From Chloroflexota bacterium (GTDB taxonomy: Bacteria; Chloroflexota; Anaerolineae; J036; Brachytrichaceae), in NCBI GenBank assembly GCA_023382055.1, contig JAMCQN010000030.1, forward strand, positions 1 to 64,000: 64,000 bases of DNA. The letters run 5' to 3'. The translations under genes were made by a program, and so were the position numbers. Below, piece after piece: positions 1 through 64,000 of the stretch. The notes beneath the pieces are model-generated. The model searched no databases and was not told the DNA's origin. It worked only from the letters and a program-made list of their open reading frames with translations. Positions within the stretch are counted from its first letter, which is position 1; every line of letters begins with the position of its first letter.

Positions 1-133
1 ACCAAGAGCGACCGCTGCGCTATCATGAGGGTGCCTCCATACTCTGATGTGTAGCAACCTCAATGATATGGCGGCGGCCGCGTTTAGGCTGTGCCTGGGC
101 GCGGCCTTCGATTTATGACCAACCCTCGGTTAG

Positions 134-1495
134 TCAGTCCATCGTCTGAACGCGCGCCCAGGTCTCCAGAGCAATCTCGCGCGCCCTGGCTGCAATCTCG
201 GCTTCATCGAGGGTGAGCAACTGGCGATTGCGCATCAGCAGCCTGCCGGCGCAGATGGTATCGGTGATCTCACTGCCATCCATGCCGAACAGAATATGCC
301 ACGGCGCGTTGCTCGCGGTCAGCGGAGTAAACGGCCGGTAGTCGGCCAGAACGATATCCGCGTGTGCGCCGATCTGCAGCGCGCCGACGGGCTGCCCCCA
401 GAACAACCCCGCAATGCGCGCGTTATTCGAATAAGCCATGTGTATGACCTTGTCAGCGCCCATGGCGCGCGGGTCGGCCTGCGTGTGGCGCTGCAGCAGG
501 TCGGCGAACTTCATCTCGGCGAAGGCGTTGTTGCTGAAGCCGTCGTTGCCCAGCCCCACGCGTACCCCGGCATCCAGCATGCGTATAACCGGCGCTGTTC
601 CCACGGCGTTATTCATGTTGCTGCGCGGCTGGTGCGTTACACAGGCATTCTGCCCGGCCAGTAATTCAATCTCGTGCGCATCCACATGGATGCAATGCGC
701 GCAGATGGTTTGTGAGGTTAAGGCGCCGTGCAGCAGCAGGCGTTCTATCACGCGCATATGATACTCACTCAGTGAATGAGCCTGATCGGCCTGACCTTCG
801 GCGACGTGCAGATGCAGCGGGACGCGGCTTTCACGGGCTGCCTCGACGGACTGTTCCAGCGTGTCGTCGCCGACGGTGAGCAAGGCGTGCAGGCCGAAGG
901 CAGCTCGAATGAATTCTGACGGCTGCCGGCGGGTCTCCTGTGCGAAGCGGACGTTCTCCCTGATCCCGGCCTGCGCTCCTGTCATACCGTTGCGGTCGGT
1001 TACCTCGTAGCACAGTGCCGCGCGCAACCCGGCCTGCCTGACCGCCTGGCCGATGACACTCAGCGAGCCATCGATGGCGTTTGGGCTGGCATGATGATCG
1101 ATCAACGTCGTCGTGCCGTGTCGAATAGCATTGACCAGACAGACTAATGCCGAATATCGCGCGCCTTCCAGGTCCAACCCGCGATCCAGTTTCCACCACA
1201 GCCGCTGAAGAATCTGCACGAAGTCGGCCGCCGGCTGGCCGGGGATCGCCATGCCGCGCGCAAATGCGCCGTAGAAATGGGTGTGTGCGCAGATATTGCC
1301 GGGAAGGACGAGTTTACCATCTGCGTCAATCACGTCCGTTTCGTGACCGGGCAATCGCGGATCACCATAGCTGGCAAGCAGTTCCCGTGTCGGGCCGATA
1401 TCGGCGATCAGGCCGTCGCGGACCAACAGGGCGCCGTCTTCGATGACGCGGTCGGGCTCGGTCATACAAACGACCAGGCCATGAGTGATCAGCAT
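134..1495 (-). CDS. SsnA-like amidohydrolase / chlorohydrolase-family metal-dependent hydrolase
   Basis: Translation from MLITHGLVVCMTEPDRVIEDGALLV has HTHFYGAFARGM and GLGNDGFSNN motifs. The provided ORF (to 1780) is over-extended; the start at 1495 overlaps the upstream stop codon region. Confidence 0.85.
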   Translation of the reverse strand: MLITHGLVVCMTEPDRVIEDGALLVRDGLIADIGPTRELLASYGDPRLPGHETDVIDADGKLVLPGNICAHTHFYGAFARGMAIPGQPAADFVQILQRLWWKLDRGLDLEGARYSALVCLVNAIRHGTTTLIDHHASPNAIDGSLSVIGQAVRQAGLRAALCYEVTDRNGMTGAQAGIRENVRFAQETRRQPSEFIRAAFGLHALLTVGDDTLEQSVEAARESRVPLHLHVAEGQADQAHSLSEYHMRVIERLLLHGALTSQTICAHCIHVDAHEIELLAGQNACVTHQPRSNMNNAVGTAPVIRMLDAGVRVGLGNDGFSNNAFAEMKFADLLQRHTQADPRAMGADKVIHMAYSNNARIAGLFWGQPVGALQIGAHADIVLADYRPFTPLTASNAPWHILFGMDGSEITDTICAGRLLMRNRQLLTLDEAEIAARAREIALETWARVQTMD

Positions 1496-1947
1496 TCGTT
1501 GTCGTCCTCCATCAGTTGCACAAACCTGTCGCCGCTGCTGCGAGCTTCCACCAGTTCCCCGATCTCGAGCGCGTTGACGAAGCGATCGCCCGTCGTCTGG
1601 ATGAACGCGACGCGTCGCCATTTCAACGACGGGATCGGGCGCGCGAGTCGCTGCAACGGACCGAGTTGCATCTTGTAGTAGAGGTCGCTGGCATGCGGGT
1701 GAGTGACTTCCTCGGGGAACAGGTCGATGCGCCGCGCCAGTTCGTGACCGCGCACCTCGGCGTATTCGTGGATCGCCCACTTTTCATCGCCGAACGCGGC
1801 GGTGAGGTAAAACGCGATGATATCGGCCAGATAGTCGGAGGGCGCGCTCTTCACCGGGATGCGATACCAGTGGTCCCAGCGCGCGATCTCAAGATCGCGC
1901 GGTTTGTTGATCAGACAAACCAGCACACGCGCGTCAGATTCTATCAT
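1489..1947 (-). CDS. Conserved hypothetical protein
   Basis: 152 aa ORF (MIESDARVLVCLINKPRDLEIARWDHWYRIPV...), overlapping the start of the downstream amidohydrolase (translational-coupling geometry). Confidence 0.65.
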   Translation of the reverse strand: MIESDARVLVCLINKPRDLEIARWDHWYRIPVKSAPSDYLADIIAFYLTAAFGDEKWAIHEYAEVRGHELARRIDLFPEEVTHPHASDLYYKMQLGPLQRLARPIPSLKWRRVAFIQTTGDRFVNALEIGELVEARSSGDRFVQLMEDDNEC

Positions 1948-1992
1948 GTCGATCCCTGCTTCAATACGGGCTGCCGGATAATCGTTCAGCAG

Positions 1993-2460
1993 CTAGAAAT
2001 CGTCGATGTTTTCGTCGTCTGGCGGTTGATGTACCCGGGTGAGGCGCCACTCGTCGTGATCCCTTTCCGCCGATATGTTCAGCGCCACCGCATGGCCGGC
2101 ATCCAGTACCGGCATCAAGTCGGGCGCAAGCGAGTGTTGCTGGTAAGCCTCCGGCCAGTCCGCGTCGGGCGCCATGACGACTTGGACCTGCACATGCAAA
2201 AGGTCTGGATGTATTGCGTTTAACAAACATGCGACATTCGGCGGGTTGTTCGCGACCGGCAAGGCGCGCTTGGCTGAAAGCCCGCGCCCGCGGTGTTGCC
2301 AGTCGATGATGACCCAGCCGGTCAACTCGGCGGCAGTCAGTTCGGCGATTTCCACCTCACTGCTCCATAGCTTGATCTGGACATGGTAGCTGCTGCCGAG
2401 GTAATCCGCCTGCCTGTGCAGCCAGCGCTCGATTGCAGCGTCAAATGTTGCGGCGTCCAT
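1993..2460 (-). CDS. Hypothetical protein
   Basis: 155 aa ORF collinear with neighbours; family not recognised. Confidence 0.5.
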   Translation of the reverse strand: MDAATFDAAIERWLHRQADYLGSSYHVQIKLWSSEVEIAELTAAELTGWVIIDWQHRGRGLSAKRALPVANNPPNVACLLNAIHPDLLHVQVQVVMAPDADWPEAYQQHSLAPDLMPVLDAGHAVALNISAERDHDEWRLTRVHQPPDDENIDDF

Positions 2461-2530
2461 CCAGTAATCTACGATTGTGCGGACACAGGTTTATCCGGGC
2501 GGTCCGGAAGGTCTTTTGCACGCAAGCTAT

Positions 2531-3943
2531 CTAGGCCCGCAGGCTCAGGATTCTGGCGTCTGTCATGGCGATCCTGGCCTGGTGTTCCAGCCACCATTCG
2601 GGATCAAGCTGAGCATTTAGATCGTCCACATGTTTGCCCTGCTGCTCGACCCAGGTATAGTACTTCAAATTGTGCCATTGGCGCCTGTTTTCGGGCGTGC
2701 CATCTTTGAACCAGTCGGTCTTCTGGTTCTTCAGTATGCCCTCGATGCGCACGGCGCTTTCGCAAGCATCCAGCCGCCCATAGCGTTCGTCGGTTTCCCG
2801 CATGGTTGAGTAATACCGGTCGATGTTATCCGTCGCGGGTATAACGATGACATCCTTTTTCCCCAGCCCGAAATGTTTGGCTGTCTTGATGGCGCCGATC
2901 AGGTTGCAGGCGCCGCTGATCCCGAAGATATGGGTCATGGCTTCAGCCGTAGCATGTCTGACGCCATAACGTGCCACCATCGTGTCACCGCCAACTGGAT
3001 CCGTCAACACCTGGCATAGTTTCACCGACTCCTGATCGTCGATGCAGGCAAGCCCGTCCATGTTGGTTACGTGGTGAATCCAGGTGGCGTGCTTATCGCC
3101 GATGCCCTGGATATCGTGCGCGCCATAGCCATTGTTATACAGGGTGGGGCACTGCACCGGCTCCAGGCCGATCACTTTGCAGTCCGGAAAGACCTGCTTC
3201 AGGCGATCACCGGCGGCGATCGTTCCGGCGCTGCCCATCGACGAACAGAATGCGCTGATACCGCTTATTCCCAGTTCATGGCGCAACTCCTGCTCCAACT
3301 CGACAACCGTGTTGCCGGTGACGTGATAATGAAAGCGATAGTTGCCCATCTCAGCGAACTGATTCAGGATGCGGATGGTATCGGGCTGTTCGCGCGTCAG
3401 ACGGTTGCACTCATCGTAGATTTCCTTGACGTTCGATTCGCTGCCGGCCGTTTTGATATAGCGCGCGCCGTAGCTTTCTATCTTTTGAAAACGCTCCTGA
3501 CTCATGCCCTGCGGCAGGATGACCACGGTATCGAAACCCGCGCGCCGGCCTACCCAAGCGCCGCCGATGCCGTAGTTGCCGGTGCTGGGAAAGACAAGCG
3601 TATGCTTATCCGGGTCCAGTTCACCGTCCACGTATTTCTCGATCATGACGGAATAAGCCGGGCCGACTTTGTGGCTGCCGGTGGGGAAGTCCCTGGCGAT
3701 GATCACCACGATCTCGGCGTCGATACCCGTCAATTCGTGGGGCATCACAAAGTAGTTGATGTCCCCGTCGGGTTTGCGCCACGTGATATTAAACAGGTTG
3801 ATCGGATCGAGTGGATCTTCGGTGCGAGCCTTATCGGCGCGCGCGCGAATGGCGGGATCCACGGACTGCGGATGCAGCATCTCCTCGAAAGTGGGACCAA
3901 ATACTCTGGTTATATGGCGCATGATTGGGGCTTCGTTCGTCAT
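2531..3943 (-). CDS. PLP-dependent cysteine synthase-family enzyme (fold type II)
   Basis: 470 aa; GSHKVGPAYSVMIEKY, STGNYGIGGAWVGRRAGFDTVVILPQGMSQERF, SSMGSAGTIAAG typical of fold-type II PLP enzymes. Confidence 0.85.
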   Translation of the reverse strand: MTNEAPIMRHITRVFGPTFEEMLHPQSVDPAIRARADKARTEDPLDPINLFNITWRKPDGDINYFVMPHELTGIDAEIVVIIARDFPTGSHKVGPAYSVMIEKYVDGELDPDKHTLVFPSTGNYGIGGAWVGRRAGFDTVVILPQGMSQERFQKIESYGARYIKTAGSESNVKEIYDECNRLTREQPDTIRILNQFAEMGNYRFHYHVTGNTVVELEQELRHELGISGISAFCSSMGSAGTIAAGDRLKQVFPDCKVIGLEPVQCPTLYNNGYGAHDIQGIGDKHATWIHHVTNMDGLACIDDQESVKLCQVLTDPVGGDTMVARYGVRHATAEAMTHIFGISGACNLIGAIKTAKHFGLGKKDVIVIPATDNIDRYYSTMRETDERYGRLDACESAVRIEGILKNQKTDWFKDGTPENRRQWHNLKYYTWVEQQGKHVDDLNAQLDPEWWLEHQARIAMTDARILSLRA

Positions 3944-3956
3944 GATAAGTCTGGTG

Positions 3957-4763
3957 TCAAAAAGTAAAAAGCGTACCGGCTACAGGTATGCTGACGCGTC
4001 CGATAAACTCGTGTTGGGCTTCCTGCAGCAGAGTCTGCACTTTGCCTTCGTAGATGGCATCGATATGTACGAGCGCGAGATGCCTGGCGTTGGATGCAAA
4101 GGCGCTGCGGCCGCTGATCTGCGCCGTGCTGTGACCGAATATGCCCGCGGCGTAATCCGGGTTGAGCGTGGCCGAGTAGGTTGAATCGTGCACAAGCAGG
4201 TCGGCGTCACGCGCCAGTGTCGCGATATTATCATTCGGCGATGTATCGCCCGTAAATGCCAGCACCTTACCGGAGACTTCGAAGCGCGCCCCAAGGTCCG
4301 GCGCGAACTCGGCATGATTCATCGGCTGGGTATACAGCTTCACCAGCGGCGTCAGTTGCAGGGCCATTGGCTGCATATCCGGAAGCGCAACTCGCGCGGC
4401 GTGACCGGCCAGCTCTGAGGTATGGCCGCCGAATACCTCGGCTGCCAGCAGGTCGAGTGTTTTGAACGTGATCTCTCCTGCAACGATCGTGGGGCATTGC
4501 GCTCCGGGCGGCGCCGAGATGGCCCACCACAGCATGAGCATGGGGTAACCCAGGATGTGATCCCCGTGCCGGTGTGTGAGAAAGACGTGCGTGATTTCTC
4601 CCGGCGAGACGCCGACGGCGGCCAGTTGCTGCATGATGGCCGGGCCGCAATCGATCAGGATACAGGCGTCTTCGGTGCGCAGCAGAAACGAACTGTTGGT
4701 CTGTCCCGTCATGGGCAGCGCTGCGCCAACGCCGAGAAAGAGTACTTCAACCATAGGTTTCAC
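3957..4763 (-). CDS. MBL-fold metallo-hydrolase (RNase Z-like)
   Basis: VFLTHRHGDHILGYP (HxHxDH) and FTGDTSPNDN motifs. Confidence 0.9.
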   Translation of the reverse strand: MKPMVEVLFLGVGAALPMTGQTNSSFLLRTEDACILIDCGPAIMQQLAAVGVSPGEITHVFLTHRHGDHILGYPMLMLWWAISAPPGAQCPTIVAGEITFKTLDLLAAEVFGGHTSELAGHAARVALPDMQPMALQLTPLVKLYTQPMNHAEFAPDLGARFEVSGKVLAFTGDTSPNDNIATLARDADLLVHDSTYSATLNPDYAAGIFGHSTAQISGRSAFASNARHLALVHIDAIYEGKVQTLLQEAQHEFIGRVSIPVAGTLFTF

Positions 4764-4812
4764 TACTGCGGGATTTTAGCAGGTTATGGGCCTGCCGGTT
4801 ACAATACCCGGC

Positions 4813-5052
4813 ATGACGCGCACCATACCCTATGAGAACCAATTGCATGCCGGAACAGTCGCTTTTCTGGACAAGCAGCCGCACAAGCTGCTCATCGGAG
4901 GCCGCTGGGCGACCTCGGTCAGCGGCAAGACTTTTACGACATACGAACCTTCCACCGGCCAGCCGCTGGCTGAGGCATGCGAAGCGCAAAAAGAGGACGT
5001 GAACAGCGCCGGACTTGCTAGCGATATCAAGAGCGTCTGGGTGGGACTATGA
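4813..5052 (+). pseudogene. Aldehyde dehydrogenase remnant: N-terminal segment joined in frame to the extreme C-terminus
   Basis: N-part LLIGGRWATSVSGKTFTTYEPSTGQPLAEACEAQKEDVNSA resembles ALDH N-termini; the end ..IKSVWVGL* resembles the ALDH C-terminus (..YTEIKSVWVNL); the whole catalytic core is absent. Confidence 0.75.
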
Positions 5053-6380
5053 GCAGCGCGGCGATCTATGTGGTGGGGCATAAAAATCCCGACACGGACT
5101 CGGTTGCTTCGGCGATCGGGTACGCGTGGTTGCACCGCGAGCGCGATGGGGAGAATGCCATTGCCGCGCGCGCCGGTACACCCAATCCGCAGACGATGTT
5201 TGCCCTCAAGCACTTCGGCGTCGAGATGCCCGTACTGCTGGAGGACGCCTCACCGCGCTTCAGGTCGATCCGCCACGATATCAAACCGCTGCATCCGGAC
5301 AGCCCGTTGTCGGAAGCCTGGAGCCTGTCGGCTGAATTGGGGCGGGCGGTGCCAGTGGTAGAGCGGGACCTTTCGCCGGTGGGTATGGTCACCGGACTGT
5401 CGGTTTTCCGCTACCTGTCCGGGCATCTGAACATGGCCGATGCGCCATTTCGCGCCCTGATTGGCGTTCCGTGCGGCGAGGCGTGCGACCGCGACGTTCC
5501 GAAATTCAACGCCAGCGACCGGGTCAGCGACTACCTGAGCAGCGTTCTGAATACTGAGCGCGAGGATTTCTGGGTGGTGGACAGCAATGGCGGGTATATG
5601 GGAACCTGCTCGCGCGCGGATATGCTGCACCCGCCGCGTATGCAGTTGATCCTCGTCGATCACAATGAAGCATCGCAGGCCGTGAGTGGTCTGGCTGAGT
5701 CGGAAGTACTGGAGGTGCTGGATCATCACCGCCTGGCGACGATCAATACGACCATCCCGATTGCGTTTCATATCGATACGGTCGGGTCATGTTCGACCCT
5801 CGTGGCCGAAAGGATGCGCATGGCTCGTTTGACGCCGCCGCCCGGAGTAGCCGGCATGTTACTGTCGGGCATGTTGGCGGATACCCTTATCTTTACGTCT
5901 CCGACGACCACGCCGCGCGATCGCATGTCCGGCACCTGGCTGTCATGGATGGCATTCGGCGTCGACGAGGCCGAAGAAGGGCTGCATGATTATGGCATGC
6001 AGTTGCTGCGTGCGGGCGCAGATGTATCCGGCCGGTCGTCGGATGAGATCGTCTCGGCGGATTGTAAGTCCTTTGATGTCGGGCCGATTCACTTCAGCGT
6101 TTCGCAGGTTGAGGTCACCAACTTCCAGGTCCTGATCGATCGCCTGCTCGAAGTCCGCAAGGCGCTAAGCCGCTGGCAGGAACAACACAACTATGATTTC
6201 TCCGTGCTGATGGTGACCGATGTCATCCAGAATAATAGCCTGCTGGTCGGCGTCGGCAGCAACCGTCTCCTGGAACGCATGCCGTTCTCCCGAAAAGTCG
6301 AGGGGCTGTGGGACCTGCCCGACGTCGTTTCCCGCAAGAAGCAACTGCTGCCCACTTTACTCGGTATGTTGCAGGGGTAA
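5049..6380 (+). CDS. ppaC: Manganese-dependent inorganic pyrophosphatase (DHH/DHHA2 family) with internal CBS-type insert
   Basis: VVGHKNPDTDSVASAIGYA, LVDHNEASQA, VLDHHRLA motifs; ~150-residue regulatory insert; ATG overlaps the stop of the preceding remnant. Confidence 0.9.
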   Translation: MSSAAIYVVGHKNPDTDSVASAIGYAWLHRERDGENAIAARAGTPNPQTMFALKHFGVEMPVLLEDASPRFRSIRHDIKPLHPDSPLSEAWSLSAELGRAVPVVERDLSPVGMVTGLSVFRYLSGHLNMADAPFRALIGVPCGEACDRDVPKFNASDRVSDYLSSVLNTEREDFWVVDSNGGYMGTCSRADMLHPPRMQLILVDHNEASQAVSGLAESEVLEVLDHHRLATINTTIPIAFHIDTVGSCSTLVAERMRMARLTPPPGVAGMLLSGMLADTLIFTSPTTTPRDRMSGTWLSWMAFGVDEAEEGLHDYGMQLLRAGADVSGRSSDEIVSADCKSFDVGPIHFSVSQVEVTNFQVLIDRLLEVRKALSRWQEQHNYDFSVLMVTDVIQNNSLLVGVGSNRLLERMPFSRKVEGLWDLPDVVSRKKQLLPTLLGMLQG

Positions 6381-6461
6381 AGAACAGCGCGCTGCCGTTA
6401 TGTGCCGCCAATCGGATGGTTGGCAGGGCGCGACAATGGTTCATGGTATAAATAAAGGTAC

Positions 6462-7535
6462 ATGAGGCCATCATCGCTTATGCGCATGCGCTTGGGAATG
6501 CTAGTGCTGTTGCTGTTGTCGTTTTCGTTGCCGGCGCGCGTCGAGGCCGTATCGGATCCATTCGACCCGTCCGCTGTGATCAGTGACGCCGAGTTCAACG
6601 ACACCAGCACCATGTCCTGCGGCGCCGTACAGGATTTTCTGGCCCAACGCACCGGCGTCCTCAAATCTTACGTGCTCGATGGCAAGAGCGCCGCGCAGAT
6701 CATCTGCGAGCAGGCCAGGCGTTTCACCATAAACCCGCGTATCCTGCTGGTGCTCCTGCAAAAGGAACAGGGCTTGCTGGGCGATACGTCGCCGGATCAA
6801 AGCCAGTTTAACTGGGCGACCGGTTGCGCGCCCGGTTGGGACGAATCGAGAGGCTTCGCGAACCAAATCGAGTGCGCCGCCCGAACGATGCGCAATCGAT
6901 TTGATAGTGCGCCGCTGGGCGTAACGATAGACGGCGTCACGCCGGCGAATCGCGCTACCATTGCGCTGTTCCGATATAACAATCACGTCCAGGGAGTCCG
7001 CGATTTCTGGCGCATCTGGACGCACTACTGGCCGCCTACCGGGGAAGGTTCTATACCTACGGAGATCTTTGTGGATTCCCGTGACGTTGAAACGACGCCC
7101 TCAGTCAAAGACCCATGCCGCAGCGGTTGGCTTACCGGCGCCAAAGGCTTTACCGGCTACAACCTGGTCACCCCCAACGCGAATGGGCCTGCGGACTCAA
7201 CGAACACGGCCGTATGGCGGCCTAATTTACCGCGCGCCGGCGCGTATCAGATCTACGTCTACATCCCGGACAGGGACCCCATGGTATGGCCTTGCAGCGA
7301 TAACAGCATCGTGTGGGATACCAGTCATGCACGCTATACGGTCACACACCGCGACGGCACGACAACTTATGAGATTGACCAGGCCCCACTGCATAACGCC
7401 TGGGTGAATATCGGCGCCTACTATTTTAGCCAGGGCACAAACGGGTTTGTCACGCTGACGGACCAGACCGGAGAAGAGTCGATGTCTCACTATGTCAGCG
7501 TCGATGAAGCCAAGTGGGTCTGGGTCGGGCCGTAA
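6462..7535 (+). CDS. Secreted protein, hemagglutinin-like N-terminus with golvesin/Xly-type C-terminal domain
   Basis: Signal peptide (MRMRLGMLVLLLLSFSLPARVEA); FNDTSTMSCGAVQDFLAQRTGVL..; C-terminal YQIYVYIPD...GTNGFVTLTDQTGE..VSVDEAKWVWVGP. Confidence 0.65.
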   Translation: MRPSSLMRMRLGMLVLLLLSFSLPARVEAVSDPFDPSAVISDAEFNDTSTMSCGAVQDFLAQRTGVLKSYVLDGKSAAQIICEQARRFTINPRILLVLLQKEQGLLGDTSPDQSQFNWATGCAPGWDESRGFANQIECAARTMRNRFDSAPLGVTIDGVTPANRATIALFRYNNHVQGVRDFWRIWTHYWPPTGEGSIPTEIFVDSRDVETTPSVKDPCRSGWLTGAKGFTGYNLVTPNANGPADSTNTAVWRPNLPRAGAYQIYVYIPDRDPMVWPCSDNSIVWDTSHARYTVTHRDGTTTYEIDQAPLHNAWVNIGAYYFSQGTNGFVTLTDQTGEESMSHYVSVDEAKWVWVGP

Positions 7536-7553
7536 GAGCCTATCGTAGTAGAT

Positions 7554-8834
7554 TTATGGCGTTGTCGCTGTAACCGAAATCACCACATGCATGCGCTCGC
7601 CAAACGGCATGCTCCTCCCGTCGATCATCTGCCAGACGCCTCCGTATATGCCTGGCTTTTCCGGCGCGGTGAGATGCAGGCTGAGAAAGCCTGATTGACC
7701 GGGCTTGATCTCGCGGTCGATGAGCACGGGCAGGCCGTTCATTCGCGCATCCGGCGCATTGCCATACAGGTACACAAGCCGGTATGGGAGATACCACGGG
7801 CAGGTTCCCCTGTTGCGCACCCGCCATGTTTTGGTGAGATTCTCACCCGGCTGAACAACCGGAACATTAGAAAGAAACTGGTCGTCCAGTGTTACATTCT
7901 GTAATACGGCCAACCCGGTTATACAACCGGTAACCGGTACTGAGGCTGTGATGAGCGCACCCGGGGTGTCCGGTTTAATCGTCGCTGCGGGGAGTGGCAA
8001 TATCGCTGTGGGATCAATCGCCAGATACTGGTGCGCCAGTTGGTTGATCCTGCCTTCCCGCTGCATTTTATCCAGCGCGTTATTGAAGCGCGACAGCAGG
8101 TTCTGGCTGCCTGACCCCGTCGCCACCGCCAGTTGCTGCCGATAAAGCCCCTGACCGATCAGATGTACGCCGCCCTGGTTGACCAACGCTTGCGCCGTAG
8201 CCAGGTCAAATAGCGCGACGTCAACGGTCTGGGTTTTCAACTCGGCGATCGCATCTTTGCTTTGCGTAAACGCCGCTACATTTTCGGCAGGCAACATTCG
8301 GGCCAGCCAGTACTGGTAAATGCTGCCCTGCGTCACGCCAACCCGCAGGTTCACCAGATCGTTGACCGTATTGATCGCGTTGAATGGTGAACCGTCGGCG
8401 ACCAGCACGGCGTCATCGCCGAAATAAAACGTGTTGGATAGATTCACGATCGATAGCGTACTGGTTGTCACTCGCATGATCGCGGCATCAATCTGGCCGC
8501 TCTGAAGCGCAAACGCAAGTCCGTCGGACGAGAAATCGTGGAACTCCACATTAACACCCAGATTCTGGCCGATATCGCGCAGGATTGCCACATCGAAACC
8601 ATCCACCTGGAACTGGTTTGTATAGAATGCAAAAGGTCTGGTATCCGTAGATATGCCCACCAGCATTTTGCCCTGGGATTTAATATGCTCCCACGTATCG
8701 CCATATGCGATGTGGATCGCTGTCGCATCCTGGGTTGGCTGTATGCTCGCGAACGGCGAAGTGCACGCCGTCAACAATATGAGCGCGAGTGAAATGAGTA
8801 GTGCAGCGATTGAATGCCGGGGAGTGCGCATCAT
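7554..8834 (-). CDS. Lipoprotein: family 3 solute-binding protein fused to an NBR1-Ig-like (FW) domain
   Basis: Lipobox LLTAC; SBP_bac_3-type MLVGISTDTRPFAFYTNQFQVDGFDVAILRDIGQNLGV; C-terminal VVQPGENLTKTWRVRNRGTCPWYLPYRLVYLYG..KPGIYGGVWQMID. Confidence 0.85.
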   Translation of the reverse strand: MMRTPRHSIAALLISLALILLTACTSPFASIQPTQDATAIHIAYGDTWEHIKSQGKMLVGISTDTRPFAFYTNQFQVDGFDVAILRDIGQNLGVNVEFHDFSSDGLAFALQSGQIDAAIMRVTTSTLSIVNLSNTFYFGDDAVLVADGSPFNAINTVNDLVNLRVGVTQGSIYQYWLARMLPAENVAAFTQSKDAIAELKTQTVDVALFDLATAQALVNQGGVHLIGQGLYRQQLAVATGSGSQNLLSRFNNALDKMQREGRINQLAHQYLAIDPTAILPLPAATIKPDTPGALITASVPVTGCITGLAVLQNVTLDDQFLSNVPVVQPGENLTKTWRVRNRGTCPWYLPYRLVYLYGNAPDARMNGLPVLIDREIKPGQSGFLSLHLTAPEKPGIYGGVWQMIDGRSMPFGERMHVVISVTATTP

Positions 8835-9158
8835 GATTCCTGCTGTTTTATCTCAATGTCGGCTTAAGGTATCGAAGCCTGCTTCAGCGTCTCGTTCCAT
8901 TGGAGTTGCCAAGCCACTTTGTGCCCAGCCAGGCCATACTGTCATTTACCCACTCCGCACTTTTTAGCCACACGGCCATATCGCCCATTTTAGCGTGAGA
9001 GCCTGACTTCAGGTGAACAACGGACGCCCTCTTTTGAAAGCGCCTGTACAATTTTGTGAGAACCATACTCACTGTCTGTACAGCACGGTCACAATGTAGA
9101 CATCAGAACATCCGTGGTGATATTCGTTGATCTTCCGATATTTCAAAGGATTGACACA

Positions 9159-9866
9159 ATGATAGAAGCACCTGTATTGAACCGCCAGACGATCACTTAT
9201 GAGCGGTTGGCCAAAACAATCGACCACTCGCTGTTGCGCCCGGAGCTGACGGAGGCGGATGTCGTCGCGGGCTGCGACCTTGCGAGACGCTACCACGTCG
9301 CATCGGTGTGCGTCAAGCCGTGCCATGTGGCTCTGGCGGCGCGGTTGCTGCAAGGCAGCGATGTAGCCGTCGGCACGGTCATCGGTTTCCCGCACGGCGC
9401 GCACACAACCGCAGCCAAGGTGTTTGAAGCCGGCGATGCGCTCGCAAACGGCGCCGTCGAGCTCGACATGGTCATGAACATCGGCGAGTTGCGCGCTGGC
9501 AACGTCGACATGGTGCGGAGTGAAATCAAGGCGGTTGTCGACGCTGCGCGGGGCAAGGCGCTTGTCAAAGTCATCCTCGAAAACGCCTACCTGACTGACG
9601 AGCAGAAAGTCACTGCCTGCCGGCTCGCGGAAGAAGCCGGCGCGGATTTCGTCAAGACCTCAACCGGTTTTACTCCCAGCGGCGCGACATTAGCCGACTC
9701 GCGGTTGATGCGCGCCAGCGTCAGTCCGCGCGTGCAGATCAAGGCCGCCGGCGGCGTGCGCACCCTGGATGCCGCGCTGGATGTGATCGATGTGGGGGTG
9801 ACACGCATTGGCGCGACAGCCACAGCCGCCATTCTCGATGAGTTTGAGCGACGTCTTCGACAGTAA
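9159..9866 (+). CDS. deoC: Deoxyribose-phosphate aldolase
   Basis: IDHSLLRPELTEADV, VKVILENAYLTDEQK, ADFVKTSTGFTPSGAT, VQIKAAGGVRT; SD-like aaagga upstream of ATG 9159. Confidence 0.93.
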   Translation: MIEAPVLNRQTITYERLAKTIDHSLLRPELTEADVVAGCDLARRYHVASVCVKPCHVALAARLLQGSDVAVGTVIGFPHGAHTTAAKVFEAGDALANGAVELDMVMNIGELRAGNVDMVRSEIKAVVDAARGKALVKVILENAYLTDEQKVTACRLAEEAGADFVKTSTGFTPSGATLADSRLMRASVSPRVQIKAAGGVRTLDAALDVIDVGVTRIGATATAAILDEFERRLRQ

Positions 9867-9912
9867 CAGATACCGTCATGGACTTCCATATCGGCGTTGA
9901 CCTGGGCGATCA

Positions 9913-10932
9913 TTAGCCCAGTTGCACCTCTGTTCCAGTCGCAATACTGCGCTCGATGGCTTCGATCAGTTCAATGGCCTGAGCGGCATCCTCCAGCGTC
10001 GGGCCGGGTTGTACCTGGCCCATCACGGCGCGCGCGAAGTGGTTCAACTCGCCCCAGTAGCCGCGCGTGTAATGGCCGCCGGAAGCCCAACCGGCCATGT
10101 TGCCCGATACGTAATAACGGTTGCTCCAGCCGTACAGTTGCAGCCCTTCGCCCTGGGCGAAGCGCCCCGCCGCCGACATGACCTCGGTTGAGCGGGACGC
10201 ATCGATGACGATGCCCGCGCCCGTCCCCGAGACATAGGTCATCTCATAACAATCAGACCAGCTATGCCCCGAGTTCATGTTGAGCTGTCCCACTGCGCCA
10301 TTCGCGAAACGCAGGCTGGCCGAGACCGCCTGCACGCCGGGTTGCTCGTGCAACCCATACGCGAAAACGCTGGCGATATCGCCGCCCAGATAGCGGCCCA
10401 GGTCGATCATGTGGATGCCGTTGAACAGAAGCATACGCTTGATGTCGTTATAGGGGCCGGATCCGTGGATCAGCGTAATCGTCGACAGCCGACCGAAATC
10501 CGCTTGCGACATATATTCTTTGGCAACCACATTGGCGGGGGCAAATCGCTTCATAAAGCCGACCATGCCCCACGTGTCATGTTGATTGGCCGCGTTCACC
10601 ATCTCTTCGACCTGACTGAGCGAGACGGCCGGCGGCTTCTCGACGAATAACGGTATGCCGCGCCGCAGCGCCTGCAACCCGACCGCGTAGTGCATCTCGG
10701 CCGGGCCACAGACACACACGCCTTCCGGCTTGACCTGTTCCAGCATGGTTTCGACATCGGTGAACCATTCCGGAGCGCCGTAACGCCGCGCTGCGTACTG
10801 GGCTTTTTTCGGCACGATGTCGCAGACGGCGACCAGATCGAACTCCGGGATGTGCGCGATATTGGGATAAAGCGACTCGGTCGAATGATTCCCTGCGCCG
10901 ATAAACGCGATTCTGGCAGATTGTGTTGACAT
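9913..10932 (-). CDS. Gfo/Idh/MocA-family oxidoreductase
   Basis: Start MSTQSARIAFIGAGNHSTESLYPNIA; PLFVEKPPAVSLSQVEEMV. The provided ORF is N-terminally over-extended. Confidence 0.9.
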   Translation of the reverse strand: MSTQSARIAFIGAGNHSTESLYPNIAHIPEFDLVAVCDIVPKKAQYAARRYGAPEWFTDVETMLEQVKPEGVCVCGPAEMHYAVGLQALRRGIPLFVEKPPAVSLSQVEEMVNAANQHDTWGMVGFMKRFAPANVVAKEYMSQADFGRLSTITLIHGSGPYNDIKRMLLFNGIHMIDLGRYLGGDIASVFAYGLHEQPGVQAVSASLRFANGAVGQLNMNSGHSWSDCYEMTYVSGTGAGIVIDASRSTEVMSAAGRFAQGEGLQLYGWSNRYYVSGNMAGWASGGHYTRGYWGELNHFARAVMGQVQPGPTLEDAAQAIELIEAIERSIATGTEVQLG

Positions 10933-10954
10933 GTCTCTTATCCCCCGCAGTGTC

Positions 10955-11767
10955 TCAGTAACCGATTGAGCGTAGATAAGCCCGGTTCTTCTGGATCGCC
11001 GCAATACCGTCGTTGCGGGCGGACTCGGATTCTTCTTCGGCAACCACCCATCCGCTGTAACCGGCTGATTCGAGCAACGCCATGACGGCTGGAAATTCAC
11101 ACATACCCTTGCCCAGGGCGACCCATACACGCGCCGGTGTGGCATCTTTCAGATGCAAATGCGTTATGCGCGGCAGGTACGTTTTCAGACAGGACAGCAG
11201 GTCCTGGCCTCCCCGTATGATGTGCCCCGTGTCCGGACCGAAACTCACCCAGCGCGGATCGAGCCTATCGAGCAGATACTGGTACTCCACGGCGCTTTCC
11301 AGCAGCGACCCAAAGTGCGAATGGGGGTGGACGTTGACCGAGATGCCCTCATTGCTGCCGATGCGCCCTACTTCGTTATAGAAGCGTATGGCCTGGTCGA
11401 GTCTGGCGCGCGCGTTCACGCGCCTGGGGCTGGCTGCGCCACCAAGACCCAGGCGAGGTTCAGGAAAGCGGCGCAGGAACTCGATTGCCCGGCGCGCCCC
11501 TGCCAGGTCGTCCTCCCAACGCTGGATATCGGTGAATCCGCTGGATGAGCTGTAGGCAAATGCGGCCAATTGCAGATGACGCGCAGCGAGGGCGTCGGCA
11601 AAATCCTGCGGCCGCGCGGCGTATTCGCCGATCATGTTGTTGGTGATTTCGATACCAGCATAATGGGCTTCAGATACCCAGACCAACAGATCGTCCACCC
11701 GACCCTGCCATTGACCGCCGAGCATTTCCCATGTATAGGTCTGGCATGCCACGCGTATAGGGCTCAT
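10955..11767 (-). CDS. Sugar phosphate isomerase/epimerase (xylose isomerase-like TIM barrel)
   Basis: MSPIRVACQTYTWEMLGGQW.., VNVHPHSHFGSL, GPDTGHIIRGGQ, ITHLHLKD. Confidence 0.85.
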   Translation of the reverse strand: MSPIRVACQTYTWEMLGGQWQGRVDDLLVWVSEAHYAGIEITNNMIGEYAARPQDFADALAARHLQLAAFAYSSSSGFTDIQRWEDDLAGARRAIEFLRRFPEPRLGLGGAASPRRVNARARLDQAIRFYNEVGRIGSNEGISVNVHPHSHFGSLLESAVEYQYLLDRLDPRWVSFGPDTGHIIRGGQDLLSCLKTYLPRITHLHLKDATPARVWVALGKGMCEFPAVMALLESAGYSGWVVAEEESESARNDGIAAIQKNRAYLRSIGY

Positions 11768-11796
11768 GAGTCTACCTTCCATATGCAGCGTTGGGT

Positions 11797-12597
11797 TTAT
11801 AACTTTCTGCCGAGAACTCCGCTCAGATAGACATAGGCTTCTTCGGAATAGCGCGGCAGGTTCTGCGGGTCCTCCACCTCGAGTTCCACGGTCAGGTCGC
11901 CGATATATCCCACATACTGCAGCGCCTCGATTTCGTGTTTGAGATCGATCTCGCCGCGCCCGATTCCTACCGACGTTGTGCCGACGTGATCCTTCAGGTG
12001 CACGGCATACAATCGCGGCGCAAACTGCCGGATTGCTGCGGCGGTATCGACGTGAGCCGAATGGAAATGGCCGGTATCGACGCACACGCCTACGCGCGGG
12101 TCTGCCACGGCATCCAGGATGCGTTGAAAGTCTTCCGGTTGCTGCAGTGTATTGCCGTAGTGCGGCTCAAGTGTCAGCTTGACCGGGCAAGCTGGTGTTA
12201 TCTGTTCCAGCACGCAGCGCACGCACGCAATGATCCTTTCCAGCGCTCTGGGGTCGCCGCGCGGCTGCACGCCGGTACTGACGACGTGATGTGCGCCCAG
12301 CGCTTCGGCGTAGCGCACGCACATGGCGATGGCGTCCGCATGCCGACGAACCTCATCATCATCTTTGCCGCCCCAACCGGGCGTGTAAATGCCGGCGCAG
12401 CGCAAGCCCGACCGGGCCAGTTGAGTCTTGATTGACTGCAGATTGAAGGCTTTGACCGCATCCACGCTCCACGTCATGGGCCCGTGGATTTCCATCATGC
12501 GGTACCCGATCCTTGGCGCATTGGCAAACGTCGCGGCAACTTCGTCGGTCGCGTAACCGCGATAACAAATCGAGGCACAGATAATATCCATAGACAT
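11797..12597 (-). CDS. Sugar phosphate isomerase/epimerase (xylose isomerase-like TIM barrel)
   Basis: LTLEPHYGNTLQQPEDFQRILDAV, GVCVDTGHFHSAHVD, LYAVHLKDHVG. Confidence 0.88.
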   Translation of the reverse strand: MSMDIICASICYRGYATDEVAATFANAPRIGYRMMEIHGPMTWSVDAVKAFNLQSIKTQLARSGLRCAGIYTPGWGGKDDDEVRRHADAIAMCVRYAEALGAHHVVSTGVQPRGDPRALERIIACVRCVLEQITPACPVKLTLEPHYGNTLQQPEDFQRILDAVADPRVGVCVDTGHFHSAHVDTAAAIRQFAPRLYAVHLKDHVGTTSVGIGRGEIDLKHEIEALQYVGYIGDLTVELEVEDPQNLPRYSEEAYVYLSGVLGRKL

Positions 12598-12618
12598 CGC
12601 GTGATGGAAGTGTAACGT

Positions 12619-13466
12619 TCATCGCCGAGAACGGCAACCGGCCTGGATGACCTGTGCGCCATCGTGTCCGCTCAGCGCCGCTCGGGCAGGAACTACATGA
12701 TGATGGAAACCGCCGTGTATACGCGCCAGTTCCTGTATGCCAGGGCGCTGCGCGACCACGGCGAACTGGGCCGCATCCAGTTTCTGCGCGGCGCGCACTA
12801 CCAGGATATGGAACGCTGGCCTACTGGGTGGGTCTGCCGCCCATGTGGTACGCTACGCACGCCATCAGCCCGCTGCTTGCGATTGCTGATGCACAGGCTG
12901 CGCAGGCGCATTGTTTTGGCTCCGGCGTGATGCGCCCGGAGTTACGGGAGCAGTACGGCAATCCGTGGCCGGTCGAAACCGCGATCTACCAGTTGGATCG
13001 GCCAAGCCTGTCGGCCGAGGTCACCCGCACGCTGTTCCATTGCGCGCGGCCCTATATGGAAAGTTTCACCGTTTATGGCGAGAATGGATGTTACAAGTGG
13101 CAGATGGAAGACGCGCCGCCGATGCTGTTCCGCGCCAGCCAGGTTGTGCCGAACGAAGTGAGAACCGTGACAGCTAGCCAGCCCGCGGCGCCGGATCGCG
13201 CCGACCTGCTGCCGCAGGAGATCGCCCGGTATACGCAACGCTTTGTCTACGACGACGCGAATCGCCATTTGTCATTTGAGCAGGGCGGGGGCCATCATGG
13301 TTCGCATCCTCATTTGGCGCATGAATTCGTCAGCAGCATCGTCGAGCGGCGTGAGCCGTGGATCAATGCCGCCAGAGCCGCCAGTTGGACCGCGGCGGGA
13401 ATCTGCGCGCATCTGTCCGCCCTGCAGAACGGAGTGGAAGTAACCATTCCGAGTTTTATGGACTAA
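12619..13466 (+). pseudogene. Gfo/Idh/MocA-family oxidoreductase pseudogene: lacks the NAD-binding N-terminus and carries a -1 frameshift near 12820-12822
   Basis: Frame 1 reads ..LDDLCAIVSAQRRSGRNYMMMETAVYTRQFLYARALRDHGELGRIQFLRGAHYQDMERWP; homology continues in frame 3 as YWVGLPPMWYATHAISPLLAIA...; no GxGxxG dinucleotide-binding region is present. Confidence 0.8.
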
Positions 13467-13470
13467 TATA

Positions 13471-13503
13471 AGAAGTCTGACTTCTCGCAGAAGTCAGACT
13501 TCT
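13471..13503. repeat. 33-nt palindromic element, copy 1 (perfect 15-bp stem, CGC loop)
   Basis: AGAAGTCTGACTTCT-CGC-AGAAGTCAGACTTCT. Confidence 0.95.
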
Positions 13504-13958
13504 CAGCGCCCATCGGAATAGGTTCTTGCCGTCATCTTCGGGCTGGAGCGGCCAGGTAATCCCGCCAGTTGTTCGTACAGTTTTGTGTCACTGGCATAAC
13601 CCAGGTTGATCTGCTGTACGGTTCCTTTCGCGTCCAGAACCACAGTGGATGGCACGGTCAGGATGCCGAGGTGGGCGACCAGCTCCAGGTGATCCAGCGC
13701 CGACACGGATGTCACCGTGACTTGCTCGCGCAGTTTGGCCTTCAGGCGCGCCAGCGCCGGCTCCTGCAGCGTATGGCAGTCCCGGCAATGCGGGGCAGAA
13801 AATGCAACGACGGCGGGTATGCCGGGCGGCGCCAGCTTGCTCAAGGGCGCTTCGTTGCGTAGCTGGTTCAATTTACGCGACTTCCACCAGCGGACAACGC
13901 TCCATATGGCTGCCGCCGCAAACGCAAGCGACAACAGGATCAGTAGGCGTTCGATCAT
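13503..13958 (-). CDS. Membrane-anchored thioredoxin-like protein
   Basis: N-terminal TM; PAVVAFSAPHCRDCHTLQEPAL with CxxC; LGILTVPSTVVLDAKG. Confidence 0.85.
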   Translation of the reverse strand: MIERLLILLSLAFAAAAIWSVVRWWKSRKLNQLRNEAPLSKLAPPGIPAVVAFSAPHCRDCHTLQEPALARLKAKLREQVTVTSVSALDHLELVAHLGILTVPSTVVLDAKGTVQQINLGYASDTKLYEQLAGLPGRSSPKMTARTYSDGR

Positions 13959-14423
13959 TTACTTGCCGATAATCCCAAGACGCTGTAACTGGAAATAGAC
14001 AAAGCAGCCGGCGCAGAAACCGAACACCAGGTTGATGCCTGCCAGGACGATGACGACGATAGAGAGCGCCCAGCCCAGTGCGGCGCTGGATGCCAGAAAA
14101 GCGATGAGCGCCAGAATGAGGACGCCGGCCCCCATGCCCTGCGCAAAACGATGCGGCGTCGCATCTTCTGTGTGCAGGTCTGGTTTGAGCAATTTTGCCG
14201 GCCGCAGGACATCGCTGTAAATCCGCTGGAATAGGGCTGCCTGGGGCACGGCTGTGCCGATCGCCATGACGGCGGCGACGAATAGGACGAAGATCGGTAG
14301 ATTCAGGATGAAACCTGCAACCAGAAAGGTGATGATCAACGCCTGGTTGAACCGAAGCGCGGTGCGGTCGAACGGTCTGGCGGATTGCTCCGACTGGCGG
14401 GATAGAACTTGCTGACTAGCCAT
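13959..14423 (-). CDS. DUF4395-type membrane protein
   Basis: MASQQVLSR..RFNQALIITFLVAGFILN..; AGINLVFGFCAGCFVYFQLQRLGI typical of DUF4395; adjacent to thioredoxin. Start trimmed to 14423. Confidence 0.75.
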   Translation of the reverse strand: MASQQVLSRQSEQSARPFDRTALRFNQALIITFLVAGFILNLPIFVLFVAAVMAIGTAVPQAALFQRIYSDVLRPAKLLKPDLHTEDATPHRFAQGMGAGVLILALIAFLASSAALGWALSIVVIVLAGINLVFGFCAGCFVYFQLQRLGIIGK

Positions 14424-14781
14424 ATCAAACGACTCCACAAAGTAGCATGAACAATACTGAAAGAAACACAATACGAAGGTGCCGCAACCACGCACGAGGA
14501 CAACTACGGCAACTCTGGATCGTTGTGATTGACCTGATGCACAATCCACGAATGTGCAGGAAACAAGCGAATCCTTTGCGCGCTGGTTGTAGAAACGAAC
14601 GGGGGCGGGTGTACCTGCCGACTGGCGGCAAGCTCCCGCTACCTACAGAGGCATCCTCGGTAAGCCTGGTATATCAGATGATAGGTCAACCGGGCAACCA
14701 TATTGGCGAGATGATAACACATCTTCCCGGCATACTGTAAGCGGGATCAACATGAACGCCCGTCGCTGTAGCGCGTGTGAC

Positions 14782-17448
14782 TCAAGCGCTGTGTATGGTG
14801 ATGCTTATCTCATCACCGGCGCGCAGTGTTATCGGGTTGTCGAACACGACCTCGCTGCCGGCGCGGCTTTGTCGCACCACGGCATCGGGCTGGGACGCGG
14901 TGGCGCCCAGGCGGAGTTTCGCCTGGCCGGCGCCGCCGCCGCCCAGATCCAGTTGCTTCAGGGTGAGTGCGCCGTATTGCACGCTCAAGGTCGCCGTGAA
15001 ACTGGAGGCCGTGCGGCGCTGCGCATACTGGCCCCAACCGGAACCAGTTGACCAGAAGCAATTGAACTTGTCCTGGTTTACCTTCGGCGCAAAGCCGATG
15101 CGCTGTTCCGGGGCGCTGTACTGATAGCCGCTCAAAGCCAGTATGAGCGACCAACTCGACATCGCGCGCGCGTAGTGATTCCCGCACTCGAACTCGTTCC
15201 ACGGGTTGCGCCGCACGCCGTCGTAACGCGCTCGCACGCCCTCTACGATGCTCAGGCCTTTCTCAACTTCGCCTTCATAGATCAATTCTGCCGCCACCTG
15301 GTACTCGATGCCCGTCCATACCTCGTCGCTGTAGACGCTGGGGAGCTGCGGTCGGCCGCCTTTGGGCCATGTCACGATCGCAAGGCCGGCTTCGTCGTTC
15401 AGCCCGTACACGCGCTGCATGTTGGGAATGCGGCGCAGGCCGTTGCGCCAGTTGTACTTGTAGATGCTTTGCATGGCGCGTTTCACGTGCCTGGCATCCA
15501 GCACATGCCCCAGTCCTGCCACATGGCTGAGCCACTGCCCGAGAAGCTGGTCCGACAGGCAGCCAGGGCCGTACTGGTATTTGGGGTAGGGATCCAACGG
15601 CGACTGAAGCTGCTCAGGAACGATGAGCAGGTCGGCAACGGCGATTTTCTGGACATAGTACTCGCCATTCCACAGCAGGGCTTCGAGGTGGGCGCGGCCG
15701 TTCTCATAAAGCGCCTGATATTCCGCGGAAGAGTCCGCATCGCCCAGGTGTTCGGCCATCAGGGCGCAGGCGCGCAACGCGCCCAGATACAGCGCGCCCA
15801 TCATGCTATTGGGTCCGAAGTATTCGATGTCGTAGGTGTTGTGCTGGCGGCCTTCCATCACGCCGTCTTTATCGTGATCCCAGGCATGCGGGTTGGCGTG
15901 CGACCATGCATAGGCAATGGCGCGTTGGACGCCCGGCCAGATCTGGCGCAGAAACTCGTCATCGCCGCTGAGCTGCCACTCACGATATGCCTTGAGGATG
16001 GCGCCCATCTGGCCGTCTGCAGCGGCTTCAAAATTCCAGAACGCGTCCGACGTGAGCGGCAGCAGTGTGCGAAAGACCATCTTGCCGTGCGCATCGGTAT
16101 TGTGAGTGAAATCGGTCAGTCGCATGGTGCGTTCGAGTCCGGGGAACAGGAACGCCACCGCCTGTTCGTAATTCCACACGTGCGTGCAATTCATCGGGCA
16201 GCAGCCGCTGGCGCAATGGCAGCCCTCGAACGCGTGCAGGCGTCCGTCGCTCAACCGCAGACAGGTGGTTGTGCGCATGATGCTGGCCTGGCTGGATGCG
16301 GCGTCCAGGACGGCAGCAGGCAGCGAACTGCTGAAGAATGAGGCGTGCCACTGGCGCGTCTCGCACTCCAGCCTTTCCAGATTGTCCGCCACATACTGCG
16401 CCACTTCCCAGGCGTCCGTCCAGCGCGTGCTGTACCAGTTCTGCAACATGGCGTTTTGCACGGGTTCGTTGGCGTTCCAGTAATTGCGCAGGCTGGGCAA
16501 ATGCCACGTAAACAGCACCGTAAACTCGCGCGACTCTCCGGGTTTCAAGTTGAAGGCTACAGCTTGGCTGCACTCGTTATACCGCCCTGCCGGTACGCTG
16601 AAGGCATCGTGGCGATTCTCAATTCGCCCGTCTGCGCTGAAGTCGTTCCACAGCATCTGCAGGCCATCCCACCAGCCTCCCTGATACCAATGGGTCTGAG
16701 CCATATAGGCCGAAGCTTTTGGTGCGGACTTACGCTCTTCCTCACCGGCAAACGCAACCGCCGCGGTGCCGTAGTATTCACTGGCTGGATCGATGGACGG
16801 GTTGGTCATATAGATGCCGCGCAGGCTTGCTCCGGCGCGCATCTCGTTCGCGCCGCCCCCCGGGTCGTAGCCGTAGATGGGTGATTGCCAACCTTCCTCG
16901 CCGAGTTTCAGCTTGTTGATCGGGTTTGTAAACGCGCTGAGGAAAGATGCCTCAACGGGCCTGGCGCCCGCGTTGGTGAAGCGCCATTTGTAAATGGCGC
17001 AGGGGATGCTGGAGTCGGCGTCGTTGAGCGGAATAAATGGATTGAATGCCTCCAGATGAATCTGCAATGGAATGTCGGGGTCGCGCAACTCGACGCGCCC
17101 GAACGGGTACTCGCCGCTGAAAACCGCCTCTCGCATGCGTGGCGCGCCGGCTGCGTGGTTCTGCTCGAAACCGCCGCCGTTCAAGTCTGTAAAGGGCGGC
17201 AGGAATTCACGCTCGAGTATTTTGGTCACAGCTGCTTTCCCGCGTTCCTTTGCCCATAGCGCGAAGAAGGTGTTGCGGGGGGTGTTCCCTTTCCAGGGAC
17301 GGTTGTAGATCTCCAGGTCGGTCAATTGGCCTCGTCCGCCGAGTGAAATCGTTCCCGTGCCAATGCCGCCGATTGGAAGGGCGACTTCGTGTAAAGCGGA
17401 TCCGGTAAACGTGCGAATCCTGTTGGATGTGGATTTTGAGGTAGGCAT
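14782..17448 (-). CDS. GH116-family protein (GBA2-like beta-glucosidase/glucosylceramidase)
   Basis: 888 aa; VALPIGGIGTGTISLGGRGQLTDLEIYNRP, NCTHVWNYEQAVAFLFPGLERTMRLTDF, DGVMEGRQHNTYDIEYFGPNSMMGALYLGALRA, YSDEVWTGIEYQVAAELI. Confidence 0.92.
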   Translation of the reverse strand: MPTSKSTSNRIRTFTGSALHEVALPIGGIGTGTISLGGRGQLTDLEIYNRPWKGNTPRNTFFALWAKERGKAAVTKILEREFLPPFTDLNGGGFEQNHAAGAPRMREAVFSGEYPFGRVELRDPDIPLQIHLEAFNPFIPLNDADSSIPCAIYKWRFTNAGARPVEASFLSAFTNPINKLKLGEEGWQSPIYGYDPGGGANEMRAGASLRGIYMTNPSIDPASEYYGTAAVAFAGEEERKSAPKASAYMAQTHWYQGGWWDGLQMLWNDFSADGRIENRHDAFSVPAGRYNECSQAVAFNLKPGESREFTVLFTWHLPSLRNYWNANEPVQNAMLQNWYSTRWTDAWEVAQYVADNLERLECETRQWHASFFSSSLPAAVLDAASSQASIMRTTTCLRLSDGRLHAFEGCHCASGCCPMNCTHVWNYEQAVAFLFPGLERTMRLTDFTHNTDAHGKMVFRTLLPLTSDAFWNFEAAADGQMGAILKAYREWQLSGDDEFLRQIWPGVQRAIAYAWSHANPHAWDHDKDGVMEGRQHNTYDIEYFGPNSMMGALYLGALRACALMAEHLGDADSSAEYQALYENGRAHLEALLWNGEYYVQKIAVADLLIVPEQLQSPLDPYPKYQYGPGCLSDQLLGQWLSHVAGLGHVLDARHVKRAMQSIYKYNWRNGLRRIPNMQRVYGLNDEAGLAIVTWPKGGRPQLPSVYSDEVWTGIEYQVAAELIYEGEVEKGLSIVEGVRARYDGVRRNPWNEFECGNHYARAMSSWSLILALSGYQYSAPEQRIGFAPKVNQDKFNCFWSTGSGWGQYAQRRTASSFTATLSVQYGALTLKQLDLGGGGAGQAKLRLGATASQPDAVVRQSRAGSEVVFDNPITLRAGDEISITIHSA

Positions 17449-17454
17449 ATTGTG

Positions 17455-17483
17455 ATTGTAAATGGATATTTTGTATTTACAAT
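17455..17483. promoter_or_regulatory. Inverted repeat ATTGTAAAT-N11-ATTTACAAT in a divergent intergenic region
   Basis: Perfect 9-bp arms between the starts of GH116 (17448) and the histidine kinase (17490). Confidence 0.55.
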
Positions 17484-17489
17484 TGAGCC

Positions 17490-19037
17490 ATGCTTCCCGA
17501 TTACCGCGTCAGGCAGCGCGATTACCTGCTGAATATCAGCCGCGCCATTACATCGCAACTCGACCTCAGCGCTGTGTTGCGCATGATCCTGCAATCGGCG
17601 GTCGATATGCTGGGCGGCCACGCTGGTCTGGTGGCGCTGATGGGCGAGGATGGCGCCTATCGCATCCGCGAATCCTACGGCGTGGCGCGCCCTCTGCTCG
17701 ATCAGTTGCACCCGATTGTGGAGGATGCACATAACCCGCAGGAAGCAACTACCTTGCTGGAGCGCAACCTCGTATCGATTGCGCAGCGAATCGGGCTGGG
17801 GTTCTGGCAGGTCGTTTCGCTCCCGTTAAAAGTCGGCGACGAACTCCTGGGCAATCTATACATATTCAGGAACCTGGGAGGAGAGTTTTCCGCTAACGAC
17901 CGCTTGATCCTGCAAAGTTTCGCCGATCAGGCAGCGATTGCCGTGAATAATGCGCGTCTGTACCAGGAGGTTTTCCAGGAGAAACGCCGGCTGGATGCCA
18001 TCCTGGAGTTCAGCGCAGACGGCGTGGTCATCATGGACGCGGCCCATCGCATCGCCATGTTCAACCGCGCGCTCGCAAACCTGACTGGCATCACACCGGC
18101 AGACGCCATTGGACGGATATTTGAGGATGTCCTGCAACTTGCCAATCAGCGCGCCGGGCTGATGCTGTCTGCGGCGGAAGCCAATGGCTGGCCGCTGGTT
18201 GGCGCGTCCGCGCCGATGTTTGTGGAAGGCGACCTGCGCCGCGCCAGCGGGAAACTGGTCAGCGTGGAAATCAACTTCGCGCCGCTGTTCGACCGCGAAG
18301 GCCATCTGGTGAATATCATCGCGAATGTGCGCGACATCACGCGGTTCCGCGAAGCCGACGAAATGAAGTCCACGTTTGTGTCGGTCGTGTCTCACGAACT
18401 GAAAACGCCGGTGGCGCTTATCAAGGGCTACGCCAGCACGCTGCGCCGTCAGGACGCGGCGTGGGATCAGCAGACCATGCGCGACAGCCTGCAGGTGATT
18501 GAGGAGGAGAGCGACCGTCTGGCGGAGTTGATTGATAACCTGCTGGATGCGTCGCGGGTGCAGGCGGGCAATTTCCGGCTGTCGCTGGTCGAACTCGACA
18601 TCGACCAACTGGTGGTCAAGGTGGCGGAGAAATTTCGCACACAGGCCGGCCAACATCGCTTGATTGCGGAAGTACCATCCGATCTGCCGCTGGTACATGC
18701 CGATGAAGCGCGCATCACACAGGTTTTAGGCAACCTGATATCCAATGCGATCAAGTATTCGCCAGAGGGGGGCGAAGTGCGCATCTCGGGTAAAACCACG
18801 CCCAGCGAAGTTATCATCACCGTGAGCGATACCGGCCCCGGCATCCCGCAGGAGGATCAGCGCCAACTGTTTACGCGCTTCTATCGGGTTGATAACGCCA
18901 TGACGCGCAAGACGCAGGGCGCCGGGCTGGGGTTGTACCTGTCTAAAGCCATCGTTGAGGCGCACGGCGGAAGAATCTGGGCGGAGAGCGACGGTCACAG
19001 CGGATCGCGATTCAGCTTCAGCCTGCCGCGGGCATAA
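17490..19037 (+). CDS. GAF-PAS sensor histidine kinase
   Basis: VVSHELKTPVALIKGYA (H-box), NLISNAIKYSPEGG (N-box), DTGPGIP, GAGLGLYLSKAIVEAHGG. Confidence 0.93.
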   Translation: MLPDYRVRQRDYLLNISRAITSQLDLSAVLRMILQSAVDMLGGHAGLVALMGEDGAYRIRESYGVARPLLDQLHPIVEDAHNPQEATTLLERNLVSIAQRIGLGFWQVVSLPLKVGDELLGNLYIFRNLGGEFSANDRLILQSFADQAAIAVNNARLYQEVFQEKRRLDAILEFSADGVVIMDAAHRIAMFNRALANLTGITPADAIGRIFEDVLQLANQRAGLMLSAAEANGWPLVGASAPMFVEGDLRRASGKLVSVEINFAPLFDREGHLVNIIANVRDITRFREADEMKSTFVSVVSHELKTPVALIKGYASTLRRQDAAWDQQTMRDSLQVIEEESDRLAELIDNLLDASRVQAGNFRLSLVELDIDQLVVKVAEKFRTQAGQHRLIAEVPSDLPLVHADEARITQVLGNLISNAIKYSPEGGEVRISGKTTPSEVIITVSDTGPGIPQEDQRQLFTRFYRVDNAMTRKTQGAGLGLYLSKAIVEAHGGRIWAESDGHSGSRFSFSLPRA

Positions 19038-19159
19038 GCCGTCGCAGCATTCGCGATTTATGCTCTCCGGTCTGCAATGGCCTATAATCCTCAATCGCGA
19101 AGCTAAACGGAAAATGCAATCCGGAATATGAAATCCATGCTAGACAAACTAGGAGAGAT

Positions 19160-20530
19160 ATGCCGCAACTGGTGACACCAGGGGGCGCGTCACGACAGCA
19201 ACCCGTGACCGCACAGGTGATTGATGTCGGGCGCGACCCGGCGCTGAAGTCTGCGTTGCTTTCGGGCCGCCTGCAAAACCTGACCGCGCCCTTTATGTAC
19301 CATGACCCATCTAAACAGCTTGCGTATGTGCTGATGCCGATGGAACTCGGCATGCGCGATATGGAACAGCAGCGCATCATCGGCCAGATGACGCAGGCTG
19401 TCATGCGCAGTCTGCCGGAAGCTGCGCCGCGCGGCTATCTGCTGCAGCCGAGGATGTTCTTCAGCTTCCAGTCGTTGATTGAGGCGATCCTGGAGCAGGA
19501 CGGCATCACGCCGGATATGCTCAAAGAACAGCAGGCGCGCGCGGACCTTATCCGCGATTGGATGCGCCTGTCGGATGAGGAGGCGCTGCGCAAGTCGGTG
19601 CGTGAAAATGATGCCAAGGTGGACGGCAATCTGCTTGAACTGTTGAACGCCAGCATCGAGGCGAATATCGAAGCCGGGCGCGAACAGGCCGCGCAGGGGT
19701 TGGCCGGCCTGCAGCGCGTCCTGGTCGAGGAAACAACCTACGGCAAAGTGCTGGGCGCGCGCATGGCATCGGTTGAGGCGCTGCGTAAAAACCCGACGCG
19801 CGAAGTGCTCATCGAGCAACTGGTCAATGCGCCGGATCAGGAGACGCGTGAGGCGCTGGTCGCCATGGGACGCCAACTGATCGATTACCTCTTCTTCCAG
19901 ATCCTGACCGGGCGCGTCGATGCGGCAACCGGCGATGAAAAGCAGAAGCTGGTTAACCTGCGCAAGGAAGTTCAGGATATCCGCGACAAACTGGATGCGG
20001 CTTCGCGCGCGCTGATGGAGCAAAAGACGCAATTGATCAACGCGATTCTGGCCAGTTCAAAACCGGAAGAGGTCGCGCGCCAGCGCGAAGCTGAGATCGA
20101 CGATGTCTTCATGAGCATGCTGCAGTCCAACATGCAGGAGGCTCAGCAACGCCATGATGAGGAGCTGCTCAAAGCGCTCATGGGTGTGTACCAGATCACG
20201 ATGCAGATCATGTCCGAGCGCCAGCCTCCCGAAATCCAGATGATCAATGCGTTGCTCATGGCCAAGTATCCCGATGAGACGAAGCAGTTACTGCAGGAAA
20301 TGGCGAAGTCGCTCGACGATCGCTTCATCCAGGTGATGATCCAGGTGGCGGATCAACTCTCGCAGGAAGACCGCACCGACCTGGGCGCCAAACTGACCCA
20401 GGTAATGGTACAGGCGCGGGATATCCTGCCCAAGTACGATCCTTCCAAGGATACGGGTGCGGGCCCGGCCGCGAACCAACCCGAACCGAATACGCCGGCC
20501 AAGCCGAAGATAGAAATCGCGCGCCGTTAA
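19160..20530 (+). CDS. CpXC-family-like protein lacking the zinc-ribbon cysteines
   Basis: VTAQVIDVGRDPALKSALLSGRLQNLTAPFMYHDPSKQLAYVLMPMEL matches the CpXC-type N-terminus as I recall it, but the 456-aa translation contains no cysteine. Confidence 0.65.
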   Translation: MPQLVTPGGASRQQPVTAQVIDVGRDPALKSALLSGRLQNLTAPFMYHDPSKQLAYVLMPMELGMRDMEQQRIIGQMTQAVMRSLPEAAPRGYLLQPRMFFSFQSLIEAILEQDGITPDMLKEQQARADLIRDWMRLSDEEALRKSVRENDAKVDGNLLELLNASIEANIEAGREQAAQGLAGLQRVLVEETTYGKVLGARMASVEALRKNPTREVLIEQLVNAPDQETREALVAMGRQLIDYLFFQILTGRVDAATGDEKQKLVNLRKEVQDIRDKLDAASRALMEQKTQLINAILASSKPEEVARQREAEIDDVFMSMLQSNMQEAQQRHDEELLKALMGVYQITMQIMSERQPPEIQMINALLMAKYPDETKQLLQEMAKSLDDRFIQVMIQVADQLSQEDRTDLGAKLTQVMVQARDILPKYDPSKDTGAGPAANQPEPNTPAKPKIEIARR

Positions 20531-20552
20531 TCGACCGCTGACCGGATGAATC

Positions 20553-20584
20553 AAAAAACGCCATCGATGCCGATGGCGTTTTTT
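20553..20584. terminator. Bidirectional rho-independent terminator
   Basis: AAAAAACGCCATCG-ATGC-CGATGGCGTTTTTT, perfect 14-bp arms between convergent genes. Confidence 0.95.
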
Positions 20585-20592
20585 GTCGCCGG

Positions 20593-21117
20593 CTACTTGA
20601 TCCGTAGCAGTTGAACCTCAAAGGTCAGGCGTGCGTTGGGGGGGATGGGGCCTTGCCCCTGCGCGCCATAGGCCAGGTTTGGCGGGATGATCAGCTTGCG
20701 TTTCCCGCCAACCCTCATCGTGGCAATGCCTTCGTCCCAACCGGGGATGACCTGTCCAGTACCCAGTACGAACTCGAACGGCTGTCCGCGGTCAATGGAA
20801 CTGTCGAACTTCGTCCCGTTATCCAGATAACCCGTGTAATCCACGACGACGGTCTGGCCTTTGGACGGCTGCGGACCGGCGCCGATGACCTCATCGACGT
20901 ACTGCAGTCCGGAAGCCGTCGTGACCGCTCCGGCGGGGGCGGCGCCTTGTGGTTGCGCGGCAGGCACAGCGGTATTCTGCGCGCCTGGCGGCGCGGCTGC
21001 CGGCTGGCTGGCTGGCAGGCTGCTGCCGCTGCCGATAAACGATATCGCCAGCAGCACTATGGCGACCAGCGCCGTCGCTGCGATGACGATCCACACATTC
21101 GTAAGGCGTTTATCCAT
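20593..21117 (-). CDS. Membrane-anchored FKBP-type peptidyl-prolyl isomerase
   Basis: [62 protein letters not shown]. Confidence 0.95.
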
Positions 21118-21129
21118 CTTATTTATTAC

Positions 21130-22608
21130 TCAGGCTGTTGGCTCGAAAGTGCAACACAGAACCAGTTCCTTGGCGGCGCGAACCTCATCGAGGCGGCGCA
21201 TCGGCGCGGTGTGCGGCGCTGTTGTCACCACATCCGGCGTGGTTTCGGCCTCGTCGGCAATGGCCAGCAGCGCAGCAATATATTGATCCAGCGTCTGTTT
21301 TGACTCGGTTTCCGTTGGCTCGATCATCAGCGCCTCGGACACGATCAGCGGGAAGTAATTCGTCGGCGGATGAAAGTGGTAGTCCATCAAACGCTTGGCG
21401 ATGTCCAGCGCGCGCACACCCGGCGCGTCCTCGAACTTCCCCTGGGCGACGAACTCGTGCATGCAGTGGCGGTCGCCCTGCGGCACAGGATAGACGTGCT
21501 TGATGCGCGCCTGCACGTAGTTGGCGTTCAGCACGGCGTTCTGGCTGACGGCGCGCAGGCCTTCCGCGCCATGCACGCGGATATAGGTGTAAGCGCGCAC
21601 GAGCATGCCGAAGTTGCCGGCAAAGGCGCGCATGCGCCCGATGCTCTTGGCCGGTTGGCGCCACTCATACAGCGGCACGCCGTTTTCGTCAGCGTCTTTT
21701 TCGCTGCCGGGCTTGATACGCACGATCGGCCCGGGCAGGAAATCCTCGAGGTGTTTTGCGACGGCCACGGGGCCGGAGCCAGGCCCGCCTCCGCCGTGCG
21801 GCGTGCTGAAGGTCTTATGCAGGTTGTAGTGCATGACGTCGAAACCGATCTCGCCCGGTTTGGCGATCCCAAGCAGGGCGTTCATATTCGCGCCGTCGCC
21901 ATAGACCAGCCCGCCCGCTGCGTGCACCAGGTTCACCACTTCCTCGATATGCTCTTCGAACATGCCCAGGGTGTTCGGGTTGGTGATCATCAGGCCGCAG
22001 ACGGTGTCGTCAAGGTTGGCTTTCAGCGCCTCCAGATCGACGTTGCCGCGCGAATCGGACGGCAATTGCACAACCTGCAGACCGGCCATTGCCGATGAGG
22101 CCGGATTGGTGCCGTGCGCCGAATCGGGGATCAACATCCTGGTGCGCTTGCTGTCTCCGCGGTCGCGATGGTAAGCGCGCATGATGAGGATGCCGGTCAG
22201 TTCGCCGTGCGCGCCGGCTGCGGGCTGCAGACTGACTGCCGCGAATCCCGCTATCTCCGCAAGAAACGCCTGCAACTGGTACATCAGGTAAAGCGCGCCC
22301 TGAGCTGTGGCCCCATCCTGGAGCGGGTGCAATGCGGCGAATCCGGGCATGCGCGCGACGTCCTCGTTGATGCGCGGGTTGTACTTCATCGTGCAACTGC
22401 CCAGCGGATACATAGTCGTATCGATGGACATATTCGCCTGCGACATGCGCGTGAAATGGCGCGTCACATCGATCTGGCTTACTTCCGGCAGCGGCAGGTT
22501 CTTGCGCAAAAGCTGCTCCGGTAATTCGTAATGCGGCACGTCGGCTTCGGGCAGCACCGCGCCTTTACGACCCGGTGTAGATAACTCGTAGATCAATGGT
22601 TCTGTCAC
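21130..22608 (-). CDS. gcvPB: Glycine dehydrogenase (decarboxylating) subunit 2
   Basis: YPLGSCTMKYNPRINEDVARMPGFAALHP, HGTNPASSAMAG, DVMHYNLHKTFSTPHGGGGPGSGPVAV. Confidence 0.95.
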   Translation of the reverse strand: MTEPLIYELSTPGRKGAVLPEADVPHYELPEQLLRKNLPLPEVSQIDVTRHFTRMSQANMSIDTTMYPLGSCTMKYNPRINEDVARMPGFAALHPLQDGATAQGALYLMYQLQAFLAEIAGFAAVSLQPAAGAHGELTGILIMRAYHRDRGDSKRTRMLIPDSAHGTNPASSAMAGLQVVQLPSDSRGNVDLEALKANLDDTVCGLMITNPNTLGMFEEHIEEVVNLVHAAGGLVYGDGANMNALLGIAKPGEIGFDVMHYNLHKTFSTPHGGGGPGSGPVAVAKHLEDFLPGPIVRIKPGSEKDADENGVPLYEWRQPAKSIGRMRAFAGNFGMLVRAYTYIRVHGAEGLRAVSQNAVLNANYVQARIKHVYPVPQGDRHCMHEFVAQGKFEDAPGVRALDIAKRLMDYHFHPPTNYFPLIVSEALMIEPTETESKQTLDQYIAALLAIADEAETTPDVVTTAPHTAPMRRLDEVRAAKELVLCCTFEPTA

Positions 22609-22679
22609 GATCTCTCCTTCATAGCGCGATCATTAGCGTGATTTTACCCGCATGTGTGACAGTCTGCCCGTGCAGTAGA

Positions 22680-25232
22680 TCATCGTACGCTCACGGCAGC
22701 TTGCAGATTCGTCAGGATGACGTCGTCGCCGCGCACACTCACGCGCACCCGCATGTCACCGGATGGAGACATATAGGCGCCCTGCAGGTTCATGTCGATC
22801 GGCGATTCGGCCATCGAAGTGATCACTTCCGTGAACTTCAGCGTGCTCCAGTCGTAGAGGGCAATGGAACTCGCCCGCAGAGCCGACGTTGCGGAGTTTG
22901 CGTCGGTCGCTGCGGAGAGCGTTACATTCACATCCCCACCGGCGCGCGTGCTGAGCCACGGCGTCAGCGACAGGATGTGGTCGCCGGGCTGCAGTGTGAG
23001 TCCATTGGCGTCGAGGGAAACCGTCGATGAAGATGAAGCGATGTCCAGCGTGAATACGTCCGGCGGCAGAACCGTGCCCGGGCCGGCGAGGAATGGGTGT
23101 ACAGGCAGGCGCCAGATACGCAAACCGTGGTCGGTATAACTGGCGTCCGCCACTTCCGCGCCGATGCGGTCGTTATTTTCCCAGCAGGCCAGGCTGACGC
23201 CATGACCGGCGCTGGTGGCGGGGTTGTTATAGACGCTGGTGATTAGTCCGCGTTCGGCCAGTTCTGCCAGCGAATTGTCTTGAAAATCGCGCCAGTTCAG
23301 CATGATTTCAGCCAGAGACGCGCCGTCCATGTCAAACGGGAAACGCGACGCCGCAGGGAATGAGCTGGACATTGTGCCGTGTCCGGCGCTTGTTCCCAGA
23401 GACGACACATAGCCGGTTGTCTCCACTCGGCTGGCGGGCAGCATGATCGCCAGTTCCGGTTTCTTCAGCACTAATCTCACCTCAACCGGAACATGTGCAT
23501 TTGGACCGAGGTCGCCGAACGCATGGTAATCCTTGCCGACGATCAGCACGCAATCTTTGAGCGTCGCGCTGGATTCATTGGATATCTCACCGCCGATGCG
23601 CGCGGGTTCGGTGATGGTGCTGCCGGGCAGGAACTGGAGGTCGGCCGCGATGCGAGGCAGGCTGGTTTCTCCCTGCAGGTAAAAGGCCCGCACGTCCGTA
23701 TTGGTTGCCACGACTCTTTGAAACCGGTTGGGATCGCTTAACTGGAATGCTGTGCTGTTTTGCACATTGATATCCGGTTGGATTTCTTCCGCCAACTGGC
23801 GCCCGGTGATGACATCCAGGGTGGTACGGCGCGGCGAGAACACGCCGACGATGGCCAGCGAACGCGCCGCCGACACCTGCGCATCGCCGCTGATGACGCT
23901 CAGGCGCAACACCTGCGGCTCGTTGCCATGCAGGCGGAAACCCGTGGCATAGCCAACGACGGCAAAGATTACCACGGTGCCCGGTATAGTAAACCAGGCC
24001 CATGACAGGCGACGCAGCCTGCGCAGGATATAGAAGTTCAAAGGGCCAATGGCAACGACATACAGCAATAGATATCCGGCTATCACCAGGAACGAAGGTA
24101 ACGCCGCCCCCGGCAACGCGCGGGCGGCATTGAGAGCGCTGGACTGAGACTGTAACGCGCCGATGACGCTTGTCGCGCTCAAGTCGCTGCCTAGGAATCC
24201 GGCAAACACAAATCGTTCATCCTGCCAGTCGCGCAACGGCGCCAGCGTCGGGTCAAACGCCAGTTGGTCTACGGCGCCGCGCCCGATCTCGCGCCGCATG
24301 ATCAGCGCTGTATCGTTCGATGCAACCAGGCTGTGCGCGTCGTTCGTGGCGGGAACCAGTGTGACCAGCGGCGCGATGAGGTCTTCCGGCTTCAAGGCCG
24401 TAGGCGAGATCGATACTGAACTGGATAAGTCGCTGGAGACTTCAACCGAGTTCGGCGCCAGGAGATCGCGCAATCGGGCAACAGAACCGTTCTGCAGGGT
24501 TGCGCCCACATGGGCAGGCGCGAAATCCTCAAATCCTGCCGCGGTTAAACGAGCGCCCGGGCCGCCGGACAAGACCAGATGTCCTCCGCCCAGCACCCAT
24601 ACCCGTATGGCCTGTCGCTGCGCTTCGCTCAGCGCCAGTGTGTCCACATTGTTCAGTATCAAGACGTCCGCGCTATCCAATGCCGCCGTGTGGTCGGGGA
24701 TTTGAGCGGGTTGCACTTGTGAGACGTAGGTCATGCCCCCGAATGGCGTGCGGAGGTCGTTCAAGAAGTTGAGACCGTCAGCGGGATTGCTGGCGACGAG
24801 AATCAGTCTGTCTCCCTCACCGAGTGTATGTATGGGCGGCGTGCTTGCACCGATGACTTTGCCCGCGCTGATGAACAGGACTTCAATCGGATTGGAGGTG
24901 GGCGGTGAATAGAGCAGGAATTCCTTCTCGGTATTGCGCGCCAGCGTCACATCGATGCCGTAGCGCTGCCAGCGGTCGGGCGCCGGCGAAAGCGCCACCT
25001 CGCCATCGACAGCTTCGTTGGATGTAATGGTGACATGGACGGGAACCCAGGCGCCTGCTTTGATGTACCCGTTGTATCCCGCTTCTGCAGTGATGGCGAC
25101 GGCAGATAAAGGCGCAGTCTGACTGGTTGCCGGTTTGCCCCCGGCCAGAGCCAGCGCAGGCGTGATGATCGCCGCCAACAGGCACAGCGCGAGTGCGGTT
25201 CGCATCACGGCAGCGCGTCCCACACGTTTCAT
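22680..25232 (-). CDS. Large membrane-associated protein with signal peptide and central transmembrane segments, function unknown
   Basis: 850 aa; signal peptide; glutamine-amidotransferase-like LILNNVDTLALSEAQRQAIRVWVLGGGHLVLSGGPG; TM segments FLVIAGYLLLYVVAIGPLNFYIL, WFTIPGTVVIFAVVGYATGF. Confidence 0.75.
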   Translation of the reverse strand: MKRVGRAAVMRTALALCLLAAIITPALALAGGKPATSQTAPLSAVAITAEAGYNGYIKAGAWVPVHVTITSNEAVDGEVALSPAPDRWQRYGIDVTLARNTEKEFLLYSPPTSNPIEVLFISAGKVIGASTPPIHTLGEGDRLILVASNPADGLNFLNDLRTPFGGMTYVSQVQPAQIPDHTAALDSADVLILNNVDTLALSEAQRQAIRVWVLGGGHLVLSGGPGARLTAAGFEDFAPAHVGATLQNGSVARLRDLLAPNSVEVSSDLSSSVSISPTALKPEDLIAPLVTLVPATNDAHSLVASNDTALIMRREIGRGAVDQLAFDPTLAPLRDWQDERFVFAGFLGSDLSATSVIGALQSQSSALNAARALPGAALPSFLVIAGYLLLYVVAIGPLNFYILRRLRRLSWAWFTIPGTVVIFAVVGYATGFRLHGNEPQVLRLSVISGDAQVSAARSLAIVGVFSPRRTTLDVITGRQLAEEIQPDINVQNSTAFQLSDPNRFQRVVATNTDVRAFYLQGETSLPRIAADLQFLPGSTITEPARIGGEISNESSATLKDCVLIVGKDYHAFGDLGPNAHVPVEVRLVLKKPELAIMLPASRVETTGYVSSLGTSAGHGTMSSSFPAASRFPFDMDGASLAEIMLNWRDFQDNSLAELAERGLITSVYNNPATSAGHGVSLACWENNDRIGAEVADASYTDHGLRIWRLPVHPFLAGPGTVLPPDVFTLDIASSSSTVSLDANGLTLQPGDHILSLTPWLSTRAGGDVNVTLSAATDANSATSALRASSIALYDWSTLKFTEVITSMAESPIDMNLQGAYMSPSGDMRVRVSVRGDDVILTNLQAAVSVR

Positions 25233-25336
25233 TGCTAGAATTCTAATTGACGAAAGCGATCCCGCCGCGCCCGCGTCGAAGATGCTTGCAGTGATTGTGC
25301 AGGCGGCGCTTTACGTGTTATTCTGCTCACAAGGCC

Positions 25337-28174
25337 ATGCAGATTGATACGACGACCGTAGTTGTAGCCCTGGCGGTTGCGTCGAGTCTACTCGTCGCCT
25401 TTACGGCAGCTCTGATGTGGCTGAAACGCCGGCGCGCTTCGCGCCGGGCGCTGGAATCTCGCGTGGCCGAGTTGGAGGCGCTCAGCAACGCTGTAAGCAG
25501 GATCGCTTCGGCTGCGCCGGACGAACAGTCACTCTGTCACCTGGTGTATGAGTGTGCGGCGGAGTTGGTTGACGTCAGCAACTTCCAACTTGGTCTTTTC
25601 GATGACGATGACTACGTCATCTGCGTCCGGTCGTCGCAAGGTGTGATGCAGCCGATGTCTCGCTATAACCTGGCTGAGGGACGCGGCATTGTGGGCTGGA
25701 TGCGCGAAACCGGCAAATCGCTGCTGGTGCGCGACTTCGAAACTGAAATGCCGGCGCTGCCGGCGCAACCCCGTTATATCAGCAGCCATCCGCCGCGTTC
25801 GGCAGTTTTTGTGCCAATGGTCAGCGGCGATCAGGTGATCGGCGCGATGGCGATTCAATCCGATACGCGGGCAGCTTATACCGATTCGCACCTGCGTATT
25901 TTAAGCATTATCGCCAACCAGTCTGCCGCGGCGATCCGGAACGCCCGCGCGCTGGCTCAGGAGCGCAGGCGCGCACAGCAGTTGGAACTGGTCAACGAGG
26001 TAGCCCGGCAAACTGCCGCAATCCTTGACCCCGACACACTCATGCCGCGCCTTACGGAGGCCATCCGTAATACCTTCGGTTATTACTTCGTCGGCCTATG
26101 CCTGATCGACGAGGAGAGCGGTCGTATCGTCATGCGCGCGGCGACAAACCCCGGCATGCTGGTCACGCAGATGGAAGTCGGCGAAGGATTAATAGGCGCC
26201 TGCATCAAGGATCAAGCCATCGTCATCTCCAACGATGCGGTGCATGATGAGCGCTATCTGTCCGCCGGCGTGTTGCCGGAGACCCGCAGTGAGATCGTCC
26301 TGCCCCTGCGTCTTAATGAGCGGGTCATTGGCGCACTCGACCTGCAATCCGATCAAGTGGCTGCGTTCTCCAGCAGCGACCAGCGCTATCTGGAGATTCT
26401 TGCTCAACAGGTCAGCGTCGCCATAGAGGACGCGCGCCTGTACGAAGCGGAACGCGAGCAAACGTGGATGTCCACAGCCCTGTTGCAGGTGGCCGAAGTC
26501 GCCGGTAAGGCAGAAACGCTGGATGATGCGCTTACGGCGGTGGCGCGCCTTGCGCCCCTGTTGACCGGCGTCGATTGCAGCGCCGTGCTGACCTATGACG
26601 CCGCCTTTGAGATGTTTGAAATCACAGCGCTCTTCGGACCGCTTTCCAGCAACGAGCGCCTGGCCGTTGGTGACGTGCTGCTGGTCAGCGATGTGCCGGC
26701 GCTGGAGGAAATGCTGCGTCACAATACGCCTGTGATGGGCAAAGAGAGCGGGCGGCTGGCCGTTCCGATGCTGGCGCTACCGCTGATTGCCCAGGATCAG
26801 TTGATCGGCGCGTTGCTGGTCGGGCAGCACGATGGATTGCCTTTCTCCAAGCGGCGTGTTGAGTTGCTTGCAGGGCTGGCCAATCAGGCGGCGCTGGTCA
26901 TCGACGTAGTGAATGCAAATCTGGCGCAGCAGGAAGAGTCGTGGGTCACTGCGGCCCTGCTGCAGGTCGCGCGCGCCGTGACGGAGAGCGCCGATCTTGA
27001 GACGATTGTCCAGACGATCGTGCGCCTCACGCCGTTGCTTGTCGGTGTAGAAGCTTGCGCCCTGTTCGTGCGTGAGGGCAATGATACGACGTTGCGCGCA
27101 TCGCAAGCTTATGGGCTTTCAAAGTCAGCCCATGAGCGTTTCAGCCGCGATGAATTTCCGATGGCCGCATGGCGCGAATGGTTCCTGGAGTTTCAGCGCA
27201 CGCAGCGATTGCCGGCGCTTAATCCCACGCCGGACGGCATCGCCGAGCGGATGGAAGTTCAGCACAGCGCAGCGCTTCCCTTGATCGCGAATGCCGACCT
27301 GGTGGGCGCGATGGTAATCGGGGCGCCCCGCGCGAATCTCATGCCGGAAGGCCGCTCGCTCAGCATACTCATCGGTATCGTTCAACAGACAGCCCTGGCC
27401 GTAGATAATGCGCGCTTATCGCGCGATGCGATGGCGCGCCAGCGTTACGAACAGGACCTGGCGTTTGCCCGCGAAATTCAGACCAGCTTCCTCCCAAAGG
27501 AATGTCCGCGCGTGACGGGTTGGGGGGTCGCAGCGGCATGGCAGGCGGCCCGCCAGGTCGGCGGCGACTTCTACGACTTTATCGCGCTGCCGGACGGCCG
27601 TTACGGGCTGGTCATCGCGGATGTGGCTGACAAGGGTGTTCCCGCGGCGTTGTTCATGGCGCTGACGCGCACGCTCATGCGCGCTGTCGCTTTCACGGGC
27701 CGCGCGCCATCCGACGCGCTCTCGCGGGTCAACGAGTTGATCCTTTCAGATTCCCACTCAGATCTGTTTGTGACTATGTTCTATGTGGTGTGGAGTCCGG
27801 TTTCAGGCGAGTTGATCTATGCCAATGCGGGACACAATCTACCGTTGCTCGTTCAGGCGAACGGCGAGGTGACCGAGTTGTATTCGCAAGGGATCGCGCT
27901 GGGGGTAGTGGAGCATATTGCGCCGGAGTCCGGCGTTATCCAGCTTCACCCGGGCGATATAGTCGTCCTGTATACAGATGGCATCACCGATGCGCTTAAC
28001 CATGCTGATCAGGAGTTTGGCCTGCAGCGCCTGAAGTCCATCGTGAGCGATGCGCGCGCGTTATCGTCAAACGAAGTGGTTGCACGCATCATGTCCGCTG
28101 TGCGCGACTTTGCCGGCAACGAGCCGCCCTTCGATGATCAGACGCTGGTCGTCCTGAAACGCGAGACGCGCTGA
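25337..28174 (+). CDS. Multi-GAF SpoIIE-type serine phosphatase (RsbU-like)
   Basis: N-terminal TM, several GAF-like blocks (e.g. LGLFDDDDYVICVRSSQG, FYFVGLCLIDEESGRIV), C-terminal PP2C: ARQVGGDFYDFI, VIADVADKGVPAALFMAL, VLYTDGITDA. Confidence 0.9.
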   Translation: MQIDTTTVVVALAVASSLLVAFTAALMWLKRRRASRRALESRVAELEALSNAVSRIASAAPDEQSLCHLVYECAAELVDVSNFQLGLFDDDDYVICVRSSQGVMQPMSRYNLAEGRGIVGWMRETGKSLLVRDFETEMPALPAQPRYISSHPPRSAVFVPMVSGDQVIGAMAIQSDTRAAYTDSHLRILSIIANQSAAAIRNARALAQERRRAQQLELVNEVARQTAAILDPDTLMPRLTEAIRNTFGYYFVGLCLIDEESGRIVMRAATNPGMLVTQMEVGEGLIGACIKDQAIVISNDAVHDERYLSAGVLPETRSEIVLPLRLNERVIGALDLQSDQVAAFSSSDQRYLEILAQQVSVAIEDARLYEAEREQTWMSTALLQVAEVAGKAETLDDALTAVARLAPLLTGVDCSAVLTYDAAFEMFEITALFGPLSSNERLAVGDVLLVSDVPALEEMLRHNTPVMGKESGRLAVPMLALPLIAQDQLIGALLVGQHDGLPFSKRRVELLAGLANQAALVIDVVNANLAQQEESWVTAALLQVARAVTESADLETIVQTIVRLTPLLVGVEACALFVREGNDTTLRASQAYGLSKSAHERFSRDEFPMAAWREWFLEFQRTQRLPALNPTPDGIAERMEVQHSAALPLIANADLVGAMVIGAPRANLMPEGRSLSILIGIVQQTALAVDNARLSRDAMARQRYEQDLAFAREIQTSFLPKECPRVTGWGVAAAWQAARQVGGDFYDFIALPDGRYGLVIADVADKGVPAALFMALTRTLMRAVAFTGRAPSDALSRVNELILSDSHSDLFVTMFYVVWSPVSGELIYANAGHNLPLLVQANGEVTELYSQGIALGVVEHIAPESGVIQLHPGDIVVLYTDGITDALNHADQEFGLQRLKSIVSDARALSSNEVVARIMSAVRDFAGNEPPFDDQTLVVLKRETR

Positions 28175-28179
28175 TCCGT

Positions 28180-28212
28180 GGATGTCTGGATTCGCGCCGA
28201 AGCCGGACATCG
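28180..28212. repeat. 33-nt palindromic element, copy 4 (diverged)
   Basis: GGATGTCTGGATTCG-CGC-CGAAGCCGGACATCG; compensated changes relative to the other copies; between convergent genes. Confidence 0.75.
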
Positions 28213-28218
28213 CCATGC

Positions 28219-29691
28219 CTATTGCGGCGGCGGCGCATTCAACGCCGGCGCCTGTGCGGGTATCTGGCCGTTGTTGAAATACCCATATGCGGCTCGCGCG
28301 ATATCGTTGATGACCTGCGATGTATCGCTCCAGTTCAGGGTTGAGTTGCTGTGCAACATGACTGTCAGGATATACGCGCCGCCGGGCGATCGTACCAGCG
28401 CGGCGTCGCCGTGGTTGTTGGCGTCCCACGACTGGCGCTGAATAACCGTTGCGCCTGGGCTGCTGGCGGCTACCAGGATGTTGGCGTTGTTCTGGCCCAA
28501 CGTATTCAGCGCGAGCTCGCATTTGGCGGGCGTAAATTCGCCTTTGAAGGCCAGCATCAGCGCTCCGCCATTGTTGCGGCACTGCTCCAGCATCTCCAGC
28601 ATCACGCTGATTTCCGCGGGCGTCGATTGAGCAAGCGCATCCGGCGATGTACTGACATCAGTGCGCGAATTGCCGGGTGTGATGACCTGCAGCGGGGTGG
28701 AGGTCTGGTCGTAAGGTTGCGCCAGGAAGGTGCTGACCAGGCCCATGCGCTTCAGCATGTCGTTCAGTTGGCTGGCGCCGGCCTGCGCGTCGCCCTGACC
28801 GATAGCGCCGAGGAAATCATTCGCGCTTGCATTTGCGCCGGACGTGACCATCGCGCCCAGTTGCTGCACAGTTGGCGAGTCCGCTGTCGGGCTCAAGACG
28901 CGAATGGCATCGACGGCGATGGCTATCTTGAGCCATCCCTGCGCTGAAAAAGCCACATCGCTGTTCAGCGAGAACTCCTGCCCGGTTTTCAAATCTTTGA
29001 CAAAGACGCCGGCTGTGCCGCCGGGGAATTGAGCCAGGCGCTGTTTGATCAGATCGCCGAGTGAACTGATCGTGCGCGATCCAATTGGGATGGTATCCAC
29101 CGGCAGATCGACAAAGCGCGAGCTGCCTGACTGAAGCGCGTTCAGCAACAACTTTTCGCTCTCGCTTGTATTCAGCAGCACACCATTCCGTCCAGCCGTC
29201 AGCGAAAGGTCTTTCGCATTGGGTTGCGGCGGCGTAGGCTTACGGTCATATTGATTCGCCAATGTACTGAGGAACTGGTTGAGTTTATCGACCGAATACT
29301 GATAGGGGACGTTGATGTGCGTATCGGGCGAGTTGTGCAATACAAATTGCGGTAGTTTATCCAGTCCCTGCTGTCCTTTAATGATTTTGTCGAGTTGCAA
29401 CTGCAGGACGACGTCATTGACCTGGTAATCAATATCGGCAGGATGCATCTGAATGATAGAGGTTTGATAACGCAGTGCGACGGGGCTGAGCAAAAGACGG
29501 CTGGTGCGTGTGATTGCTTCGTTGATGCTGAGCGCGCTCACATCGATATCGCCGACATAGGTGCTGGCCGGCAGACGGTCGCGGGTGCTGAAAAACGAAA
29601 CAAAGATGCCAATCAGCACCACTGCGATGATGATACCCCCAAGGGTCAATGCGGTCCTGAGGGCTGTCTTTACTGTTAAGCGGCGCTTCAT
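28219..29691 (-). CDS. Class A beta-lactamase-fold protein with N-terminal VanW/YoaR-like domain; catalytic motifs degenerate
   Basis: N-terminal TM and PG_binding_4-like region; C-terminal VFVKDLKTGQEFSLNSDVAFSAQGWLKIAIAVDAI and HGDAALVRSPGGAYILTVML. SxxK, SDN and KTG positions are not conserved. Confidence 0.75.
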   Translation of the reverse strand: MKRRLTVKTALRTALTLGGIIIAVVLIGIFVSFFSTRDRLPASTYVGDIDVSALSINEAITRTSRLLLSPVALRYQTSIIQMHPADIDYQVNDVVLQLQLDKIIKGQQGLDKLPQFVLHNSPDTHINVPYQYSVDKLNQFLSTLANQYDRKPTPPQPNAKDLSLTAGRNGVLLNTSESEKLLLNALQSGSSRFVDLPVDTIPIGSRTISSLGDLIKQRLAQFPGGTAGVFVKDLKTGQEFSLNSDVAFSAQGWLKIAIAVDAIRVLSPTADSPTVQQLGAMVTSGANASANDFLGAIGQGDAQAGASQLNDMLKRMGLVSTFLAQPYDQTSTPLQVITPGNSRTDVSTSPDALAQSTPAEISVMLEMLEQCRNNGGALMLAFKGEFTPAKCELALNTLGQNNANILVAASSPGATVIQRQSWDANNHGDAALVRSPGGAYILTVMLHSNSTLNWSDTSQVINDIARAAYGYFNNGQIPAQAPALNAPPPQ

Positions 29692-29937
29692 AGAATAGGC
29701 GTGGGTGTTTCAACCCGGAGTGTTAAACCCGGCGTTTTATAGGCTGCAATATCACGGCAGCTATCCATAACTATACGTGTAATCATGTACTGAGATGATA
29801 ACCCAAGTTATTACCCAGGCTGTTCTGCCGAACGAGTTGTCCAGTCTTGCGTTAGAATCATGTCAATCGAAAGAAGGCGTAGCTACTGCTGATTACCGGC
29901 AAGAACCGGCTGCGCTTAGTGAGGAGCGCTTGAGATC

Positions 29938-30255
29938 ATGACAACACTACCGGAAGCTTTGCAGGGTATGATCGCACGGTTCAACCCCGCAAAAGCAAAA
30001 GGCATCAACGCAGTAATTCAGTTAAATGCGACCGGTGACGGCGGCGGGCAGTACTACACAACCGTGGTCAATAACAAAGCGACATTGACCGAGGGTGTCG
30101 CGCCGAACCCGACGGTTACCATCATCGTGGCTGCCAAAGACTGGATTGACATCATGGGCGGCCAACTGGACCCAACCCGCGCATTTATGGCGGGCAAGCT
30201 CAGGATCACAGGCGACCTGGGTTTGATGATGCGTTTCCAGAATATGTTTGGCTGA
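29938..30255 (+). CDS. SCP2 sterol-binding domain protein
   Basis: 105 aa; INAVIQLNATGDGGGQYYTTV..PTVTIIVAAKDWIDIMGGQLDPTRAFMAGKLRITGDLGLMMRF. Confidence 0.88.
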   Translation: MTTLPEALQGMIARFNPAKAKGINAVIQLNATGDGGGQYYTTVVNNKATLTEGVAPNPTVTIIVAAKDWIDIMGGQLDPTRAFMAGKLRITGDLGLMMRFQNMFG

Positions 30256-30277
30256 TATTTCACTGCAGACAGGTCTA

Positions 30278-31441
30278 ATGACCGAATTCGAGCGCATTTT
30301 ATCGGCGTGTGATGAGCTGGCGCGCCGGTTCTCTGAACGCGCCGATCAACATGATCGCGCTGGTTCATTCCCATTTGAAAACGCGGCGGATCTGCGCGCC
30401 GCTGGTTTGCCACGCCTGACAATCCCGCGCGTATATGGCGGCGATGGCGCTACCTTGAAGCAGATGGCGCTGGTACTTCAGCGCCTGGCGCATGGCGATG
30501 CCAGTACCGCTCTGGGACTGGCGATGCATGTGCACATCCTGGGTCAATTAACCGACAGCCGCGCGTGGCCCTCGGAAAAGGTTGAGGAGTTCTGTCGTGA
30601 AGTGGTGTCGCGCGGCTTACTGGTGAACAGCGCTGCCAGCGAACCCGATATGGGCAGTCCATCGCGCGGCGGAAACCCGTCCACCACAGCGACGCCGGTC
30701 GATGGCGGGTTTCGCATCAACGGCCGCAAAAGCTGGGTTACATTCGCGCCGGCTCTCGATTACGTGCTGACCAGCGCAACCATACAGTCCGATGCGGAAT
30801 TCCCTGACGTAGGTGTTTTCGCTGTTGATTCGCGGACGCCCGGCGTGCGCGTACTGAATAACTGGAGCGATGCGTTGAGCCTGCGCGCCAGCGGCAGCAG
30901 CGAGGTGGTGTTCAGCGACGTGTTCGTGCCGGCGCGCTGGCATGTGGAGACGCGCCGCCGCAACGAACAACCGCGCGGCCCCATGCTCCCGCCCGCCTGG
31001 AGCGCCTGTGCATTTGCAGCAGTCTATCTCGGCATCGGCGAGGCTGCGCTTGAGCAATTTGTGGCATATGCTAAACAGCGCGTGCCCACAGCGCTGGGAA
31101 AGCCCATCACCGAATTGCCGCAAACCCGGCGCGCGATCGGCCAAATGGATCTCACGCTGCGCGCTGCTCGAACGGTGCTCTATTCCACTGCAGAACAATG
31201 GCACGAGCGCCCCGAACAGCGCCACCGTATGACGGCAGAATTCGCTGCGGCCAAGTTCCTGTGCACCAACGCTGCTGTGACAGTGACGGAACTGGCATTG
31301 CGGTCGGCAGGCGCTAATGGACTGGATCGCAAATTGCCTCTGGAACGTTTCTTCCGTGACGCGCGCGCCGGTCTATTGCATCCACCGCAGGACGATCTGG
31401 CGCTTGAGATCATGGGCAGGCAAGTCATTGATGCCGGTTGA
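30278..31441 (+). CDS. Acyl-CoA dehydrogenase family protein
   Basis: GLPRLTIPRVYGGDGATLKQMALVLQRLAHGDASTALGLAMH, INGRKSWVTFAPALDY. Start trimmed from 30248 to ATG 30278 (MTEFERIL). Confidence 0.9.
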   Translation: MTEFERILSACDELARRFSERADQHDRAGSFPFENAADLRAAGLPRLTIPRVYGGDGATLKQMALVLQRLAHGDASTALGLAMHVHILGQLTDSRAWPSEKVEEFCREVVSRGLLVNSAASEPDMGSPSRGGNPSTTATPVDGGFRINGRKSWVTFAPALDYVLTSATIQSDAEFPDVGVFAVDSRTPGVRVLNNWSDALSLRASGSSEVVFSDVFVPARWHVETRRRNEQPRGPMLPPAWSACAFAAVYLGIGEAALEQFVAYAKQRVPTALGKPITELPQTRRAIGQMDLTLRAARTVLYSTAEQWHERPEQRHRMTAEFAAAKFLCTNAAVTVTELALRSAGANGLDRKLPLERFFRDARAGLLHPPQDDLALEIMGRQVIDAG

Positions 31442-31444
31442 ACC

Positions 31445-32272
31445 ATGGGTGAACTGACTCGTAAAGAGGTGATTCAGCTCCTCGCAGTCGCCAGCGGCGA
31501 TGATGCAGGCGTGCGGCTCTCGGGCGTTGACCTGAGCGACCTTGATATGCGCGGCCTGTGTTTCAGACGCGCTGACCTGCGCATGGCCAACATGAGCGGC
31601 GCATTATTAAACCGGGCAGACTTGCGCCGGGCCGATCTTGCCGGTGCGAATCTGTCGCGCGCAATCCTCAACGAGTCGGATTTATCCGGGGCGAACCTGG
31701 CCGGCGCGGTGCTTCACGATGCGCGTCTCGTGAAGGTCGGCATGCGCGAAGCGCAGCTCAACGCAATTGATGCGGCGGGCGCTGATCTGCACGACGCCGA
31801 TTTGACGGATGCGCGGCTGAACCTGGCGGACCTGAGCAGCGCAGATTTGAGCCGGGCGATCCTGACTCGCGCCCGTCTGAACAAAGCACAACTGGGCGGC
31901 GCGGACCTGGTCGATGCGCGGCTGCAAAATGCTGACCTGGCTGAGGCCAACCTGGATCTGGCTAACTGCACGCGCGCGAATCTCAACCATGCATATCTGC
32001 AGCGCGCCAGCTTTATCGAGGCAATCCTGGCGTGGTGCAACCTGCGCGACGCCAACCTGTCGGAAGCGATTCTTCTGCGGGCTGATATGACAAGCGCTGA
32101 TTGCAGCCGCGCCATCCTGCGCGCGGCGCAGATGCGCGGCGTGATTCTGCGGGAAACAAACCTGAGTGAAGCCACATTGCGCGATGCGCAGGTCGAGGAT
32201 AGTGCGCTTGCATATGCGATGCTGTCTGCCACCATCATGCCAGGCGGGAATACGTCGCTGGACGGCTCGTGA
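31445..32272 (+). CDS. Pentapeptide repeat protein
   Basis: Tandem A(D/N)LxX repeats across the protein (DLRMANMSGALLNRADLRRADLAGANLSRA...). Confidence 0.92.
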   Translation: MGELTRKEVIQLLAVASGDDAGVRLSGVDLSDLDMRGLCFRRADLRMANMSGALLNRADLRRADLAGANLSRAILNESDLSGANLAGAVLHDARLVKVGMREAQLNAIDAAGADLHDADLTDARLNLADLSSADLSRAILTRARLNKAQLGGADLVDARLQNADLAEANLDLANCTRANLNHAYLQRASFIEAILAWCNLRDANLSEAILLRADMTSADCSRAILRAAQMRGVILRETNLSEATLRDAQVEDSALAYAMLSATIMPGGNTSLDGS

Positions 32273-32291
32273 TGCGAAAAATAGCGTTAGT

Positions 32292-32320
32292 TTGGCAAAA
32301 TCAGCCGAATATGTTACATT
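32292..32320 (+). promoter_or_regulatory. Candidate sigma-70 type promoter for the RRM gene leader
   Basis: TTGGCA - 17 nt - TACATT. Confidence 0.5.
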
Positions 32321-32324
32321 ACGC

Positions 32325-32657
32325 CTACAGGAGAGGGTGCCGGACAAGTCTGTGAAAGTGATTGTTTCGATCTCCGCAGGTAAGGGGCCGAATCGCGCTC
32401 GTTGCGGCGAGTCTGATGTCATGCTTCTCGCGCCAGAACGCAGAGGTGTGGGCGAAGCCCCGGTAGTGGTCCGAACGTCACTGGGGTAGCACATCCATTT
32501 CAGCTACCCACACGGCAAAAGGAGGATGGTTCGAGTAAGAGTCACGACATCGATAGTACTATCGCACGCGTCGAGCTAGTTTCTCGCCAGGCGACTGGCT
32601 GTTTGTACCAGAACTTCGTTCCATATTCACGTTCCATATACGGAGAGAGAAAGAACC
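32325..32657 (+). promoter_or_regulatory. Putative long structured 5' leader of the RRM protein gene
   Basis: ~330 nt non-coding; GTGTGGG (32446-32452)/CCCACAC (32507-32513) and GGGTAGC (32484-32490)/GCTACCC (32503-32509) are mutually exclusive pairings; hairpin AGTGGT-CCGAAC-GTCACT at 32465-32482. Confidence 0.5.
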
Positions 32658-33005
32658 ATGCCAAGCAGACTGTATGTTGGCAATTTGTCGTATTCCACTA
32701 CCGAGGATTCACTGCGCCAGTTCTTTACAACGGCGGGTGAAGTCAAGACGGCTGAGGTCGTTATGGACCGCCAGACGAACCGCTCGAAGGGATTTGCATT
32801 CGTTGAGATGATGACGGATGATGGCGCCCAGAAGGCCATTGCTACGCTGAATGGCAAGACGCTGGATTCACGTCAGCTACGCATCGACATCGCCAAACCC
32901 AAGGAGCAGCGCGCACGGGTCGGCGGCGCCGGTGGCTACAACGGTGGTGGCGAGCGCAATCGTTATAGCGGTGGGCGCAGCAACCGCGACGAGTACGAGG
33001 ACTAA
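32658..33005 (+). CDS. RRM-domain RNA-binding protein with Gly/Arg/Asn-rich tail
   Basis: RLYVGNLSYSTTEDSLRQFF (RNP2), SKGFAFVEM (RNP1), tail GGAGGYNGGGERNRYSGGRSNRDEYED. Confidence 0.96.
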   Translation: MPSRLYVGNLSYSTTEDSLRQFFTTAGEVKTAEVVMDRQTNRSKGFAFVEMMTDDGAQKAIATLNGKTLDSRQLRIDIAKPKEQRARVGGAGGYNGGGERNRYSGGRSNRDEYED

Positions 33006-33080
33006 TACAATCTCAACCAAGTAAGCCTTTGTATGCCTGAACTCCGGGGAGGGTATACGACTACTTACCGGCACATCCTG

Positions 33081-33109
33081 GGGGCGCACAACAAGTGCGC
33101 CCCTTTTTT
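33081..33109 (+). terminator. Rho-independent terminator after the RRM gene
   Basis: GGGGCGCAC-AACAA-GTGCGCCCC-TTTTTT. Confidence 0.95.
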
Positions 33110-33117
33110 ATCAGCCT

Positions 33118-33792
33118 TTATTCCTCGCGCAGCACGTACCCCACCCCCCGCACGGTGTGTATCAGCCGCGGTTCATTACTGGCTTCTGTTTTCTGTCGCA
33201 GATAGCGCACATATACTTCTAGCACGTTGCTTTCACCGCCGAAGTCGTAACCCCACACCCGGTCCAGAATCTGTTCGCGCGTTAATACCTGGCGCGGGTT
33301 GCGTATCAGATATTCCAGCAGGTCATATTCCTTGGCGGTCAGTTCAAACGTCCTGTCACTGCGCTTGGCCAGGCGTGTGCCGGTGTCGAGTTGCAGATCG
33401 GCATAACGCAGGATCTCGGGCTTTGAACTCGGCGCGGCTCGTCGCAACAGCGCATGGATACGCGCCAGTAATTCCGGGAAGGCAAATGGTTTCACCAGGT
33501 AATCGTCTGCGCCTGTCTCAAGCCCGATGACGCGGTCTGAAACCGAATCTTTTGCCGTGAGCATTAAAATGGGAACGTTACTGGCGGAGCGCAATCTGCG
33601 GCAGACCTCCAATCCATCCATCCCGGGCATCATCCAATCGAGAACCACCAGATCCGGCGGGTTGTCACGCGCTGCTGCAAGACCACTCGCGCCATCCGCT
33701 GCAGCGGTCACTTTGTAATTTTCGTAAGCCAAACCGCGCCGCAGCAAGTCCCGGATCGCAGAATCATCTTCGATAATCAGAATATGTTCCAT
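33118..33792 (-). CDS. OmpR/PhoB-family response regulator
   Basis: [72 protein letters not shown]. Start trimmed to 33792. Confidence 0.95.
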
Positions 33793-34100
33793 GTTCGCAA
33801 CTCCGCAATCCAAATTCACTCGGGTTTTCCAGCGCCGATGCCGACTGCATCGATGGAAGTAACCTCCGTGTCCCATAACAGGCTGCGCGCCGAACCAAGT
33901 TCCGGTGGCGCGCTCTGCCCCCATTCATTGTAATGTACCAACACCGCGAAAGTTTACGCTGGCTACTCGTCCAGTCTATTTTATTCCGCCGGGCATGCGT
34001 GCGGCAGCAGATTATCCTTCATCATAACCGGCGTAGCGGCGGTGTGTCCATGGTTGTCACGGTATCCAGCGCATTCCTGGGGCGGCAGGGGGTATGGATT

Positions 34101-34949
34101 TTAATGCGCAGCAAGCGCTGCATAATAGTAGACGATAACGCCTGCCCATAACAGCGAGTCGATGCGATCAAAGGCGCCACCGTGTCCGGCGATGAGGTTT
34201 CCTGAATCCTTGGCGCCGGCCTGCCGTTTAAACATGGATTCGATCAGGTCGCCCAGCGTGCCCAGCGCGCCGACCAGCCCTGCCGCGACAATGCAACTGG
34301 CCATCCCCAGTGGTGAGATAAGCCCGATAGCCACGCCGCCCAGCAGGGCGCCAACGATACCGCCTATGTAGCCTTCCCAGGTTTTCTTCGGGCTCAGCAC
34401 CGGCGCCAGTTTGTGCCGGCCGAGGCGTCTGCCGACGTAGTACGCGCAACTGTCAGCCAGCCATGTGACGCCGATAGCGATCACCAGCCACCATAAGCCG
34501 TTGTTCAGCATGCGTACGGCTGCCAGCAGCCCGCCTGTCCAGCCGAGATAGGCGCTGCCGGCCAGGCTGATGGCCCAGTCTGCGATGGGTTTCCCTACGC
34601 GATGGCGCATCTGGAACGCGAGAGATACCAAGATCAATGTTGTTGCTGCCACGGGCAACAACGGAAGTGAAGGGAATCGCGCTGCAGCGAATGCGAGTGC
34701 CAGGCTTGCTAAACTGAATGCAAGTGAAGGGCTGAAACCGCTCACTCGCATCAGGCGAATCATTTCAACCGTCGCGGCGCCTGCGGCCAGGAACACCAGA
34801 CCGGTAAACCACGGATCGCCAGCCAGGGCAGCGGATACGGTTATAGCGCCGATAAATACGGCGCTGATAGCGCGCGTGCGAAAGGGGTGTTGATCGATGT
34901 CGGCGATGCGCGATGCAGATTGCGATGTCTCGCCGGGATTCCGTTGCAT
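34101..34949 (-). CDS. cdsA: Phosphatidate cytidylyltransferase
   Basis: DSCAYYVGRRLGRHKLAPVLSPKKTWEGYIGG, GDLIESMFKRQAGAKDSGNLIAGHGGAFDRIDSLL. Confidence 0.96.
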   Translation of the reverse strand: MQRNPGETSQSASRIADIDQHPFRTRAISAVFIGAITVSAALAGDPWFTGLVFLAAGAATVEMIRLMRVSGFSPSLAFSLASLALAFAAARFPSLPLLPVAATTLILVSLAFQMRHRVGKPIADWAISLAGSAYLGWTGGLLAAVRMLNNGLWWLVIAIGVTWLADSCAYYVGRRLGRHKLAPVLSPKKTWEGYIGGIVGALLGGVAIGLISPLGMASCIVAAGLVGALGTLGDLIESMFKRQAGAKDSGNLIAGHGGAFDRIDSLLWAGVIVYYYAALAAH

Positions 34950-34964
34950 TGGCTGCCTGATGGG

Positions 34965-35723
34965 CTATCTGGTTACGCCGCCAAAGCGTCGATCGCGTTT
35001 TTTAAAGTACTCTATGGCCTTCTTTAACTCGTTTTCGTCAAAATCAGGCCAATAAACATCCGTTACGTAATACTCAGAGTAGGCGCTCTGCCAGATCAGG
35101 AAATTGCTGGTGCGATACTCGCCGCTGGTGCGTATGATCAGGTCCGGGTCGGGCAATCCGCACGTATAGAGGTAGCGGCTGATGGTGTCTTCGTCGATAA
35201 AGTCCGGGTGCAGCCCTGCAGCGAGCATCGCCTTGACCGCATCGACAATCTCAGCCCTGCCGCCATAATTCAAGGCGACATTCAGGATCAGCCGCTCGTT
35301 CAGCCTGGTTCGCTCGACAGCGAACCTGATCTTCTCCTGCAACCCGACCGGCACGCGGTCCATCCGTCCGATGTGGCGCACCTGAACGCCGTTGCGATGA
35401 AGCTCGTCCAGTTCGCGCTCGATGACTGTCTCCAGTATCCGCATGATCCCGTTGACTTCGTCCTCCGGCCTGCGCCAGTTTTCGGTGGAAAATGCATACA
35501 GCGTGAGTATTTTCACGCCCTGATCTACACAGGCGCGCAGGATGCGGCGCAGGTTGTTCGTTCCGGCCTGGTGGCCTGCAACGCGGGGCAGGTTGCGTTT
35601 ACGCGCCCAGCGACCGTTACCATCCATGATGATAGCGACATGATTGGGCGATCGCTCATTGCTCGCAGTCATAGCGCGGTCGCCCGAGACAGATTGGTCA
35701 TAAGCCGCAACAGGCGTAGTCAT
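34965..35723 (-). CDS. uppS: Isoprenyl (undecaprenyl diphosphate) synthase
   Basis: [67 protein letters not shown]. Start may be 35672. Confidence 0.96.
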
Positions 35724-35774
35724 ATGCGTATAAACCAGATCCGTGAGAAATGTGGTAGTGCACCTTACGGGCGA

Positions 35775-36341
35775 CTACATCTCCAGAATTTCCTTTTCCT
35801 TTCGGTTCCCAAGCTCATCAGCTTTGGTGGTATAGCGATGGATCATGTTCTCAAGATCCTGTTTTGCTCGCTTATGTTCGTCCTCGCTGATCAGTTTCTT
35901 GTCTTCAAGCTTCTTGAATTTCTCCAGAGTTTCGTGGCGATGAACGCGCAGAGCCACTTTGGCCTCTTCGACGCGCCTACTCACCATTTTAGCAAGTTCC
36001 TTGCGGCGGTCCTGGGTGAGTGGGGGGATATTCAGCCTGACTACCTTGCCGTCATTATTCGGTGTGAGCCGAAGATCCGATGCCTGGATGGCCTTTTCGA
36101 TCAGCTTCAACGCCCCGGGGTCAAACGGACGGATCATTATGATTTGCGCTTCTGGAATAGTGATGGTCGCCAATTGCTGCATGGGCACATCGGTTCCATG
36201 GTAGTCAACCATCAACTTCTCCACCAGGTGAGGTGACGCACGGCCAGTGCGATAGGACTGGAAATCCATTCCCATTGCGTCAATGGATTTCTGCATGTCT
36301 TTGTCCGTCTCTGCTGTGATGCGCTTAATATCATCTGCCAT
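35775..36341 (-). CDS. frr: Ribosome recycling factor
   Basis: RTGRASPHLVEKLMVDYHGTDVPMQQLATI, LNIPPLTQDRRKELAKMV. Confidence 0.97.
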   Translation of the reverse strand: MADDIKRITAETDKDMQKSIDAMGMDFQSYRTGRASPHLVEKLMVDYHGTDVPMQQLATITIPEAQIIMIRPFDPGALKLIEKAIQASDLRLTPNNDGKVVRLNIPPLTQDRRKELAKMVSRRVEEAKVALRVHRHETLEKFKKLEDKKLISEDEHKRAKQDLENMIHRYTTKADELGNRKEKEILEM

Positions 36342-36520
36342 GGGTTATATTCTCCAAATCGTAGGTGCGGAGTTCTACCTGCTCCCGCAAGGTACCTGTC
36401 AAATACTATCATACAGGTGACTGGCAGCTTTTGCCACTCGCCTACGGGGGGTAACAACCAATAAGTGCACGCACTATGGGCTGTCTGCTAACACGCAGGC
36501 GATCCAATTGCCAGCCTTGG

Positions 36521-37306
<786 letters not shown>

Positions 37307-37900
37307 TTATTGTCCGCCGATTTCATACCTGACAAATCTACGGACGACGACGTTTTCACCGATTTTGGCCACAGCATTCCTGATCAAGTCACTCACTTTG
37401 ACCTTATCGTCCTTTACGAACTGCTGTTCCAGAAGACATACCTCCTGGTAGTATTTATCCATTCGTCCCGCGGCAATGCGTTCTGCGATGTCAGGCTTTT
37501 TGCCTTCACTGACCGCTTCCTGCTTGTACTGCTCGGTCTTGGCCGCAATAACGCTTTCCGGCACATCGTCTTTTTTGATGTACTCCGGCGCAGTCGACGC
37601 AATCTGCAGGGCGAGATCATGCGCCAGCGCCTTGAATTCCGGCGTGCGCGCTACAAAGTCGGTTTCGCAGTTCACTTCGACCAGCACGGCCATGCGTCCG
37701 CCCATGTGCGAGTATGCCTCGATGATGCCGTCATGAGCTTCGCGCGATGCTTTCTTGGCGGCTGAGGCCAGCCCTTTCTCGCGCAACCATGCAGCCGCTT
37801 TTTCGATGTCGCCGTTATGAGCGTCCAGCGCCTTTTTGCAATCCAGAACACCGGCAGCGGTCTGCTCTCGTAAAATTCGGATCTGCTCCGAAGTTGCCAT
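37307..37900 (-). CDS. tsf: Elongation factor Ts
   Basis: LREQTAAGVLDCKKALDAHNGDIEKAAAWLREKGLASAAKKASREA, VEVNCETDFVART. Confidence 0.97.
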   Translation of the reverse strand: MATSEQIRILREQTAAGVLDCKKALDAHNGDIEKAAAWLREKGLASAAKKASREAHDGIIEAYSHMGGRMAVLVEVNCETDFVARTPEFKALAHDLALQIASTAPEYIKKDDVPESVIAAKTEQYKQEAVSEGKKPDIAERIAAGRMDKYYQEVCLLEQQFVKDDKVKVSDLIRNAVAKIGENVVVRRFVRYEIGGQ

Positions 37901-37902
37901 TT

Positions 37903-38754
37903 TTACGCTCCTTCCACATCATCGGTGCCGGGATCGAATGACCGCAACACCGAATCGTCTTCAACTCTCAGTTCCCCGGTGCGGATCTTTGCCAGTGTTT
38001 CCTCGCCCAGTTGCTGCCGATCTTCTACCGGCGTCGCTTCACCCGCTTCGCCGGTTACATCGGAGCCCTTGCGCAGCGCCAGACCTTCCAGCGCCGCGTT
38101 TGCCATGGCTTCCACGATCAATTTGATGGCGCGAATCGCGTCGTCGTTGGCCGGAATCACGTAATCGACGCCATCGGGGTCGCAATTCGTATCGACCATC
38201 GCGATGACGGGGATGTTGAGTTTGTTGGCTTCCTTGATTGCGTTGGCCTCGCGGCTTACGTCGACGATGAACAGGGCATCCGGCAGTCTGCGCAGGATTT
38301 TGATGCCGCCCATGCGGCGGTTGAGTTTGTCAATGTCGCGCGTGCGCAGCAATGCCTCTTTCTTGGTGAAGCGGTCAAACTCACCGCGCTCTTTCATCCC
38401 CTCAAGCTCCATCATGCGATCGAGACGCGACTTGATCGTGCGCCAGTTGGTGAGGGTGCCGCCCAGGAATCGCTCGGTAATATAAGGCTGGCCGGCGCGC
38501 GTGCTCTGTAACGCAATCGGCTCCTGCGCCTGCCGCTTCGTGCCAATAAACAGGACCGTGCCGCCCTTCAGCACGATTTCGCGGATCAGGTTGGCTGCCG
38601 TGTCGATGGCGGTGATCGTCTGTTGTAGATCGATAATATGGACGCCGTTACGCTCGGTGAAGATGTACGGCTTCATCTTGGGATTCCAGCGCTTCGTGCG
38701 GTGACCGAAGTGCACACCTGTCTCCAGGAGCGCCTTCATGGGTACTGCGGGCAT
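37903..38754 (-). CDS. rpsB: 30S ribosomal protein S2
   Basis: MKALLETGVHFGHRTKRWNPKMKPYIFTERNGVHIIDLQQT, YITERFLGGTLTNWRTI. Confidence 0.97.
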   Translation of the reverse strand: MPAVPMKALLETGVHFGHRTKRWNPKMKPYIFTERNGVHIIDLQQTITAIDTAANLIREIVLKGGTVLFIGTKRQAQEPIALQSTRAGQPYITERFLGGTLTNWRTIKSRLDRMMELEGMKERGEFDRFTKKEALLRTRDIDKLNRRMGGIKILRRLPDALFIVDVSREANAIKEANKLNIPVIAMVDTNCDPDGVDYVIPANDDAIRAIKLIVEAMANAALEGLALRKGSDVTGEAGEATPVEDRQQLGEETLAKIRTGELRVEDDSVLRSFDPGTDDVEGA

Positions 38755-38963
38755 ATTCTTTTTCTCCTTAATCAACCTCTGCGTTTGTCATCTAAACTGC
38801 AGATTGCGAAGCGGTTGTAAATTTGCCTCACAACAGGTGCGCAGTCCATCAAAACGCATGTGAATTTACGTAGCTGTTAAGCCGGGCGTGATTTTACCAC
38901 ATTGCGCTCCTCTCCGTGTAACCGAGCGCCTTCGGCAGCAATTCTAAATATGGCTGAGGGATG

Positions 38964-38986
38964 GCCTGTGGTTTGAAACCACAGGC
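38964..38986. repeat. Perfect hairpin, 11-bp arms
   Basis: GCCTGTGGTTT-G-AAACCACAGGC. Confidence 0.85.
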
Positions 38987-38997
38987 TGGCAAAAGCG

Positions 38998-39045
38998 AAC
39001 CGGCCAAGGCGTGTTAACCGCGCGGCCAACCGGCCTTGGCCGGTT
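38998..39045. repeat. Inverted repeat, perfect 13-bp arms
   Basis: AACCGGCCAAGGC ... GCCTTGGCCGGTT with 22-nt spacer. Confidence 0.85.
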
Positions 39046-39087
39046 TCGTCTGTGTCAAGCGCCGGATTCATCCGGTGGGGGTGATGT

Positions 39088-39120
39088 ATCCTTGTGAAGG
39101 CTCGCAGCCTTCGCAAGGAT
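39088..39120. repeat. 33-nt palindromic element, copy 5 (same 15-CGC-15 architecture, different arm sequence)
   Basis: ATCCTTGTGAAGGCT-CGC-AGCCTTCGCAAGGAT (one G.T wobble). Confidence 0.75.
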
Positions 39121-39197
39121 GAATGTTTCATCCGGTGGCGTCGGCTGGTGTGGTTGATAACAGAAAATGCCCCCTGTTAATGCGGGATAATAGCGGT

Positions 39198-39230
39198 GGA
39201 TGTCTGACTTCTCCGAGAAGCCAGACATCT
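39198..39230. repeat. 33-nt palindromic element, copy 3
   Basis: GGATGTCTGACTTCT-CCG-AGAAGCCAGACATCT. Confidence 0.9.
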
Positions 39231-39290
39231 ACAGGTTGTGTTGGTGGTGTGTGAAGGTGTTTGTTTTCAGTTTCGTGCATAAGGAAAGAT

Positions 39291-40214
39291 ATGTTTAATA
39301 AGGTTTCCCATATTACCGATGCCCTGGCCGGGCAGCAGTATATCGCCTCCGATGAGATCTCGACGGTCGTGTTTCTGGCCGAGAAGATGGGCAAGCCGAT
39401 CCTGGCTGAAGGGCCTGCGGGCGTCGGCAAAACAGAACTGGCCAAGGCATGGGCGGGCGCGAGCGGCCGCGAACTGATACGCCTGCAATGCTATGAAGGG
39501 CTGGATGAGGCCAAGGCGCTGTACGAGTGGGAATACTCCAAGCAGATGCTCTATACCCAACTGCTCCGCGACAAGATCAGCCAGGTGATGTCTGACGCAT
39601 CGACGCTGAGCGAGGCGGCCGACAAGCTGGCGGCAGAAGAGAATATCTTTTTCTCGATGCGCTTCCTCTTGCCGCGCCCGCTCTTGCGCGCGCTGATGAG
39701 TGAGAAGCCGGTCGTGCTGCTGATCGACGAAATAGACCGCGCAGACGCCGAGTTCGAGGCGTTTTTGCTGGAGATCCTGAGCGATTTCCAAGTCAGCGTG
39801 CCGGAAATTGGCACGATCAAGGCCAAGACGCAGCCGGCCGTTGTGTTGACCAGCAACAATACGCGCGAGTTGAGCGAGGCGCTGAAGCGCCGCGCGCTCT
39901 ATCTCTACATCGATTACCCGACTATGGAGTCTGAGCTGAATATCGTCAAGATGCGCGTGCCTGACCTGGCGCCGATGGTGGCGAAGCAGATCGTCGAGGT
40001 GGTGCAAAAGCTGCGCCAGTTGGATTTGAAGAAGTCGCCCAGCGTGGCCGAGACGGTGGACTGGGCGAAAGCTCTGGTGGCTATCAATGCGAGACACCTG
40101 GATGAAAAGACGCTGAATGACACGCTGACGGTGATCCTGAAACACGAGAGCGATATCCAGCGCGCCCGCCGCGCATTGAACAGCAAGACGACGCGCGATG
40201 TCGGGCTGCGCTAG
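39291..40214 (+). CDS. MoxR-family AAA ATPase
   Basis: MGKPILAEGPAGVGKTELAKAWA (Walker A), VVLLIDEIDRADAEFEAFLLEIL, VLTSNNTRELSEALKRRALYLYIDYP. Confidence 0.94.
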   Translation: MFNKVSHITDALAGQQYIASDEISTVVFLAEKMGKPILAEGPAGVGKTELAKAWAGASGRELIRLQCYEGLDEAKALYEWEYSKQMLYTQLLRDKISQVMSDASTLSEAADKLAAEENIFFSMRFLLPRPLLRALMSEKPVVLLIDEIDRADAEFEAFLLEILSDFQVSVPEIGTIKAKTQPAVVLTSNNTRELSEALKRRALYLYIDYPTMESELNIVKMRVPDLAPMVAKQIVEVVQKLRQLDLKKSPSVAETVDWAKALVAINARHLDEKTLNDTLTVILKHESDIQRARRALNSKTTRDVGLR

Positions 40215-40274
40215 CCGGGCATCCGGCGCCTGATGAAGGCGCGTCTGCATGTGAGTGTATGGGGAGCCTGAAAT

Positions 40275-41669
40275 ATGGATACTCGTGTAGTTGAATTTGT
40301 CAGCGCCCTGCGTTCGCGCGGCGTGCGCGTGTCGTTGGCCGAATCCGCGGACTCGTTGCGCGCGATTACCGCCGTCGGCGTCATGGATCGCCAGCTCTTC
40401 AAAAACGCCCTCAAGACGACGTTAATCAAGGAGCCGGCCGATGTGCCGACTTTTGAGCAGCTCTTTCCCATGTTCTTCAGCGGTGAAGGCGCTCCGCTGC
40501 AAACCCCACAGGGGTTGAGCCCGGAACAGCAGGAGCAACTGCAGAATGCCCTCGACCAACTCAAGCAGCAGATACGCGAATTGATGAAAATGCTGGCCAA
40601 TGGCGAACAGCCGAGTCGAAAGCAACTCGACCAGGCGGCGCAGCAAGCCGGCGTTAGCGCGCAGATGCGCAGCTTCCGCATGAACCAGCAAACGCAGCGC
40701 TGGCTGACCGAACGCATGCTGCGCGAAATGGGCCTGACGCCGGAGCAGTTGCAGGAAGCCATCGAAGCGCTGATGAAAGAACTGAAGATGCAGGGCATGA
40801 ATGGCGAAGGCCGCGAGGAAGTCAACGAGACAATCGAGCAGAATGCGGAGGGCATGCGCGAGCAGGTTGCGAAGTATATCGGCCAGAACATGCTGCAGCA
40901 GCCCGATGACAATCCCTACCGGCGGCGCATCGACGATCTGATGAATCGCCCGCTGGCCTCGTTGACGGATGCCGAAACGGATGAATTGCGCAACCACGTG
41001 CGGCGACTGGTCGCGCGCCTGCGCTCGCGCGCTGCGCTGCGTATGCGGCACGCCAAAGAGGGCGATTTCGACGTGAAAGCCACCATGCGTTACAACCAGC
41101 GTTATGGCGGCGTCCCCATCGAGCTGCGCTTCAAGCGGCACCATCTCAAGCCAAAGCTGACCGTGATCGTCGATGTCTCAACATCCATGCGGCCTGTCGC
41201 AGAGTTTATGCTGAGAATGGTGTACGAGATGCAGGATCAAGTCAGCAAAGCGCGCTCTTTTGCCTTTATCGACGACATCCACGATATCAGCATCACGTTC
41301 GTCGAACACAGGCCGGAAGAGGCTGTGCCGATCGTGCTGCACGAGTTGCCGCCCGGTCATTACAATACCGACCTGGGCGGGAGTTTGAGCACGTTCTGCC
41401 AGGATTACCTGGATACCGTTGATCGCCGCACAACGGTGATTTTCGTCGGCGATGGGCGGAATAATTACAATGACCCGCGCCTGGATCTCGTGACCGTGCT
41501 GAAGGGACGGGCGCGGCGAATCGTGTGGATGAACCCGGAGCCGCCCTATATGTGGGGGCAGGGCGATAGCGATATGATGGCGTATGCGCCCCTGTGCGAC
41601 GCGGTGCACCAGGTGGCTACATTGCAGCAACTGGCCGACGCGATCGATGATCTGTTTCAGAAACGCTAA
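40275..41669 (+). CDS. VWA domain protein, CoxE-like, MoxR-associated
   Basis: LTVIVDVSTSMRPVAEFMLRMVYEM (DxSxS MIDAS), RIVWMNPEPPYMWGQGDSDMMAYAPLCDAV. Confidence 0.92.
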   Translation: MDTRVVEFVSALRSRGVRVSLAESADSLRAITAVGVMDRQLFKNALKTTLIKEPADVPTFEQLFPMFFSGEGAPLQTPQGLSPEQQEQLQNALDQLKQQIRELMKMLANGEQPSRKQLDQAAQQAGVSAQMRSFRMNQQTQRWLTERMLREMGLTPEQLQEAIEALMKELKMQGMNGEGREEVNETIEQNAEGMREQVAKYIGQNMLQQPDDNPYRRRIDDLMNRPLASLTDAETDELRNHVRRLVARLRSRAALRMRHAKEGDFDVKATMRYNQRYGGVPIELRFKRHHLKPKLTVIVDVSTSMRPVAEFMLRMVYEMQDQVSKARSFAFIDDIHDISITFVEHRPEEAVPIVLHELPPGHYNTDLGGSLSTFCQDYLDTVDRRTTVIFVGDGRNNYNDPRLDLVTVLKGRARRIVWMNPEPPYMWGQGDSDMMAYAPLCDAVHQVATLQQLADAIDDLFQKR

Positions 41670-41733
41670 TGATGACGCCTGTTTCATCCGTCCAACCGGA
41701 AGACGGCAAATAATAACGGTCAAAGGGGATTTC

Positions 41734-42249
41734 ATGGCACAAAGTCGCGCGGCGCTGCGCATCGGATTGATCGGCGGGATTGTACTCAGCATCGCCATCG
41801 CAGCGCAGCAGATTACGGATTCGCCCGATATGCAGTTCCTGGGGTACATCATCATCCTGGGCGGCCTGTGCCTGGTGGGTTACCTGGCTGCGCGCGATGT
41901 TGGCAACTATGAAAGGATGCCTGCCATGCGCGCCGGCGCGGTCGGCGGGTTGATTGCCGGGCTGATCACCTCACTGGCTGTGGTCGCCGTTTTGCTGATC
42001 CTGTCAGTTACCGGTGTGAATATGCAGCGCATCGATGCGGCGATCCGTGAACTCTATACGCCGGATCAATTGCAGCAGTATGCATCCATAGGCGTCACGG
42101 TTGACGCGATCGCGCAGATGACCACGCTGATCCAGATTCTATGCTGTCCCGCAGGTTTACCGATTATGGGTGTGTTGCTGGGTACATTGGGCGGTTCGTT
42201 CGTGCACGGCATCTACGGCCGGCGCGGGCAAGGACCGCGCAACGATTGA
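41734..42249 (+). CDS. Small multi-pass membrane protein, unknown function
   Basis: Start at MAQSRAALRIGLIGGIVLSIAIAAQQ; several hydrophobic segments. Confidence 0.65.
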   Translation: MAQSRAALRIGLIGGIVLSIAIAAQQITDSPDMQFLGYIIILGGLCLVGYLAARDVGNYERMPAMRAGAVGGLIAGLITSLAVVAVLLILSVTGVNMQRIDAAIRELYTPDQLQQYASIGVTVDAIAQMTTLIQILCCPAGLPIMGVLLGTLGGSFVHGIYGRRGQGPRND

Positions 42250-42256
42250 TGGCAAC

Positions 42257-42766
42257 ATGAAAAAGAGGCCCTCACCGGCGGAGTTGCAGGCGCTGGCCGC
42301 AGCCCGCCGCAGATCGCTTCTGTTTGTCATCGCCGCCGTGGCGCTCTCTCTTCTTGCTATTGTCCTGTCAAGCGAGTTCCTGGCGTTGCATTGTGTGATG
42401 CTGGCTGCTGTGACACTGGCGGCTGCGCTGTCGAGCGCCTGGGCGGCCATTCCAATTGATCCGAGCGTTGCGCCTCGCGCCGGCATGCAGGCCGGTATGG
42501 GTACGGCGATGGCGTTTGTCCTGCCATTCGCGATGCTGGCGCTCTACCACTTTGCTGCGCTGGACGCAGCGACGGCAAGCCGGATGGCGGGTGAGATGAA
42601 TGCGTCGCAGGCGACGAACCTGGCGCTTCAGAACATCACACCGGGGCTGGAGTATTTTCGCGGGGAATATGTCAGCTATATCTTCGGCTATATGTTGTTC
42701 GGACTGGTCTTTGGATTTGGGTTGGGGTGGCTGGGCGGTATTCTGGCCCGCCACACCGCCCGATAA
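42257..42766 (+). CDS. Small multi-pass membrane protein, unknown function
   Basis: Start at MKKRPSPAELQALAAARRRSLLFVIAAVALSLLAIV; hydrophobic helices; GLVFGFGLGWLGGILARHTAR end. Confidence 0.65.
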   Translation: MKKRPSPAELQALAAARRRSLLFVIAAVALSLLAIVLSSEFLALHCVMLAAVTLAAALSSAWAAIPIDPSVAPRAGMQAGMGTAMAFVLPFAMLALYHFAALDAATASRMAGEMNASQATNLALQNITPGLEYFRGEYVSYIFGYMLFGLVFGFGLGWLGGILARHTAR

Positions 42767-42795
42767 TCATGCGTGTGACAGGCGTCTGGAACGGT

Positions 42796-43593
42796 TTATT
42801 TCACCGCGACCGCGCTGTTGACCGCCCATCCGCCGATAAAACCAAGATAGGCCGGGATCAACGGCAAAACGCATGGCGATGCGAACGAAAGAAAGCCTGC
42901 TGCTGCGGCGATGATCAGGCTAGGGGCCGCGCCAGTGCCTGAACCGAGTAACTCCTCGGGGCTGAATGTCGAGCGCGACAGATAAGCGCTCAACTGCACC
43001 AGTTGACCCGTTACCTGAATCAATCCGATCGCAATCAACAGAAGACCGCTGATGATCTCGATGACGCGCATATTGCGCTTCAATCGAGCCAGCAGCGGCG
43101 TCAGGCGATCCGCCAGCAGCGCCACAAGCAGAAAAGGCACGCCCAACCCGAGGGTGTACGTGGTCAGTAATGCCAGCCGCAAGCCGATAGAATCAGCCGC
43201 GACGCTGAGCGAGAGGATCGCGCCAAGGAACGGGCCGATGCAGGGTGTCCAGCCGGCCGCAAATGACAACCCGGTAAGGTAGGACTGCAACCCGCTTACG
43301 CCCTTCTGAGTTCGGCTCATCCCACGGCGGGTGTCGCTGTTCAGTATTGGGATGCTGACGATGCGCAGCGTAAACAGACCGAACACGATCAGCGCCAGGC
43401 CGCCGACAACGCGCACGACATCCCGTGCGGCGTAGAAGTAATCTCCCAGGACGGTGCCGATAAATCCGAAGATCCCGACTATGAAGGTGGCAAAGCCTGC
43501 CACGAAGAACAGCCCCTGGATGAAGGTGACAGTGCGATGCTGGGCTGCCACCGAGGTCGCGCCCTGTTGCGTGCTGATTGCCTGCTGTGCCAT
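42796..43593 (-). CDS. ccdA: Cytochrome c biogenesis protein CcdA-type
   Basis: AGFLSFASPCVLPLIPAYLGFIGG and GLSFAAGWTPCIGPFLGAILSLSV. The provided translation lists these segments in a multi-TM context typical of CcdA/DsbD. Confidence 0.9.
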   Translation of the reverse strand: MAQQAISTQQGATSVAAQHRTVTFIQGLFFVAGFATFIVGIFGFIGTVLGDYFYAARDVVRVVGGLALIVFGLFTLRIVSIPILNSDTRRGMSRTQKGVSGLQSYLTGLSFAAGWTPCIGPFLGAILSLSVAADSIGLRLALLTTYTLGLGVPFLLVALLADRLTPLLARLKRNMRVIEIISGLLLIAIGLIQVTGQLVQLSAYLSRSTFSPEELLGSGTGAAPSLIIAAAAGFLSFASPCVLPLIPAYLGFIGGWAVNSAVAVK

Positions 43594-43808
43594 TACTTCT
43601 CGACTTTCACTTGATCCGCATTTGTCTGATCCCTGCTGGTCTGATCTGATTGTTCTTCGTTGATTTGTTGTTCGATCTGCTCCAGCAGCTCTCGATCGCG
43701 CTTGATATTGTGGCGTCGCAAGACAAGCGATAACAGGTATGTGCTGATTCCACCCAGGAAAACGATATAACCGGCGATGAGGTAAATGGCGTTCTTCTCT
43801 GTAAACAT
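43593..43808 (-). CDS. CcmD-like small membrane protein
   Basis: MFTEKNAIYLIAGYIVFLGGISTYLLSLVLRRHNIKRDRELLEQIEQQ; directly next to ccmC. Confidence 0.7.
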   Translation of the reverse strand: MFTEKNAIYLIAGYIVFLGGISTYLLSLVLRRHNIKRDRELLEQIEQQINEEQSDQTSRDQTNADQVKVEK

Positions 43809-43809
43809 G

Positions 43810-44574
43810 TTATTGGCTGAGTTCCGCCCGCCGCACAGCCAGTTCATCGGCCTGTTCCTGTATCCCAATGCGCATCCGCAGCATGAAGATATACAGTATG
43901 GTGAACGTCACAATGCAGAAAAGCATGATGATCAACATATCCGGCGGCAGGCCAAAACCGCCCTGCTGTGTCGCGTTGACGCTGGGGCCGATGACGGCGG
44001 GGTGGATACTCTGCAACACGCGGCTGACCAGGAAGTTGAGCGGCACGGTCAGCGCGCCAATGATGCCGTAGACGGCGGCGAAACGCGCGCGGCGACCCGG
44101 GTCGTCCAGCCCCGTGCGCAGCATCAGGTAGGCGATATACATCAGGAACTGCAGGGCGCTGAGCGTCAGCTTGAAATCCCACGTCCACCAGGTGTTCCAC
44201 ACGGGGCGCGCCCATAACATGCCGCTCAGCAGAACCATGGTGATAAAAAGCACGCCAATCTCCGCCGATGCGACGGCGATGCGGTCGTATTTCAAGTCGC
44301 GCCGTTTGAGGTACAGCGCGCCGGCTACCGCAGTGACGATCCATGCGCCGAAGCCGTTCCAGGCGGACGCGATATGGAAGTAAAAAATCCGCTGCACATC
44401 GCCGCCGGCGGCGTCCTGCGCCCTGGGCGCAATGGCGAAAACCATCACCAGCGCCACAACAATCATGGCCGCAGCCGCAAGGCCGAGTGCGCGCGTAGCA
44501 CTGGCTGCATCGCGCTGTGTGGTTAACGATTGTCGCAAGGTCTGATCCATCTCAACTCGCTTGTGTCGTGCCAT
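43810..44574 (-). CDS. ccmC: CcmC/CcsA-family heme export permease-like protein
   Basis: RIFYFHIASAWNGFGAW, LWARPVWNTWWTWDFKLTLSALQFLMYIAYLML, GALTVPLNFLVSRVLQSIHPAV. Confidence 0.9.
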   Translation of the reverse strand: MARHKRVEMDQTLRQSLTTQRDAASATRALGLAAAAMIVVALVMVFAIAPRAQDAAGGDVQRIFYFHIASAWNGFGAWIVTAVAGALYLKRRDLKYDRIAVASAEIGVLFITMVLLSGMLWARPVWNTWWTWDFKLTLSALQFLMYIAYLMLRTGLDDPGRRARFAAVYGIIGALTVPLNFLVSRVLQSIHPAVIGPSVNATQQGGFGLPPDMLIIMLFCIVTFTILYIFMLRMRIGIQEQADELAVRRAELSQ

Positions 44575-44701
44575 TGGATGACACCCTATCCAGCATATCT
44601 AACGGCGTCGATTATACTCTCCGTGATAGGTTGAAGCGGTCGCTGGGGAATGTCTTCAACAGGACCGATTACTGTCTGGCAGGAGATTGGACCGGCCGTT
44701 T

Positions 44702-46192
44702 ATGACGATGACTCCAACACCAACAATCGATCTGAGACCTCGTAATGTGGGTGAACTGCTCGATTTGACCTTTCACCTGTACCGCCGCAACTTCCTGCGC
44801 CTCATTGGTATCACCCTGGTGGTCATGGGACCGTTGCTGGCCCTCAACCTGCTCAGCAGTACTGGTTCACTGATCAACTATGCAACCATGTTGTCCGATA
44901 CCATCGGCGCCCAGAGTAACGGCCCAGGCCCAGTCTCAGTGATTACCACGGCGATCGCCGGATGCGCCGGTGCGCTGGCAGTATTAGCGGGCATTTTTAC
45001 GCCATGGATGGACGGCGCGCTGGTATTCAATGTGATCGAGCAAGTCCTTGGAAGGCGGCCCGACTGGCGCGCTTCATATTCTCAGACGAGATCGCGCTGG
45101 GGAGCGTTGTGGATCGCCAACGCCATACGAACGGTGGCGCTGGTGCTGTGTCTTATCCCGCTGGTTGCAGGACTGTACGGCAGCCTGATCGCCGGGTTGG
45201 TCGGGTTCAGCACGCTGGCGTCGTCGCCGTCGGGTTCCACTGACAGCAGCTTGTTGCTGGCAGGTCTCGCGGCGATCTGTCTGCCCATCGGTCTGGTCGG
45301 CGGAGGTTTGGCGATTTATATCACCGCGAACTGGTGCCTGACAGTTCCGGCGATTGTCGGTGAAGGCGTGGACGGCGGCGCATCGCTTGGCCGCAGCAGC
45401 GCACTGGTCAATAACCACCGCTGGCGCATGATCGGGCGGCTGTTGATCTTTGAGGTCATGCGATTCTTTATCATCACCCTGCCAGTCATGGCGGTGGAGT
45501 TATTTGTGCTGGGAGGCTCCATAGCGGCGGTCGGCGGGGGTGATACCTCGCCATTCGGCATAGCGGCCATCATCGGCTCGTCGATTTTCAGCGCGCTGGC
45601 GAGTGTGCTGGTAGCGCCGCTGTATTCCGTCTATATCACCGTCAACTATCTCGACCTGCGTACGCGCAAGGAAAACCTCGATCTGCAACTGAAGGTGGCT
45701 CAATTGTCACCGTCGCGTGTACCTGCAGAGGTCGCTGCATCTGAGCCTGTAGATCAGGGGTGGCCGGCATCCACAGTAGAGACGCCAGCGCAGCCAATCA
45801 GCCCTGTGCCAATTGCGCCTGCCTCGGACAAGCCTGCGTTAGCCGCCGCGCCTGGGCGGGATTTCGGCGTCGCGCTCACGCCGGCGCAACGCATCAGTGT
45901 TTTGTATAAGCAAGTGCGCAACGACGGCGAGAATGCCGAATTGCACAACGAACTGGGTCTGGCCTATCAGGAGGTCGGCGATCTGTATAGCGCGCTGGAT
46001 TCATTCATCCGTGCGCGTGCGCTTGCGCCGGGCAATCCGGTGTATGCCTATAACCTGGCGCTGCTGCAACGCATCCGCAAAGAGTTGCCGTCTGCGCGCA
46101 AGTCGATTGCCGATTATCTGCAACTGGAAACCAATCCTGTGGAACGCCAGCATGTGCTCGACAATCCTGCGCTGCAAGACCTGCTGCCCTGA
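44702..46192 (+). CDS. Multi-pass membrane protein (GPDPase membrane-domain-like) with C-terminal TPR region
   Basis: IDLRPRNVGELLDLTFHLYRRNFLRLIGI; VPAIVGEGVDGGASLGRSSALV; C-terminal ELHNELGLAYQEVGDLYSALDSFIRARALAPGNPVYAYNLALL. Confidence 0.75.
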   Translation: MTMTPTPTIDLRPRNVGELLDLTFHLYRRNFLRLIGITLVVMGPLLALNLLSSTGSLINYATMLSDTIGAQSNGPGPVSVITTAIAGCAGALAVLAGIFTPWMDGALVFNVIEQVLGRRPDWRASYSQTRSRWGALWIANAIRTVALVLCLIPLVAGLYGSLIAGLVGFSTLASSPSGSTDSSLLLAGLAAICLPIGLVGGGLAIYITANWCLTVPAIVGEGVDGGASLGRSSALVNNHRWRMIGRLLIFEVMRFFIITLPVMAVELFVLGGSIAAVGGGDTSPFGIAAIIGSSIFSALASVLVAPLYSVYITVNYLDLRTRKENLDLQLKVAQLSPSRVPAEVAASEPVDQGWPASTVETPAQPISPVPIAPASDKPALAAAPGRDFGVALTPAQRISVLYKQVRNDGENAELHNELGLAYQEVGDLYSALDSFIRARALAPGNPVYAYNLALLQRIRKELPSARKSIADYLQLETNPVERQHVLDNPALQDLLP

Positions 46193-46246
46193 TCGATGTC
46201 TGTCCATCTCCAATCCCTAATCTCCAATCTCTAATCCAACACCAGC

Positions 46247-47194
46247 ATGAACCTACCAGACCTCTACAAGCAAATAATGGCGGAAGCATCGCGAGTGATC
46301 GTAGGCCAGGACGAGGCGTTTGAACAGATCGTCGTGGCGTTGTTCAGCGGCGGGCACGTCCTGCTCGAAGGCGTTCCAGGCACAGCCAAGACGCTGATGG
46401 CGAAAACACTCGCGCGACTCGTCAATGCCGAGTTCAAACGGGTGCAGTTTACCCCTGACCTGATGCCGTCTGACATCGTCGGCACCAGCGTATTCAATCT
46501 CCAGACGAGCCAGTTCGTCTTTCGCCAGGGCCCGGTGTTCACGCAGATTCTGCTGGCGGACGAAATAAACCGGGCGCCAGCCAAGACACAGTCGGCGCTT
46601 TTGGAGGCTATGGAGGAGCGCCAGGTGAGTATTGAAGGCGCCCTGAACAGGCTGCCTGAACCATTCATGGTTCTTGCTACGCAGAATCCAGTCGAGTACG
46701 AAGGAACCTATCCGTTGCCGGAAGCGCAGTTGGATCGGTTCCTTTTCAAAGTGCGCATTAACTACCCTGCGCTGCCGGCTGAGACCGAGATACTGCGCCG
46801 TTATCACGCAGGGTTCGATGCCCATCACCTCGAACGCAGCGGTATGGCGACCGTATTGGGACCAGGCGATATCGCGATGGCGCAGGCGGATATCATGGCG
46901 GTCAAAGTGGAAAGCGGCATACTCGACTACATCGCGCGGCTCATGGATGCCACGCGCAAATCGCCTGACCTGATCCTGGGCGGCAGCCCGCGCGCCGGTA
47001 TCGCGCTGCTGTTGACTGTTAAAACGTACGCCGCATTGCAGGGGCGCGACTATGTGCGCCCCGATGACGTCAAATTCCTTGCGCCGCCGGTATTGCGCCA
47101 CCGCGTCATCCTGCGCCCTGAAGCGGAGGTCGAGGGACTGGACGCGGATAAAGTTGTAGCGCGCGTCCTCTCGAAGGTCGAGGTTCCGCGTTGA
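46247..47194 (+). CDS. MoxR-family AAA ATPase
   Basis: [91 protein letters not shown]. Confidence 0.97.
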
Positions 47195-47227
47195 ACGAGA
47201 TACCTCGCTGAGTAGACTGGAAACGGT

Positions 47228-48586
47228 ATGCCTACTGCCCGCCTGCTTCTGATCGCGCTTATCGCCGCACCGCTGCTCGCCCTGGCGGAGCTTGCGCCTG
47301 CATTCATCATTGCGGCGCTGCTGTATCTTCTGCTCGTTGGCGGCCTGGCGCTGCTTGACCTGGCGCTGATGGATCGTCCAGGGGCATTCGAGATCGAGCG
47401 CACGCACGACCAGAGGCTCTCGCTTGGCGCAGATAACCCGGTCACCATCGGTGTGCGCCATCGCGGCTTGCGCGACACCAGCATCAACCTGCGTGACGAG
47501 CCGCCTGACGAGTGGCTGGTTACATCCAGCGGTACGCCCGATGCTACCCGGGTCCAGACGGTCGCGCGGCAGGGGCCGCCGATGTTCGCATTTGCGCTGC
47601 CGGCCCGGACATCGCATTCAGCGCAGTACACTGTGAAGCCGCTGCGACGAGGGGATTACCGTTTCGAGGATGTGACATTGCGCTGGCTGGGGCCGCTTGG
47701 CCTGATGCGCTGGCAGCACCGTTTCCCGCTTACCCAGCCTGTGCAGGTTTACCCGAACGTGTTGGAAGTGCGCAAGTATGACCTTCTGTTGCATCGCAAC
47801 CGCCTTGAGGATATCGGTCTGCGCGTTTCGCGCCGCTATGGGGAAGGGCGCGAATTCGAGCGCATGCGCGAATACCAGCCTGATGATGATATTCGACATA
47901 TCTCATGGAAAGCCACTGCGCGCCACCACAAGCCAATCACGATGGAATACGAGTCGGAGCGCAGCCAGACGATCTTCGTCGCCTTTGACGCCGGTCGCAT
48001 GATGAACGCCCCGGTGGGTGAGATGACCCGCCTGGATTACGTCATCAACGCGGTGCTGCTGTTCAGCTATGTCGTGTTGGGCAAGGGGGACCGCGTCGGC
48101 ATGATGACGTTCGCCGACAGCGTCACGAATTACATCGAGCCCAGGGCTGGCAGGTCGCAGTTTTACCGTATGCTGGATCTGCTTTATCGCGTGGAAACAC
48201 AGCCGGTCGAGCCGGACTTCAGTAGGGCGCTTGGCTATCTCAAACTGAAACAGCGCCGGCGCGCCCTGGTGGTTGTCTTTTCCGACCTGACCGGCGGGCT
48301 GTCGATGCAGCAGTTGGCTTCGGGTGTTATCGGATTGCGCCCGCCGCACCTCCCCCTGGTGGTGACGATCAGCGATCCGGTGTTGAAGGAACTGGCGACG
48401 GCTGTGCCGGCAGGCGAGGCCAACGTCTACGAACGCGTGGCTGCACAGCGCATGCTGGATGATCGCCGGATGGCGCTTCAACGTATGGAGATGCAGGGTG
48501 CACTGACGCTGGATGTCCCCGCCACGCAACTGTCCTCCTCCGTAATCAACAAATATCTTGAGATCAAAGGGCGCGGGATTCTGTGA
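47228..48586 (+). CDS. DUF58 domain protein
   Basis: YPNVLEVRKYDLLL..., GEGREFERMREYQPDDDIRHISWKATARHHKPITMEYESERSQTIFVAFDAGRMM. Confidence 0.95.
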   Translation: MPTARLLLIALIAAPLLALAELAPAFIIAALLYLLLVGGLALLDLALMDRPGAFEIERTHDQRLSLGADNPVTIGVRHRGLRDTSINLRDEPPDEWLVTSSGTPDATRVQTVARQGPPMFAFALPARTSHSAQYTVKPLRRGDYRFEDVTLRWLGPLGLMRWQHRFPLTQPVQVYPNVLEVRKYDLLLHRNRLEDIGLRVSRRYGEGREFERMREYQPDDDIRHISWKATARHHKPITMEYESERSQTIFVAFDAGRMMNAPVGEMTRLDYVINAVLLFSYVVLGKGDRVGMMTFADSVTNYIEPRAGRSQFYRMLDLLYRVETQPVEPDFSRALGYLKLKQRRRALVVVFSDLTGGLSMQQLASGVIGLRPPHLPLVVTISDPVLKELATAVPAGEANVYERVAAQRMLDDRRMALQRMEMQGALTLDVPATQLSSSVINKYLEIKGRGIL

Positions 48587-49559
48587 CTGCGCCCGTCTGG
48601 CTGCGCCCGCCGAGTAACAGCCACGCATAAGTCAGTGCGCCTGACGCAATAGCGGCGATGCCGCTGTATAACGGATTGAATTGAGGGGATATAAAACCCT
48701 CAATCGAACCGGCGATCATCAGCAGAGGGATACATCCGCCGGCCAGCACCATGGCCTCGCGCGTCGCCAGAACGAGTGCATCTTTGCGCGACTGTGCGCC
48801 GGGATGGATGATGGCCCAGCCCATACGCAGGCCGGCGCCGCCGGCCATGAAGATCACGCTGAATTCAACGACGCCGTGTCCGATTATAAAATTCAACAGG
48901 CGCCAGCCGATGCCGTAGTGGAAACACAATCCCAGCAGCCCCCCGACGGATAACCCATTCGTCACCAGGATGTACAGAGTGACCAACCCTGCGCTGGCGC
49001 CCCCTGCAAACGCGGCCAGGCTCACGCGGATGTTGTTGGTCATGATAAAGGCTGATGCCGCCGGTCGTTTATCCTCAGGCAGGTCGATCCACAGTTGGCC
49101 TTGCCTGACGAGAGGGATCAACTCTTTTGTGCTGTCATCAAAGGTCCATTCCGCGATATCCGGACGCATGAATACCAGGATACCATTGGCGACAGCCGGC
49201 ACGGTCAAGATGAGGAATGCCGCCAGGATATAAGGGATCAGAGCGCGATATGTACGGGGGAATCGTCGTGCGAGGAAGTCATACAGGTCGATCCTCTGAG
49301 CCGGCCGCCCGCGGTAGACCGCCGAGTGCGCGCGCGCAACCAACTGATTGAGATACACCACCACCGGCTGGCCCGCATAATCGCGCTGCGCCAGAGCAAA
49401 ATCGGAAGTCGCTGTGCGGTACAGGTTCCCGAGTTCCTCCAGTTCGCCCGGTTGCATACGCCGGATGCCGCTGCCGGCGGAGCGCGCGACCAGTTGGCTC
49501 AGACGGTCCCATTTCTCCCGGTTCGCAGCGATAAATTGTTCGGCATTCACAGCAGGCAA
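48564..49559 (-). CDS. Stage II sporulation protein M (SpoIIM)-like membrane protein
   Basis: FMTNNIRVSLAAFAGGASAGLVTLYILVTNGLSVGGLLGLC, GHGVVEFSVIFMAGGAGLRMGWAIIHPG. Confidence 0.9.
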   Translation of the reverse strand: MPAVNAEQFIAANREKWDRLSQLVARSAGSGIRRMQPGELEELGNLYRTATSDFALAQRDYAGQPVVVYLNQLVARAHSAVYRGRPAQRIDLYDFLARRFPRTYRALIPYILAAFLILTVPAVANGILVFMRPDIAEWTFDDSTKELIPLVRQGQLWIDLPEDKRPAASAFIMTNNIRVSLAAFAGGASAGLVTLYILVTNGLSVGGLLGLCFHYGIGWRLLNFIIGHGVVEFSVIFMAGGAGLRMGWAIIHPGAQSRKDALVLATREAMVLAGGCIPLLMIAGSIEGFISPQFNPLYSGIAAIASGALTYAWLLLGGRSQTGAVTESRAL

Positions 49560-49571
49560 TGATAACGGGCG

Positions 49572-49800
49572 TCAATCCGTCATGAGAAAATCGCGCAAGA
49601 TTGCATTGAACGACGTCGGATTCTCAAGAGGGCTGAGATGCCCGGCGCGAGCTGATCCAGCAGCGCCAGCAGATCATCAGCCAGCAGGTCCATCGTAACC
49701 ATTTCCGTCACGGCAGGGCCCCCGGCTTCAATCGTGCCGCCATGTCCGCGCAGATCGGGAGCGATGCAGTGGTATGCCTCAGGCGGAACGACCCAGAAGG
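49572..49800 (-). pseudogene. Alpha/beta hydrolase remnant with internal deletion
   Basis: Frame A: WQQAFWVVPPEAYHCIAPDLRGHGGTIEAGG..MDLLADDLLALLDQL. After a junction near 49640 another frame reads GHLSPLENPTSFNAILRDFLMTD*, matching the C-terminal catalytic-His end. Nucleophile elbow region is missing. Confidence 0.75.
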
Positions 49801-50840
49801 CCTGCTGCCAGTTCACGCAAGACGACAGCGGAGTGTGCGTCGATACCGGCGGAATCCAAAGCGCTGATGGATTTCTCGTAAGCATCCTGTGCGGCCTGCT
49901 CGGTATATTCCCGCCCCCCATTGTTATCGATCAACTGTCGCAGCAATGCCAGGTTGTCGGCGTCGCGCATTGATTGCCGAAAGTAAAGCTCGCGCAATTG
50001 CGCGCTCTTCTCTGCGGCATAAAGCACCGGCAGCGTTTTCTTGTGGTGTCTCAGATCGCTATCCTGTTTGCCGGTGACTGCGGGGTCTCCCCAGATACCC
50101 AGGATGTCGTCCTGTAATTGGAAAGCGATGCCGAGCCATGCGCCAAAATTCGCCAATGCGTTGATGCGAGCCTGCGGCGCGCCTGCCAGGATCGCGCCAA
50201 TGGCGCACGCAGCCTGCGTCAGCGCGCTTGTTTTGCCTTTGATCATCGCCATGTATTCCATCGCAGTGACATCAACGCGGTTTTCAAAACTCAGATCAAA
50301 GTGCTGGCCGATCGTCAGTGCAATGGAGGCTTCATCGAATACCCTGAGCGCCCGCAACACGCGCGTCGCGTCGGTTCCGCGCTCAAGCGCGGTTTCCATG
50401 GCCAGATGCGCCAGGGTGAACATCGCATCGCCGCTGTTGATGGCTTGTGCGTCGCCCCATAGCTTCCACAACGTGGGACGCCCGCGGCGGAGTTCGTCGC
50501 GATCTTCGATGTCGTCGTGAATGAGCGAAAAATTATGCAGCAGCTCGATGGCCGCAGCCGCGGGCAGGGCGCTTTCTGGCTGGCCGCCGCACGCTTCGCA
50601 GCATAGCAGGGTGAGTACCGGCCGGATGCGCTTCCCGCTGTAGACCTGGGCAGCCGTGCCATCGGCATTGGCGAATCCTAGATGGTAGTTCAGCATGGCG
50701 ATGAACGCATCCGGTTGGGCAACGGCAAAACCGGCCTGACTCAGGCCTGCGTTCAAACCGTTGATGATGCGCATCATCTCCTCTTCGATGAGAGGCACAT
50801 ACCGGTCAATGGTGACATTAAGATTCGACTCTGAGTTCAT
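49779..50840 (-). CDS. Polyprenyl (geranylgeranyl/farnesyl) diphosphate synthase
   Basis: LLHNFSLIHDDIEDRDELRRGRPTLW, FQLQDDILGIWGDPAVTGKQDSDLRHHKKTLPVLYA. Confidence 0.95.
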   Translation of the reverse strand: MNSESNLNVTIDRYVPLIEEEMMRIINGLNAGLSQAGFAVAQPDAFIAMLNYHLGFANADGTAAQVYSGKRIRPVLTLLCCEACGGQPESALPAAAAIELLHNFSLIHDDIEDRDELRRGRPTLWKLWGDAQAINSGDAMFTLAHLAMETALERGTDATRVLRALRVFDEASIALTIGQHFDLSFENRVDVTAMEYMAMIKGKTSALTQAACAIGAILAGAPQARINALANFGAWLGIAFQLQDDILGIWGDPAVTGKQDSDLRHHKKTLPVLYAAEKSAQLRELYFRQSMRDADNLALLRQLIDNNGGREYTEQAAQDAYEKSISALDSAGIDAHSAVVLRELAAGLLGRSA

Positions 50841-51564
50841 AATCCTGGGCAGTTCTACCCGAGTTGATATGCCGGCGCGCGATCAGCGCCAGCATCAGCC
50901 ATGTTGTGCCAAGCAGATAACCGGCCAGTACATCACTGGGCCAGTGCACGCCAAGATAGAGCCGGCCGTATCCGACGCCAACGATAGTCAGTGCTGCAAA
51001 CGTGAGTGTAACCCATCTGATCACAGGCGTTCTCCACGCAATGACCGATAACGCCCCATAGGTAACGAGTACCGTGCAGGCATGCCCGCTTGGAAAAGAG
51101 AATTGCTGGAAGGGCGCGCGGATCTCAGGCAGCAACTGCTGGATTCTCTCCACGTCCGGAGGCAGTCGCCCGATCAGCACTCGCATCAGGATATCAATTC
51201 CTACAGCGCCGCAGAAGGCAATGAGGGGCCAGGCTGCCGCGATGATAATGACAATATCCTGCCTGTGAAGCGATGATCGACTGATTGCAGTCGCCTTTAC
51301 AACGCGGCGCAATTCCATCAGGCTGAGCAACAGACAAACCACCATCGCCGGAACGGCTGAGCCGATAAAGGTCAGCACGGAGATGGCCTGCGTAAGGAAG
51401 GTCGTGCGCGCAGATATCGCTGCTGCCAGTACCTGAAGATCTCCGGGGGCGTTTCTGCCCGACACGACGATGATTGTGAGAGCACTCAGCGCCACTAAGC
51501 ATAAAAGGATGATGATGACCGGCAGCCTGCTTTGTGGCGCGGGCATTGTGCGAGTTGAAGTCAT
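50818..51564 (-). CDS. PAP2-superfamily phosphatase
   Basis: QFSFPSGHACTVLVTYGAL, RLYLGVHWPSDVLAGYLLG. Confidence 0.93.
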   Translation of the reverse strand: MTSTRTMPAPQSRLPVIIILLCLVALSALTIIVVSGRNAPGDLQVLAAAISARTTFLTQAISVLTFIGSAVPAMVVCLLLSLMELRRVVKATAISRSSLHRQDIVIIIAAAWPLIAFCGAVGIDILMRVLIGRLPPDVERIQQLLPEIRAPFQQFSFPSGHACTVLVTYGALSVIAWRTPVIRWVTLTFAALTIVGVGYGRLYLGVHWPSDVLAGYLLGTTWLMLALIARRHINSGRTAQDYELRVES

Positions 51565-51643
51565 ACGGCGTTATGTTGTGTCGTTACGTACTGCTTTGTC
51601 ATTTCCAAATCACTACTATTATCAATAGGTTGATAATTATGGC

Positions 51644-52468
51644 ATGATTATGACGTTCGAACTGATGGGCATGCAGTTGCGGCGTATGGCCGATGCGGAG
51701 TCGATGACCGCTGCTTCGGCATTATTGCCGCCGGGCTCATATACGACTTTCCGCACCTATTCGGGCAACCGTGTATTGAGGCTGGAGCAACATGTGCGTC
51801 GTTTGCAGGAATCCGCTGCTTTGCTCAATCTGCACGGCGATCTCGATTACGAGACGGTGCGCGCCGGGCTGGGGCAGGTTATTCAGAACGCAGGATACAC
51901 CGAATCTCGTTTCCGGCTGACGTTCTCGCCCCCACGCTTTTTCCTTTCAGTTGAGCCATTTACGCCGTATCCGCCGCAATACTATACCGAGGGTGTCCGG
52001 TGCATTACCGTCGGCGCGCACCGCGATAACCCGCACGCCAAAAGCACCTCATTTATCGCATCGGCGGGCAGCGCTTATCACAGTCTGCCCGCAAGCATAC
52101 ACGAGGGGTTGATGGTGGCAGGGGACGGCGCAGTTCTGGAAGGCTTGAGCAGCAGTTTCTTCGCGCTTCTGGGCGGTGTGCTGCATACTGAACAGGGCCG
52201 GGCTCTGGTCGGTGTGACCCAATCGCTTGTGCTGGAGTTGGCGCGCGCCATTGCCCCGCAGATAGCGCTGTCGACGCATGCGGTGCAATTGGCCGACCTA
52301 CCGCGTGTGCAGGAGTGCTTTATAACCAGCGTCTCTCGTGAGATCATGCCGGTTGTTCAGATTGATGATACGCCCGTCGCAGACGGCAGGCCTGGCCCAC
52401 TCACGCGGAACCTGATGCAGGGATTGCACGACCTGATCATGCGCGAGGCGCAGAGTGTGCTGGACTAA
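51644..52468 (+). CDS. Class IV aminotransferase (IlvE/PabC-like)
   Basis: YTTFRTYSGNRVLRLEQHVRRLQESAALL, GDGAVLEGLSSSFFALLGGVLHT, ECFITSVSREIMPVVQID. Confidence 0.92.
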   Translation: MIMTFELMGMQLRRMADAESMTAASALLPPGSYTTFRTYSGNRVLRLEQHVRRLQESAALLNLHGDLDYETVRAGLGQVIQNAGYTESRFRLTFSPPRFFLSVEPFTPYPPQYYTEGVRCITVGAHRDNPHAKSTSFIASAGSAYHSLPASIHEGLMVAGDGAVLEGLSSSFFALLGGVLHTEQGRALVGVTQSLVLELARAIAPQIALSTHAVQLADLPRVQECFITSVSREIMPVVQIDDTPVADGRPGPLTRNLMQGLHDLIMREAQSVLD

Positions 52469-52483
52469 AGACCTGATCCGATC

Positions 52484-52516
52484 ATATATCTGACTTCTCG
52501 CAGAAGTCAGACATAT
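52484..52516. repeat. 33-nt palindromic element, copy 2
   Basis: ATATATCTGACTTCT-CGC-AGAAGTCAGACATAT (one mismatch), between convergent genes. Confidence 0.93.
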
Positions 52517-52536
52517 GGGTTCCTATCGGGCAGGAA

Positions 52537-53709
52537 CTAAGGCAACGTTGTGCCTGCAGTCGTGATCGTCGATGTATTGCTGATCGGTGCGCTGTCCGGG
52601 TTTGCCCGCGTCTCAACGGCCGCGTTTGGCGCCGTGGAGAAAAACGAGTCTCGCAGTTCGGCGATCTTGGCGCGTATCGGCACCTGCACCCACTGCGGCG
52701 GGTCGGTCATGGTGGATGCAAATTCAGAATAAGTCTGGTCCAGCACTGCCACCCTGATATGGTCGCGATCGACCTTCTGTGCCAGTGCAGCCAGTTGCTG
52801 CATCTGATCCAGCGTGAGGTCGGTTTTCACAGACTGGTTCAATTTCTCGATCAACTGCGGGGCGCTGGCGAGTAAAGACAGGAATACCTTTGGATCGGAT
52901 ACCTTGTCTTTGACCGCCAGCAGCACAAGTTGCTGATCGCGGGCGCGGTCAAAGTCGCCGTTGACAAGGCTGTGGCGGGTGCGAGCAAATTTCAACGCCG
53001 TGGCGCCGTCCATGTTGTGAATCCCCTTGGTGATACTGAAAACTTCGGTCCCGTAGTCGCTGGTTGGGTATTCCGGATCGTAGATATCCAGCGGGACATC
53101 GACCGTAACGCCGCCGATCTGGTCGACAAAGTCCTCGAATGCAGAGAAGTTGACCCGCACGTAAAAGTTGATGGGTATCCCCAGGAGCTGCTCGACGGTT
53201 TTGCGCGCCAGTTCCGACCCGCCGCCGGGATAGTTATAAGCGTCCCCGAGGAAATTAGCCGTGTTGATGCGCCCGTTGTCGTATCCCGGAATCGGCACCC
53301 ACAGGTCGCGCGGAACCGACAGAATGCCTGCCTGCAACGTGACCGGGTCAAGAGTGAGGATGATCATGGTGTCGGTGCGGCCCGGGTCTTTCTCGCCGAT
53401 GCGTTGGTCAATTCCAGTCACCAGCACATTCACGCGCTCTTTGCCGTTCCATGGGCGCGGCAACCGGATTGCCGGTGTCTGTGTAACGACGACAGGTGTT
53501 CCTGCGGCATTGACGGGGTCCGGCGTAGTGTAATAGTCGATATTGACTTGCACTGTGGAACCGTAGTTGCACAACCAGTTCGCAGCCAGCTCCCCGCCGG
53601 CGCAGAAGTTATAGGCAGCCCGATTCACCAGGACACTCGCCGCGATGCCGATTATCAGCAACAGAGCGAACGCCCAGAATAGTCTCCTTCTAAGCCATGT
53701 TGCAATCAC
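52537..53709 (-). CDS. LytR-CpsA-Psr (LCP) family protein
   Basis: VNVLVTGIDQRIGEKDPGRTDTMIILTLDPVTLQAGILSVPRDLWVPIPGY, HNMDGATALKFARTRHSLVNGDFDRARDQQLVLLA. Confidence 0.96.
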   Translation of the reverse strand: MIATWLRRRLFWAFALLLIIGIAASVLVNRAAYNFCAGGELAANWLCNYGSTVQVNIDYYTTPDPVNAAGTPVVVTQTPAIRLPRPWNGKERVNVLVTGIDQRIGEKDPGRTDTMIILTLDPVTLQAGILSVPRDLWVPIPGYDNGRINTANFLGDAYNYPGGGSELARKTVEQLLGIPINFYVRVNFSAFEDFVDQIGGVTVDVPLDIYDPEYPTSDYGTEVFSITKGIHNMDGATALKFARTRHSLVNGDFDRARDQQLVLLAVKDKVSDPKVFLSLLASAPQLIEKLNQSVKTDLTLDQMQQLAALAQKVDRDHIRVAVLDQTYSEFASTMTDPPQWVQVPIRAKIAELRDSFFSTAPNAAVETRANPDSAPISNTSTITTAGTTLP

Positions 53710-53826
53710 GTCGTGAATATACCATCAATAAATCCGCGGGGGCTGCGGATTTTCGACGAAACATTAACGATTGCCCCACTATACTCGTCTATGCATGGTC
53801 TGCTTCCGGGTTAGAATCGCTTCACC

Positions 53827-54729
53827 ATGTATGAATTCAGATACACGCAGGACGTCGATGCCGCCATCAAAGCCCGTCAGCCCGTGGTTGCGCTGGAGTC
53901 GACGCTCATCACACATGGATTTGCATATCCGCGCAACATACAGACCGCGACACAAATTGAAGTGGTCATTAAAACCACCGGAGCACAACCCGCCACCATC
54001 GCCGTTCTGGGCGGGCAGGTCGCCATCGGACTTACTCATGAGCAACTAGAAGCACTCGCAGCCAGTAAGACAGCGCGCAAATGCAGCGTGCGCGATCTTG
54101 GGATCGTGGCCGGGTTGGGACTCGACGGTTCGACCACGGTCGCCGCAACGATGTTCATCGCCGCCAGGGCGGGTATTGGCGTCTTCTCAACCGGAGGCAT
54201 CGGCGGCGTGCATCGTGGACACCCGTATGACGTCAGCGCAGACCTGACTGAGTTAGGCAGGACACCGGTCACGGTCGTGTGCGCCGGGCCCAAGGCGCTA
54301 CTCGACCTGCCGTTGACGTTCGAGCATCTCGAAACGCTGGGCGTGCCCGTTATCGGTTACCAGACCGATGAGATACCCGCGTTCTACTCGCGCAGCAGTG
54401 GCTTAAGGGCGGATGCCCGTGTTGACACTCCTGACGAACTGGCCGCGATCATTAAGGCGCGCCGCGCGCTGGGTCTGCCGGGTGGCGAACTGGTCTGCGT
54501 GCCGGCGCCCTCTGATTCTGAGTTGCCGCGCGATGTGGCCGAGCAGGCGATCGTCGCAGCACAGCGGATGGCGGATGAACAAGGCATCCATGGCGCGGCT
54601 GCGACGCCCTTTCTGCTTGACCAGATCGCCAAACTCACCCACGGCGCCAGTGTGCGCGCCAACATAGCCCTGCTTGTGAATAATGCGCGCGTTGCGGCGC
54701 AACTGGCTATCGCCCTGGCCGCGTCCTGA
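53827..54729 (+). CDS. psuG: Pseudouridine-5'-phosphate glycosidase
   Basis: VVALESTLITHGFAYPRNIQTA, GLDGSTTVAATMFIAARAGIGVFSTGGIGGVHRG, LETLGVPVIGYQTDEIPAFYSRSSG. Confidence 0.97.
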   Translation: MYEFRYTQDVDAAIKARQPVVALESTLITHGFAYPRNIQTATQIEVVIKTTGAQPATIAVLGGQVAIGLTHEQLEALAASKTARKCSVRDLGIVAGLGLDGSTTVAATMFIAARAGIGVFSTGGIGGVHRGHPYDVSADLTELGRTPVTVVCAGPKALLDLPLTFEHLETLGVPVIGYQTDEIPAFYSRSSGLRADARVDTPDELAAIIKARRALGLPGGELVCVPAPSDSELPRDVAEQAIVAAQRMADEQGIHGAAATPFLLDQIAKLTHGASVRANIALLVNNARVAAQLAIALAAS

Positions 54730-54924
54730 ATAATAGAGGCGACCACGCGCAAGGCGCTATACCTGCTCGACTTTGCAGGACGCCCCGACATCCCTGTCGC
54801 ACGTGGCGCATCGCAGCCTCTGGTCAACCCGCCGGGTGCGACCGCCGATACGGTGCACTGTTTGATGAGAGTGGACTGCGCGCGTCCCCTGCGCATGGTT
54901 AAGGAACGCCTCACCAGTCACTGA
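54730..54924 (+). pseudogene. Nucleoside hydrolase (IUNH-family) fragment
   Basis: In-frame reading from 54730: IIEATTRKALYLLDFAGRPDIPVARGASQPLVNPPG..., matching the IUNH LxxAGRPDIPVAxGAxxPL segment without the N-terminal metal-binding or downstream regions. Confidence 0.65.
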
Positions 54925-54943
54925 TGCCGCGAAGGGTGCGCGT

Positions 54944-55534
54944 TCAAGGCGCCTTTGGCGGCTTTGTCCTGGGTTTCGCCGGTTTGCGGGGCGCTGTGGC
55001 ATGCGATTTGCGCCGCACGGCGCGTTGCGGCCGTTTGGCGGCGGGTTTGTCGCCGCCAGCCGCTGGTTCGTCCTGCGATTCACTCGGCGCAGGCGCTGGA
55101 GGTGCGCCCATTTCGTCGTCCATCATGTCGCCGCCCGGCTCGCCAAAAAGGTCGCCCATAGACTGTTCGATCTTTTCCGGGTCTTCGCCTTTCTCCAGCC
55201 GGCCGACGATTTCATCGAACTCCGGTCCCATTTCCTCGCCGCTCTCCGAGGCCATCTTGCGCATCACGCGCCCGAGCGCGCGGGGGTCATTCTCGTCCAG
55301 ACCGCCCAGCTCATTCATGAGACTGTCATCCATGTCGCCGCCGTCAGGCTGATTTGCGTCTGCGGCGCTCTTGCCGCCGCCTCGGATCACCCGCACGCGC
55401 GGCATCAGTTTGCTCAGTTTTGCGCTGCCGCAGTAGGTACAGCGCGCGGCTGATTCATCTACCGCGCTGATGGAGCGCCAGAAAATCGAAACTTTACGAT
55501 GACAGTTGGAACAACGATATTCGTAGATCGGCAT
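54944..55534 (-). CDS. FmdB-family zinc ribbon protein with long low-complexity C-terminus
   Basis: MPIYEYRCSNCHRKVSIFWRSISAVDESAARCTYCGSAKLSKLMPRV; acidic middle and Lys/Arg/Pro/Ala-rich tail. Confidence 0.92.
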   Translation of the reverse strand: MPIYEYRCSNCHRKVSIFWRSISAVDESAARCTYCGSAKLSKLMPRVRVIRGGGKSAADANQPDGGDMDDSLMNELGGLDENDPRALGRVMRKMASESGEEMGPEFDEIVGRLEKGEDPEKIEQSMGDLFGEPGGDMMDDEMGAPPAPAPSESQDEPAAGGDKPAAKRPQRAVRRKSHATAPRKPAKPRTKPPKAP

Positions 55535-55642
55535 GATAGTATTTTATTAGATGAACCAGCCTGATTTTTTCCGCTGACTGGTAATGTATTCGTGTATTTT
55601 ACTTGGTGTGTCTGTCTGTGCGGTAGAATCACTCATCACTCA

Positions 55643-56296
55643 ATGCATAGCCAAACCGAGTCTCAGGAAACAATAACGACGACTCCCGATCTATACAATC
55701 GGCCGTGGTCGCCTTTATTGGTGGTTATCTCCGGGCCGTCCGGGGCGGGCAAGGATACGTTATTGCAGCGCCTGAAAGATCATGGTTATGACTTTTCGTT
55801 TGTCGTCACCATGACCACCCGCCCGAAGCGTGAAAACGAGGTGGAAGGTAAAGATTACTTCTTTGTGCCGATGGCGCATTTCACCCAGATGATCGCCGAT
55901 GATGAATTTCTGGAATACAGCAGGGTCTATGGAGATTACAAGGGTATTCCCAAGGCGCAAGTACGGCGCGCCTGGGATAGCGGCAAGGATGTACTGATGC
56001 GTATCGACGTGCAGGGGGCCGCCAAAGTGCGGGCTATCGTCCCGGACGCCGTCACCATTTTTCTGGCGCCTGAATCGGAAGCCGAACTCGTACACCGCCT
56101 GGTTGAGCGCCATACCGAGACTCCGGATGCGCTCGAACGCCGCATTGCTACCGCACGCGAGGAGATGACTCGCCTGTGCGAGTTCGGTTACGTGGTCGTC
56201 AATCCATCCAATCACATCGATGCCGCTGTCGAGAAAATCATCAGCATCATCTCCGCCGAGCATTGTCGTGTAGATCGTCATCCCACCTGTCTCTAG
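55643..56296 (+). CDS. gmk: Guanylate kinase
   Basis: LLVVISGPSGAGKDTLLQRL, VVTMTTRPKRENEVEGKDYFFV, DVLMRIDVQGAAKVRAIVPDAVTIFL. Start trimmed to 55643. Confidence 0.96.
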   Translation: MHSQTESQETITTTPDLYNRPWSPLLVVISGPSGAGKDTLLQRLKDHGYDFSFVVTMTTRPKRENEVEGKDYFFVPMAHFTQMIADDEFLEYSRVYGDYKGIPKAQVRRAWDSGKDVLMRIDVQGAAKVRAIVPDAVTIFLAPESEAELVHRLVERHTETPDALERRIATAREEMTRLCEFGYVVVNPSNHIDAAVEKIISIISAEHCRVDRHPTCL

Positions 56297-57097
56297 ATGA
56301 ACCCTCAACCATCTCCAGCGCAACCGCCAAGACCTTCAAGGCGAGTCCGCCTGCCAACGGAACAACCGCTGTGGACCTATATCCTGATTGCGATCAATGT
56401 CGTCGTGTACCTGGCGCTCGAAGCTACCGGGGGCAGCGAGAATGCCCGTAACCTCGTTCGCTTCGGCGCGAATTACGCGCCGCTGGTGACCCAGGGAGAA
56501 TACTGGCGCCTCCTGACATCAAACTTCCTGCATATCGGCGTGCTGCATATCCTGTTCAATATGTACGCACTGTACATTCTCGGCCGCGAGACAGAGCCGG
56601 TCTTCGGACGGGCTCGTTTCCTGGTGATCTACCTGTTGTCGGGGATCAGCGGTTCCATCTTCAGCTATATGTTGACTCAGGGATTGTCGGCAGGCGCTTC
56701 CACCTCGTTATTCGGGCTCTTTGGGGCGCTGGCGGTGTTCTTCTACAAACAGCGCCAGATGCTTGGCGACATGGGCCGGCAGCGCCTGATCAACCTGGGT
56801 GTGATCCTGGCGATCAACATCATCATCGACCTCAGCCCAGGCAGCCGAATCGATATCTGGGGTCATGCCGGCGGGCTGATCGGCGGCGTGCTGCTGGCGT
56901 GGGTCCTGTGCCCGGTCTACGCATTCAGCAATTCGTTGATGAACACCATCAATGTTGCGGCTGGCGCTGATGCTGCCAACCTGCCGGCGGTGATTCTGGT
57001 CGATACCAACTCCTTGCGAAAGCAGGCGTTCAACGTGGGTTTGTTTGGCCTGGGTCTGGTGGTGTTGACGATGATAGCCCGGCTGGTACAAACCTGA
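56297..57097 (+). CDS. Rhomboid-family intramembrane serine protease
   Basis: LTSNFLHIGVLHILFNMYALYILG, LSAGASTSLFGLFGALAVFF, DIWGHAGGLIGGVLLAW; ATG immediately follows the gmk stop. Confidence 0.93.
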   Translation: MNPQPSPAQPPRPSRRVRLPTEQPLWTYILIAINVVVYLALEATGGSENARNLVRFGANYAPLVTQGEYWRLLTSNFLHIGVLHILFNMYALYILGRETEPVFGRARFLVIYLLSGISGSIFSYMLTQGLSAGASTSLFGLFGALAVFFYKQRQMLGDMGRQRLINLGVILAINIIIDLSPGSRIDIWGHAGGLIGGVLLAWVLCPVYAFSNSLMNTINVAAGADAANLPAVILVDTNSLRKQAFNVGLFGLGLVVLTMIARLVQT

Positions 57098-57153
57098 TTC
57101 CAGTAATAGACTTGCAATAAAGCCTGTTCAAATCAGCCTGGTAAACGCAATTT

Positions 57154-57264
57154 CCTGCTGTCCATAATGGTTCCTGACGGGGTGGGGTTATTGTTTGCAG
57201 TAAGGGGATATCGGCCGTAGCCGCAAGGGGTTAAGCGGCGCTTCCGGCGATGATGGACAGCGGG
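57154..57264. other. Candidate structured RNA/leader element bounded by a 12-bp closing stem
   Basis: CCTGCTGTCCAT (57154-57165) pairs with ATGGACAGCGGG (57253-57264) with one wobble; inner hairpin GCCGC-AAGGGGTTAA-GCGGC at 57220-57239; lies upstream of the epimerase gene. Confidence 0.4.
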
Positions 57265-58221
57265 TTGGGTGCTTGTACTAATCAATGAATATATGTATCT
57301 TGGGGGCGACTGGTTTCATCGGCGGACATATCGCGCGTGCGGCTGCCAATAACGGCTGGCATGTGCGCGGCGTGCGGCGCAATCCGGCCAGTATGGGTGC
57401 GATCTCGGACTTGCCCGTCGAATGGGCGACGGGCGATCTTTTTGACGTGGACTCTTTGCGGCGGGCAATGGCCGGGTGTGATGTCATCTACCATGCGGCT
57501 GCGGCGTATCCGCAGGACTTCCGGCACATCGATCGTGCGGTGGCATTGGCGCGTGCGGAGATGGATAACGTATTGCAGGCTGCGCGCACGGCGAGAGTCA
57601 GTCGCATTATCTATACGAGCAGCATAACGACCGTCGGGCAGCCCCCGCCGGGCCGGCTGGCCGATGAGCACGATCAATACCGCCCTGGTACAGCCAGGAG
57701 CGCCTATTACGAAGCCAAATACGCCATGGAAAGGCTGGCTTTGCGCGAGTCGCGCAACCCCGACCTGGTCGTCCTGCTCCCCACCGCCGTTTTCGGCCCC
57801 GGCGATATCAAACCGACCACTGGCGTCGTGATCCGTGACGCCATGCGCGGTCGCTTCCCGGTTTATTTTGAGGCCACGATCAACGCTGTGGACGTGCGCG
57901 ATGTAGCTGCTTCGCATATCGCGGCTGTCGAGCGCGGCCGGCGCGGCGAGCGGTATATCCTCGGCGGGCACAACGTAACCATTTATGAGCTTCTCGCAAC
58001 GGCAACTGAGTTGGCTCGCATGCGTCCGCCGCGTATCAAGTTATCCAGAGCGGCTGTCGCCAGCCTGATTCGCCTGAGCGACAACCTGCCTTTCATGCGC
58101 GTTCCGGAAAACTTCCGCACGTTTCAGTTCTGGCAGCCGGTGTCGTCCCAGAAGGCTCAGGATGAATTGGGCCATACCGTACGGAACTTTTCCGATACGG
58201 TGCGCGACACGATAGCGTGGT

Positions 58222-59687
<1,466 letters not shown>

Positions 59688-59691
<4 letters not shown>

Positions 59692-60377
59692 ATAGCAGTC
59701 AGTTTATAACCAACGCCGAATACCGTCTCGATTTCGACGCCGCTGCCCGCGATGCGTTTGCGGAGTTGCGCGACATGCACATCGACGGTGCGCGTCTCAC
59801 CTGCAAAATCAAAACCCCAGACTGTCTCCAGCAGCTTCTCGCGCGTAAAGACGATTCCTTTATTCTCAAGCAACGTCACGAGCAGGTCGAACTCTTTGGT
59901 GCGCAACCGGACTAACTTGCCCGCGATCAATGTTTCGCGGCGGGCGCGGTCTATCGTCAGATTTCCTGCGCGCATCGTCGCGTTGGCGCCGGGGTGCGCG
60001 TTATTCTCGTTTTTGACGCGCCGCAGGATCGCCTTGACCCGCGCCATCAGCTCGCGCGGGTTAAACGGTTTGGTGAGGTAATCATCGGCTCCAAGTTCCA
60101 GGCCAATGATCTTGTCCACATCCTCGTCGCGCGCCGTGAGCATGATGATGGGCACATCGGACCTGGCGCGTACGCGTTTGCAGACTTCCCAGCCGTCCAG
60201 CCCGGGCAGCATGAGATCGAGAATCATGAGGGCGGGCGGCTCATTAATGGCCATGTCCAGCCCGGTCTGCCCGTCGTAGGCATGCCTGGTGCGATACCCG
60301 GCCTGCCGCGCGTACAGCTCAATCAACTCAACGATATTGCGCTCATCATCGACGATCAACACTTGCTCATTGTACAT
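59688..60377 (-). CDS. OmpR/PhoB-family response regulator
   Basis: MYNEQVLIVDDERNIVELIELYARQ, LMILDLMLPGLDGWEVCKRV, FTREKLLETVWGFDFAGETRTVDVHVAQLRKRI; overlaps the kinase gene start. Confidence 0.95.
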
Positions 60378-60447
60378 AGTACACAGTCCTGCACAGACAG
60401 CACGCCGCATAGGCTCAATGCCAACCCGTTTTCTGCCTGATGTCTGC

Positions 60448-61353
60448 CTATTGTTTGCTCAAAGCCGCATCGATAGCCGTTTTGAATGCTTCATAGGGTT
60501 GCGCGCCCACGATCAGTTTGCCGTTGATAACGAAGCTGGGGGTGCCGCGCACGCCGAGTTTGTTCCCAAGGTCCGTATCGTTCTGCACGCGGGCAAGCGT
60601 CTGATCGCCATTCAAGCAGGCGGTAAATGCCTCCATATTGATCTGCAGCGACCTGGCGTCGTTGAGCAGGTTGGCTTTTGTGAATGTGCCGACATTCTCT
60701 CCGACCTGGTTTTTGAACAGTAGCTCATGAAAGTCCCAGAAGCGATTCTGGTCCGCGGCGCATTCGGCGGCCTGAGCTGCCCATAGCGATTCCTGGCCCA
60801 GAAAAGCGAAATTCAGATAGGCCACTTTGACTTTGCCTGTTTTTACATAATCGGTCACGATACGCGGCATCACCTGATCGTGAAATCGTTTGCAGAAAGG
60901 ACATTGGAAATCGCTGAACTCGATCAACGTGACCGGCGCCTTCGCATCGCCCTGCAGGTTGTTGGCGCGTAGAGGGATATTTTTCATATCAATCGGCGTC
61001 GCAGCGGTTGCGGCTGCCTGCCCATTGGCGGGGCCAGCCACTGAATCTTGAGTGTTGCCGTTCTTCAGGGCGTCTCCCACTCCCAGCATGGCGGCATTGC
61101 GTATATCCTCCAAGCTGAGTGGCAGCGTCACACCCGTGTTTGTTTCCAGCAGGGCGTCTTTTGCGCCCAGGCGCGCGGCCTCCCGGATTGCGCCAAGGTC
61201 GGTGGCGTTGGAAGCGCTGGTTCGTGGCGTGCTGGTCAGCGACATCAAGCCGATTGCAGCCACCGCGCCGACCAGGATGCCCAATCCAAACCACCCAAGC
61301 GAACGGCGGTCGTGCCGAGAGGGTACATTGTCGTTTGTTGTTTGCTCGATCAT
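60448..61353 (-). CDS. Membrane-anchored DsbA-family thiol:disulfide protein
   Basis: N-terminal TM; VTLIEFSDFQCPFCKRFHDQVMPRIV (CPFC), KLGVRGTPSFVINGKLIVGAQPYEAF. Confidence 0.94.
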   Translation of the reverse strand: MIEQTTNDNVPSRHDRRSLGWFGLGILVGAVAAIGLMSLTSTPRTSASNATDLGAIREAARLGAKDALLETNTGVTLPLSLEDIRNAAMLGVGDALKNGNTQDSVAGPANGQAAATAATPIDMKNIPLRANNLQGDAKAPVTLIEFSDFQCPFCKRFHDQVMPRIVTDYVKTGKVKVAYLNFAFLGQESLWAAQAAECAADQNRFWDFHELLFKNQVGENVGTFTKANLLNDARSLQINMEAFTACLNGDQTLARVQNDTDLGNKLGVRGTPSFVINGKLIVGAQPYEAFKTAIDAALSKQ

Positions 61354-61420
61354 CTCGATAACTCCATGCGGTAGCGAACGGGGAACATGATTATTTTGGG
61401 CAGGAGACAGCCGCCATTGA

Positions 61421-62572
61421 CTACTTACTCCGGATCAGTTCCTCGTATAAAGACTCATATTGTGCCACCGATTTCTCGGTGCTGTAGAACTGGCTGATAT
61501 ACTCGCGGTCTCTCACATACCTGGATCGGTTCCGGCAGACTTCTATGATCGCATTGGCCAGTGACGCCGCATCGCCGATGGGCGTGACGAGACCCATGCC
61601 CGTAGTCTGCACAGGCACACGCACGCCCGGCAGGTTACTGCAGATTGATGGCGTACCGCACAGCATGGACTCCACCTGAACCAGCCCAAATGACTCAGTG
61701 GAGTTCAAACTGGGTAAAACTGTTACAGCGCAGTTTTTATAGAAGGCTGAAAGCTCCTGCCCATGCAGCGACCCTGTAAAGGTCCATTGCGACCCGGCTT
61801 TCGCGAAACGCGGCTGTAACCGCCGCGCGTAGTCTTCCTCGCCGAGGACGTTCTGATACGGGCCCGCGAATAACACTCGTGCATCCGGCATGCTTTGCCG
61901 TACGATATCGAGCGCGTCCAGAAGGATTTCTACGCCTTTCTCAGTCGCCAGCCGCGCCACCATCCCGATAATCGGATGCGTCTTTATGTCCCATTTGGCC
62001 CTGAACGCTGCGATGGATTCATCGCCGGGCGGTTCTATCTCGACCGGGGGTGGGATGACTTTCAACTTCTGCATGTAACGCGACAGGTATGACGAATTCT
62101 TCGCGTAATCATCGGTATAGGCAACCAGCTTTTTCGCGTATATTGCCGCGATATGGTTGGCGGATAGGATCACGGGATGTACCACCCGGTTCAGCAGTGC
62201 CGGCGGGAGTTGGATGTCGCAATGATAAGTCAGCAGTGCGGGCTTGTGAAGTAGTCGTGCATTGATGGCCAAACCCGCCCCATCAAATTGCGGCAGGTGC
62301 ATGTGTACGATATCGTGCGCGCGTATCAGTTTACGCGCCGCGATGCCGAAAGCCGGCATGATCACGCCTTTGCTCAAACGAAACATCACAGGGACGCGGA
62401 CGATATGCACCCCGGCATGGTCATCGTGTAGTGGCAGGCTGGGATCGTATTGCGATGTCAGCACCGTGACCTGATGTCCTGCGCGTACCTGACCGCGCGC
62501 CAGGCGCTCGACATAAATAGTTAACCCGCTGATGTGAGGACGGTAGTAGCTGAGAACGTGAAGTATCCGCAT
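61421..62572 (-). CDS. Glycosyltransferase family 4 protein
   Basis: MRILHVLSYYRPHISGLTIYVERLARG, IIGMVARLATEKGVEILLDAL, VLPSLNSTESFGLVQVESMLCGTPSICSNLPGV. Confidence 0.95.
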   Translation of the reverse strand: MRILHVLSYYRPHISGLTIYVERLARGQVRAGHQVTVLTSQYDPSLPLHDDHAGVHIVRVPVMFRLSKGVIMPAFGIAARKLIRAHDIVHMHLPQFDGAGLAINARLLHKPALLTYHCDIQLPPALLNRVVHPVILSANHIAAIYAKKLVAYTDDYAKNSSYLSRYMQKLKVIPPPVEIEPPGDESIAAFRAKWDIKTHPIIGMVARLATEKGVEILLDALDIVRQSMPDARVLFAGPYQNVLGEEDYARRLQPRFAKAGSQWTFTGSLHGQELSAFYKNCAVTVLPSLNSTESFGLVQVESMLCGTPSICSNLPGVRVPVQTTGMGLVTPIGDAASLANAIIEVCRNRSRYVRDREYISQFYSTEKSVAQYESLYEELIRSK

Positions 62573-62579
62573 GTCGAGT

Positions 62580-63587
62580 TTATTCCCTGACGGTTATTTG
62601 CGCTTCAGGAAGTTGATTCTGCTGCGTTGAGGTGGACACACTGGAAAACGACATGCCCACGCGGAACAGGCCATAGATACCGAGGACGATCAGGGCGAGT
62701 TGCTGGAAGAGCGACCAGACGAATGCAAACGCGACCGCTATATCCTCCGGCACCTGAAAGGGGATGACCAGGGCTTGTTTGGCGAAGAACTGGACCACAC
62801 CCAGGCCTCCTGGCGCAGAGGGCAGCGCCCCGCCCAGGTTCGCGAGCACAATGGTCAGGCCCATCTCATCGAGCCTGGCCGGCATGAAGGCCATCATGGT
62901 GAAGTAGGCCAGAACCAGCGTGGCTGTCCACACACCGGCGGTTTGCCCAAGTGCGAGCGCGAGCCTGGCAGGGGATCGCAGTGAATCGAAACCCTCCACA
63001 AGATCGCGAAAGCGCCGCACCAGCGTCTCGCCATTCAGGCGCGGCATGTACCGTGTGAAATGCAGAAGGAAGGTTTCGACGCGCCTCGATTGCCAGACCG
63101 CGACGACAAATCCAAGCATGACGGCGGCTACCACGATCGCGCCTGTCATTGCGGCGGCAGCAAACTGGGGGGGCATGGGGATGAACTGGGCAAAGACCAC
63201 AAACATCAAGACGATAGACGCCAGGTCCAGCACGCGTTCAACGACGACGGTCGAAAGGGCGCGTGTCATCCTGACGGATGTGCGCTCGCCGATGACATAG
63301 GCGCGGCCAATCTCGCCCAGGCGGAACGGGAGCGTGCTGTTTAACAGATAACCGATGTTATTCGCGTGGAAGGTGACCCAGAAGGGCGTACCGCCCATCA
63401 AGCTTGACCAGCGCCAGGCACGCAACATCAGCGTAGTCATCAGCATCAGGAAAGCCGGCAATAGCCAGATGACCTGGGCCTTCGACAGCGTAACGGCGAA
63501 TTCATCGAAGTGAATACCGCGCAGGGTAAAGTACAGGGCGATGGCGCTGATAGTCAAGCCCAGCCAGAACCGCCAGTTGTTGATCAC
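62580..63587 (-). CDS. Lysylphosphatidylglycerol synthase TM-region / flippase-like (UPF0104-type) membrane protein
   Basis: LMLRAWRWSSLMGGTPFWVTFHANNIGYLLNSTLPFRLGEIGRAYVIGERT, GGALPSAPGGLGVVQFFAKQALV. Confidence 0.92.
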   Translation of the reverse strand: MINNWRFWLGLTISAIALYFTLRGIHFDEFAVTLSKAQVIWLLPAFLMLMTTLMLRAWRWSSLMGGTPFWVTFHANNIGYLLNSTLPFRLGEIGRAYVIGERTSVRMTRALSTVVVERVLDLASIVLMFVVFAQFIPMPPQFAAAAMTGAIVVAAVMLGFVVAVWQSRRVETFLLHFTRYMPRLNGETLVRRFRDLVEGFDSLRSPARLALALGQTAGVWTATLVLAYFTMMAFMPARLDEMGLTIVLANLGGALPSAPGGLGVVQFFAKQALVIPFQVPEDIAVAFAFVWSLFQQLALIVLGIYGLFRVGMSFSSVSTSTQQNQLPEAQITVRE

Positions 63588-63680
63588 ATTAGTTCGTCCC
63601 TGAGAGCAAGGCTGATTATAGACGAACCAATTGTGAAATCAGCGTCTTTATCGCTGCTACCGGCTGCCCCTGCAACCGGA

Positions 63681-64000
63681 TCAGCGCGGAGGAGAGGCAG
63701 CCCTCAGGCGTTCGATGCGCAGGTCCAGCGCTTCTATGGTTCCCTCGGGAAGGTGGATGGAGCCCAGGACGACTTCGCTGTCGCCGACGAAGCCGTGAAA
63801 GTCGCTGCCGCCGGTAGCAAGGAGATTGTGTTGGAAAGCATAACCCGCGTAATGCTTGATCTGCTCGGCAGTGTGAAGCGGGTAATATACTTCGATGCCG
63901 TCCAGGCCATGTTCCAGCAGACTATCCAGGAGCGCATCCGTATTACCCACGTATAGACCTGGATGTGCGACGATGGCGATGCCGTTGGCGCGATGGATCA
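63681..64000 (-). CDS. PHP-domain phosphoesterase, partial (runs off the window end)
   Basis: Minus-strand reading from the edge: IHRANGIAIVAHPGLYVGNTDALLDSLLEHGLDGIEVYYPLHTAEQIKHYAGYAFQHNLLATGGSDFHGF. Confidence 0.88.
   Translation of the reverse strand, partial: IHRANGIAIVAHPGLYVGNTDALLDSLLEHGLDGIEVYYPLHTAEQIKHYAGYAFQHNLLATGGSDFHGFVGDSEVVLGSIHLPEGTIEALDLRIERLRAASPPR

Follow-up and report, generated by a model that had tools for sequence, protein, structure and literature searches.

RAYT-linked 33-nt hairpins as probable REP-like mobile repeats in a Chloroflexota genus

REPtrons, the systems that combine REP or REPIN repeats with a RAYT (REP-associated tyrosine transposase), are described as having high-copy, mostly intergenic palindromes near the 3' ends of genes and an own RAYT for each repeat family (PMC3733652, PMC6006769, and PMC8266576, in the sections considered here, to which all our statements on these papers refer). 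Published REPs have this placement, donate stop codons to neighboring genes, and include in-frame copies (PMC3733652), and a REPIN consists of two REPs in inverted orientation (PMC3733652, PMC6006769, PMC8266576). In the REP hairpins examined to date, a GTAG-type guide adjoins a short or bulged stem. The closest described case is that of TnpA-REP subclass 2.4 (Bertels group 4), which has in-gene REPs and double-foot REPs with GT[AG]G ... C[TC]AC feet; according to the authors, loss of the central part between two inverted REPs could give rise to a double-foot hairpin (PMC6006769). For subclass 2.1, the same sections state that no REP had been found (PMC6006769). The phylum Chloroflexota itself is represented by the GTAG-23 REPs of Thermomicrobium roseum, REP-type palindromes inserted within small palindromes (PMC3733652). 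Finally, TIRYT genes are RAYT-like and have flanking inverted repeats without GTAG, some of which are self-complementary and repeated in the genome; these TIRs often share GGGGWSAS, and their description there contains no fixed 15-3-15 plan (PMC3733652).

The hairpins analyzed here resemble REPtron repeats in copy number, placement, stop-codon donation, in-frame copies, and, for hairpins of this plan in general, association with RAYTs, and their two inverted, near-palindromic arms may correspond to the REP pair of a REPIN; unlike REPtron repeats, they have a fixed size of 33 nt, made up of two 15-nt modules 3 nt apart, and lack the GTAG/GTGG guide. The feet of double-foot REPs are absent from them as well, and they differ from GTAG-23 REPs in being dispersed and without GTAG. 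We consider it likely that they are small, non-autonomous mobile repeats of the REP/REPIN kind that are linked to RAYTs and belong to at least five co-resident families.

The starting point was the window, a stretch of 64,000 nucleotides (positions 1 to 64,000 of contig JAMCQN010000030.1) from a member of the Brachytrichaceae. The initial annotation had reported a perfect hairpin at 13471, three related 33-nt elements, and a fifth that kept the 15-CGC-15 design with other arms, all of them intergenic. We recovered all five elements (Table 1), re-derived the first as perfect, and found each between genes in our own gene calls, which were made with a simple coding-potential gene finder. The fifth is not of the same sequence family and is a member of a separate one with the same architecture (family 4). 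A 31-nt consensus searched with up to three mismatches matched the window four times, compared with no match in 100 dinucleotide shuffles. Three of the five hairpins (13471, 28180, and 52484) are in convergent gaps, and the first fills the 36-nt gap between the gene ends at 13466 (+) and 13503 (-). The other four stems are imperfect: the copy at 28180 has an unpaired outer position and an internal mismatch/wobble, that at 39088 one G.U pair (fold, -23.6 kcal/mol), that at 39198 one A.C and one G.U, and that at 52484 a single A.C mismatch. Another convergent gap of the window holds an ordinary intrinsic terminator, AAAAAACGCCATCG...CGATGGCGTTTTTT (20552-20585), and the host thus also uses U-tract terminators.

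Table 1. Hairpins and remnants of a longer element in the window
Feature	Position	Strand	Details
Family 1 hairpin	13471..13503	.	Perfect 15-CGC-15; RNA fold -22.0 kcal/mol
Decayed arm CAGCGCCCATCGGAATAGGTTCTT of longer element	13504..13527	.	Arm score 24 vs null 99th percentile 15
Diverged family 1 hairpin	28180..28212	.	Between convergent gene ends 28174 (+) / 28219 (-)
Family 4 hairpin ATCCTTGTGAAGGCT-CGC-AGCCTTCGCAAGGAT	39088..39120	.	15-3-15; relatives at loci L030 and L097
Family 1 hairpin, loop CCG	39198..39230	.	Divergent gap 38776-39290, together with the family 4 hairpin
Family 1 hairpin	52484..52516	.	Between convergent gene ends 52468 (+) / 52537 (-)
Likely decayed arm GGGTTCCTATCGGGCAGGAACTAA of longer element	52517..52540	.	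Arm score 18 vs null 99th percentile 15

The annotation had proposed to look for further copies in the whole genome and in relatives, and further copies were found in both, in the host beyond chance. The host genome (G000; 3.88 Mb in 207 contigs, 82.7% complete) contains 34 exact copies of the family 1 core, TCTGACTTCT-NNN-AGAAGTCAGA; with up to three mismatches, TCTGACTTCTCGCAGAAGTCAGA matched 51 times in the forward and 60 times in the reverse direction, and the same sequence written backwards did not match. With 62 copies as input, a covariance model gave at least 148 strand hits at a minimum of about 75 places in this genome (150 candidates scored); the diverged copy at 28180 in the window is not among its hits. 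Exact cores occur in all five genomes of the genus, that is, in the host and four sister species (G001 to G004), and in none of the 55 other sampled relatives from outside it. The covariance model found about 44 copies in G002, 38 in G003, 13 in G004, and 4 in G001, and borderline hits only in other genera of the family. Family 1 is thus a high-copy, short, mainly intergenic palindrome, by which REPs and REPtrons are recognized. When genome contigs were scanned for the core, matches came from the four sister species and from one cyanobacterial contig, a Chamaesiphon MAG. This sole match outside the genus (L060:1902-1924) lies within a longer palindrome and has different flanks; that genome has one weak RAYT relative, which no hairpin adjoins, and we rejected the match as a family member. 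It is probably due to chance. The small dispersed repeats of cyanobacteria, which Elhai et al. reportedly presented in 2008 as very small mobile intergenic repeats, resemble the hairpins in just these properties, a likeness by description alone.

Placement was biased as well. The 79 host places, which include a few family 5 hairpins admitted by a loose pattern, comprise 28 convergent, 36 tandem, and 7 divergent gaps, 6 positions inside genes, and 2 contig edges; 71 of the 77 classifiable places are therefore between genes, and convergent gaps and the 3' ends of genes are favored. For comparison, convergent gaps account for 973 and divergent gaps for 2,423 of the 6,923 intergenic bases in the window. 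Where tandem gaps leave at least 60 free bases (26 gaps), 20 copies are closer to the upstream stop, with medians of 23 nt and 106 nt for the two distances. The neighbor's stop codon is supplied by 21 of 136 copies. Several copies are in frame within genes (e.g., the one in L096 that encodes EKSDFLEKSDF), which is possible because 33 nt equals 11 codons.

The annotation had also held that differences between the arms are mostly compensated. Within the window this was generous, whereas genome-wide it is correct: double changes occur in 11 of 17 pairs, and pair 6/32 is UA in 44 copies, AU in 13, and GC in 4, and is broken in none. Across 61 distinct copies, 91.7% of the pair cells are standard, compared with 84.9% after shuffling and 29-43% with the partner slid; the figures on core conservation are biased, since the copies were fetched by their core, and the outer pairs are free of this bias. 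In G000, G002, and G004, pairing is lost abruptly beyond 15 bp, falling from 0.81-0.88 at the fifth outer pair to about 0.3. In G003 it continues past 15 bp, with 0.84, 0.80, 0.72, and 0.60 at the next four positions. At G003 loci L151-L170 and L035-L058, stems are up to about 16 pairs longer with perfect, locus-specific complementarity, which might result from template-switch correction of imperfect palindromes; several left flanks in this genome carry an extra GATG 11-13 nt upstream. Covariation, together with compensated changes at two orthologous sites, supports the suggested selection on the fold. We infer that such selection acts in the host, and a palindrome-correcting mutation process could contribute to the compensated changes.

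Orthologous sites in the sister species point to mobility. Using the genes beside ten host copies (in one concatenated query), we retrieved orthologs from all four sister species; a second ortholog set came from G004 only. At the three convergent window sites, the hairpin is absent from every sister ortholog found, mostly with a convergent gene close by: the orthologous gap is without it in G001, G002, and G003 for the 28180 site, and in G001, G002, and G004 for the 52484 site. Agreement among several sister species favors gain in the host lineage at these window sites. Among 18 family 1 sites with a G004 ortholog, compared by eye on the printed sequences, 11 have no hairpin there, 4 a homologous one (L003, L076, L084, and L094), and 3 an unrelated one (L013, L024, and L103), with gain and loss indistinguishable at sites covered by G004 only. 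Since copies are absent from most orthologous sites in the sister species, family 1 moves. The G004 stems at L003 (CCAGTCTGACTTCC-GCGC-GGAAGTCAGACTGG) and L084 (GATGCCTGACTTC-GGACA-GAGGTCAGGCATC) each differ from the host in two pairs, with compensation on both sides, and pairing is weaker in the G004 hairpins at L076 and L094.

The genus carries at least five hairpin families on one plan, in which 15-nt arms enclose a 3-nt loop. Scanning stretches of the host genome de novo yielded family 2 (AGACTCCCGGAATCT), family 3 (AAACCTCACAGGTCT), and family 4 (ATCCTTGCGAAGGCT), to which the window hairpin at 39088 belongs; family 5 (ACACCTCCGAGTTCT) has the same plan. The host contains 41 copies of family 3; G004 has 11, which show a compensated base change, and a few more occur in other genera. 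Two tandem arrays of family 3, each of four copies, were observed in G000: one on contig C29 (L316:2124-2603, about 149-nt spacing), beside a RAYT gene of this genome, and one on contig C102 (L319:1634-2011, about 115-nt spacing). The arms themselves follow a common formula. In 25 arm sequences, taken from the host families and from RAYT-linked hairpins, a 7-1-7 near-palindrome has a mean of 5.52 matches out of 7, compared with 1.86 in shuffled arms (maximum 2.76 in 20,000 trials), a very large effect whose significance is overstated because the list was assembled from hairpins already noticed and includes near-variants. The center of symmetry is exactly mid-arm (0.79, compared with at most 0.30 elsewhere); 23 of the 25 arms start with A, and they end in CT (21) or TT (4). 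The arms from G007 (3/7) and G005 (2/7) do not fit the 7-1-7 rule.

A search for a RAYT gene had also been proposed, and it was successful: the host has one on contig C194 that is bordered on either side by family 5 hairpins, of which one has a 20-nt spacer. This was the only host RAYT detected with PF01797 alone; a RAYT profile added a second on C29 and fragments in sister species. Searching 14 genomes with PF01797 revealed additional RAYTs that have their own hairpins, and 47 of 89 genomes matched the RAYT profile at E <=0.01, some through weak Y1 relatives. At 31 RAYT loci, we looked within 250 nt for hairpins whose loop is exactly 3 and whose arms reach 14 or more. Such hairpins are present at 20 loci, on both sides at 10, and at 11 none was found; a control of 265,760 nt from relatives contained 14, from which about 2 of 31 would be expected, bearing in mind that the loci are not fully independent, as some share a genus and seven of the proteins had been used to construct the profile. 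The RAYT-linked hairpins differ in sequence from genome to genome, and in-frame hairpins also occur inside RAYT genes. Families 2, 3, and 5 adjoin RAYT genes or fragments in this genus. In G002, a family 1 copy directly follows another gene's stop codon and is separated by about 11 nt from the C-terminal fragment of a RAYT, which has the hairpin on one side only; given about 44 copies in 4.5 Mb, we estimate the chance of a family 1 copy falling within 50 nt of a RAYT at about 0.001. The search yielded no intact RAYT with family 1 at its flanks, and no RAYT at all for family 4. We infer that RAYTs mobilize the hairpins, and the fragment in G002 may be what is left of the cognate RAYT of family 1.

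Judged by their sequences, the encoded proteins are TnpA-REP/RAYT, which are HuH tyrosine nucleases with a single domain. They match NF047646 (REP_Tyr_transpos) at E 8e-21 and 4e-22, with bit scores of 74.4 and 78.6, just under the curated cut-off of 80; the only PDB match is 4er8, TnpA-REP (E 5e-11); and N-H-x-H and Y-x-H-x-N-P, i.e., the HuH and Y---NP motifs that characterize TnpA-REP, are invariant. Their motif set, NH[YF]H, FQ/FE, and YIHxNP, looks more like that of subclass 2.1, and the in-gene repeats point to subclass 2.4. Where E. coli TnpA-REP has Trp94 in the guide region, these proteins align a Phe, and GTAG/GTGG was found beside the hairpins in 3 of 158 flanks only. Taken together, the lack of GTAG/GTGG and the Phe in place of Trp indicate a variant of the RAYT/REP system rather than a canonical GTAG-REP.

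Could the mobile unit be larger than 33 nt? In G002, family 1 is nested in a palindrome of about 76 nt that is bounded by TA (TA-AGARCCTATCCC ... GGGATAGGCTCT-TA) and present in about 15 near-intact copies; the 33-mer might then be merely the center of a MITE of a TA-targeting transposon. Two window copies are followed by remnants of the arm of this element (Table 1), the evidence at 52517 being weaker than that at 13504, and at L077 the comparison of the host with G004 resembles a clean insertion of the entire element. However, no trace of it is seen at many host copies and at nearly all G003 copies, a TA duplication and terminal inverted repeats bound the 33-mer only where it is nested in the longer element, and pairing in the host stops at 15 bp. 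The element would also leave the other 15-3-15 families and the RAYT linkage unexplained, and REPs nested in longer palindromes are already known (PMC3733652). We regard it as quite improbable that the longer element is the mobile unit. It (TAAGARCCTATCCC...GGGATAGGCTCTTA), or a remnant of it, was seen, for example, at L040, L046, L051, and L149 in G002 and at L022 and L077 in the host.

The placement at gene ends makes it natural to think of bidirectional transcription terminators or stabilizers of mRNA 3' ends, similar to one another through gene conversion or recruitment. Such a role fits the crowding of copies at stop codons and in convergent gaps, the compensated stem changes at two retained sites, and L076 and L094, where sister species show canonical-looking terminator hairpins instead. 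It does not fit the sequence next to the stems, which have on average 2.0 T in the 8 nt on their 3' side, compared with 1.6 expected, and five or more T in 3 of 132 cases; nor does it fit the mostly empty sites in sister species, the in-frame copies in genes, including RAYT genes, or L014, where a U-tract hairpin comes after the repeat, and the RAYT linkage remains unexplained. Terminators as the primary identity are thus unlikely to us, and a secondary 3'-end role is possible. The strong dyad symmetry of the 25 arm sequences could also be that of double operator sites, with each arm a 7-1-7 dyad bound by a dimeric DNA-binding or nucleoid protein. But the families are unrelated in sequence while their architecture and RAYT linkage are constant, copies sit at gene 3' ends and not at promoters, and solitary arms were not seen in the stretches examined (20 were listed, which are left arms of AAG-type hairpins and a counting artefact); this makes operators very improbable. 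As for the suggestion that the family is REP-like or small-RNA-like, the former is borne out by copy number, placement, covariation, lineage-specific sites, and the RAYT genes or remnants that hairpins of this plan flank in the host, its sister species, and other genera of the class. Small-RNA genes, to which a stable and covarying hairpin might belong, are scarcely credible: the window has no Rfam match at the gathering threshold, no sequence is conserved outside the 33 nt, the two strands are equivalent, and copies are packed tightly against stop codons.

Each 33-nt unit consists of two 15-nt near-palindromic modules, inverted and 3 nt apart; a single arm may act as a REP, and the hairpin would then be REPIN-like. 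If the hairpins are mobile REP/REPIN-kind repeats, a family-specific RAYT would recognize the folded hairpin on single-stranded DNA, cut it, and rejoin it, and copies would in this way reach new sites. They would survive mainly at the 3' ends of genes, being harmless there or serving as transcript-end hairpins, and some would persist in frame inside a few genes. A narrower proposal, to which we give somewhat less than an even chance, is that these RAYTs form a guide-less branch, in which enzymes with Phe in place of Trp recognize a structural 33-nt double palindrome (15-3-15, 7-1-7, A...[CT]T), with several independent hairpin populations in a genome; within this branch, the sequence would diverge freely as enzyme and repeat coevolve, the architecture would stay fixed, and in-frame copies would be possible.

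We found no earlier description of a guide-less, 33-nt, RAYT-linked plan in the open-license literature, and one may exist elsewhere; in particular, the 15-3-15 hairpins may overlap with the "double palindromic TIRs" of TIRYT genes, from which description alone sets them apart. If the proposal is true, guide-less double palindromes of fixed size would be a natural experiment on the substrate choice of domesticated transposases, RAYT-linked repeats would be documented widely in a phylum that has received little study, and each genus would offer an enzyme/substrate pair ready for testing. Dispersed hairpins of another size were also observed: G007, from another genus, has at least three copies of a 53-nt hairpin, CGCGAAACACACTATTCTCTCCCC...GGGGAGAGAATAGTGTGTTTCGCG, at L174:1413-1465, L174:18446-18498, and L266:2975-3027.
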